Shown here: positions 1 to 35,528 of the stretch, piece after piece
How positions within the stretch are numbered: the first letter of the stretch is position 1
How the letters are laid out: each line of letters begins with the position of its first letter
Origin: Alphaproteobacteria bacterium
GTDB lineage: Bacteria; Pseudomonadota; Alphaproteobacteria; Thalassobaculales; Thalassobaculaceae
Assembly: GCA_024742605.1 (NCBI GenBank)
Contig: JANSYC010000038.1
Coordinates: 1 to 35,528, forward strand
Length of the DNA stretch: 35,528 bases
Reading direction: 5' to 3'
Notes under the pieces: generated by a model
What the model was told of the DNA's origin: nothing
Database searches by the model: none
The model's input: only the letters and a program-made list of their open reading frames with translations
Translations under genes and position numbers: made by a program

Positions 1-692
1 GCTCCGCTTGGATGTGGGCTCGTGCGCACTCCTTCCCTTTTGCGAGGTGCAGCCGGTGTCCTGGCAGTGTTGCCCGAGTTGTCCACTTGCAACCGCACCA
101 CGGGCGTCTTCCGTCCCATCCGGGCGAAGACGAGATCGTTCTGGATGTCCAGCGTCGATTGATGAGCGTGTATCCCGATCTCCTGTGCATCCTGGCACCC
201 CGTCACCCGGATCGCTCGGACGCGATTGCCGCGTTGGCGGGAGAGGCCTGCCTGAAGTCGATCCGTCGCTCCTCAGGCATGGCTTTATCCACCGATACTC
301 AGGTGTATCTCGTGGACAGCCTCGGCCAGATGGGTACGCTTCATGCGGTGCTCGCGGAGGGATCGCGGGTGGCTTTTCTCGGTGGATCCCTGGTCCCGGT
401 CGGCGGGCACAACCCTTTGGAAGCCGCGCATGCTGGACTGGCGCTTTTGTTCGGTCCGATGATTCCAAACAATCGGGAGAGCGCGGACGAACTTCTGGGC
501 TTGGCCGCGGCACGGGAAGTCTCGGGTGCCGACACCCTTCTGGCTGCTGTCCGGGAACTGATGGCGGATCCGGCGCGTGCCGCTCGGATGGGCGCGCAGG
601 CCCAGACTGTTGCAGCGGCGAAGAGGGCGGGTCTGGACCGGATCATGATCGAGCTTGCGCCGCTTCTGCCCCAGCCGGAGCGGGCCCCATGA
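1..692 (+). CDS. waaA: 3-deoxy-D-manno-octulosonic acid transferase, C-terminal part (5' partial, probable frameshift)
   Basis: WaaA (KdtA) transfers Kdo from CMP-Kdo to lipid IVA at the inner face of the cytoplasmic membrane. Only the C-terminal GT-B lobe is present. From about position 117 to 692 the frame reads SHPGEDEIV, then LAPRHPDR, GGSLVPVGGHNPLEAA and GPMIPNNRE, all typical of the nucleotide-binding half of this family. Upstream of about 113 the frame stops making sense. The family's A-A-S-T-H-P-G-E block is split: A-S-S-V is in frame 2 and H-P-G-E-D in frame 3, so one extra C in the run at 115-117 would explain the break. The first ~110 bases do not read as convincing WaaA in any frame, so further errors or decay are possible. 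The stop overlaps the lpxK start (ATGA). Identity of the C-terminal part is firm; the left boundary is not. Confidence 0.85.
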   Translation, partial: SAWMWARAHSFPFARCSRCPGSVARVVHLQPHHGRLPSHPGEDEIVLDVQRRLMSVYPDLLCILAPRHPDRSDAIAALAGEACLKSIRRSSGMALSTDTQVYLVDSLGQMGTLHAVLAEGSRVAFLGGSLVPVGGHNPLEAAHAGLALLFGPMIPNNRESADELLGLAAAREVSGADTLLAAVRELMADPARAARMGAQAQTVAAAKRAGLDRIMIELAPLLPQPERAP

Positions 693-1657
693 AGGCGCCT
701 CGGTTCTGGGCTGAGGACGGGCCGCTGTCGGCGCTCCTGACGCCATTGGCCGCACTGTGGACCTTGGGCGGGCGAGCCCGGCGGGCGTTCTCCCGACCTT
801 ATCAGCCAAGGGTTCCACTGATTTGCGTCGGGAACGCGACCGTCGGCGGGGCCGGAAAGACGCCTGTCGTTCAAGCTCTGGTTGCCGACTTGATCGAGAT
901 GGGCCAGCGGCCCGGAATCCTGTCTCGGGGCCATGGAGGCCGTTTGAAGGGACCGGTCCAGGTTGATCCGACCCGTCACGGCTTCGTTGATGTTGGTGAT
1001 GAGCCCTTGCTGCACGCCGCCCTGGCGCCGACCGTTGTTGCGCGGACCCGTTCCGCAGGCGCGCGTCTGCTGGAAGATCTCGGGGTGACGGCAATCGTTA
1101 TGGACGACGGGCTACAGAACGCCAGTCTCCTCCCGTCGGTAAGCCTGCTGGTCATCGATGGGGCGACAGGGTTCGGGAATGGCCGGGTTCTGCCGGCCGG
1201 TCCGTTGCGGGAGCCGGTCGGAGATGCGATGTCCCGGGTCTCTGCAGCTGTCGTGCTGGGGCGGGACCGGGTGGGAATTGCAGCGTCCATCCCGTCCGGT
1301 ATGGCGCTGTTTCCGGCGCGAGTTGAACCGCTACCGGAAGCCGGCCGGTTCCGCGGCAAGCGGGTTCTTGCGTTCGCGGGGATCGGACGTCCCGAGAAAC
1401 TCCGCGAAACGCTCGCCGATTTGGGGGCAGATGTGGTGGATCTGATCCCGTTTCCGGATCATCACGCCTATGCTGCGGACGAGATCATGGCGCTTATAGA
1501 AAAAGCCCGAGAGGTTGACGCGGGCTTGGTCACGACGACGAAAGACCATGTTCGGCTGCCGGATGATGCGCGCGCGATGGTGACGCCGCTTCGGGTGACG
1601 CTCGTCTGGCAATCGCCGGACGATATTGGTCGTTGGCTGCGTCATGTCTTGGAATAG
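689..1657 (+). CDS. lpxK: Tetraacyldisaccharide 4'-kinase
   Basis: LpxK phosphorylates the 4' position of tetraacyldisaccharide 1-phosphate to make lipid IVA, a membrane-associated step of lipid A synthesis. The 322-residue product has the expected length. It carries the family P-loop region CVGNATVGGAGKTPVVQAL near residues 48-66, then GILSRGHGG, the metal-binding segment MDDGLQN and the GNGRVLPAGPLREP block. The C-terminal TTTKDHVRLP segment is also typical. The ATG at 689 overlaps the waaA stop as ATGA, which suggests translational coupling and fixes the start, although the reading frame stays open further upstream. WaaA uses the LpxK product, so the pair makes metabolic sense. No broken motif is seen. 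Confidence 0.95.
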   Translation: MKAPRFWAEDGPLSALLTPLAALWTLGGRARRAFSRPYQPRVPLICVGNATVGGAGKTPVVQALVADLIEMGQRPGILSRGHGGRLKGPVQVDPTRHGFVDVGDEPLLHAALAPTVVARTRSAGARLLEDLGVTAIVMDDGLQNASLLPSVSLLVIDGATGFGNGRVLPAGPLREPVGDAMSRVSAAVVLGRDRVGIAASIPSGMALFPARVEPLPEAGRFRGKRVLAFAGIGRPEKLRETLADLGADVVDLIPFPDHHAYAADEIMALIEKAREVDAGLVTTTKDHVRLPDDARAMVTPLRVTLVWQSPDDIGRWLRHVLE

Positions 1658-1722
1658 GTCACGGTACTCCCAACATCAGAAGACACGACCCAAAAGTTGG
1701 GCGAACGCAGATGGAGAGTCAA

Positions 1723-1869
1723 ATGAGCCGGATGGTTTTCAAGCCAACTCTTGCGGGTCTTGCCGCGCTGTTTCTGATTGGCGGCCTCACTGCCTGCGAA
1801 AATACGGTCGATGGAGCGAAGAAGGATCTCAGGAAAGCCGATCAGAAAATCCAGAAGACTATCGAGTAG
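1723..1869 (+). CDS. Entericidin-like small lipoprotein
   Basis: A 48-residue product: MSRMVFKPTLAG, a hydrophobic segment, lipobox G-L-T-A-C, then ENTVDGAKKDLRKADQKIQ. The signal-lipobox followed by N-T-V-x-G and a short charged amphipathic tail is the plan of the entericidin A/B family (EcnA/EcnB), tiny membrane lipoproteins first described as an antidote/toxin pair. Only one such gene is visible here. The ATG at 1723 is preceded by GGAGAG at suitable distance; an ATG at 1711 is in frame but has a weaker site. It lies 65 bases after lpxK with no clear terminator, so it may be cotranscribed. Its role here is unknown; in alphaproteobacteria such genes are commonly single. Confidence 0.75.
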   Translation: MSRMVFKPTLAGLAALFLIGGLTACENTVDGAKKDLRKADQKIQKTIE

Positions 1870-1871
1870 GC

Positions 1872-2288
1872 GTGACGGGAACGGTGTTCGGGCCGGATGG
1901 GGCCATCGCCCGTCAGGCAACCGTGACCGACCCCGCTCCGCTTGTTCGCAGAGCAAGGCAACTCAGTCCGTTTCCGGAAACCAGAAAAGACTTCAAAAAT
2001 GTTGGACGCGTTAAAGAGGGTGCGCGCTATGGTTCGGATATCGAACGGAGGCTTCGAGGGGAGAAACCGGTGAACGTACCGTCAAAGATCGAGGTTGAGC
2101 ACGAGGGAAGATTGGTGGCCGCTGATGCGACTATCGAAGGTTCGGTCCTTGTGGTCCGGACCGAGGATGGTAGGAGCTGCTATGAATCCGTGAGAGCTGT
2201 TCCTCCCGAATTGCAACTCAGGAACATGCTGACACGCATGCTTTCGGCGGATTTATCTGACCCAAAATACAACCCCGATATGGTTTGA
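1872..2288 (+). CDS. Hypothetical protein, unrecognised
   Basis: An open frame with possible GTG starts at 1872 and 1884 gives about 138 residues. The sequence looks protein-like: a basic N-terminal half rich in Arg and Lys, then a segment around KIEVEHEGRLVAADATIEGS with alternating hydrophobic residues that could form beta strands, and an acidic, Asp-rich end. I recognise no family. No signal peptide or membrane segment is seen. Codons are less GC-biased than in neighbouring core genes, with several AGA, AGG, TTA and AAA codons. It starts three bases after the entericidin-like stop. There is no strong ribosome-binding site, so it may be a degraded or non-expressed frame. Confidence 0.4.
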   Translation: MTGTVFGPDGAIARQATVTDPAPLVRRARQLSPFPETRKDFKNVGRVKEGARYGSDIERRLRGEKPVNVPSKIEVEHEGRLVAADATIEGSVLVVRTEDGRSCYESVRAVPPELQLRNMLTRMLSADLSDPKYNPDMV

Positions 2289-2598
2289 GGGTCTTTTGAA
2301 CCCAACTATCACGGGATGCTAAATTTCTAAAACATTGAAATGCCGTGACCTTTAGGGGTAAAACTCAATGGAATGAGGTTGCATGGGGTGTGATCACCGC
2401 TGTCGATTTGAAAAGTCCATCCGGTGGAGAGGTCAGCTGTGTCTCATGAACCGCTTCGCTCAGGATGCCTCAGGACCTTGCGAGGGGTCGGTTGGAGCAA
2501 GATTATGAATTCGATGGAATCGAATGTGGCCGGCAAATGTGTTGATCCTTCGAGACATACGAAATCGCCCGTCCGTTTGGTGAGCGAGTAAATCCGTG
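2289..2598. other. Intergenic region without a recognisable gene
   Basis: About 310 bases, clearly richer in A and T than the flanking genes. I see no convincing reading frame, RNA gene or terminator. It presumably carries the promoter of the downstream regulator gene, but no hexamer pair stands out. Confidence 0.4.
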
Positions 2599-3156
2599 AT
2601 GTCGAACGAGGAAATTGCTTCCCAGGCAGGCCAGGCTACGGCTTTTCAAGGTCGTTTGGCCGAGCTTATCAAGTGGGTCGGCGGGCTTCGCAGCGCTGCG
2701 AGAGCGGTCAATGTGCATTTTGACACCGTTGGGCGGTGGCGGGACGGTCAGCAAAAGATGCCGTTCCAGGCAGCGGTCACGCTCTGTAAAGCGGCTGGTG
2801 TATCGTTGGACTGGCTGGCCAATGGCCGTGACGAGGGGGCCGCTCCAGGCCCGCGTGAGGAGCGGGGCCGAAAGCCAACTTTTGTCGATGCGGAGGATGT
2901 ACGGGTCGCATCCGAGTTTGTTGTCCGCGCGACAATTGCGATTGAAGGCTTGCAGACCGAGGTAAATTCGGATGCGATTGCGAATGCCATCGTTAGACGT
3001 GCGCTCGACCTTGAAGCGCGGCGCGCGTTCCAGGATGTGAGGATCGCGGACGAAGTATCCCTAGTTGCGACTGAGGGAACCGTCGTTTACCGGGAGCCGA
3101 ATGACGTGAGAGCGGTGGCTTTGGCCGAGAGGACACCGGGGATCGGTCGGCGATGA
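2599..3156 (+). CDS. Helix-turn-helix regulator, CI-repressor/XRE-like N-terminus
   Basis: The product is 185 residues from the ATG at 2599 (a GTG directly before it is equally possible). Residues about 15-75 resemble a phage CI-type helix-turn-helix: LIKWVGGLRSAARAVNVH, then DTVGRWRDGQQKMPFQAA and CKAAGVSLDWLANGR. The last segment is typical of XRE/CI DNA-binding domains. The C-terminal ~100 residues (from about FVDAEDVRVA) form no family I know and lack the Ser-Lys peptidase of LexA/CI repressors, so RecA-triggered self-cleavage is not expected. Its stop overlaps the start of the next gene as ATGA, so the two products are probably made together. No phage genes are nearby. DNA binding is likely; targets are unknown. 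Confidence 0.7.
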   Translation: MSNEEIASQAGQATAFQGRLAELIKWVGGLRSAARAVNVHFDTVGRWRDGQQKMPFQAAVTLCKAAGVSLDWLANGRDEGAAPGPREERGRKPTFVDAEDVRVASEFVVRATIAIEGLQTEVNSDAIANAIVRRALDLEARRAFQDVRIADEVSLVATEGTVVYREPNDVRAVALAERTPGIGRR

Positions 3157-3608
3157 GCACCAAATGGGGACGCTTGTCCGGCGGTCAAACGGTGAGCGCG
3201 TCCGCAGCCGGGCGATGGCAGACCTCTCGGAGACAGGATTTTCAGTGGTCGCCCTTGGCTCTGCTCGAAACGGGTGATGCGATCCGGCAGGCAGTCTCGG
3301 AGTGGCATGAGATGCTGGCCAGCCGCTCGATAGGACATGGAGCCGGGTACATTTCCAGGGTGTCGATGCTGAATGACCGAAGTGTGGTCATTCGCCCCGG
3401 CCATGCGGGTGAAGCCGGGGTCGTGCTGTTCGTGGGTAAGGCGATCCGTAAGGTCCACGAGACTTTGGCGCGCGAAATGTTGGACGCGCCCATGCCACCT
3501 CGTCCACGTGCATGGGCCTGCGCGCCGAAAACCGGCGACGTCATACGTCTGGTTTGCCTGCCGTTCGAGGGAAATGACCCAAGGATCGTGGTTCTCTTCG
3601 AGGCCTGA
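3153..3608 (+). CDS. Unknown protein translationally coupled to the HTH regulator
   Basis: A 151-residue product with no signal peptide or membrane segment. The first ~35 residues are rich in Ser, Gly, Arg and Gln and look disordered. The rest (SPLALLETGDAIRQAV, MLNDRSVVIRPGHAG, AWACAPKTGDVIRLVCLPF, RIVVLFEA) alternates predicted strands and helices, as in a small alpha/beta sensory fold such as PAS, but I cannot match a named family. It begins inside the regulator's stop codon (ATGA overlap at 3153) and is followed by a strong hairpin. This makes a two-gene transcription unit and suggests that it works with, or modulates, the regulator. That link is inference from position only. Confidence 0.65.
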   Translation: MSTKWGRLSGGQTVSASAAGRWQTSRRQDFQWSPLALLETGDAIRQAVSEWHEMLASRSIGHGAGYISRVSMLNDRSVVIRPGHAGEAGVVLFVGKAIRKVHETLAREMLDAPMPPRPRAWACAPKTGDVIRLVCLPFEGNDPRIVVLFEA

Positions 3609-3644
3609 GATTATCGAACGTGCTTTGAGGTCTCTTGACGCAAA

Positions 3645-3670
3645 GGGCCCGGCTGTTTCCAGCCGGGCCC
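3645..3670. terminator. Strong hairpin between convergent genes, likely bidirectional terminator
   Basis: GGGCCCGGCTG pairs perfectly with CAGCCGGGCCC around a four-base TTTC loop, giving an 11-bp GC-rich stem. It is flanked by AAA on the left and a short T-containing stretch (TTGCTCATT) on the right. It lies 36 bases after the unknown gene's stop and 24 bases after the nrdJ stop on the other strand, so it can serve both converging units. The T-tract is weak. Confidence 0.75.
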
Positions 3671-3694
3671 TTGCTCATTCTGGGATGCAGTCTC

Positions 3695-6600
3695 TTAGCT
3701 GCAGCCGCTGGTGCCGCCGCAGGTGTCGCATTTCAGGCAGGTTCCGTTCCGAACCAGGGTGAAGTTGCCGCATTCACCACAGCTTTCGCCCTCATAGCCC
3801 TTCATTTTGGCCTCGACCACACGGTTGAGCCGGGTTTCCTGTTTGCTCGGACCTTGCGAGGTCGGGCGATTAATCACCGCTGCACCGGTTGATCCGTCGG
3901 AATATCCACCGCTGGTCAACGGAACTTCCGTTGACGTTCCCGCATCCAGCATCATGCCAGTGGTCCCATCGGCCTTGCCCCCGCCTTCGAAGACCCGAAG
4001 GTTCGGTGTGCGGACCTCCGCCCGGACAAAGCCCCGTGAAGCCGCGTCCGAAACCTTTTCCAGCATCTTGTTGGCTTGGGCGATGTCGTACTCCTCGCCT
4101 TCGCCGTCGCCGACCGTATCCGGAGCCAGATCGTCCAGGTTCACATGGGCCAGATCGTGGCGATCGAGATAGGAAATCGCCAGCTCCCGGAACGTGTAGT
4201 CCAGGATTGAGGTCGACATCTTGATCGCGTCATTCCCCTGGACCAGACCTTGCGGCTCGAACCGTGTGAAGGTGAACGCATCCACGAACTCCTCCAGCGG
4301 CACGCCGTACTGCAGGCCGATCGAGACGGCGATCGCGAAGTTGTTCATCAACGAGCGGAAGGCGGCACCCTCCTTGTGCATGTCGATGAAGATCTCGCCC
4401 AACCGGCCGTCCTGATATTCTCCGGTCCGCAGGTAGACCTTGTGGCCGCCGACCACGGCCTTCTGGGTGTACCCCTTGCGCCGTTGCGGGAGGCGATCCC
4501 GCTCCACCCGACGCTCGACGATCTTTTCGATCACCTTTTCGACGATCCGCTCAGCCATCACCGGCGCCTTGGCGGCGGGAGATTGTGCCGCGAATGCTTC
4601 GGCCTCATCCTCGTCTTCGAACTCGAAGATGGAGGAGGAGAGCGGCTGGCTCAGCTTCGAGCCGTCACGGTAGAGAGCGTTTGCCTTGATGCCCAGTTTC
4701 CAGGACATCTCATAGGCCCGCGCGCAATCCTCGACCGTGGCGTCATTCGGCATGTTGATGGTCTTCGAGATCGCGCCCGAGATGAACGGCTGCGCCGCAG
4801 CCATCATCCGGATATGGCTTTCGGTGTTGAGATACCGTTTGCCGATGCGACCGCAGGGGTTCGCGCAATCGAACACCGGCAGATGCTCGTCCTTCAGGTG
4901 CGGCGCGCCCTCAAGGGTCATCGCTCCGCAGACGAAGGTGTTGGCAACCTCGATGTCCATCCTGGAGAAACCCAGTTCGCTCAGCATGTCGAAGCCGAAG
5001 TCGTTGAGCTGTTCGTCGGTAAGGCCCAGAACCTCACGGCAGAAGGCTTCGCCCAGGGTCCACTTGTTGAACGCGAACTTGATATCGAAGGCCGAGACCA
5101 GACCCTGTTCGAGGGCCGCGATCTGTGCGTCACCGAACTTCTTCGCCTTCAGGGTCTCGTGGTTGATGGCAGGGGCGCCGGCAAGGGTGCCGTGACCCAC
5201 CGCGTACCGGATGATCTCCTCAACCTGATCCTCGGCGTAGCCCATGTTGGTCAAGGCTGCCGGAACCACGCGGTTGATGATCTTGAAGTAGCCGCCCCCT
5301 GCCAGCTTCTTGAACTTGACGATCGCGAAGTCCGGCTCGATTCCGGTGGTGTCGCAATCCATCACCAGGCCGATCGTGCCGGTGGGCGCGATGACGCTGG
5401 TCTGGGCGTTGCGGTAGCCATGCTGCTCACCCAAGGCCAGAGCCTGATCCCAGGCCTGCTTGGAGGCGACGACCAGGGCCTGGTCCGGGCAGTTCTCGGC
5501 ATCCAGTGGAACCGGCTTGATCGCCAGTTCTTCGTAGCCTTCGGTCTCGCCATGGGCGGCCCGCCGGTGGTTGCGGATCACCCGCAGCATGGAGAGGGCA
5601 TTCTCGTCATAGCGCGGGAAGGGACCCAACTCGCCGGCCATCTCGGCCGAGGTCGCGTAGGCCACGCCGGTCATGATGGCGGTCAGGGCGCCGCAGAGTG
5701 CCCGACCCTTGTCGCTGTCATAGGACAGGCCCATGGACATCAGCATGCCGCCGATATTGGCGTATCCGAGACCGAGGGTCCGATAGTCGTAGCTGAGTTG
5801 CGCGATCTCCTTGGAGGGAAACTGCGCCATCAGCACGGCGATTTCCAGCGTCACGGTCCAGAGCCGGACCGCATGACGATAGTTGTCGATGTCGATATTG
5901 CCGTCGGCCTTCTGGAACTGCATCAGGTTCAGGGACGCCAGATTGCAGGCGGTGTCGTCCAGGAACATGTATTCAGAGCACGGGTTCGACGCATTGATTC
6001 GGCCGCCGGCCGGGCAGGTGTGCCAATCGTTGATGGTGGTGTCGTATTGGACGCCCGGATCGGCGCTGGCCCAGGCGGCGTTGGCGATCTTGTCCCAGAG
6101 GTCGCGGGCGCGCAGGGTCGCGGAGATGCCGCCGTCCTTGCGCCGGATCAGATTCCAGTCCTCATCCTTCTCGACGGCCTCCAGGAAGGCGTTCGACAGG
6201 CGGACCGAGTTATTGGAGTTCTGACCGGAGACCGTCAGATAGGCCTCGCTGTCCCAATCGGTGTCGTAGGTCTTGAAGTCGATTTCGTCAAAGCCCTGCT
6301 TGGCGAACTGGATCACCCGCTGCACGTAGTTGAGCGGAATCATGACGTCCTTGGCGGCCTTTACGGCAGCCTTCAGGACCGGATTCTTCTTCGGCTCATA
6401 GGCATCCTCGCCCATGGTGGCGCGGGCCTCGACGCAGGCGGCCATCACGGCCTTCATCGACCGGTTGGCCAGTTTGGATCCGGCGACCAATGCGGCCACT
6501 TTCTGCTCTTCGGTGACCTTCCAGTCGATATAGGCCTCGATGTCCGGGTGATCGATGTCAACCGTCACCATCTTGGCGGCCCGGCGGGTGGTGCCGCCGG

Positions 6601-7408
6601 ACTTGATCGCACCGGCCGCCCGGTCGCCGATCTTCAGGAAACTCATCAGGCCGGAAGACTTGCCGCCGCCGGACAGGCTCTCGTTCTCGCCGCGCAGCTT
6701 CGAGAAGTTGGAGCCGGTGCCGGAGCCGTATTTGAACAGCCGTGCCTCACGGACCCAGAGATCCATGATGCCGCGCTCGTTCACCAGGTCGTCCTCGACG
6801 GACTGGATGAAACAGGCATGCGGCTGCGGGTGTTCATAGGCCGACTTGGACTTGACCAGTTTGCCGCTCTGATAGTCGACATAGTGATGGCCCTGTGCCG
6901 GACCGTCGATGCCATAGGCCCAATGCAGGCCGGTGTTGAACCATTGAGGAGAATTCGGCGCCGCCATCTGGCGCGCAAGCATCGCACACATCTCGTCGTA
7001 ATACGCCCGGGCATCCGATTCCTGATCGAAATAGCCACCCTTCCAACCCCAATAGGTCCAGGTGCCGGCCAACCGATGAAAGACCTGCTTGGCGCTGTGC
7101 TCGGAGGTGGTGCGTTCCTCGACCGGAAGATTGGCAAGCGCCTTTTCATCAGGTGCTTCGCGCCACAGCCAGGAGGGAACGTTCTTTTCCTTGACCTTCA
7201 CACGGACCGAAGGAACGCCGGCCTTGCGGAAATACTTCTGGGCCAGGATGTCGCTGGCGACCTGGCTCCAATCGGCGGGAATCTCTACATCGTCACGGCG
7301 AAACACGACGGAGCCATCCGGGTTGCGGATCTCCGACGTCGTGGCGCGAAACGCGATACCGAAATAAGGCTCTTTGCCTTCCACGGTGAAGCGGCGCTCG
7401 ATCTTCAT
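3695..7408 (-). CDS. nrdJ: Adenosylcobalamin-dependent (class II) ribonucleotide reductase
   Basis: NrdJ reduces ribonucleotides to deoxyribonucleotides using adenosylcobalamin to generate the active-site thiyl radical, so it needs no oxygen-dependent small subunit. The 1237-residue product has the class II order: [10 protein letters not shown] near 151, partner cysteine C199, the N475-x-C477-x-E479 active-site triad (C477 the expected thiyl cysteine) and the second disulfide cysteine C488. [15 protein letters not shown] is the phosphate-binding loop. A long C-terminal extension ends in a Cys-rich CGECG...CLKC..CGG segment that probably binds zinc and re-reduces the enzyme. I place the start at 7408 because AGGAG precedes that ATG by 10 bases; an in-frame ATG at 7462 lacks this. 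Two NrdR-like boxes lie 103-149 bases upstream. I see no cobalamin riboswitch. Confidence 0.97.
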
Positions 7409-7510
7409 GGCTTTGTCACTCCTTGCCTGTCCGTCCGTAATGGCGCCATCACGGGCGGCCATTCATGTGTTTTTCGGTCGATTCAGTCTCTCGGGTGCAT
7501 CGGGCGGCAG

Positions 7511-7526
7511 CCACAAGATCTTGTAC
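7511..7526 (-). promoter_or_regulatory. NrdR-box-like site, proximal
   Basis: The 16-mer CCACAAGATCTTGTAC contains a perfect 12-bp palindrome, ACAAGATCTTGT. It keeps the strongest positions (C, A, central AT, T, G) of the published NrdR box acaCwAtATaTwGtgt. Its centre is 31 bp from the next site, the three-helical-turn spacing usual for paired NrdR boxes. It lies upstream of nrdJ, the expected target class. Confidence 0.7.
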
Positions 7527-7536
7527 CGTTGATCTC

Positions 7537-7565
7537 AAACTACCCAATACCTTGTGTATCTGCAA
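7537..7565 (-). promoter_or_regulatory. Candidate nrdJ promoter
   Basis: On the minus strand, TTGCAG (7560-7565) is followed after 17 bases by TAGTTT (7537-7542). Both hexamers are only partial matches to the sigma-70 type. The distal NrdR-like box would sit in the spacer, which fits repression, but the promoter call is weak by itself. Confidence 0.3.
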
Positions 7566-7761
7566 CATCGATCTTCATGCTTTCGCCACTTTCCGGAACG
7601 GCCTCAAAACCTGGCAGTCTTGGGTCGAAAATGTCGAAGCCCTGCGCGAATCCAACCGTTACGAGACGCGGATGGTCCCGCTCAAGCTGCTCTCCAAATT
7701 TGAGGTGGGCGTTTGGCTTCTGCCGGTCCGCCTGTGCCAAGGTGTACCCGAAGGCCCCCAT
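7540..7761 (-). CDS. Possible small protein of 73 residues
   Basis: A minus-strand frame upstream of nrdJ reads MGAFGYTLAQADRQ, then RLVTVGFAQGFDIFDPRLPG and a short acidic end. The composition is protein-like and codon third positions are moderately GC-rich. No ribosome-binding site is evident and I know no family. Its last codons overlap the distal NrdR-like site and the candidate nrdJ promoter, which argues against it. A plus-strand frame of 104 codons across the same DNA looks less convincing. Confidence 0.3.
   Translation of the reverse strand: MGAFGYTLAQADRQKPNAHLKFGEQLERDHPRLVTVGFAQGFDIFDPRLPGFEAVPESGESMKIDVADTQGIG
7542..7557 (-). promoter_or_regulatory. NrdR-box-like site, distal
   Basis: Read on the minus strand the 16-mer is ACACAAGGTATTGGGT, matching 13 of 16 positions of the NrdR consensus. 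Its centre (7549.5) is exactly 31 bp from the centre of the proximal site (7518.5). Paired boxes at this distance bind NrdR, the zinc-ATP-cone repressor of ribonucleotide reductase genes. Confidence 0.7.
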
Positions 7762-8140
7762 GGCTTGTTATCTTGTTGAAGAGTGACGCAAGATATGGGG
7801 TCTATTCAAGAATTCTTTGTGCTTGACGCGGTCCGATTTTCTTCCCCCCCGCAGGCCTGGTTCGGGAGTGGCGGAATTCTGGGATTCTTGATTTCAAGGG
7901 TCGGTGTTTCGTCAACTGATGCCGTTGCTGGATGAGGTAGAATCCATTTGAATCAAAGAGTCCTGAGTGGGCCTTCATGCAAAAATGCAACCTAAGAACG
8001 TTTCTAATCCTGTGTTTTAAGCGCCATGTGTTCGTTGGTGTCTTGATTTGACGGAGAGGGTGCCGCGCGCCAGCATGCTCCCCCAAACAGGCGCTTCGAA
8101 GGTGCCCATACAACATATAGAGATCTGGAGGATTCACAGC
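7762..8140. other. Intergenic region upstream of the RraA-like gene
   Basis: About 380 bases of relatively A/T-rich sequence with a run of eight C at 7844-7851. I see no convincing coding frame, RNA gene or clear promoter. A 111-codon minus-strand frame starting at 8137 has no coding character. The right end carries the GGAGG ribosome-binding site of the next gene. Confidence 0.35.
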
Positions 8141-8803
8141 ATGGCGATCATTCGCAGGGACGGCAGCTACATCCCCCTTGCCGAGGATATCCTCGCACGT
8201 TGGCGGCAGGTGCCGCCGGCGGTGGCAGGCGACAATATGAACCGCGATCGGTCGATGTCCTCAGGTGTGAGCCCGGTTGCTCCCGGTCAGCCGATTACCG
8301 GCCATGCCCGAACGGTCGCCGTGATGGCCGGCGACAATTCCGCTATCCACGCGGTGCTCCCGTTGCTGCAGCCCGGCGAAATTCTGGTGATCACTGCCCG
8401 TGGAGGCGGCGATGTGGCGATCATCGGCGAGATCGTGGTCGAATGCGCGAAGTATCAGAAATGCGGCGGGATCGTGATCGACGGTGCCGTTCGGGACATC
8501 TCGGCGCTCCGTACCCTTGGTGTGCCTGTCTACGCCACCGGTGCGACACCGCGCGGGCCACATAAGGGTTTTGGCGGGGAGATCGATGTGACGATTTCCT
8601 GCGGCGATGTTGTCGTCGCACCCGGCGATCTGGTGCTGGGAGACGATGACGGAGTGACCATCGTCCCGCGCGGCATGTGTGACGAGATTCTGCCGCTGGG
8701 AGAAGCCCAGGTGCAGAAGGAGGCCGACGTCATCGCCAAGGTCAAATCCGGCGTCACGACAGCGGAGGTCCAGGGGATTTCGGTTCCGGAGGTGTCGGGG
8801 TAA
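8141..8803 (+). CDS. RraA-like family protein (HMG/CHA aldolase-like)
   Basis: A 220-residue member of the family that includes 4-hydroxy-4-methyl-2-oxoglutarate (HMG) / 4-carboxy-4-hydroxy-2-oxoadipate (CHA) aldolases, which cleave such acids to pyruvate, and the RNase E inhibitor RraA. The core is present: GEILVITARGGGDVAIIGEI near 79-98, then GGIVIDGAVRD with R118-D119, the substrate-carboxylate Arg and metal-site Asp of the aldolases. GDLVLGDDDGVTIVP follows near 162-176. The intact R-D pair favours an enzyme over a pure regulator. The ATG at 8141 has GGAGG nine bases upstream; the frame is open further 5' but without such a site. The downstream GH18 gene starts 33 bases after the stop. 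Substrate cannot be read from the sequence. Confidence 0.85.
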   Translation: MAIIRRDGSYIPLAEDILARWRQVPPAVAGDNMNRDRSMSSGVSPVAPGQPITGHARTVAVMAGDNSAIHAVLPLLQPGEILVITARGGGDVAIIGEIVVECAKYQKCGGIVIDGAVRDISALRTLGVPVYATGATPRGPHKGFGGEIDVTISCGDVVVAPGDLVLGDDDGVTIVPRGMCDEILPLGEAQVQKEADVIAKVKSGVTTAEVQGISVPEVSG

Positions 8804-8836
8804 CATCCCCGCTCATCGGATACGGGGGTGACGCCA

Positions 8837-9820
8837 ATGGGGCAGGCAGGGCTGGTCGCGAGCGGATCTCGGATCTTATGTCTGGTCGGGCTTGCTCTGC
8901 TGGTCTTTTTCATCGGCGGAGCCGCATCAGCTCAGACCCGCTACGTGATCTATTACAACTCCGCCGCCACGCCGCTCGAGAAGGTGGCGTCGGCGGGGTA
9001 CACGGATGTTATCCTGTCTTTTCTTACGGTTGATCCGGACGGAGCCGGATCGCTGAAGCTTGTGGTGCCTGCCACGCTGAAGGACGAACTTCCGAAACTT
9101 CCCGCGATCAGGGCGTCGGGAAAACGGATTCTGATCTCCTTCGGGGGCGGCGATATGAAGACCCGGGCCTGGAAGCGTCTGGTCGGGCGCGAAGTCGAAC
9201 TCGCCGGCCTGCTGTCCGAATTCGTCAAGAGCCACGGTTTGGACGGCGTCGATATCGATTTCGAGATCAGCGAAGCGCTCGAAGAGCGGTGGCCGAAGCA
9301 TGCTTTCGACGGCGTGTCCCTGTTGATCGATTTGACAAAGGCCCTGGAGGCTGCGCTCCCGTCTGCTGCGCTGATCACGCACGCTCCACAACCGCCATAT
9401 CTGGACCCGAAATGGCAGGGGGGACCCTACCTAAAGGTTCTGAAGGCGGCGGGAGAGCATATCGATTGGATCTCGATCCAATACTACAACAACCCCGGAT
9501 ATGAGACCCCGGCCAAGCGCTATGTTGTGGGCGAACCGGACAACCCGTTTGTCACCGCCTATATCGGGCTGGTGGAGGCGACGATCGAAGGTGGTTGGCC
9601 CGCCGCCAAGATCCTGGTCGGAAAGCCCGTGTTCAAAGGCGATGCCGCCTCCGGGCATATGCCGCCGGAACGTGTGGTGTCCGAGATCGTGAAACCGCTC
9701 CTGGATCGGTACGGCGAGAAGTTTGGAGGATTGATGGGATGGCAGTACTCCGACCTGACCAGAGATCACCGTTATTGGAATGATAAGATCGCGCCGGTTC
9801 TGCTTCCCGGCGCCAGATAG
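8837..9820 (+). CDS. Secreted glycoside hydrolase family 18 protein
   Basis: The 327-residue product starts with a signal peptide: a hydrophobic stretch ILCLVGLALLVFFIGG ending in A-A-S-A before QTRYVIYYNS. It has the GH18 strand-3 motif ISFGGGD and the catalytic DGVDIDFE (D136 to E143), so the acid/base Glu and the Asp series are intact. SIQYYNNPG and GLMGWQYSDLT near the C-terminus match later barrel strands. GH18 enzymes are chitinases, endo-beta-N-acetylglucosaminidases or related. No carbohydrate-binding module is attached, so the substrate is open. I chose ATG 8837 because GGGGGTG precedes it by about five bases; GTG 8828 is in frame and would add three residues. It may be cotranscribed with the RraA-like gene. 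Confidence 0.87.
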   Translation: MGQAGLVASGSRILCLVGLALLVFFIGGAASAQTRYVIYYNSAATPLEKVASAGYTDVILSFLTVDPDGAGSLKLVVPATLKDELPKLPAIRASGKRILISFGGGDMKTRAWKRLVGREVELAGLLSEFVKSHGLDGVDIDFEISEALEERWPKHAFDGVSLLIDLTKALEAALPSAALITHAPQPPYLDPKWQGGPYLKVLKAAGEHIDWISIQYYNNPGYETPAKRYVVGEPDNPFVTAYIGLVEATIEGGWPAAKILVGKPVFKGDAASGHMPPERVVSEIVKPLLDRYGEKFGGLMGWQYSDLTRDHRYWNDKIAPVLLPGAR

Positions 9821-9907
9821 CGGGTGCCGGGAGGCGTTGATCACTGGACGATCCGAGCCGCAAATGACATAGTCCCGCCGGTCACGTTTACCCCCGAGGC
9901 AGACCCC

Positions 9908-10264
9908 ATGGATGTTGGGATTCGTATCTTCACCTGGTTGAGCGGCAAGCCTGTTGGCGAGGACGCTTTCGGCAACCGCTACTATGTCCACAAGAAGGGC
10001 ATCAAACGGGACGGGCGCGAAATGCGGTGGGTTCTCTACAAGGGGCTTCCGGAGGCGTCGAAAGTGCCGCCGGATTGGCACCGCTGGCTTCATCACCTGA
10101 CCGATACGCCACCCGGTGCTGCTGAGCAGCGTTTTGACTGGCAGAAGGATCATCTTCCGAACCTGACCGGAACGCGTTATGCGTATCGTCCGCCGGGACA
10201 TGTCCTGTCCGGTGGCCAGCGCGACAAGGCGACGGGCGACTACGAGCCCTGGACGCCGGCGTGA
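9908..10264 (+). CDS. NADH:ubiquinone oxidoreductase accessory subunit, NDUFA12/B17.2 family
   Basis: A 118-residue protein that matches the complex I accessory subunit called B17.2 or NDUFA12 in mitochondria. Recognisable parts are LSGKPVGEDAFGNRYYV near the start, RRWVLYKG-like RWVLYKG, the VPPDWHRWLHHLTDTPP block and a C-terminal YEPW. Alphaproteobacteria share this supernumerary subunit with mitochondria, and it sits on the peripheral arm at the membrane. The start at 9908 follows GAGG and matches the usual N-terminus; the frame extends upstream without similarity. The gene is away from the main nuo cluster, as is common, and lies next to mlaD. Confidence 0.93.
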   Translation: MDVGIRIFTWLSGKPVGEDAFGNRYYVHKKGIKRDGREMRWVLYKGLPEASKVPPDWHRWLHHLTDTPPGAAEQRFDWQKDHLPNLTGTRYAYRPPGHVLSGGQRDKATGDYEPWTPA

Positions 10265-10304
10265 AACCCGTTCTGGTGCGGAAGAGATAGGGGCTGAATT
10301 CGAT

Positions 10305-10775
10305 ATGCGGCGGAATTTGATTGAAACCATGATGGGCGCGGTGGTCGTGGCCGTAGCCGTTCTGTTCGTCGTCTTCGCGTACAATACGGCGGATCTGGGC
10401 GGCGGCTCGAACCAGTATCCGCTTTACGCCGAGTTCAATCGGATTGGCGCTCTTAAGCCCGGCAGCGATGTGCGGATGTCCGGTATCAAGATCGGCAGCG
10501 TGACCGGCCAGCAACTGGATCCCGAGACTTATCTGGCGAAGGTGACATTCGGCATTCGTGATGGCATTGAGGTGCCGACGGATACCTCTGCAACGGTTGC
10601 GAGCGAGGGTCTTCTAGGGGGTAATTTCCTCGACCTCACCCCAGGCGGCTCGGTCGAAATGCTGCAACCTGGCGAGAAGATCCAATACACTCAGGACGCT
10701 GTGGACATCATTCAGCTTCTCGGAAAGTTTATTTTTTCGGCCGGTGACAGTGGGCCGAAATCCGGAGGCTCCTGA
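10305..10775 (+). CDS. mlaD: MlaD-like outer-membrane lipid asymmetry protein
   Basis: The product has 156 residues: one N-terminal membrane helix (about 10-30, MMGAVVVAVAVLFVVFAY) followed by an MCE domain. The MCE core is clear in YAEFNRIGALKPGSDVRMSG, KIGSVTG, and the VASEGLLGGNFLDLTPGG end. MlaD forms a periplasmic hexameric ring on the MlaFEDB ABC transporter, which moves phospholipids between the membranes. Length fits the single-MCE MlaD type rather than longer PqiB/YebT proteins. No mlaE or mlaF is in the window. It lies 40 bases after the NDUFA12-like gene and 89 bases before the DUF2155 gene, a common alphaproteobacterial neighbourhood. Confidence 0.9.
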   Translation: MRRNLIETMMGAVVVAVAVLFVVFAYNTADLGGGSNQYPLYAEFNRIGALKPGSDVRMSGIKIGSVTGQQLDPETYLAKVTFGIRDGIEVPTDTSATVASEGLLGGNFLDLTPGGSVEMLQPGEKIQYTQDAVDIIQLLGKFIFSAGDSGPKSGGS

Positions 10776-10864
10776 TTTCCGGCCTTCGGTCCGGTCGCCC
10801 GAAAATCACCGTATTTCGATGGTGAAAGTCTTTCCGCTGCGATGATATCGACAGGAGACTCGGC

Positions 10865-11320
10865 TTGAGCGCATTTCCCAGGCGCATGAAGGTTCGCGGC
10901 GCTGCGTGTCTCCTGATCGGGGGGCTGGCGGGTTTTCCGGGGACCGGTCCGGTCGTGGCCCAATCGGCTGCGCCTGCGCCGACCTGGCAAAAGCAGGACG
11001 TGGCCGTCCTCCGCGCGATCGATAAGGTGACAGCGCGAATCTCAACAGTGACAGCGCCGATAGATCAGCCGGTTCGATTTGGCGCATTGGAGATCGTGGT
11101 GCGCTCCTGTCAGGACCGGCCGCCGACCGAGACGCCGGAGGACGCGGCCTTCCTGCAGATCGACGAGGACCGGCCCGACGCACCCCGAAAACGAATTTTC
11201 TCCGGGTGGATGTTTTCGTCGAGTCCTGCGCTGAACGCTTTGGAGCATCCGGTCTACGATATCTGGGTGCACGCCTGCAGGAGTTCAGAGACCGCCGCTG
11301 AATCGTCGTCTCCGTCATAG
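10865..11320 (+). CDS. DUF2155 domain protein, exported
   Basis: A 151-residue protein with an N-terminal signal sequence ([18 protein letters not shown], cut probably after V-V-A-Q-like residues) and a DUF2155 domain. Typical blocks are [51 protein letters not shown] and VYDIWVHAC. Function is not established; the family is a conserved periplasmic alphaproteobacterial one. I use the TTG at 10865 because AGGAG lies seven bases upstream, an ideal spacing; an ATG at 10886 is in frame but lacks such a site. The last 22 codons overlap the 3' end of aat on the other strand, including the conserved terminal VYDIWVHAC, so both frames are constrained there. Confidence 0.88.
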
Positions 11321-11907
11321 AACCTGGCCGGTGTGGCGATTGCACGGGCCAAAATCTCACGATACTGATCCCGTGGAACTTCGGTCGCACCGAATTGGCG
11401 CAGGTGATCGGTGACGAACTGACTGTCGAGCAGGGTAAAGCCGCCGGATCGCAGCCGCGCCACCAAATGCACGAGCGCAATCTTGGAGGCATCGTCGGCC
11501 AGGCTGAACATGCTTTCTCCGAAGAAGGCGCCGCCCAGCACCACGCCGTACAGGCCTCCGACCAATTCATCGTCACGCCAGCATTCGATGGAATGGGCAT
11601 GGCCGCGCTCATAGAGCGCGAGGTAGAGCCTGTGAATCTCGGAATTGATCCAGGTCTCGGTACGACGGACGGTCTCGGCGGCGCATCCTTGCAAGGTGCC
11701 TTCGAAGTCCCGGTTACAGCGAACCTGATACGGGTTCTTCCGAACGGTCTTGCGAAGACGTTTGGGGATGTGAAACCCGTCGAGAGGGAGTATGCCGCGC
11801 TTGTCCGGGTCTACGAAGAATAGTCTTGGATCGTCGCGGCCCTCGGCCATCGGAAAAACCCCGATCGCGTAAGCCTGTAAAAGCATTTCCGGCTGTAGCT
11901 CGCTCAT
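11254..11907 (-). CDS. aat: Leucyl/phenylalanyl-tRNA--protein transferase
   Basis: Aat adds Leu or Phe from tRNA to proteins starting with Arg or Lys, marking them for ClpAP degradation by the N-end rule. The 217-residue product has [20 protein letters not shown], the [18 protein letters not shown] block, [45 protein letters not shown] and ASKIALVHL, all family signatures. It lacks nothing conserved. Start at 11907: GGAG lies 10 bases upstream, while the GTG at 11916 would place this site too close. It is downstream of accC in the same direction with a 66-base gap. Its 3' end overlaps the DUF2155 gene by 67 bp, tail to tail. Confidence 0.95.
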
Positions 11908-11973
11908 TCCCGTCACGCTCCAGCTAAGTCCTGCAAAAGCGTATCACTGCCCGGCCTTAGCCCAGAGCGTGTT

Positions 11974-13314
11974 TCAACTTCCGAGGAAATCCTGCTCCAG
12001 CCAACGGATACTGTAATCTCCATCAAGGAACGCGCGTTCCTTCATCAGGCGCTGATGCAGTGGGATCGTTGTCGGCAGGCCGTCGATCACGAACTCATCC
12101 AGGGACCGTTTCAAGCGCATCAGCGCCTCCTGCCGGTTTGCGCCGTGCACGATCAGTTTCGCGATCAGACTGTCGTAGTGGGGCGGCACCGCGTACCCAC
12201 CGTAGAGGGCCGAATCGACCCGGACACCCAACCCACCTGGAGCATGATAGTCGGTGACGCGCCCAGGCCGCGGCTGGAAGGTGATCGGATCCTCGGCCGT
12301 GATACGGCACTCAATGGCGTGACCGGAGAAGGTGACCTCTTCCTGGGTGATCGGAAGCTTGGCGCCCGCCGCGATCTGAATCTGCAGGCGCACAAGATCG
12401 ATGCCGGTTATCGCCTCGGTGATCGGGTGCTCAACCTGCAGCCGGGTGTTCATCTCGATGAAGAAGAACTCCCCATTCTCGTAGAGAAACTCGAACGTTC
12501 CAAGCGAGCGATAGCCCATGCTCTTGATGGCATCCACTGCCCTCTTGCCGATCCGTTCGCGCTCGGCCGGGTCCAGGGCGGGCGAGGGCGCCTCCTCGAC
12601 GACCTTCTGGTGGCGGCGCTGGATCGAGCAGTCCCGCTCCCCGAGATGGATGACATTGCCGTGGTTGTCCGCGGCGATCGGAATTTCGATATGGCGCGGA
12701 TTGCCGAGATAGCGCTCCATATAGACGGACGCGTTGCCGAACGCAGCTCCGGCCTCCCGTCGCGCCATCGTGAAGGCTTCCTCCAACTCGTCCGGAGTAT
12801 CGGCGACCTTCATGCCGCGTCCGCCGCCGCCGGCCGCCGCCTTGATCAGAACCGGATAGCCGATGCGCTCGGCTTCCGCGCGCGCGGTGTCCAGATCGTG
12901 AACCTCGCCGTCCGAGCCCGGTACGCACGGCACGCCGAGCTCGATCATTGTGGCCTTGGCGGTGATCTTATCACCCATCGCCTGGATGTGGCTGGCGGCG
13001 GGTCCGATGAACGTGATGCCGTGTGCCTCTACGATGTCTGAGAACGCCGCGTTCTCGGACAGGAATCCGACACCCGGGTGAATGGCATCGGCACCGGTGA
13101 CCGCCGCCGCGGACAGGATCGAGGGGACATTGAGATAGCTGTCGCGGGCGGCGGGCGGGCCGATACAAACGCTCTCGTCTGCCAGCCGGACATGCATGGC
13201 ATCCGCGTCTGCCGTCGAATGCACGGCCACCGTCTTGATCCCCATCTCCCGACAGGCGCGGTGGATCCGAAGGGCGATCTCACCGCGATTGGCGATCAGG
13301 ATTTTTTCAAACAC
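11974..13314 (-). CDS. accC: Acetyl-CoA carboxylase, biotin carboxylase subunit
   Basis: AccC carboxylates the biotin of AccB with bicarbonate and ATP, the first half-reaction of malonyl-CoA synthesis in the cytosol. The 446-residue product is full length. It begins [16 protein letters not shown], has [14 protein letters not shown], the glycine-rich ATP-grasp loop [13 protein letters not shown], the HIEIP and [21 protein letters not shown] blocks, and [16 protein letters not shown] at the catalytic site. The start lies 19 bases after the accB stop, an operon arrangement found across bacteria. No unusual residue is seen. Confidence 0.98.
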
Positions 13315-13333
13315 GTCCTGTTTCCGATCGTCG

Positions 13334-13780
13334 CTATTCGAGTGTCAGCAGAGGCTGGTCGAATTCGACCGGCTGGCCGTTCTCGACGATCACCCGCAAC
13401 ACCTTGCCCGCACGTGATGCGATGATCGGGTTCATCACCTTCATCGCTTCGACCACCATCAGGGTCTGACCCTTGCTGACAGTGTCGCCCGGTTGCACGT
13501 AAGGCGCGGCTTCGGGAGACGGGGCGAGGTAGACGGTCCCCACGATCGGGGACTTGACCAGTTCTCCCGGTTCCGCGGCGGGGGCCGCCGGCGTGGCTGC
13601 GGCAGGGGTCGGTGCGGCAGGAGCAGGGGCGGATTGCTGTATCACATGGGAAGCCTGCACGGCCGGCCGTGCCACCCGTATCCGGAAATCCTTGTGGGCG
13701 TACTCGATCTCGCCCAACCCGGTTTCGTCCAGCAGTCCGGCCAAGCGCCGGACCAGGTCGTCGTCGAGGTCATTGCTCAC
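13334..13780 (-). CDS. accB: Biotin carboxyl carrier protein of acetyl-CoA carboxylase
   Basis: AccB carries carboxybiotin between the biotin carboxylase and carboxyltransferase. The 148-residue product has an N-terminal helix region ([20 protein letters not shown]), an Ala/Pro-rich flexible linker (about 57-78, [17 protein letters not shown]) and the biotinyl domain [13 protein letters not shown]... with the biotinylated Lys in VEAMKVMN. I assign a GTG start at 13780 because it gives the usual N-terminus; the frame is open upstream into aroQ but without similarity. It is followed closely by accC and preceded by aroQ, a common alphaproteobacterial order. Confidence 0.95.
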
Positions 13781-13848
13781 TTGTCTGATCCCATGGTCGT
13801 CGTGATCCTTGTTGGCTCGGATGCGGAGCGGGCGTGCATTTGGTCGCG

Positions 13849-14298
13849 CTAGGCGTCCGTCACAAGATCCGCCATCGCCTCGAGTGCCAGCGCATAGCCC
13901 TTTGCGCCAAAGCCGCAAATGCTTCCGACCGCCACGTCCGAGATATACGAGTGGTGGCGGAAGGATTCCCGCTTGAAGACGTTGGAGAGATGCAATTCGA
14001 TCACCGGCAGATCGGTCAGCGCCAGCGAGTCGTGGATCGCCACCGAGGTGTGCGTGTAGGCACCGGCATTGATCACGATTCCGTCGTGATCGTCCCGCGC
14101 CTTCTGGATGATCGAGACCAACTCGCCCTCGAAATTGGACTGCCGGAAATCGATCGCAAGGTTCAGCGCCTCGCCCCGCTCCATGCACATCTCTTCAATG
14201 TCTGCCAGGGTCAGATGGCCATAAATGGTCGGCTCCCGCACCCCAAGCATATTGAGGTTGGGTCCGTTCAAAACCAGAATGTCGGGCCGATCGGTCAC
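13849..14298 (-). CDS. aroQ: 3-dehydroquinate dehydratase, type II
   Basis: AroQ converts 3-dehydroquinate to 3-dehydroshikimate in the shikimate pathway. The 149-residue product matches the small dodecameric type II enzyme: LVLNGPNLNMLGVREPTIYG at the start (the Tyr and flexible lid region), DFRQSNFEGELVSIIQ, VINAGAYTHTSVAIHDSL and VIELHLSNVFKRESFRHHS with the catalytic His. The start is a GTG at 14298 with GAGAGAG upstream. A good promoter lies at 14328-14355, so aroQ probably heads the aroQ-accB-accC transcript. The 68-base gap to accB holds no terminator that I can see. Confidence 0.96.
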   Translation of the reverse strand: MTDRPDILVLNGPNLNMLGVREPTIYGHLTLADIEEMCMERGEALNLAIDFRQSNFEGELVSIIQKARDDHDGIVINAGAYTHTSVAIHDSLALTDLPVIELHLSNVFKRESFRHHSYISDVAVGSICGFGAKGYALALEAMADLVTDA

Positions 14299-14327
14299 GT
14301 TCGCTCTCTCATCGCCTCGTCGGGCGG

Positions 14328-14355
14328 GTTATACCATGGCGGACCCGCGTCGCAA
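14328..14355 (-). promoter_or_regulatory. Promoter of the aroQ-accBC operon
   Basis: On the minus strand, TTGCGA (14350-14355) is separated by 16 bases from TATAAC (14328-14333). The -10 matches the sigma-70 consensus at five of six positions and the -35 at four. A start site near 14321 would give a leader of about 22 bases before the aroQ GTG. Confidence 0.5.
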
Positions 14356-14409
14356 TGTGTGGTGGTCGGTCCTTCGCCGGCTCCGTCTCGAACCCCTGGA
14401 TATCCGCCC

Positions 14410-15681
14410 ATGACAGCCTCGAGCCCGCCGATTCCGACCCGTGCCGACTGCCTCGCCCTTGATGCCGAGGATTCGCTGCGGAGATTCCGAGACCGATTCG
14501 CCCTGCCCGAGGGTGTGATCTATCTGGACGGAAACTCGCTCGGCCCTTTACCGAAATCGGTGCCCGAACGGGTGAATCGGATGCTGGTCGAGGAATGGGG
14601 TGGCCATTTGATCACCGGTTGGCTGAAGGACGGCTGGATGGATCTGCCGCTCACGCTTGGCGATCGGCTGGCGGAGCTGGTTGGAGCCGATCCCGGCGAG
14701 ATCGCCGTAGTCGACACCACCTCTGTCAATCTGTTCAAGATGCTCTCTGCTGCGCTTGCCATGCGGCCGGATCGGAAGGTGATCCTGTCCACGACCGACA
14801 ATTTTCCGACCGATCTGTACATGGCTCAGGGCCTTGGGGCTCTGCTCGACAAAGGTCACGAGCTCCGGATGGTGGCGCCCGATGATCTGTCGGCGGCCCT
14901 GGACGAGACCGTGGCGGTGCTGATGCTGACCGAAGTCGATTTCAAGACCGGCCGCGTTCACGACATGGCGCGCCTCACGGCCGCGGCTCACGAGGTCGGG
15001 ACGCTGACGCTTTGGGATCTTGCCCATTCGGCGGGCGCCATCCCTGTCGACCTGAACAGGTCATCGGCGGATTTCGCGGTGGGGTGTTCGTACAAATATC
15101 TGAATGCGGGCCCCGGCGGGCCGGCCTGGCTGTTCGTTGCCAGCCGTCATCAGGTGGCGGCGCACCAGCCGCTGACCGGGTGGCTCGGCCACGCCGAGCC
15201 GTTCGCCTTCGATCTCGACTACCGGCCTGCCGACGGCATCCGGCGCCATGTCTGTTCCAGCCCCGGCGTGATCGGTCTGGTCGCCTTCGAAGCGGCGCTG
15301 GATATCATGCTTGAAGCGGACATGGCGGCGATGCGCGGCAAGTCGATTGCCTTGCAGGAACTGTTCATCACTCTGGTCGAGAGCCAATGTGGGGATTTCG
15401 GCTTGCAACTCGCGTCACCGCGGAAGGCGTCTGCGACCGTCCCCTATCTCCGAGGCGGACAGGTCTCGTTCGCTCATCCGAAGGGCTACGGAATCGTGCA
15501 GGCGTTGATCCGGCGCGGCGTGATCGGCGATTTTCGGGATCCGAACATTCTACGGTTTGGCTTCACGCCGCTCTACGTGGACTTTGTCGATGTGTTCGAT
15601 GCGGTTGAGCATTTGAAGGCGGTTTTGAACCACGGTGAGCATCTGGACCCGCGCTATGCCGACCGGGCATCGGTGACATGA
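14410..15681 (+). CDS. kynU: Kynureninase
   Basis: KynU is a PLP enzyme that splits kynurenine to anthranilate and alanine (or 3-hydroxykynurenine to 3-hydroxyanthranilate). The 423-residue product has family blocks VIYLDGNSLGPLPKSVPERV, the WMDLPLTLGDRLAELVGA region, LTEVDFKTGRVHDM, LWDLAHSAGAIPVDL with the cofactor Asp203, and CSYKYLNAGPGGPAWLFV with the Schiff-base Lys229. The ATG at 14410 fits the family N-terminus although its ribosome site is poor; the frame is open upstream. It is divergent from aroQ. No tryptophan dioxygenase or kynurenine formamidase is in the window, so the rest of the pathway must lie elsewhere or the enzyme works on scavenged kynurenine. Confidence 0.95.
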   Translation: MTASSPPIPTRADCLALDAEDSLRRFRDRFALPEGVIYLDGNSLGPLPKSVPERVNRMLVEEWGGHLITGWLKDGWMDLPLTLGDRLAELVGADPGEIAVVDTTSVNLFKMLSAALAMRPDRKVILSTTDNFPTDLYMAQGLGALLDKGHELRMVAPDDLSAALDETVAVLMLTEVDFKTGRVHDMARLTAAAHEVGTLTLWDLAHSAGAIPVDLNRSSADFAVGCSYKYLNAGPGGPAWLFVASRHQVAAHQPLTGWLGHAEPFAFDLDYRPADGIRRHVCSSPGVIGLVAFEAALDIMLEADMAAMRGKSIALQELFITLVESQCGDFGLQLASPRKASATVPYLRGGQVSFAHPKGYGIVQALIRRGVIGDFRDPNILRFGFTPLYVDFVDVFDAVEHLKAVLNHGEHLDPRYADRASVT

Positions 15682-15711
15682 CGGGGCCGCGACCGGTTGC
15701 AACCGGCCCGT
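15681..15711 (+). terminator. Hairpin after kynU, possible terminator
   Basis: ACGGGGCCG and CGGCCCGT pair with one bulged G around a loop that itself contains the palindrome CCGGTTGCAACCGG. It starts at the last base of the kynU stop. No T-tract follows, so this may be a 3' stabiliser or weak terminator before greB. Confidence 0.35.
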
Positions 15712-15732
15712 CGATCGGTGTTCGATGGCGGG

Positions 15733-16296
15733 ATGAGCAAAGCCTTCACCAAAGAGAACGACGACGCCCCCGAGGACGAGCTTGAAGAGCCCTCCGGCCC
15801 TGCCCTGCCGAGTGGTGCGAAGAATTACATCACACCCCAGGGATTCGACCGGCTGCGCACCGAGTTGAAGCAACTCCGATCGGTCGAACGGCCCAAGACC
15901 GTTGAAGTGGTGTCCTGGGCGGCGGGCAACGGAGATCGCTCGGAGAACGGCGACTACATCTACGGCAAGAAGCGCCTGCGCGAGATCGACCGCCGCATGC
16001 GGTACCTGATGAAGCGGCTGGAGATCGCCGAAGTGGTCGACCCGGCCAAATCACCCCACACGGATCAGATCTTCTTCGGTGCCACCGTGACCTATGTGGA
16101 TGCCGCCGATGACTCGGAGGAGGAAAAGACCATCCGCATTGTCGGCGTCGATGAGACAGACACGGCGAACGGCGAGATCAGCTGGGTCAGCCCGATCGCC
16201 CGGGCCTTCCTAAAAGCCCATACCGGCGACGTGGTGGCACTGACCACTCCCGCAGGAACGCGGGAGCTGGAGATCGTGGCGGTGCGCTACTGTTAG
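15733..16296 (+). CDS. greB: Transcription elongation factor GreB
   Basis: GreB enters the secondary channel of RNA polymerase and stimulates cleavage of backtracked RNA. The 187-residue product begins MSKAFTKENDDAPEDE, the standard GreB opening, has an acidic linker, then YITPQGFDRLRTELKQL and the coiled-coil segment VVSWAAGNGDRSENGDYIYG followed by KKRLREIDRRMRYLMKRLE. The acidic tip residues D and E in the GDRSENGDY segment are present, as needed to hold the catalytic magnesium. The C-terminal FKBP-like domain contains ISWVSPIARAFLKAHTGDVV. Length is slightly above the usual 160 because of the N-terminal linker. It converges on the MarR-type gene with a 28-base gap. Confidence 0.95.
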   Translation: MSKAFTKENDDAPEDELEEPSGPALPSGAKNYITPQGFDRLRTELKQLRSVERPKTVEVVSWAAGNGDRSENGDYIYGKKRLREIDRRMRYLMKRLEIAEVVDPAKSPHTDQIFFGATVTYVDAADDSEEEKTIRIVGVDETDTANGEISWVSPIARAFLKAHTGDVVALTTPAGTRELEIVAVRYC

Positions 16297-16324
16297 ACAG
16301 TTTACGAGGTCATTTGGACAGGAT

Positions 16325-16807
16325 TTAGTCCCCGTCCAGGGTGGCTGCGCGGGTCGCCAGTTTGGCCAGCAGCAGATCGAGCTGGTGCTTTTCGTCTGTA
16401 CTCAGGCCTTCCAGCAGGATCTCCTCCCGCGACAGGGCAAGCGGGACGATTTCGTCGTAGACGCCCCGGCCCTTGGTGGTCATCGCCACCACCGATCTTC
16501 GGCGGTCGGTCTTGTCCGTGCGGCGGGAGACCAGGCTGTCTTCGGTCAGGCGTTGCAGGGCGCGGCTGACCTGCACCTTGTCCATCGCGGTCGCCTTGCA
16601 GATCTCGGCGGCCGAGCTCGGCCCGAACCGGCCCAGCACGGCCATCACCCGCCATTCCGGGATGGTGATCCCGAACCGGTCGGCATAGAGCCGGGCGATC
16701 GCCTTCGAAACCGTGTTGGACAGCACCGACAGCCGGTAGGGCAGGAACCGCTCCAACAGCAACGTGGCTCCGATCTCGGTGGCTGCTTGATCATCGGGCT
16801 CGGTCAT
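16325..16807 (-). CDS. MarR family transcriptional regulator, probable repressor of hpd-hmgA
   Basis: The 160-residue product is a standard MarR-type winged helix dimer. The core is ITIPEWRVMAVLGRFGPSSAAEICKATAMDKVQVSRALQRL, with the recognition helix near 75-90, followed by the wing DSLVSRRTDKTDRRRSVVAMT; the D-x-R/R-R-S wing motif is conserved. It is divergent from hpd with 134 bases between, and this interval holds two palindromic sites, one of them inside the hpd promoter spacer. That layout suggests that it represses the tyrosine/homogentisate genes and perhaps itself, with a pathway intermediate as inducer. Family is certain; target is inferred from position and sites. Confidence 0.9.
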   Translation of the reverse strand: MTEPDDQAATEIGATLLLERFLPYRLSVLSNTVSKAIARLYADRFGITIPEWRVMAVLGRFGPSSAAEICKATAMDKVQVSRALQRLTEDSLVSRRTDKTDRRRSVVAMTTKGRGVYDEIVPLALSREEILLEGLSTDEKHQLDLLLAKLATRAATLDGD

Positions 16808-16819
16808 GTCGCGTGGCTC

Positions 16820-16848
16820 TTGAAAATAGTTGCATATGAAACCAAAAT
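16820..16848 (+). promoter_or_regulatory. Candidate promoter of hpd-hmgA
   Basis: TTGAAA (16820-16825), a 17-base spacer and CAAAAT (16843-16848) each match four of six consensus positions. Start would fall near 16855, about 87 bases before the hpd ATG. Operator 1 occupies the spacer and operator 2 the start region. Confidence 0.5.
16826..16842 (+). promoter_or_regulatory. Operator-like palindrome 1 in the marR-hpd intergenic region
   Basis: ATAGTTGCATATGAAAC. Its inner 14 bases, GTTGCATATGAAAC, form an inverted repeat centred on CATATG with one mismatched pair. A related copy lies 27 bases downstream. It fills exactly the 17-base spacer of the candidate hpd promoter, so bound repressor would block RNA polymerase. 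Confidence 0.65.
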
Positions 16849-16852
16849 CCAG

Positions 16853-16869
16853 ATAGTCTCAAATGAAAC
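16853..16869 (+). promoter_or_regulatory. Operator-like palindrome 2 in the marR-hpd intergenic region
   Basis: ATAGTCTCAAATGAAAC matches site 1 at 13 of 17 positions and keeps the half-sites GTxTC and GAAAC of a 14-base imperfect palindrome. It would overlap the predicted hpd transcription start, and on the other strand contains TTGAGA, a possible -35 of the divergent regulator gene. Confidence 0.6.
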
Positions 16870-16941
16870 TAACACGGCGCGCGCCCGTCAAGCGCCCCGA
16901 GAAGGGGCGGTCGGGCATGTCCCGCTTTCCAGGAGGTTTTC

Positions 16942-18036
16942 ATGGCCGAGAGCACCATTCCGCATGTCCCCGAAGGATCACCGGAAAACCCGATGGCGAC
17001 CGACGGATTCGAATTTGTCGAGTACACCGCTCCCGACGTTCTGGAACTGGAACAGCTGTTCCTGTCGATGGGGTTCCGGCCGGTCGCCCGTCACCGCCGC
17101 AAGAACGTGACCCTGTACCGGCAAGGAGATGTGAACTTCATCGTGAACGGCGAGCCGGACAGTTTCGCGCAAGCCTTCGCAAAGGTGCACGGCGCGTCCT
17201 GCTGCGCCATCGCTTTCCGGGTCACGAACGCGGCGGCCGCATTCGACCGCGCGGTAAAGCTGGGTGCGAAGCCGTTCGAGGGTAAGGTCGGACCGATGGA
17301 ACTCAACATTCCCGCGATCCACGGTATCGGGGACAGCCTGATCTATTTCGTGGACCGGTACGGCGACCGGACGATCTACGACGTGGATTTTGTCCCGGTG
17401 GTGGGCGAGGTGCCCAGCCCCAACGGTGTCGGCCTGACCTATATCGATCACCTGACCCACAATGTGCACCGGGGTCGGATGGACGTCTGGGCTGAATTCT
17501 ACGAACGGCTCTTCAATTTCAAGGAAATCCGGTACTTCGACATCGAAGGCAAGCTGACCGGCCTAAAATCCAAGGCGATGACCAGCCCGTGCGGCAAAAT
17601 CCGGATCCCGATCAATGAAAGCTCGGACGACAAGAGCCAGATCCAAGAATACCTCGATCTCTACAAGGGCGAGGGCATTCAGCATATCGCGCTCGGCACC
17701 GACGATATCCATGGTGCCGTCGACGCCCTGCACGCGCTGAACATGACCTTCATGGACCCGCCACCGCCGACCTACTACGAAATGCTCGACGAGCGGTTGC
17801 CCCATCATGGCGAGGATATCGGCGCTTTGGCCTCGCGCGGCATTCTGATCGATGGCGCCCCCACCGAGAACGGTGGCATGTTGCTGCAGATCTTTACCAA
17901 GACGGTGATCGGCCCGATCTTTTTCGAGCTGATCCAGCGCAAGGGTGACGAGGGTTTCGGCGAGGGCAATTTCCGGGCGCTGTTCGAATCGATCGAGCGG
18001 GATCAGGTCAAGCGCGGTGTGCTGAAAGACGCGTGA
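16942..18036 (+). CDS. hpd: 4-Hydroxyphenylpyruvate dioxygenase
   Basis: HPD converts 4-hydroxyphenylpyruvate to homogentisate, a non-heme Fe(II) dioxygenase of tyrosine degradation. The 364-residue product has two vicinal-oxygen-chelate halves. The iron triad is intact: H170 in YIDHLTHNV, H248 in GIQHIALGTDDI and E329 in GPIFFELIQRKGD. SKAMTSPCGKIRIPINE and the GFGEGNFRALFESIE end are also family hallmarks. The start is firm, with AGGAGG six bases upstream. hmgA starts 12 bases after the stop, so the two are one operon. The palindromes upstream point to control by the divergent MarR-type protein. Confidence 0.98.
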   Translation: MAESTIPHVPEGSPENPMATDGFEFVEYTAPDVLELEQLFLSMGFRPVARHRRKNVTLYRQGDVNFIVNGEPDSFAQAFAKVHGASCCAIAFRVTNAAAAFDRAVKLGAKPFEGKVGPMELNIPAIHGIGDSLIYFVDRYGDRTIYDVDFVPVVGEVPSPNGVGLTYIDHLTHNVHRGRMDVWAEFYERLFNFKEIRYFDIEGKLTGLKSKAMTSPCGKIRIPINESSDDKSQIQEYLDLYKGEGIQHIALGTDDIHGAVDALHALNMTFMDPPPPTYYEMLDERLPHHGEDIGALASRGILIDGAPTENGGMLLQIFTKTVIGPIFFELIQRKGDEGFGEGNFRALFESIERDQVKRGVLKDA

Positions 18037-18047
18037 GGGAGGAAATC

Positions 18048-19199
18048 ATGAAAAACTACGTCCGCTTCTCGAAGGTCGAAGGCCGGAACAGCCGGCAGGC
18101 CCACGTGGATCTGCCCGAGGGCACGTTCGAGCGGGAAATGTCGAAGGAAGGGTTCTTCGGCCCGTCCGCCCATCTCTATCACAGCCGTCCACCGACCGGC
18201 TGGATCAACTGGGAGGGCCCCCTGCGGCCACGCGCCTTCGATCTGAACAAGCTGAACGCGGCCCCCAACTCGCCGCTCGAGGCGGCCACGGTGCTGCACA
18301 ATGCCCATGTCGACATGCGGTTCTGGCGGACCTCCGGCGCGATGGAGCGGTTGGCGCGGAACGGTGACGGCGACCAGCTGCTGTTCGTCCACGAAGGCAC
18401 CGGCGAGATCTTCTGTGATTTCGGCCGCATGGATCTCCGGGCCGGCGACTACGTGATGCTGCCGCGCGGAACCATGTGGCGCACGGTTTTCCAAGATGAC
18501 GCCGAGATTCTGATGATCGAGGCCACCAACAGCTCCTTCCAGCTACCCGACAAGGGGCTGGTCGGCAATCACGCGATTTTCGATCCGGCCATGCTGGAGA
18601 CCCCGGCGATGGACGAGGCCTTCCGCACCCAACAGACGCCGGAGGGCCGGGAAGAGATCTGGCGGGTCGACATCAAGCGGCGGGGTGCCCTCTCAACCGT
18701 GACCTATCCCTACAACCCGCTGGATGCGGTCGGCTGGAAGGGGGACCTCACACCCGTCCGGATCAATGTCGAGGATTTCCGTCCGCTGATGAGCCACCGC
18801 TACCACCTGCCGCCCTCGGCCCATACCACCTTCGTGGCCAACCGGTTCGTGGTCTGCACCTTCTGTCCGCGCCCGATGGAGACCGATCCTGAGGCGCTGA
18901 AAGTCCCGTTCTTCCACAACAACGACGACTATGACGAAGTGCTGTTCTACCACCGGGGCGACTTCTTCAGCCGCGACAATATCGAGAAGGGAATGATCAC
19001 CTTCCACCCCTGCGGCTTCACCCACGGCCCGCACCCGAAGGCGCTTGCCGGTATGCTGACGCCGAAGAAGACCGCGACCGACGAGTATGCGGTCATGCTC
19101 GACACCCGCGACGCGCTCGAGGTCGGCGACCTGCCGTTCGGCGTCGAGAACCCGGACTATGTCAGGTCGTGGACGCCCAAGAAAGAGGCTGCCGAATAA
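18048..19199 (+). CDS. hmgA: Homogentisate 1,2-dioxygenase
   Basis: HmgA opens the ring of homogentisate to 4-maleylacetoacetate using Fe(II) and oxygen. The 383-residue product has a cupin core. The iron-site segments are PFFHNNDDYDEVLFYHRGDFF, giving His and Glu ligands, and FHPCGFTHGPHP with the second His. It belongs to the shorter bacterial form; the human enzyme is about 445 residues. The ATG at 18048 has GAGGGAGG just upstream, and the family N-terminus agrees; an in-frame start at 18033 lacks this. It is the second gene of the hpd operon. The next gene follows after 77 bases without a terminator. Confidence 0.96.
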   Translation: MKNYVRFSKVEGRNSRQAHVDLPEGTFEREMSKEGFFGPSAHLYHSRPPTGWINWEGPLRPRAFDLNKLNAAPNSPLEAATVLHNAHVDMRFWRTSGAMERLARNGDGDQLLFVHEGTGEIFCDFGRMDLRAGDYVMLPRGTMWRTVFQDDAEILMIEATNSSFQLPDKGLVGNHAIFDPAMLETPAMDEAFRTQQTPEGREEIWRVDIKRRGALSTVTYPYNPLDAVGWKGDLTPVRINVEDFRPLMSHRYHLPPSAHTTFVANRFVVCTFCPRPMETDPEALKVPFFHNNDDYDEVLFYHRGDFFSRDNIEKGMITFHPCGFTHGPHPKALAGMLTPKKTATDEYAVMLDTRDALEVGDLPFGVENPDYVRSWTPKKEAAE

Positions 19200-19276
19200 G
19201 TCATCGGCCTAGGTATTGTACCTTTTGCCCGGTCGGCTACAACCGGATTTTGGTTTTCGGGAGATCGGGGGGAGTT

Positions 19277-19810
19277 ATGCGTGTAGTGCGGTTGGTGATT
19301 GTCTCAATCCTGCTGTTGGGAGTGACGGCTTGTGCCAGTCGCGCGGTCCCCGAAGCCATGGTCGTCCAGGCATCGGCTTCGCTTGCGGCAGCCGTGTCGG
19401 AGCAAGGACAGTACTTCGTCGGTGATGTGACCGGCGGGGAGGAGACCAGTCCGCTCTGGACTTCCGAGGTCGACAATGAGGGATTCCGCCAAGCGCTGTC
19501 CGACAGTTTGGTGCGCACCGGCTACAGCCTCACTGGGGCTAAGGATGGCCCGCGCCGCATCGATGTGGCCCTTGCTCGACTTAGCCAGCCCGTGTTCGGC
19601 CTCACCTTCACAGTAACTGCAGATGTCGACTATACGGTCTCAGGCGCTGGACTGACGCAACCGAAGCGGTTCACTGTGGTGGAGACCGGAACGGCCACGT
19701 TCAGCGATCAGCCTTTAGCTGTTGAACGCTTACGCATCGCGAACGAGCGGGCGATTCAGGCCAATATCCGTGCGTTCCTGCAACGCTTGAAACTCGAAGG
19801 GTTTTCGTGA
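19277..19810 (+). CDS. Small lipoprotein within the tyrosine-degradation operon
   Basis: The 177-residue product has a lipoprotein signal: MRVVRLVIVSILLLGV, lipobox V-T-A-C with the lipidated Cys near 18. The mature part has hydrophobic-alternating stretches (GLTFTVTADVDYTVSG, KRFTVVETGTATF) suggesting a beta-rich fold, and a C-terminal helix ANERAIQANIRAFLQRL. I recognise the general type of small periplasmic-facing lipoproteins but no named family. GGGGGAG precedes the ATG. Its stop overlaps the GTG start of the fumarylacetoacetase-like gene (GTGA), which implies translational coupling with a cytosolic catabolic enzyme. A functional reason is not obvious. Confidence 0.78.
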   Translation: MRVVRLVIVSILLLGVTACASRAVPEAMVVQASASLAAAVSEQGQYFVGDVTGGEETSPLWTSEVDNEGFRQALSDSLVRTGYSLTGAKDGPRRIDVALARLSQPVFGLTFTVTADVDYTVSGAGLTQPKRFTVVETGTATFSDQPLAVERLRIANERAIQANIRAFLQRLKLEGFS

Positions 19811-20784
19811 AACTCGCATCCCTGAACTCCGGGCGCGACGGCCAGTTGGTCGTGGTGTCCTCCGACCTGCTGCGCGCGGCTCCGGCAAAGGACATTGCAT
19901 CCACGCTGCAGGCGGCTCTTGATGAGTGGGCGCTTGCAGCACCACGTCTCCTGGACTTGGCTGCTGCGCTGGAAGCAGGGCCGGTCGAGGGTGAGATCCT
20001 TTTCAACGTCTCGGACGCGGTCTCTCCGTTGCCGCGCGCCTATCAGTGGCTCGACGGCTCAGCCTATGTGAACCACGTGGAACTGGTCCGGAAGGCACGG
20101 GGGGCGGTGCTGCCGGACAGTTTCTGGCACGACCCCCTCATGTACCAGGGCGGCTCAGACGGTTTTCTTGCCCCGCTCGCGCCGATCTCCGCCAAGGATG
20201 AGGCCTGGGGCATCGATTTCGAGGGCGAGATCGCAGTCGTCGTCGACGATGTGCCGCTGGGCGTGACGCCCGCACAGGCCGCAGACCACATCAAGCTGGT
20301 CATGCTGGTCAACGATGTCAGTCTGCGCGGTCTGATACCGGGCGAGCTCGCCAAGGGATTCGGTTTCGTGCATGGGAAGCCGCCGACCGCGTTCGGTCCG
20401 GTCGCCGTCACCCCGGACGCACTCGGGGACGCGTGGGACGGTGGTAAACTCCACCTGCCGCTGTTGTCATATCTCAATGACGAGAAAGTCGGTTGGACGG
20501 AGGCCGGGATCGACATGACCTTCGATTTTCCGACCCTGATCGCCCATGCCGCCAAGACCCGCCCACTGACCGCCGGAACCATCATCGGATCCGGCACGGT
20601 CTCGAATGCGGACCAGGCGCACGGCTATTCCTGTATCGCCGAGATCCGGATGATCGAAACCATCCGCGACGGCCAGCCGAGCACCCCGTTCCTGCGCTTC
20701 GGCGATCGGGTCAAACTGGAGGTGCTGGACGGTGCGGGCGCCAGCGTATTCGGCGCGATCGAACAGGTGGTGGAGCAGGGCTAG
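19807..20784 (+). CDS. Fumarylacetoacetate hydrolase family protein
   Basis: The family enzyme fumarylacetoacetase splits 4-fumarylacetoacetate into fumarate and acetoacetate, the last step of tyrosine degradation. The 325-residue product has the FAH fold: DFEGEIAVVVDDVPLGV with the two metal-binding acidic residues, MLVNDVSLRGLIPGELAKGFGF, HGKPPTAFGPVAVTP and the closing TAGTIIGSGTVSN. The start is GTG at 19807, inside the lipoprotein stop. Position after hpd and hmgA makes fumarylacetoacetase the best call; other FAH-family enzymes (e.g. acylpyruvases) cannot be excluded. No maleylacetoacetate isomerase gene is nearby. It converges with the aminotransferase, with only eight bases between stops. 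Confidence 0.88.
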   Translation: MKLASLNSGRDGQLVVVSSDLLRAAPAKDIASTLQAALDEWALAAPRLLDLAAALEAGPVEGEILFNVSDAVSPLPRAYQWLDGSAYVNHVELVRKARGAVLPDSFWHDPLMYQGGSDGFLAPLAPISAKDEAWGIDFEGEIAVVVDDVPLGVTPAQAADHIKLVMLVNDVSLRGLIPGELAKGFGFVHGKPPTAFGPVAVTPDALGDAWDGGKLHLPLLSYLNDEKVGWTEAGIDMTFDFPTLIAHAAKTRPLTAGTIIGSGTVSNADQAHGYSCIAEIRMIETIRDGQPSTPFLRFGDRVKLEVLDGAGASVFGAIEQVVEQG

Positions 20785-20792
20785 GGTAGGGG

Positions 20793-21935
20793 CTACGCCA
20801 GCCAGCCTTTCAAACGCTTGCACGCCTCGGCCATATCCTCTGTCGCGCCCGCGAAGCTGAACCGCAGCGTATGGTGGCCGCGGGTCGGGTCGAAATCCGG
20901 CCCGGGGGTGGAGGCGACCCCGATCTCCTTGAGCATGCGCTGGCAGAAGCTGACGCTGTCGTTGGTGAACCGGGCCACATCTGCGTAGATGTAGAACGCG
21001 CCGTCCGCCGGCGCGAGATCGCTCAGGCCGGCTCCCGGAAGGTCGTTCAGCAGCACCTCCCGGTTGGCGGCATAGCGGATCACGTTGGCCTGCAGCTCCT
21101 CATGGCAGTCGAACGCGGCCTCGGCGGCGAACTGGCTGAGGGTCGGCGGTGAGATGAAGAAGTTCGCTGCCAGGCATTCGACCGAGCGCAACAGATCCGG
21201 CGGCGCGATCATCCAGCCGATCCGCCAGCCGGTCATCGAGAAGTACTTCGAGAAACTGTTGATGATCATCGCATCCGGATCACTTTCCAGTGCCGAAACC
21301 GATCGGATGCCGAAATTGATCCCGTGATAGATTTCATCCGAGATAAAACGGACACCGTTCGCCTTGCACCAGCCGGTCAGCTTGGCCATCGCCGTTTCGT
21401 CCAGCATGGTGCCGGTCGGGTTCGAGGGGCTGGCGACGATCACGCCATCCAGATCGCCCGCTGCTTCCAGACGTTCGACAGTCGGCTGGAACCGGTCCTT
21501 GGCCTCGGTCGGCAGATCGACCACCTCGATCCCCAAGGCCGACAGGATGTTGCGATAGGCGGGATATCCGGGGGCCGCCAGCGCCACCCTGTCTCCGGAA
21601 TCGAATGCCGCCAGGAACGTCAGCTGAAACGCCCCGGATGATCCGGTCGTCACACAAATCCGGTCGACCGGAACCTCGACCCCGTACCAGTCCTTGTAAT
21701 GCTGGGCGATCCGTTCCCGCAGACTGGGGAACCCGTAGGCCAGGGTGTAGCCGAGCCGGTCCTGGTCGAGAGCAGTCTTGGCGGCCTCCAGAACGGCGCG
21801 CGGCGCCGCCGTGGACGGCTGGCCGACTTCCAGATGCAAGACGTCATCGCCCGCCGCTTCCTGGGCGGCTGCTGCGGACATCACATCCATGACGATGAAG
21901 GGGGCGACCTGACCCCGACGGGAAGGCTTCAACAT
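20793..21935 (-). CDS. Pyridoxal-phosphate-dependent aminotransferase, class I/II
   Basis: The 380-residue product is a fold-type I aminotransferase. Conserved sites are Y-A-Y-like LAYGFPSLRERIA, N172 in SPSNPTG, D200 and Y203 in ISDEIYHGI, the Schiff-base Lys230 in NSFSKYFSMTGWRIGW and Arg238. The substrate-carboxylate Arg is expected in HHTLRFSFA near the C-terminus. It falls with the aspartate/aromatic aminotransferase group, so its substrate could be tyrosine or phenylalanine, which would feed hpd next door; the sequence alone does not prove this. It is convergent to the fahA-like gene, so it is not in that operon. Start is clear from the family N-terminus. Confidence 0.9.
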   Translation of the reverse strand: MLKPSRRGQVAPFIVMDVMSAAAAQEAAGDDVLHLEVGQPSTAAPRAVLEAAKTALDQDRLGYTLAYGFPSLRERIAQHYKDWYGVEVPVDRICVTTGSSGAFQLTFLAAFDSGDRVALAAPGYPAYRNILSALGIEVVDLPTEAKDRFQPTVERLEAAGDLDGVIVASPSNPTGTMLDETAMAKLTGWCKANGVRFISDEIYHGINFGIRSVSALESDPDAMIINSFSKYFSMTGWRIGWMIAPPDLLRSVECLAANFFISPPTLSQFAAEAAFDCHEELQANVIRYAANREVLLNDLPGAGLSDLAPADGAFYIYADVARFTNDSVSFCQRMLKEIGVASTPGPDFDPTRGHHTLRFSFAGATEDMAEACKRLKGWLA

Positions 21936-21945
21936 GATTAAGAAC

Positions 21946-23577
21946 CTATTGGCTTTCGAAGAAGGTCAAGCCCAATGATCGGGGGTCGGTGCCCTGCTGG
22001 CAGCGCAGGTCGCGGCGCGGAATGCCGTCGATGCACCTGAAGAGTTCGGTCTGGCCCAGGGACGGCACCGGTTCGGTTCGCCATCCGAGACCCGCAAGGT
22101 CCCGCGTGACCGCCGGCGCCATGGCGCGCTCGACTGCGAGCACGCCGCCGCCGGCCGCCAGATGGCTGCGCGGTGCTGCCGCTGCAGCGTCAGTGCTGTC
22201 GCCCGCCGCCCAGTGATCCAGCGTCGCGGTGATCAGGGCGGAGAGGGCAGACCTGCCGCCGGTCCCGTAGGCGGTCATATGAAGCTGGTTCGCATTCGTG
22301 TTCGCGACCATCAGCGCGAAGGCTCCCGGCCCGTCGCCGCTCGCCGCCGTGGGGGCCCCGAACATCATGCCAAGGCCCGGCGCCATCTTGCCGGTACCGA
22401 ACGGGGCACCCAATCCGATGGCGCAGGCCACCCCCATCCCAGTCCGATCCACCGCATAGAATGCCGTCGCGCCGGAGCTCGGAGCGGCACGAACGCCCAG
22501 TGTGCCGGCAAGCCTGGAGCTCGCGCCGGCTGGGGCCGATGACAGTCCGGCGGGTGTCCGACCCATAGCCAGTTCGGCTGCGTCCTCGTCGACTGTGGCG
22601 GTCCCATCCGCCGTTATGCCGCTTGCTGCCAAAAGAGCGCGGGCCAAGGTGGATTGATTTTCGGCCCTGTCCGTGGACCAGTCTGCGCCGTCCAGTATCA
22701 GGTCATAGGCGACCTGGCCGAGCGCCAGATCGGCGGAATTGGGCGCGGCGACGGCCCAGATATGATCGTCGTGGATCACGCCCTGCACCGAGGTGATGGT
22801 CGGCAGGGCATCGCGCATGCGGTCCGGGTCGACCCGGTAGCCGACCTGTGCTGCCGCATCGATGAAGGAATGTGCCAGCCCGCCGGAGTAGAGAGAGCCG
22901 ATACCCTCGCCTCTGATTCTGCCGAGAGTGGCGGCCAGATCGAGTTGGGTCAGCCCGTCTTCCTGATCAAGCGGCCGGCCGCCCCTCAGGAACACGCGGG
23001 ATGCCGCAGAATCGGATTCCAGTACCGCGCCGTCAAGGGCGAGATCGTTTGCGAAGGCCTTGGAGACCGGCGCTCCGAAGCGAGCGAGACGTTCGCCGGT
23101 CGCGAGCAACTCCTCGAAGGTGAGTCGGCCGTATTTGGCGTGCAGCGCGAACATGGCCCGCGGGCCCAGAGGAATGGCCACGGTCGGTGCCTGGGTGGAA
23201 CCGGGCTGGGGGGTGAAGGACAGCAGCTCGAAAGGCGGGTTCTTGATGCCGTCCGGCCCACTGCGGTCGGTGCTGAACGGGGTCACAACGCGGCCCTTGG
23301 CAGGCTGGAAGCTTAAACACGATCCATTGGCGCCAAGCCCGCCAGATGACGGAAGCGTCGCCGCAAGGGTGAAATACATTGCGACCGCCGCGTCGGCGGC
23401 CGAGCCGCCTGCAACCAGAACATCGCGGGCCACCAATGCCGCGCGCGGCTCCTCTGCGGCGGTGGCTCCGAAGAAACCTTCCGTCACCTCGAAGGTGTCG
23501 TTGCCGGCGCAGGCCGTCAGCAGGGATCCGACGACTGCCATCTGAATGACATAACTTCGGGCCAAGACTGTAATCAT
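21946..23577 (-). CDS. Gamma-glutamyltranspeptidase-like lipoprotein, probably lacking the catalytic Thr
   Basis: The 543-residue product starts with a signal and lipobox, L-L-T-A-C23. It then follows the plan of the gamma-glutamyltranspeptidase (GGT) Ntn-hydrolase family: VLVAGGSAADAAVAMYFTLA near 53-72, FEELLATGERLARFGAPVS, and the small-subunit-like part SSGATAFYAVDRTGMGV near 367-383 with FGTGKMAPGLGMMF. In GGT the N-terminal nucleophile is the first Thr of T-T/S-x-F/Y...V-D; counted back from D377 that position is Ala370, with Thr371 one residue later. The Arg of the substrate site after the GGGGF-like block is also not evident. It may be a non-cleaving paralogue. The start at 23577 gives a proper signal; the frame is open further upstream. 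Confidence 0.75.
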   Translation of the reverse strand: MITVLARSYVIQMAVVGSLLTACAGNDTFEVTEGFFGATAAEEPRAALVARDVLVAGGSAADAAVAMYFTLAATLPSSGGLGANGSCLSFQPAKGRVVTPFSTDRSGPDGIKNPPFELLSFTPQPGSTQAPTVAIPLGPRAMFALHAKYGRLTFEELLATGERLARFGAPVSKAFANDLALDGAVLESDSAASRVFLRGGRPLDQEDGLTQLDLAATLGRIRGEGIGSLYSGGLAHSFIDAAAQVGYRVDPDRMRDALPTITSVQGVIHDDHIWAVAAPNSADLALGQVAYDLILDGADWSTDRAENQSTLARALLAASGITADGTATVDEDAAELAMGRTPAGLSSAPAGASSRLAGTLGVRAAPSSGATAFYAVDRTGMGVACAIGLGAPFGTGKMAPGLGMMFGAPTAASGDGPGAFALMVANTNANQLHMTAYGTGGRSALSALITATLDHWAAGDSTDAAAAAPRSHLAAGGGVLAVERAMAPAVTRDLAGLGWRTEPVPSLGQTELFRCIDGIPRRDLRCQQGTDPRSLGLTFFESQ

Positions 23578-23653
23578 CGCGCAGGCGCCTTTCTGACGAG
23601 TGGCGGTTTCGCGATCGCATAGGCGGCGGTAGGCTGCCGAAGCAAGGGCATGG

Positions 23654-25087
23654 GTGATTGTGATCATGAAATCAATCGAACGGTTTCGCCAAAAGGATGT
23701 CCCACATGTGCGTCGGCCCGGTCTCTGGACGTTGGCCCGCCGGTGGGGGGCAGCGGTGATTGCGGCAGTTTCCGCCACGGCTTTGACGGTCGGCATCCCC
23801 AGCGGCGCATTCGCCCAAGGCTCGATCAGAGATGCCGAAATTGAGGCTACCATCCGAGATTTCGCGACGCCACTGTTCCGCGCTGCAGGTCTCAATCCGG
23901 AGGCGGTCGACATCTATATCCGCAAGGATGACCAGATCAACGCGTTCGTCGCCGGAGGTCAGAATCTGTTTCTGAACTCGGGCTTTCTGTTGGAGACGCG
24001 AAGCCCGCTTGAGGTCATCGGCGTCATTGCCCACGAAACCGGACATATTTCCGGCGGGCACCTGGCGCGGACGTCCGATGTCATCCGCAACGCCTCGAAT
24101 GCGGCGATCATCGCGACGGTTCTGGGTGTCGTGGCGGCGGCGGCCTCCGGAAATGCCGGAGCGGGTGCTGCGATTGCCCTTGGCGGCAGCAATGTGGCGG
24201 AACGGTCATTCCTGTCCTACAGCCGGAACCAGGAATCCGCTGCCGACCAAGCCGCGCTGGCGTTTCTTGACGCCACCGGGCAGTCCTCGGCCGGGCTGGC
24301 GGATTTTCTGGGGACGCTGGAGGATCAGGAACTGTTGAGCGCGTCGAGCCGCTCACCGTATCTTTCTACCCACCCGCTGACCCGCGAGCGGATCAACAGC
24401 GTGCGCAGCCACCTGGCTGACTCCCCTTACGCGAGCCAGCCTGCCACGGCGGAACAAAAAGAGCGCTACGATCGCATGATCGCCAAGCTCTTCGCGTTCA
24501 TCCGCCCGCCGGGGCGCACGTTCCAGAAATATCCGGAAACCGATACCAGTCTGCCTGCGCGCTATGCCCGGGCGATTGCGTATTTCGAGATCCCGGACTT
24601 CCAGCGCGCCCTGGCCGAAGCCGACGCGTTGATCGCGGATCGGCCGGATGATCCCTTTTTCCACGAACTGCGTGGCCAGATTCTGTTCGAGAACGGCCGG
24701 CCTGCAGAGGCGGAGCCCTCATATCGCAAGGCCCACGACCTTCTGCCGAAGAACGACCAGCTGACCTTTCAGTACGCGCGTGTGCTGCTGTCCTTGAACA
24801 ACCCTCAGGCGGATCAGGAGGCGCTCAGGCTGCTCGACACGGCTATGGCCGGAGAGGCGCAATGGCCGGAGTTTTGGCGTCAGCGTGCGATCGCAAACGG
24901 CCGGACCGGTCGCCTGGCGGAGGCCGCCCTTGATCTCGCGGAGCAGGCCGTGCGCACGCGACGCTGGAAGGATGCCGTGGAACAGGCCCGCCGGGCGCAA
25001 TCCCAGGTGCCTGCCGGTTCGGCCATTGCTCTGCGGGCCCTTGATATCGAGGATCAGGCAAAGCGCGAGATCGACCGCAAGAAGTAG
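23654..25087 (+). CDS. M48 family metalloprotease with TPR-like repeats (BepA-like)
   Basis: The product (477 residues) has a signal-like N-terminus ending G-A-F-A-Q near 55. The M48 peptidase domain has H127-E-T-G-H131 as the zinc site and E194 in NQESAADQAALAFL as the third ligand. The C-terminal ~200 residues contain TPR-like helical pairs (ALAEADALIADRPDDPFFHE, GRPAEAEPSYRKAHDLLPKN). This is the plan of BepA/YfgC, a periplasmic chaperone-protease that helps assemble or remove LptD and other outer-membrane proteins. Start: GTG 23654 has AAGGG five bases upstream; an ATG at 23666 is the alternative. It is divergent from the GGT-like gene, with 76 bases between, and its stop is eight bases from the Amt-kinase stop on the other strand. 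Confidence 0.92.
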   Translation: MIVIMKSIERFRQKDVPHVRRPGLWTLARRWGAAVIAAVSATALTVGIPSGAFAQGSIRDAEIEATIRDFATPLFRAAGLNPEAVDIYIRKDDQINAFVAGGQNLFLNSGFLLETRSPLEVIGVIAHETGHISGGHLARTSDVIRNASNAAIIATVLGVVAAAASGNAGAGAAIALGGSNVAERSFLSYSRNQESAADQAALAFLDATGQSSAGLADFLGTLEDQELLSASSRSPYLSTHPLTRERINSVRSHLADSPYASQPATAEQKERYDRMIAKLFAFIRPPGRTFQKYPETDTSLPARYARAIAYFEIPDFQRALAEADALIADRPDDPFFHELRGQILFENGRPAEAEPSYRKAHDLLPKNDQLTFQYARVLLSLNNPQADQEALRLLDTAMAGEAQWPEFWRQRAIANGRTGRLAEAALDLAEQAVRTRRWKDAVEQARRAQSQVPAGSAIALRALDIEDQAKREIDRKK

Positions 25088-25095
25088 CTTTTTTG

Positions 25096-27240
25096 TTATG
25101 CGTCGCCGCCTGCTTCGGCCGCGGGCTGCGGGGGTCGTTCGACCCGTTGGGCCTGTGTTCGCCGGTCCGGAAACCGGGCCGTTGCGGTGGTTCCATGGCC
25201 TTCGATCGAGTCGATGGTCAGCGTGCCGTCGTGAAGTCTCATCATCGCCTTCACCAAGGGCAGCCCGAGACCCGTCCCGGCATACTGCTTGGCGTGATGG
25301 TCCTGAAGCTGTTTGAACGGCTCCATGGCCTCCGCGATGCCCTCCCGGCTCATGCCGATCCCCGTGTCCGATACGACCAGCGCGATTCGGTTGTCCGCTT
25401 CGAGTCGCGCGAGGATCCGCACCTGACCCTCGGGGTTGGTGAACTTGATTGCGTTGGAGACGAGGTTGAGGACGATCTGCTTCACCAAGCGCTCGTCGCC
25501 GATCAGGATCGGCAAGCCCTCGTCCAGATCCACCGACAGGTCCACCTCTGCGCGGTTTGCGGCGTCCTGCGTCATCCGGGCGATCGACCGGATAAGACGC
25601 TGGAGATCGATTTCGCCATCCCGGATTTCGGCCTGTCCGGATTCGATGCGTGAATGCTCCAGGAGGTCATTCACCAGCGATAGCAGGTGGTTCCCGGCTT
25701 CGTAGATCGTTTCGTTGTATTCCTTGTAGCGGCCGTCGCCGCTGAGCGGGCCGAATGCCTCGTTCTGCATCAACTCGCTGAAACCGATGATCGCGTTCAA
25801 CGGTGTCCGCAACTCGTGGCTCATATTCGCGAGGAAGGATGTCTTGGCGAGGCTGGCGCTTTCCGCGGCTGCTTTCGCCTTGAGGATCTCGTCATAGGCT
25901 TTTTCGAGTTTTTTGGCATCGTGCCTGATCTTTGTGACGACCCGATTGTATTGGATGGCGACGGTTTCGACCTCGGAGCCGTTCTCGACCCGCACCGGTT
26001 CCCCCAAGTCGCCGGTTTGCCGCTGCCGCTCCATATCCATGATCAGATTGCTCATTGCGTTGGACGCCCTGTGCTCGGTCACGTTGAATCCGTCAACCTC
26101 GGCCTCAGATGAGGCGCGCAGTGGCACCACCATGTTCAGAACGTAGAAAATCACCAGACAGACCGGAAACGCATAGGCGCCGATCGCTGCGATGCCGAGC
26201 GCCTGGACGCCAAGTTGATCCACCATAGAGATCTCGAGACTGCCGGGTCGAGCCAGCAACGCGACCGCCAACGTCCCCCAGATTCCGGCAATCAGGTGCA
26301 CTGGAATCGCCCCGACCGCGTCGTCAATCTTGAGACGCTCGAGCAACAGCAAACTTGGGGTCATCAGGGCGCCTGCAATGGCACCGATGAGAACGGCCGA
26401 AGGTCCGTCTACGATATGGCATCCGGCGGTTATTCCCACCAACCCCGCTAGAATCCCGTTCAATAGCGCGAAAACCGAGACGCTCCTGTATCTGAGCAAA
26501 CTGACGGCCTGGGCCGCGCATCCGCCGGCGCATCCCGCGAGGATCGTGTTGAGGATGATCCCGCCCAACTGGTCGTTCAGCGCCAGGGTCGATCCCCCGT
26601 TGAAGCCGATCCACCCAACCCACATCAAACCGACGCCGATTGCCGACATCGGGATATTGCTGGATTGGATCGGGCTGTCATCTCCGGGTCCGAAACGGCC
26701 CATCCGGGGGCCGACCACCACCAGGGCCGCGAGGGCCGCCCACCCACCAACCGAGTGGACGACGGTTGAGCCGGCGAAGTCCACGAATCCGCGTGCCTCG
26801 AGCCATCCGGGTTGCCCGCCGTCGATCCCCTGCCAAGCCCACGACCCAGTGACCGGATACACGACCAACGTGACGCATGCGACCAGCAGGGCGTAAGCGC
26901 CGTAACGCATACGCTCGGCGACAGCACCCGACAATATGGTCGTGGCGGTTCCGCAGAACATGATCTGAAACACGAGAAACGACAGGGCCCACGACTGAAG
27001 CGCTCCCGACCCCTGGGTACCGTCGGCATACCGTCCGTCCGCGAACATCACGCTTGCACCCACGGCCCAGAAGGCAAGGCCCGAGACGCACAGATCGGTG
27101 ATGTTCTTGGCGGCGACGTTGATGGTGTTCTTGGCCCGTACCACGCCGGCTTCCAGCGCGCAGAACCCGATCTGCATGAGCAGAACCAAGCTTGACGCAA
27201 TCAGAATCCAGAGACTGTCCAGGACCAGAGGATCTGCCAT
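25096..27240 (-). CDS. Ammonium transporter fused to a histidine kinase
   Basis: A 714-residue fusion. Residues 1-375 are a complete Amt/MEP/Rh channel: about 11 membrane helices, D154 and the twin His pair H162 (DFAGSTVVH) and H315 (GAIPVHLIAG), the phenylalanine gate region FLVFQIMFCGTATT, and VGWIGFNGGS. Residues 376-460 are a charged, probably coiled-coil linker. Residues 465-530 form HisKA with phosphorylated H475 in FLANMSHELRTPLNAI. Residues 575-690 form HATPase_c with N-box LNLVSNAIKFT, G1 DTGIGM and G2 GTGLGL. It lacks PAS and receiver domains. Similar Amt-sensor fusions have been described, so this one probably signals ammonium or carries it and signals. No response regulator is adjacent. 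A 34-base inverted repeat lies 24-57 bases upstream. Confidence 0.93.
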   Translation of the reverse strand: MADPLVLDSLWILIASSLVLLMQIGFCALEAGVVRAKNTINVAAKNITDLCVSGLAFWAVGASVMFADGRYADGTQGSGALQSWALSFLVFQIMFCGTATTILSGAVAERMRYGAYALLVACVTLVVYPVTGSWAWQGIDGGQPGWLEARGFVDFAGSTVVHSVGGWAALAALVVVGPRMGRFGPGDDSPIQSSNIPMSAIGVGLMWVGWIGFNGGSTLALNDQLGGIILNTILAGCAGGCAAQAVSLLRYRSVSVFALLNGILAGLVGITAGCHIVDGPSAVLIGAIAGALMTPSLLLLERLKIDDAVGAIPVHLIAGIWGTLAVALLARPGSLEISMVDQLGVQALGIAAIGAYAFPVCLVIFYVLNMVVPLRASSEAEVDGFNVTEHRASNAMSNLIMDMERQRQTGDLGEPVRVENGSEVETVAIQYNRVVTKIRHDAKKLEKAYDEILKAKAAAESASLAKTSFLANMSHELRTPLNAIIGFSELMQNEAFGPLSGDGRYKEYNETIYEAGNHLLSLVNDLLEHSRIESGQAEIRDGEIDLQRLIRSIARMTQDAANRAEVDLSVDLDEGLPILIGDERLVKQIVLNLVSNAIKFTNPEGQVRILARLEADNRIALVVSDTGIGMSREGIAEAMEPFKQLQDHHAKQYAGTGLGLPLVKAMMRLHDGTLTIDSIEGHGTTATARFPDRRTQAQRVERPPQPAAEAGGDA

Positions 27241-27264
27241 TTTCTTGGCTCTCTTTCACAGCGC

Positions 27265-27298
27265 GTCTTACAGCGTGTCGGTGAACACGGCATAAGAC
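27265..27298 (-). promoter_or_regulatory. Inverted repeat upstream of the Amt-histidine kinase gene
   Basis: GTCTTA (27265-27270) pairs with TAAGAC (27293-27298), and CGTGT (27274-27278) with ACACG (27285-27289), symmetric around a six-base centre with a small internal mismatch. It starts 24 bases upstream of the start codon, so it is either an operator or a leader hairpin. No sigma-54 promoter with correct GG/GC spacing is seen beside it. Confidence 0.5.
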
Positions 27299-27364
27299 CT
27301 GCCCGGCAGACAGCATTTTGCTGTGACGGAATCAGATCTTGAGACGCCCCACGGAATCGTCATT

Positions 27365-27394
27365 TTGAATCCAAGTGTTATTGATGTCTAATTT
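27365..27394 (+). promoter_or_regulatory. Candidate promoter of the DsbA-family gene
   Basis: TTGAAT (27365-27370), an 18-base spacer and TAATTT (27389-27394) lie in an A/T-rich stretch 30 bases before the ATG at 27424. Matches to the consensus are four and three of six. Confidence 0.35.
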
Positions 27395-27423
27395 ATTGAA
27401 ATTCGCAAGCTTGGAGAGAGTGG

Positions 27424-28188
27424 ATGTCGTTCTTGAATGGCCGGGGCCTGAGCCTTTCTGTGATCGTGCTGGGGATGATGGCTGTCCCGGCGTTTGGACA
27501 GAGTATCAATTCCGGGTTCACAGATCAGCAGCAAGACGAAATCAGGGAACTGGTGCGGGATTACATCCTGCAGAATCCGGGCATTATTCTGGAATCGGTC
27601 GCCATCATGCAGGCCCGTCAGAGAGCGGAGGAAGATGCCCAGGCAAAGACCGCGTTGATTGAAAAACGCGACGCCCTGGAGCGTGACCCCGCCGATCCTG
27701 TGCTCGGCAACCCGGACGGCACCGTCACCTTGGTTGAGTTTTTCGATTATCAGTGCGGCTACTGCAAGACAATGCTGGGACCGCTGCGGGCGATGCTGAA
27801 AGACAATTCGGACGTCCGGGTCGTGATGAAGGAATTCCCTATCCTGGGGGATGCCTCGGTCATTGCCGCCCGGGCCTCTCTGGCGGCGAACCGACAGGGG
27901 AAATATCTCGAATTCCATACTGCCCTGCTGAGCTACCGTGGCCGTCTGAACGAGCAGGTGATCATGCAGGTGGCAAACGAAGCCGGTCTCGACATGAAGC
28001 GGTTGGTCGCGGACATGAACTCACGCGAGGTCCAGGCCCAGATCACCCAGACCTACGAGTTGGCCAAGGCGCTGAGCATCGAGGGCACGCCGGCCTTCAC
28101 CATCGACGGCCAACTGATCCCGGGGGCGGTCAATCGGGATCAGCTAGCGGCCTTGATCGAGTCGGCTCGGACATCGGCGTCGAACTGA
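27424..28188 (+). CDS. DsbA/ScsC-like periplasmic thiol-disulfide oxidoreductase
   Basis: The 254-residue product has a signal peptide (GRGLSLSVIVLGMMAVPAFGQS, cleavage near 26), a helical N-terminal extension (about 33-90, rich in Glu, Arg and Gln) and a thioredoxin fold with a helical insert. The active site is C111-G-Y-C114 in FFDYQCGYCKTM, and the cis-Pro loop is EGTPAFTI. A helical N-terminal segment before the DsbA domain is the plan of ScsC-type proteins, where it causes oligomerisation and disulfide isomerase activity; that property here is inference. GGAGAG lies six bases upstream of the ATG. It is divergent from the Amt-kinase gene, and its stop is ten bases from the MFS stop. No DsbB or DsbD partner is visible. 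Confidence 0.9.
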   Translation: MSFLNGRGLSLSVIVLGMMAVPAFGQSINSGFTDQQQDEIRELVRDYILQNPGIILESVAIMQARQRAEEDAQAKTALIEKRDALERDPADPVLGNPDGTVTLVEFFDYQCGYCKTMLGPLRAMLKDNSDVRVVMKEFPILGDASVIAARASLAANRQGKYLEFHTALLSYRGRLNEQVIMQVANEAGLDMKRLVADMNSREVQAQITQTYELAKALSIEGTPAFTIDGQLIPGAVNRDQLAALIESARTSASN

Positions 28189-28198
28189 GGGCGACGTC

Positions 28199-29464
28199 TT
28201 AAGTTGTGGGAGTCTCGGGCTGCTTCACATAGATCAGGCCGGTGACGACCAGAAGCGCGATCACGCTGAGAAAAACCAGACGGTAGCCGAGTTCCGGAGG
28301 CCCGCCCGCGGCATCGACGGCATCGATGACGGCGCCCGTCGCCATCTGCATCAGAAAGATGCCGGTCAGGCCCATCAGATTGATGGAGGTCAGCAGTCGT
28401 CCGACCCGCCCGGCGGGGACGAAGGAGCGCGCGTGGGCGGCCAGGGCCACGTAGAAGGGCGCTGCACAGCCGAACAGAAACAACACACCGACCGCAATCG
28501 CCAGGGGAGCGGTCGGCCATATGGCCAACACGGAAAGACACAGGACCTCGACGGCCACCCCTCCCAGGATCAGGGCCTTACGTGACGGAACCTTGCCGAT
28601 CAACGGGCCGTAGGCATAGGTCCCGACATGCAGGGCCACGACCAGAAGCAGGAGCATGAACGACGCGCTTTCCGCGTCCATATTCTGCACATCTCGGAAA
28701 TACGGTCCTGCCCACAGTCCACCGATGGTCATGAAGGGGGCGGAAAAACAGATCCCCATGACAAAGAGTCGCCGAAGCTGCGGCATGCCGAGCACACCGA
28801 TCAGGCCCGCCAGCGATTGGCCGAGGGTCTCCGGCTCCGGCGGCAACCCGCCATTCGCATCCGAAGGCCGGTCCCGCACCAGCAGATAGATCGCCAGCGT
28901 GGTGGCCAGCGTGACTGCGGCGAGCACCAGGAACGTCCCGCTGAGCCCGAAAGCGTCCATGGACAGCGCAAGCGGCGTGGTCGCGAGGACGCCGCCGATG
29001 CCTCCGCCGATCCCGACGAGGGCTGCGGTAGACCGCGCGGTCACTTCCGGTGTGGACCATCCCATGGCCAACAGGTAGACCCCGCTGATCACGCCGCCAT
29101 GACCGAAACCGATCAGGAACCGTCCCGAGGCTAGCAGGGGCGTGGTTTCGGCCAGCGCGAACACGATCATGCCGGTCACCGAGATACCCGACATGCAGAC
29201 CAAGGTCAGCCGGGCTCCGATTCGGTCGAACAACAGGCCGGTCGGCAACTGGGCGGCGGCGGCGGCGAAGAACATCGCCCCGGATATTGCCCCGATATCG
29301 GTGGGGCTCAGTCCACGATTGGCATCCAGATAGTTCGCGAGCACACCGCCGGCCGATCGGTTGACCTGCACGCAGACAAAGAACAGCCCCAGGACCAGAA
29401 GCATCCGGGACAGGAATTTTGCATTCGGGTCGTTCGGCATCGTGGAAGCTGCGGGCTGCGGCAT
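28199..29464 (-). CDS. Major facilitator superfamily transporter
   Basis: The 421-residue product has about 12 hydrophobic helices in two halves and the MFS loop 2-3 motif in LPTGLLFDRIGARLTLV near residue 78. GRFLIGFGHGGVISGVYLLA is a typical helix 4 segment. Substrate cannot be read from the sequence. The ATG at 29464 overlaps the phytanoyl-CoA dioxygenase-like stop by one base (TGATG), so translation is coupled to that gene; a second in-frame ATG at 29440 would shorten it by eight residues. The coupling suggests that the transporter handles the substrate or product of the oxygenase, which is inference. It converges with the DsbA-type gene. Confidence 0.9.
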   Translation of the reverse strand: MPQPAASTMPNDPNAKFLSRMLLVLGLFFVCVQVNRSAGGVLANYLDANRGLSPTDIGAISGAMFFAAAAAQLPTGLLFDRIGARLTLVCMSGISVTGMIVFALAETTPLLASGRFLIGFGHGGVISGVYLLAMGWSTPEVTARSTAALVGIGGGIGGVLATTPLALSMDAFGLSGTFLVLAAVTLATTLAIYLLVRDRPSDANGGLPPEPETLGQSLAGLIGVLGMPQLRRLFVMGICFSAPFMTIGGLWAGPYFRDVQNMDAESASFMLLLLVVALHVGTYAYGPLIGKVPSRKALILGGVAVEVLCLSVLAIWPTAPLAIAVGVLFLFGCAAPFYVALAAHARSFVPAGRVGRLLTSINLMGLTGIFLMQMATGAVIDAVDAAGGPPELGYRLVFLSVIALLVVTGLIYVKQPETPTT

Positions 29465-30276
29465 CAGCCGCGAACCACCGGAAAATCCTCGCCGCGCAAG
29501 GGCGTGCCGTGTTCCAGACGCACATTGGGGAAGGGCGGGGAGACTTCGCCCGGACGTTTCACATAGACCACGTCGTCACCGACATACCGCGCGGCAAAGG
29601 CACGTCTGCGGGTGCCGCTGTCGCTGTTGCCGGGGGCCCCGTGCAGAGTGAGGAAGGAGAACGCTATCGCATCCCCGGGCTCCATGTCCCAGGACAGCAG
29701 TGTGTGGGACTCCCGTTCGGCTTCGATGTCCGGGACCGGCTCAAGCTCATTTTCGGCACGCTCGTAACGCTGAGCGGCATTGAACTTGGCGGGCATGAAC
29801 TGTTTACCCCAGAGATGCGAGCCGGCGACGAACTCGACGCAGACCTCCCGTCGCACCGGATCAAGCGGAATCCAGAGCGAGCACGTCTGGGTGCCTTCGA
29901 CGCAATAGTACGGCTGGTCGTGGTGCCAGGGCGTCCGTTCGGCGGTTCGCGGTTCCTTGACCAGAACGTGCTCGTGAAACAGGACGACCTTTTCCGAGCC
30001 CATCAGACTTGCCGCGGCATCGGGTGCGGGAGAGTTCTTCAGCGTGTCCTCGTATTCCGGAATGCGCCGCCAATTGCAGTAATCTCCGAAAAAGAAACCG
30101 TCCTTACCGTCCGGCGTGTAGCGCTTGGCATAGGGACCCGGTTCGCTGATGTTGCGCTCGACACCGTCACGCAGGGCCGCGATCCAGTCCGGCGAGAGCA
30201 GTCCGGTCAACTTCACGGCGCCGTCGCGTTTGAAGTTTGCGATCACGTCGTCTGATACAGCGTCGGGGCGCGCCAT
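29464..30276 (-). CDS. Phytanoyl-CoA dioxygenase (PhyH) family protein
   Basis: A 270-residue Fe(II)/2-oxoglutarate-dependent oxygenase of the PhyH family. The facial triad is visible: H118-x-D120 in TPWHHDQPYY and H212 in FLTLHGAPGN, with R224/R225 in GTRRRAFAARYVGDD for 2-oxoglutarate. YVGDDVVYV near the end is common in the bacterial branch. Bacterial members hydroxylate diverse small molecules, so phytanoyl-CoA is not implied. GAGGAG lies seven bases upstream of the ATG. It precedes the MFS transporter with a one-base stop/start overlap, giving a two-gene unit. It lies 136 bases downstream of rne on the same strand, after a strong hairpin. Confidence 0.9.
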   Translation of the reverse strand: MARPDAVSDDVIANFKRDGAVKLTGLLSPDWIAALRDGVERNISEPGPYAKRYTPDGKDGFFFGDYCNWRRIPEYEDTLKNSPAPDAAASLMGSEKVVLFHEHVLVKEPRTAERTPWHHDQPYYCVEGTQTCSLWIPLDPVRREVCVEFVAGSHLWGKQFMPAKFNAAQRYERAENELEPVPDIEAERESHTLLSWDMEPGDAIAFSFLTLHGAPGNSDSGTRRRAFAARYVGDDVVYVKRPGEVSPPFPNVRLEHGTPLRGEDFPVVRG

Positions 30277-30349
30277 CTCGGTTCTCCTCAGGCAGGGCGT
30301 CGGACTCGTGGAAGACTAATCAGTCCCGGCAACGGGCGCCAGATACGAC

Positions 30350-30381
30350 GATGCCGCCGAGAGGCGTTCCCCGGCGGCATC
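30350..30381 (-). terminator. Hairpin downstream of rne
   Basis: GATGCCGCCG and CGGCGGCATC form a perfect 10-bp stem around a 12-base loop, 31 bases after the rne stop and 73 bases before the PhyH gene. No T-tract follows on the minus strand, so it may be a Rho-assisted terminator or a 3' end stabiliser. Confidence 0.5.
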
Positions 30382-30412
30382 AGTCTGTCCGTGGTTCGGA
30401 TTGTCGGTCCGC

Positions 30413-33124
30413 TCAGCGGCGCCACCAACCCTTCTTGGGCTTCTCGGTTGGGCCGTCGATTTTCTGGACCTGGATTGCCGGATGACTCGGCTCGTCCGAC
30501 ACCGCGTCGGTTTCCGGGCCGTCGTCCGTACCGGCATCCGCCGAGACGGTTTCGTCCGCTCCGGCTTCGCCTGTGATCGCCGGCTCCGGCGCGGGATCTT
30601 CGGCCGCTGCTGCAGCTTCGGCGGCGGCTGCCTCTTCGGCCGCCTTCGCCTCGGCCGCTTCTGCCTCAATCACCTTTTTGGTTCTCCGACGCGGCCGCTT
30701 CGGCTTTTCGGCGACCGGCTCGACCTCAGGCTCCGGAGCGGTATCTGCCTCCGGCGCGGTGACCGTCTCCTCTGTCGCCACGTCTGCGGCGACGGCCTTT
30801 ACCGGGGCTGCCTCGGTTGCCTCGGCAGCGATCGGCGGCACGACATCCCGAGGCCGGTCCGTTGACGTATCGTCATCGCCGAAGGTCTCGGACTGGCCGG
30901 ACTCCTGAGCCTCTCCATCCTGGTTCTCGCCCCCCTGCTCGTCGTCACGACGGCGGGATCTGCGGCGGCCGCCCCGCCGGCCCCGCCGGCGCCGCTTGCG
31001 CTGCTGGCCGTCTTCATCATCGTCCGACTCCGCACGTGCGCTGTCGCCGTCCTGGTTCGCGGTTTCCTCGCCGTCCTCGTCCTCGGCGTCCTCCGCGGTC
31101 GCAGCACGAGTGTCCGCACTCGTGTCGTCCTGAGCAGGATCGGACTCGGCCCCGCGATCAGTGCCGCCGCGCCGCCGTCCGCCGCGCCGCCGACGTCGCC
31201 GCCGACCGGCCGGGCTGTCGTCGTCCTCGTCAGATTGCTGCTCGGATTTACGACCGCTGTCGCGGGCGGTGGTTTGGACCTCCGCTTCCACCTCGTCGTC
31301 GTCTTCTTCGTCCTCAATGTCGGGCTCGTCCTCAACCTCGATCGGCTTCAGTTGGCTAAGGCCATCCTGAAATGCCTGACGTTCCTCCGCTGTCTTGGGC
31401 CTGGTCTTGTCGAGCTTATGGTCTGGCGGGACCAGGCTCTCGTCGGCCTCGAGGAACACGCGGAAGCCGTAGCGGGCCTCGATATCCGCCAGGCGTTCGC
31501 GCATCTGGTTGAGGATATACAGTGCCACGCCGGCGGCGACCTTGATCGAGATCTCGGCGGAGCGGTTGCGCATACCTTCTTCTTCGATGGCCCGCAGAAT
31601 GTGCAACGCGGTCGACTCGATCGAGCGAATGAAGCCGTTCCCCTTACAGTGCGGACAGACCATCGTGCTGGTCTCGAACAGGGACGGGCGCAGCCGCTGG
31701 CGCGACAGCTCCATCAGGCCGAAATGGCTGATCCGACCGATCTGAATACGCGCTCGGTCGGATTTCATCGCCTCCTTCATGCGGCGCTCGACCGCATGCT
31801 GGTTCCGGTTCTCTTCCATATCGATGAAGTCGATCACGATCAGGCCGGCAAGATCCCGCAGACGCAGCTGGCGCGCGATCTCGGTCGCGGCCTCCAGGTT
31901 CGTCTTGGTCGCGGTCTCCTCAATGTTCCGTTCACTCGTGGAGCGGCCGGAGTTCACGTCGATCGCAACCAGCGCTTCGGTCTGGTTGAGGACAATATAG
32001 CCGCCAGACCGCAATTCGATCTGCGCGCTGTGGATCGCGTCGAGCTGACTTTCCACCTGATATTTGTGAAACAGCGGGACGTGGGTGTCGCGGTAGGGCT
32101 GAACCCGTTTCGCATGGCTCGGAATCAGGGTCCGCATAAAGGACTTGGCGATCTTGTAGCCTTCCTCGCCGTCCACCAGGACCTCGTCGAGGTCCCGTGT
32201 GTAGAGATCCCGGATCGACCGTTTGATCAGATTGCCTTCCTCATGGATGAGGCAGGGCGCGGATGAGTTCAAGGTCGTCTCTCGGATGTCGTCCCAGAGG
32301 CGCAGGAGATATTCGTAATCGCGCTTGATTTCCGACTTGGTCCGCTCACTGCCCGCGGTGCGGACGATGACGGCCATGCCCTCGGGCACATCCAGGCCCT
32401 CGACCACGGTCTTCAGCCGTTTGCGGTCGCCGGCGCTGGTGATCTTGCGGCTGACGCCGCCGCCGCGCGCGGTGTTCGGCATCAGGACACAGTAGCGACC
32501 TGCGAGCGAAAGGTAGGTGGTCAGAGCGGCGCCCTTGTTCCCGCGCTCTTCCTTGACGACCTGCACCAGCATGATCTGGCGGCGAGCCACCACTTCCTGG
32601 ATCTTGTAGCGGCGGTTCGGGGCTCGACGTTTCCTCGGAACTTCGTCAATCGAGTCGGCGCCGCCGATACTTTCCGGGCGCGCGCGCCGGGGCCGTCGCT
32701 CGCTCGTCTCGCCATCGGACCCGTCATCGCCGGACGATTCGTCTTCGGAGACGGCCTCCGTGGGCTCGTCGACGCCGGTATCATGGTCGCCGTCCGAGTT
32801 GTCTTCCGGGTCGTCATCGTCATCGTGCTCGGCATTGCGCGCGCGTTCCTCGGCGAGCAGGGCCTCACGGTCCTCGATCGGAATCCGATAGTAGTCAGGA
32901 TGAATTTCGGAGAACGCCAGGAAGCCGTGGCGATTGCCGCCGTACTCCACAAAGGCGGCCTGCAGCGACGGTTCGACCCGCGTCACCCGTGCGAGGTAAA
33001 TATTACCCTTGAGTTGCTGCTTGGAGGCGCTCTCGAAGTCGAAGTCGTCCAGGCGGTTTCCGTCGACCACCACGACCCGGGTCTCTTCCGGGTGGGTGGA
33101 GTCGATCAGCATGCGTTTGGTCAT
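30413..33124 (-). CDS. rne: Ribonuclease E
   Basis: RNase E is the main endonuclease of mRNA decay and rRNA/tRNA processing and the scaffold of the degradosome. The 903-residue product begins KRMLIDSTHPEETRV. Its S1 domain (about 38-200) is interrupted at ~97-170 by an acidic then basic insertion with DDDDDPEDNSDGDHD, as is usual in alphaproteobacteria. The catalytic magnesium residues are D389 in VAIDVNSGRST and D432 in IVIDFIDM. The zinc-link cysteines are C490 and C493 in MVCPHCKGNG. The C-terminal ~330 residues are low-complexity acidic and Arg-rich (RRRRRRGGRRRGG), ending KKGWWRR; such tails bind RNA and partners. An unusually long upstream region with hairpins is compatible with autoregulation. 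Confidence 0.97.
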   Translation of the reverse strand: MTKRMLIDSTHPEETRVVVVDGNRLDDFDFESASKQQLKGNIYLARVTRVEPSLQAAFVEYGGNRHGFLAFSEIHPDYYRIPIEDREALLAEERARNAEHDDDDDPEDNSDGDHDTGVDEPTEAVSEDESSGDDGSDGETSERRPRRARPESIGGADSIDEVPRKRRAPNRRYKIQEVVARRQIMLVQVVKEERGNKGAALTTYLSLAGRYCVLMPNTARGGGVSRKITSAGDRKRLKTVVEGLDVPEGMAVIVRTAGSERTKSEIKRDYEYLLRLWDDIRETTLNSSAPCLIHEEGNLIKRSIRDLYTRDLDEVLVDGEEGYKIAKSFMRTLIPSHAKRVQPYRDTHVPLFHKYQVESQLDAIHSAQIELRSGGYIVLNQTEALVAIDVNSGRSTSERNIEETATKTNLEAATEIARQLRLRDLAGLIVIDFIDMEENRNQHAVERRMKEAMKSDRARIQIGRISHFGLMELSRQRLRPSLFETSTMVCPHCKGNGFIRSIESTALHILRAIEEEGMRNRSAEISIKVAAGVALYILNQMRERLADIEARYGFRVFLEADESLVPPDHKLDKTRPKTAEERQAFQDGLSQLKPIEVEDEPDIEDEEDDDEVEAEVQTTARDSGRKSEQQSDEDDDSPAGRRRRRRRGGRRRGGTDRGAESDPAQDDTSADTRAATAEDAEDEDGEETANQDGDSARAESDDDEDGQQRKRRRRGRRGGRRRSRRRDDEQGGENQDGEAQESGQSETFGDDDTSTDRPRDVVPPIAAEATEAAPVKAVAADVATEETVTAPEADTAPEPEVEPVAEKPKRPRRRTKKVIEAEAAEAKAAEEAAAAEAAAAAEDPAPEPAITGEAGADETVSADAGTDDGPETDAVSDEPSHPAIQVQKIDGPTEKPKKGWWRR

Positions 33125-34005
33125 GGATCTTACTCTCTGTGGCGCGCCTCCGCATCGGGTGTCGAGCCTTTCGGGCCGGGTCCGTGATGCGGAAAAGCGC
33201 GGCTTCAGCGAGCCTCATTCGCTTAGGGGATGATCCCCCAGTGGATGGGTGTCGCGGAACCGCGGGCGCGGATTGTCGTATGGTCACTCCGGAAGGCGGT
33301 CGGGCAAAAAACACCGCACCACGGTCGGAATGACGGGGAATGCCTTGGCCGATCACTCGGCCTCGGGGTCGGATTTCGGTCAGCGAACTGATCCGTCGGG
33401 CGCCACATGACAGCGCCGAAACGGATCCCGTGAACCGGTCCAATTCGGATATATTATGCGTATTCAATAGAACTCGTTGGGTGTGTCTGCCGCTCTCGCG
33501 TCTGGATCTTGTCATGCTGCCGATCCGACAGGTCGCCGCCGTTGTTCCGGCCCTCAGGTCCCATACAACACCTACACCCCGATCAGGGGCCCGGCAGGGA
33601 TTAAGGATGTCCGGCTGCCGTTGTGACGCATGTCGCGTCATCGGTCCGGGTTCACAGGCAGATCTCACCGTTGTTAGTCCTGCGGGGCAAGTTCCGACAA
33701 TAGTCAGCTAAATCAAGAGCCTTGCCGTCTTTATTTGATGGTCCCGATACGGGAATCCTAAGTTCCGGAGCGACCCCTGAAGAATTCTCCAGGATCGGCG
33801 CCGATCACCGAGGACTCCTCACCATACTTATCCATGCGTCTACAAACAATGCTTCATTTGCGGAAGGGCATCCTTCGGTCGCGCGCCGTCAGTTTTGTAA
33901 CTTCAGTTTCATGTTCAAATTTCGACTCCTAATCTCTCATCTAAGCCTCTGGTCTTAATTTTATGAAAAGACGCAGTTTTTGTTGTTCGTGGGGACGGCC
34001 TTGGA
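33125..34005. other. Long divergent intergenic region between rne and amiC
   Basis: About 880 bases without a convincing gene. The part next to rne (to ~33460) is probably the rne leader and holds several hairpins: GGCCGA/TCGGCC at 33347-33362 and a longer one at 33390-33427. TGACGC/GCGTCA at 33624-33640 and TCCCG/CGGGA near 33743 are smaller. The right third (33720-33990) is A/T-rich and leads into the amiC promoter. Frames of up to 123 codons here have no coding character. A small RNA gene is possible but not shown. Confidence 0.5.
33390..33427 (-). promoter_or_regulatory. Long imperfect hairpin in the putative rne leader
   Basis: GATCCGT (33390-33396) pairs with ACGGATC (33421-33427). Inside it, CGG-CGC (with one bulged G) pairs with GCGCCG, giving 13 base pairs around a nine-base loop. 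It lies about 265-300 bases upstream of the rne start codon, inside the transcript if the -10-like CATAAT at 33453-33458 (minus strand) is used. E. coli rne has a 361-base leader with hairpins that RNase E itself senses. Confidence 0.5.
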
Positions 34006-34011
34006 TATAAT
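33983..34011 (+). promoter_or_regulatory. Promoter of amiC
   Basis: TTGTTC (33983-33988), a 17-base spacer and a perfect TATAAT (34006-34011). Transcription would start near 34018, on the first in-frame ATG, which supports the ATG at 34060 as the real start. Confidence 0.65.
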
Positions 34012-34059
34012 CCTCGCATGACAGGTGCGGGAACAGGCGGTATCGGCGGGGAGGCGTGT

Positions 34060-35301
34060 ATGAGGGGTGTGTTCGCTCCCTTGCCGGCATTCTGCGTCAT
34101 GGTTTTCTTGCTGATCGTGGGGCTCCTCGGTATCACGCAGCCGGTCTTCGCCCAGTCCGGCAAGGACCCGGTGATCAGCAACCTGCGGGTCGGTCAACAT
34201 CCGGACAAGATCCGCTTGGTTTTGGACATGTCCAATGATTTGAGTTTCACGATCTTTCAACTCCCGGATCCTTACCGCATCGTGCTCGACCTGCCGCAGG
34301 TGTCCTTCGATCTGCCGAAGACGGCGCGAACCCGCTCTGTTGGGGCGGTTGGGGGCTGGCGCTACGGCTTGTTCGAGCCGGGTACCTCACGGCTTGTGAT
34401 CGATGCCAAAGCCCCGGTTAAGGTGGCAGCCGCATTCGTGCTGCCACCGTCCGGCGATCACGGACACCGTCTGGTTCTGGATCTTGCGCCAACTGACCGC
34501 AATGCGTTCATGGTCGCCTCCAAGGCCTCGATCGAGCGGCGCATGGCCAACCGGACGCCGCGGGTCAGACCCACACCGGCCCCCAATCCTCCAGCGGTGC
34601 CCGGTGACGACCGCAGGGTGGTTGCGATCGACCCCGGTCATGGCGGGGTCGATCCCGGAGCCATCGGTGTCTCTAAGGTCTATGAGAAGGACCTCGTCCT
34701 CAAGGTCGCGAAGACGCTGAAGGCGGAACTGGAATCACGTGGTGGCTACAACGTCGTTCTGACCCGCGAAAGCGATGTGTACATCCAGTTGCGGGAGCGT
34801 ATCGCCATTGCCCGGCGGGCGGGTGCGGAGATATTCATCTCGCTGCATGCCGATTCGATCGACGATAAGGACCTGCGCGGACTGTCGGTCTATACCCTGT
34901 CCGAGAACGCGTCCGACGAAGAGGCGGCGGCCCTTGCGACCTCGGAGAATAAGTCCGACATAATTGCCGGGATGGACTTCAGCACCGAAGAGCCGGTTGT
35001 CACGGATATTCTGATCGATCTGGCGCAGCGTCGGACCATGAACCTCTCCACCCGACTAGCCAACACGGTGGTGGAGGAAATGGGGCCGCGGACACGTCTT
35101 CTGAACCGGCCACGGAGATCTGCCGGTTTTGCGGTCTTGAAAGCACCGGATGTGCCATCGGTTCTCATCGAGTTGGGCTTTCTTTCCAATACTGATGATG
35201 AGAAAAGCCTGCGCAACGCGGCCAAGCAGGAACAATTGGCCCAGGGGTTGGCGGATTCGATCGACCGGTTTTTTGTGGGAATGCAGTCCGCGCGTCGATA
35301 A
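34060..35301 (+). CDS. amiC: N-acetylmuramoyl-L-alanine amidase with AMIN domain
   Basis: AmiC-type enzymes cut the amide bond between MurNAc and the peptide to split septal peptidoglycan in the periplasm. The 413-residue product has a signal peptide (FCVMVFLLIVGLLGITQPVFAQ, cleavage near 31), an AMIN targeting domain (about 37-145) and a Pro-rich linker. The Amidase_3 domain has zinc ligands H194 (DPGHGG), E209 (VYEKDLVLKVA) and H263 (SLHADS), and catalytic E371 in LIELGFLSN. The long segment between H263 and E371 holds the helix that blocks the site until an EnvC/NlpD-type activator binds. GGGGAGG lies six bases upstream of the ATG at 34060. The next gene is a class A PBP, as in many alphaproteobacteria. 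Confidence 0.95.
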   Translation: MRGVFAPLPAFCVMVFLLIVGLLGITQPVFAQSGKDPVISNLRVGQHPDKIRLVLDMSNDLSFTIFQLPDPYRIVLDLPQVSFDLPKTARTRSVGAVGGWRYGLFEPGTSRLVIDAKAPVKVAAAFVLPPSGDHGHRLVLDLAPTDRNAFMVASKASIERRMANRTPRVRPTPAPNPPAVPGDDRRVVAIDPGHGGVDPGAIGVSKVYEKDLVLKVAKTLKAELESRGGYNVVLTRESDVYIQLRERIAIARRAGAEIFISLHADSIDDKDLRGLSVYTLSENASDEEAAALATSENKSDIIAGMDFSTEEPVVTDILIDLAQRRTMNLSTRLANTVVEEMGPRTRLLNRPRRSAGFAVLKAPDVPSVLIELGFLSNTDDEKSLRNAAKQEQLAQGLADSIDRFFVGMQSARR

Positions 35302-35421
35302 GAAGCACGCCGAGTCTTGCGTGGACCATCATCCGGTCACATTCCATTGAAAAGTTAGACAAATGATGCGGCGGCGCCGGTGTGCTGCTAAGCTCCGCGC
35401 GAATTTGGAGATGGTGCCGGA

Positions 35422-35528
35422 ATGCGGTGGATCATTAGACTTCTTTCGTTTTTGATCGTGCTGGCGATCGTCGGCACGGCTGGCGTGCTCTGGGGGTTTT
35501 GGCATTTCGGAAAGGATCTCCCGGACTA
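35422..35528 (+). CDS. mrcA: Penicillin-binding protein 1A, N-terminal fragment (cut by the window edge)
   Basis: Only the first 35 codons are present. They encode a short basic N-terminus (MRWIIRLLSF), one membrane helix (LIVLAIVGTAGVLWGFWHF) and the start of the periplasmic part, GKDLPD. A single N-terminal anchor followed by x-K/D-L-P-D-Y is the typical opening of class A penicillin-binding proteins of the PBP1A type, and position after amiC agrees with this. The transglycosylase and transpeptidase domains lie outside the window, so the call rests on a short stretch and on context. Confidence 0.75.
   Translation, partial: MRWIIRLLSFLIVLAIVGTAGVLWGFWHFGKDLPD

Follow-up and report, generated by a model that had tools for sequence, protein, structure and literature searches.

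A predicted NrdR operator of two boxes upstream of a class II ribonucleotide reductase gene in a Thalassobaculaceae genome

The stretch of DNA analyzed in this study, referred to as the window (35,528 nucleotides), carries nrdJ, which encodes a class II ribonucleotide reductase that depends on vitamin B12, and a preliminary description had placed tandem NrdR boxes upstream of it, at 7511–7557. The question raised by this locus is whether these boxes constitute an operator through which the dNTP-sensing repressor NrdR would control nrdJ. The gene and its likely ribosome-binding site are located as follows.

3695–7408, (−) strand: nrdJ, vitamin B12-dependent class II ribonucleotide reductase
7419–7423, (−) strand: likely ribosome-binding site AGGAG for the start at 7408, from reading the sequence

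The nrdJ product matches PRK07562.1 with 2224 bits (cut-off 1737) and contains PF02867, PF08471, and PF12637; these matches were computed on the longer open reading frame, which is open from 7462. A start at 7408 is more likely than one at 7462 because AGGAG at 7419–7423 is followed by MKIERRF, as in the relatives. Pattern-based start finding places a Met at the same M.I.RRF segment in many relatives, and the start positions of the nrdJ loci used for comparison were assigned with a custom pattern for this segment.

The two boxes are found on the strand of the gene.

7542–7557, (−) strand: NrdR box 1, gene-distal, ACACAAGGTATTGGGT; C4 and G13 retained, centre GT instead of AT; 11.9 bits
7511–7526, (−) strand: NrdR box 2, gene-proximal, GTACAAGATCTTGTGG; central AT, C4 and G13 present; 16.9 bits

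Both scores were obtained with a profile trained without the window's genus, from which loci L005 and L006 were excluded and in which identical upstream regions were merged (91 loci, 81 pairs used). Along the nrdJ strand, box 1 is followed by 15 bp and then by box 2, giving a start-to-start distance of exactly 31 bp, in agreement with the three-turn spacing given in the preliminary description. The perfect 12-bp palindrome that had been read in the core of the proximal box is present in box 2 (ACAAGATCTTGT). Box 1 has 3 mismatches to ACACWATATATWGTGT, which we take to be the NrdR-box consensus, as expected from the 13 of 16 matching positions counted earlier for the distal box, and it is the sole match in the window at ≤3 mismatches (0.02 expected, from 100 shuffles). 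Scored as a pair with a pair profile that was again trained without the genus, the two boxes reach 28.8 bits, and the next pair with a 31-bp spacing in the 35.5-kb window reaches 15.2. With a profile from 75 loci outside the family genomes, where the family of a named locus was known only if its contig matched a family genome, the corresponding values are 29.8 and 16.2 bits, and this held-out profile bears out the claim of tandem boxes at this place. When the 600-bp region upstream of the gene was resampled 200 times with a first-order Markov model, no pair of ≥18 bits arose. The genome scan proposed in the preliminary description found the pair pattern (≤3 mismatches) once in the 4.47-Mb genome; the reversed-pattern control had no match.

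Conservation of the two sites and of their spacing, on which the preliminary description had made its reading depend, is evident at two levels. Among 95 nrdJ loci (110 loci, less 14 without a recognized start and L048, which has too little upstream DNA, with near-duplicates kept separate), the commonest distance between high-scoring boxes is 31 bp, with 20 pairs and none in 50 resampled sets; spacings of 33, 30, and 32 bp are represented by 9, 3, and 3 pairs, respectively. A pair above 14 bits is present in 96 of 102 nrdJ loci versus 1.3% of resampled ones, most of these loci having themselves trained that profile. In the family, where 36 genomes were searched, nrdJ was found in 30 and 29 loci were used, since the contig of G015 begins inside the gene; L035, L039, L123, L021, and L026 were omitted as duplicates or fragments (L035, from Thalassobaculum litoreum, and L117, from G046, are identical over 500 bp upstream of nrdJ, which makes the family probably Thalassobaculaceae). 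With the held-out profile, a pair of at least 18 bits with the boxes 30–32 bp apart was recognized in 27 of the 29 family loci. The pairs occupy two placements, proximal in 22 loci and distal in 23, with both in 19, and the 29.8 bits of the window's pair is higher than the score of every family proximal pair except that of a congener (31.9 bits). From its sequence, the pair at 7511–7557 is thus confirmed as a real, ordinary, and well-conserved predicted NrdR operator.

The genome encodes the regulator. One nrdR gene exceeds the curated cut-off (TIGR00244, 169 bits; cut-off 124.65), on contig C97; it is intact, with both the zinc ribbon and the ATP-cone present, which settles the presence of nrdR, raised as a check in the preliminary description. 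It is flanked by open reading frames that, from their translations, read as glyA and ribD, and the 3.4 kb around it contain one single site above 9 bits (10.6 bits). A second class II reductase gene lies on contig C114 (L002:868–3252; 794 amino acids; TIGR02504, 576 bits). No box pair was found within 4.4 kb around this gene, and the lone site above 9 bits there (10.3 bits) is intragenic; a role for NrdR at that gene was rejected on this basis. Searches of the genome detected neither a class I small subunit nor a class III enzyme; of 14 control genomes, 7 were positive in the first search and 6 in the second.

Across the family, the search for nrdR was positive in 25 of the 36 genomes, and in 17 of the 20 most complete. 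The pair is found in 21 of 22 loci from genomes with a detected nrdR, the exception being L024 (G009), and in 6 of 7 loci from genomes without one. Five of the loci with a pair and no detected nrdR (L010, L012, L017, L018, and L121) come from assemblies that are 59–90% complete, and in these nrdR may simply be missing from the assembly. The sixth, L016 (G012, a single contig, 99% complete), has a 30.4-bit pair in DNA of 24% GC, and L023, on the single contig of G020, has neither a detected nrdR nor a pair. Contigs C1 of G012 and G020 are both AT-rich single-contig family genomes of 1.5 Mb without detected nrdR, with the box pair only in that of G012. The pair itself is kept well across the family, but sites and regulator are not cleanly lost together, and this loose link to nrdR counts against the operator reading.

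A weak promoter had been proposed across the distal box. The consensus promoter scan of the window gave 0 matches, and what speaks for a promoter here is sequence conservation around box 1. Of the 22 family proximal pairs, all have TTG ahead of box 1 (TTGC in 19) and all have GTA at the end of box 1, 21–23 bp past the TTG; the boxes are ∼2 bp closer to the TTG in the window's genus than in the relatives. From this pattern we infer the following elements, with a putative transcription start of nrdJ near 7530.

7560–7565, (−) strand: putative −35 element TTGCAG, containing the conserved TTG that precedes box 1 in proximal pairs
7537–7542, (−) strand: putative −10 element TAGTTT, spaced 17 bp from the −35 element and sharing the final base of box 1; not a consensus match

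With these elements, the reading that we favor, at a probability of roughly 0.93, is that the two boxes form the operator of NrdR for nrdJ and that NrdR is predicted to bind and repress there. At high dATP, NrdR would form a tetramer carrying both dATP and ATP, as it does in Streptomyces, E. coli, and other bacteria, and would bind the two boxes, which three helix turns place on the same side of the DNA. Box 1 would occupy the spacer between the −35 and −10 elements, and box 2 would cover approximately +4 to +20, just after the putative start, so that bound NrdR would exclude RNA polymerase and nrdJ expression would fall. Since the searches detected class II reductases alone, such control would amount to feedback, at the level of transcription, on one of the two enzymes by which this bacterium makes dNTPs. 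Published work (PMC9110341, PMC12051234) shows that NrdR tetramers carrying ATP and dATP occupy two boxes separated by three helix turns, and Escherichia coli NrdR has been shown to require both boxes. The critical GC pairs named in PMC9110341 map by arithmetic to C4 and G13, which are kept in both boxes of the window, and positions 9 and 40 of that system are likewise 31 apart.

The alternatives concern the origin of the boxes and their strength. Single boxes with 3 mismatches do arise in 2 of 100 shuffles, but a chance similarity in upstream DNA would also have to account for a 29.8-bit pair where none of the 200 resampled regions reached 18 bits, and for a pair that occurs once in the genome and is conserved in the congener and the family; we regard it as having practically no probability. 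Palindromic sites are common among dimeric repressors, and the perfect palindrome of box 2 could in principle serve another regulator with a similar site. The 31-bp spacing, the consensus, and the gene context nevertheless fit NrdR, both over the 96 of 102 loci and over the 27 of 29 family loci scored with the held-out profile, and nrdR is present in the genome, which makes another regulator very improbable.

A further explanation accepts that the pair is derived from NrdR sites and holds that it is weak or decaying, with NrdR control of nrdJ slack in this genus. Consistent with this, the distal pair found in 23 of the 29 family loci was not found in L005 and L006, and the central AT of box 1 is replaced by GT in both congeners. 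The pair is retained in the congener, however, and its score in the window is surpassed among family proximal pairs only by that congener's, so that we consider decay unlikely. The GT centre, which L006 shares, has a cost: the profile strongly prefers AT there, and the G at the centre position contributes −2.8 bits. An E. coli nrdAB box with a non-canonical centre still binds well within its pair (PMC12176259); the GT centre may therefore tune binding rather than abolish it, and the binding strength of an operator with this box 1 is uncertain.

With NrdR favored as the regulator of nrdJ, the role of the cofactor can be considered. The preliminary description had seen no cobalamin riboswitch, and Rfam searches agree: at the gathering score RF00174 had no match in the window or in the nrdJ loci of 27 relatives, and no other Rfam RNA matched at nrdJ. 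At a lax threshold, the region 7400–8200 gave no cobalamin riboswitch and only unrelated weak matches. The one RF00174 match of the genome is on contig C32, where it runs into the start of an open reading frame that resembles HupE/UreJ from its translation. An "nrdJ RNA motif" has reportedly been published; no such family was matched in Rfam, and this candidate was rejected for nrdJ. Control of nrdJ by B12 through some other route may exist.

The predicted operator can be compared with three known systems. The nrdRJ operator of Streptomyces coelicolor (PMC9110341) likewise precedes a class II nrdJ and has two boxes with conserved GC positions, 31 bp apart and near the promoter; unlike that system, nrdR (C97) is here apart from nrdJ (C150), and the operator is predicted from sequence. 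In Pseudomonas aeruginosa (PMC4409342), two boxes also lie before the class II gene, and NrdR represses it under air. In an nrdR mutant of this organism nrdJ is up under air and down without air, and the latter decrease would count against a simple repression reading. P. aeruginosa also has class I and class III enzymes, whereas only class II was found in the window's genome. Two-pair NrdR operators are already known from Listeria monocytogenes nrdAB (PMC12051234), and the relatives of the window similarly have a proximal and a distal pair. That operator belongs to a class I operon, whereas in the relatives the gene is nrdJ, the pairs are 282–346 bp apart, and each pair has a possible promoter; the window has the proximal pair only.

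The window thus adds a class II gene that is, with good support, predicted to be under NrdR control, from a genome in which reductases of other classes were not detected; feedback from dNTPs and the supply of B12 are expected to converge on nrdJ without a B12 riboswitch. The more unusual features belong to the relatives, and relatives with two operator pairs and a genus with one form a natural contrast. The second pair lies 282–346 bp upstream of the first in 19 of the 29 family loci, and 4 more loci have the distal pair only. About where the distal pair of the relatives sits, the window has a single site that is possibly a remnant of it.

7786–7801, (−) strand: weak single NrdR-like site ACCCCATATCTTGCGT; 12.8 bits, best partner 31 bp away 2.4 bits; also in L006

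Box 2 of the distal pairs ends in TTGC in 17 of 23 loci, in TTGA in 5, and in TTAT in 1, and this end may act as a −35 element. Over the 175 bases after the distal pair, the fold z is ≤ −2.5 against 60 shuffles in 10 of 25 loci; these include L007 (z −3.8), L017 (−4.0), and L115 (−4.6), and L035 and L117 are one sequence. In L013, L018, L019, L031, L120, L121, L122, L124, and L125, z is between −0.6 and +0.6. The corresponding segment is not unusually stable in the window (z +1.2) or in the congener (z −0.5). In one genus represented by five species (L009:1156–1304 and its counterparts in L011, L013, L119, and L120), GGCTTGGCACGGGCCT is invariant, and the distal pair is followed by a hairpin and then by T-rich DNA; the z of L013 and L120 is near −0.4. 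Among the 35 base pairs predicted in this genus, 7 show two-sided changes and 8 are broken in at least one species. A candidate leader or small-RNA segment after the distal pair is also seen in L007, L010, L017, L035, L115, L116, and L118.

A covariance model built from the five loci of that genus gave strong matches to those five and weak, doubtful ones elsewhere. Of the 36 family genomes, 9 had a match at E values up to 1; the source genus accounts for five of these, and the window's genome gave none. A deeply conserved RNA between the pairs was rejected, the model being confident only in its source genus. Rfam has no match at the segment after the distal pair, and a lax threshold gives only unrelated weak matches there. 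A conserved peptide between the pairs was also dropped, the 73-codon open reading frame of the window being shortened in L006. In some relatives the segment may encode a leader RNA or a small RNA; it is no feature of the window. A broader arrangement for the family can be put forward only tentatively, as possible and rather less than probable: nrdJ would have two NrdR-operated promoters, each served by a box pair, the upstream one making a structured and possibly terminated leader or small RNA in the stretch between the pairs, so that nrdJ would be set by NrdR together with an RNA step, and the window's genus would have lost the upstream unit and would use the proximal operator alone. No two-pair operator for alphaproteobacterial nrdJ was described in the literature searched, which consisted mainly of titles and the beginnings of abstracts and lay outside Rodionov and Gelfand (2005).

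Other arrangements occur in more distant loci. Close arrays of 3–4 boxes are present in the alphaproteobacterial loci L025, L027, L030, L053, L057, L064, L076, and L085, with a second pair 50–51 bp on or chains of boxes at 31–32 bp. A four-box operator was rejected as a general rule, pair offsets of 50–51 bp occurring ten times among 102 loci and not in the window. The 600 bp ahead of nrdJ contain perfect matches to TTATCCACA, which we take to be the DnaA-box motif, in 19 of 102 loci versus 0.25 expected from resampling, related loci being counted separately. These matches include L035 at −445, L115 at −442, and L124 at −474 from the start, with none in the window, and in the Thalassobaculum group they are directly upstream of the distal NrdR pair.
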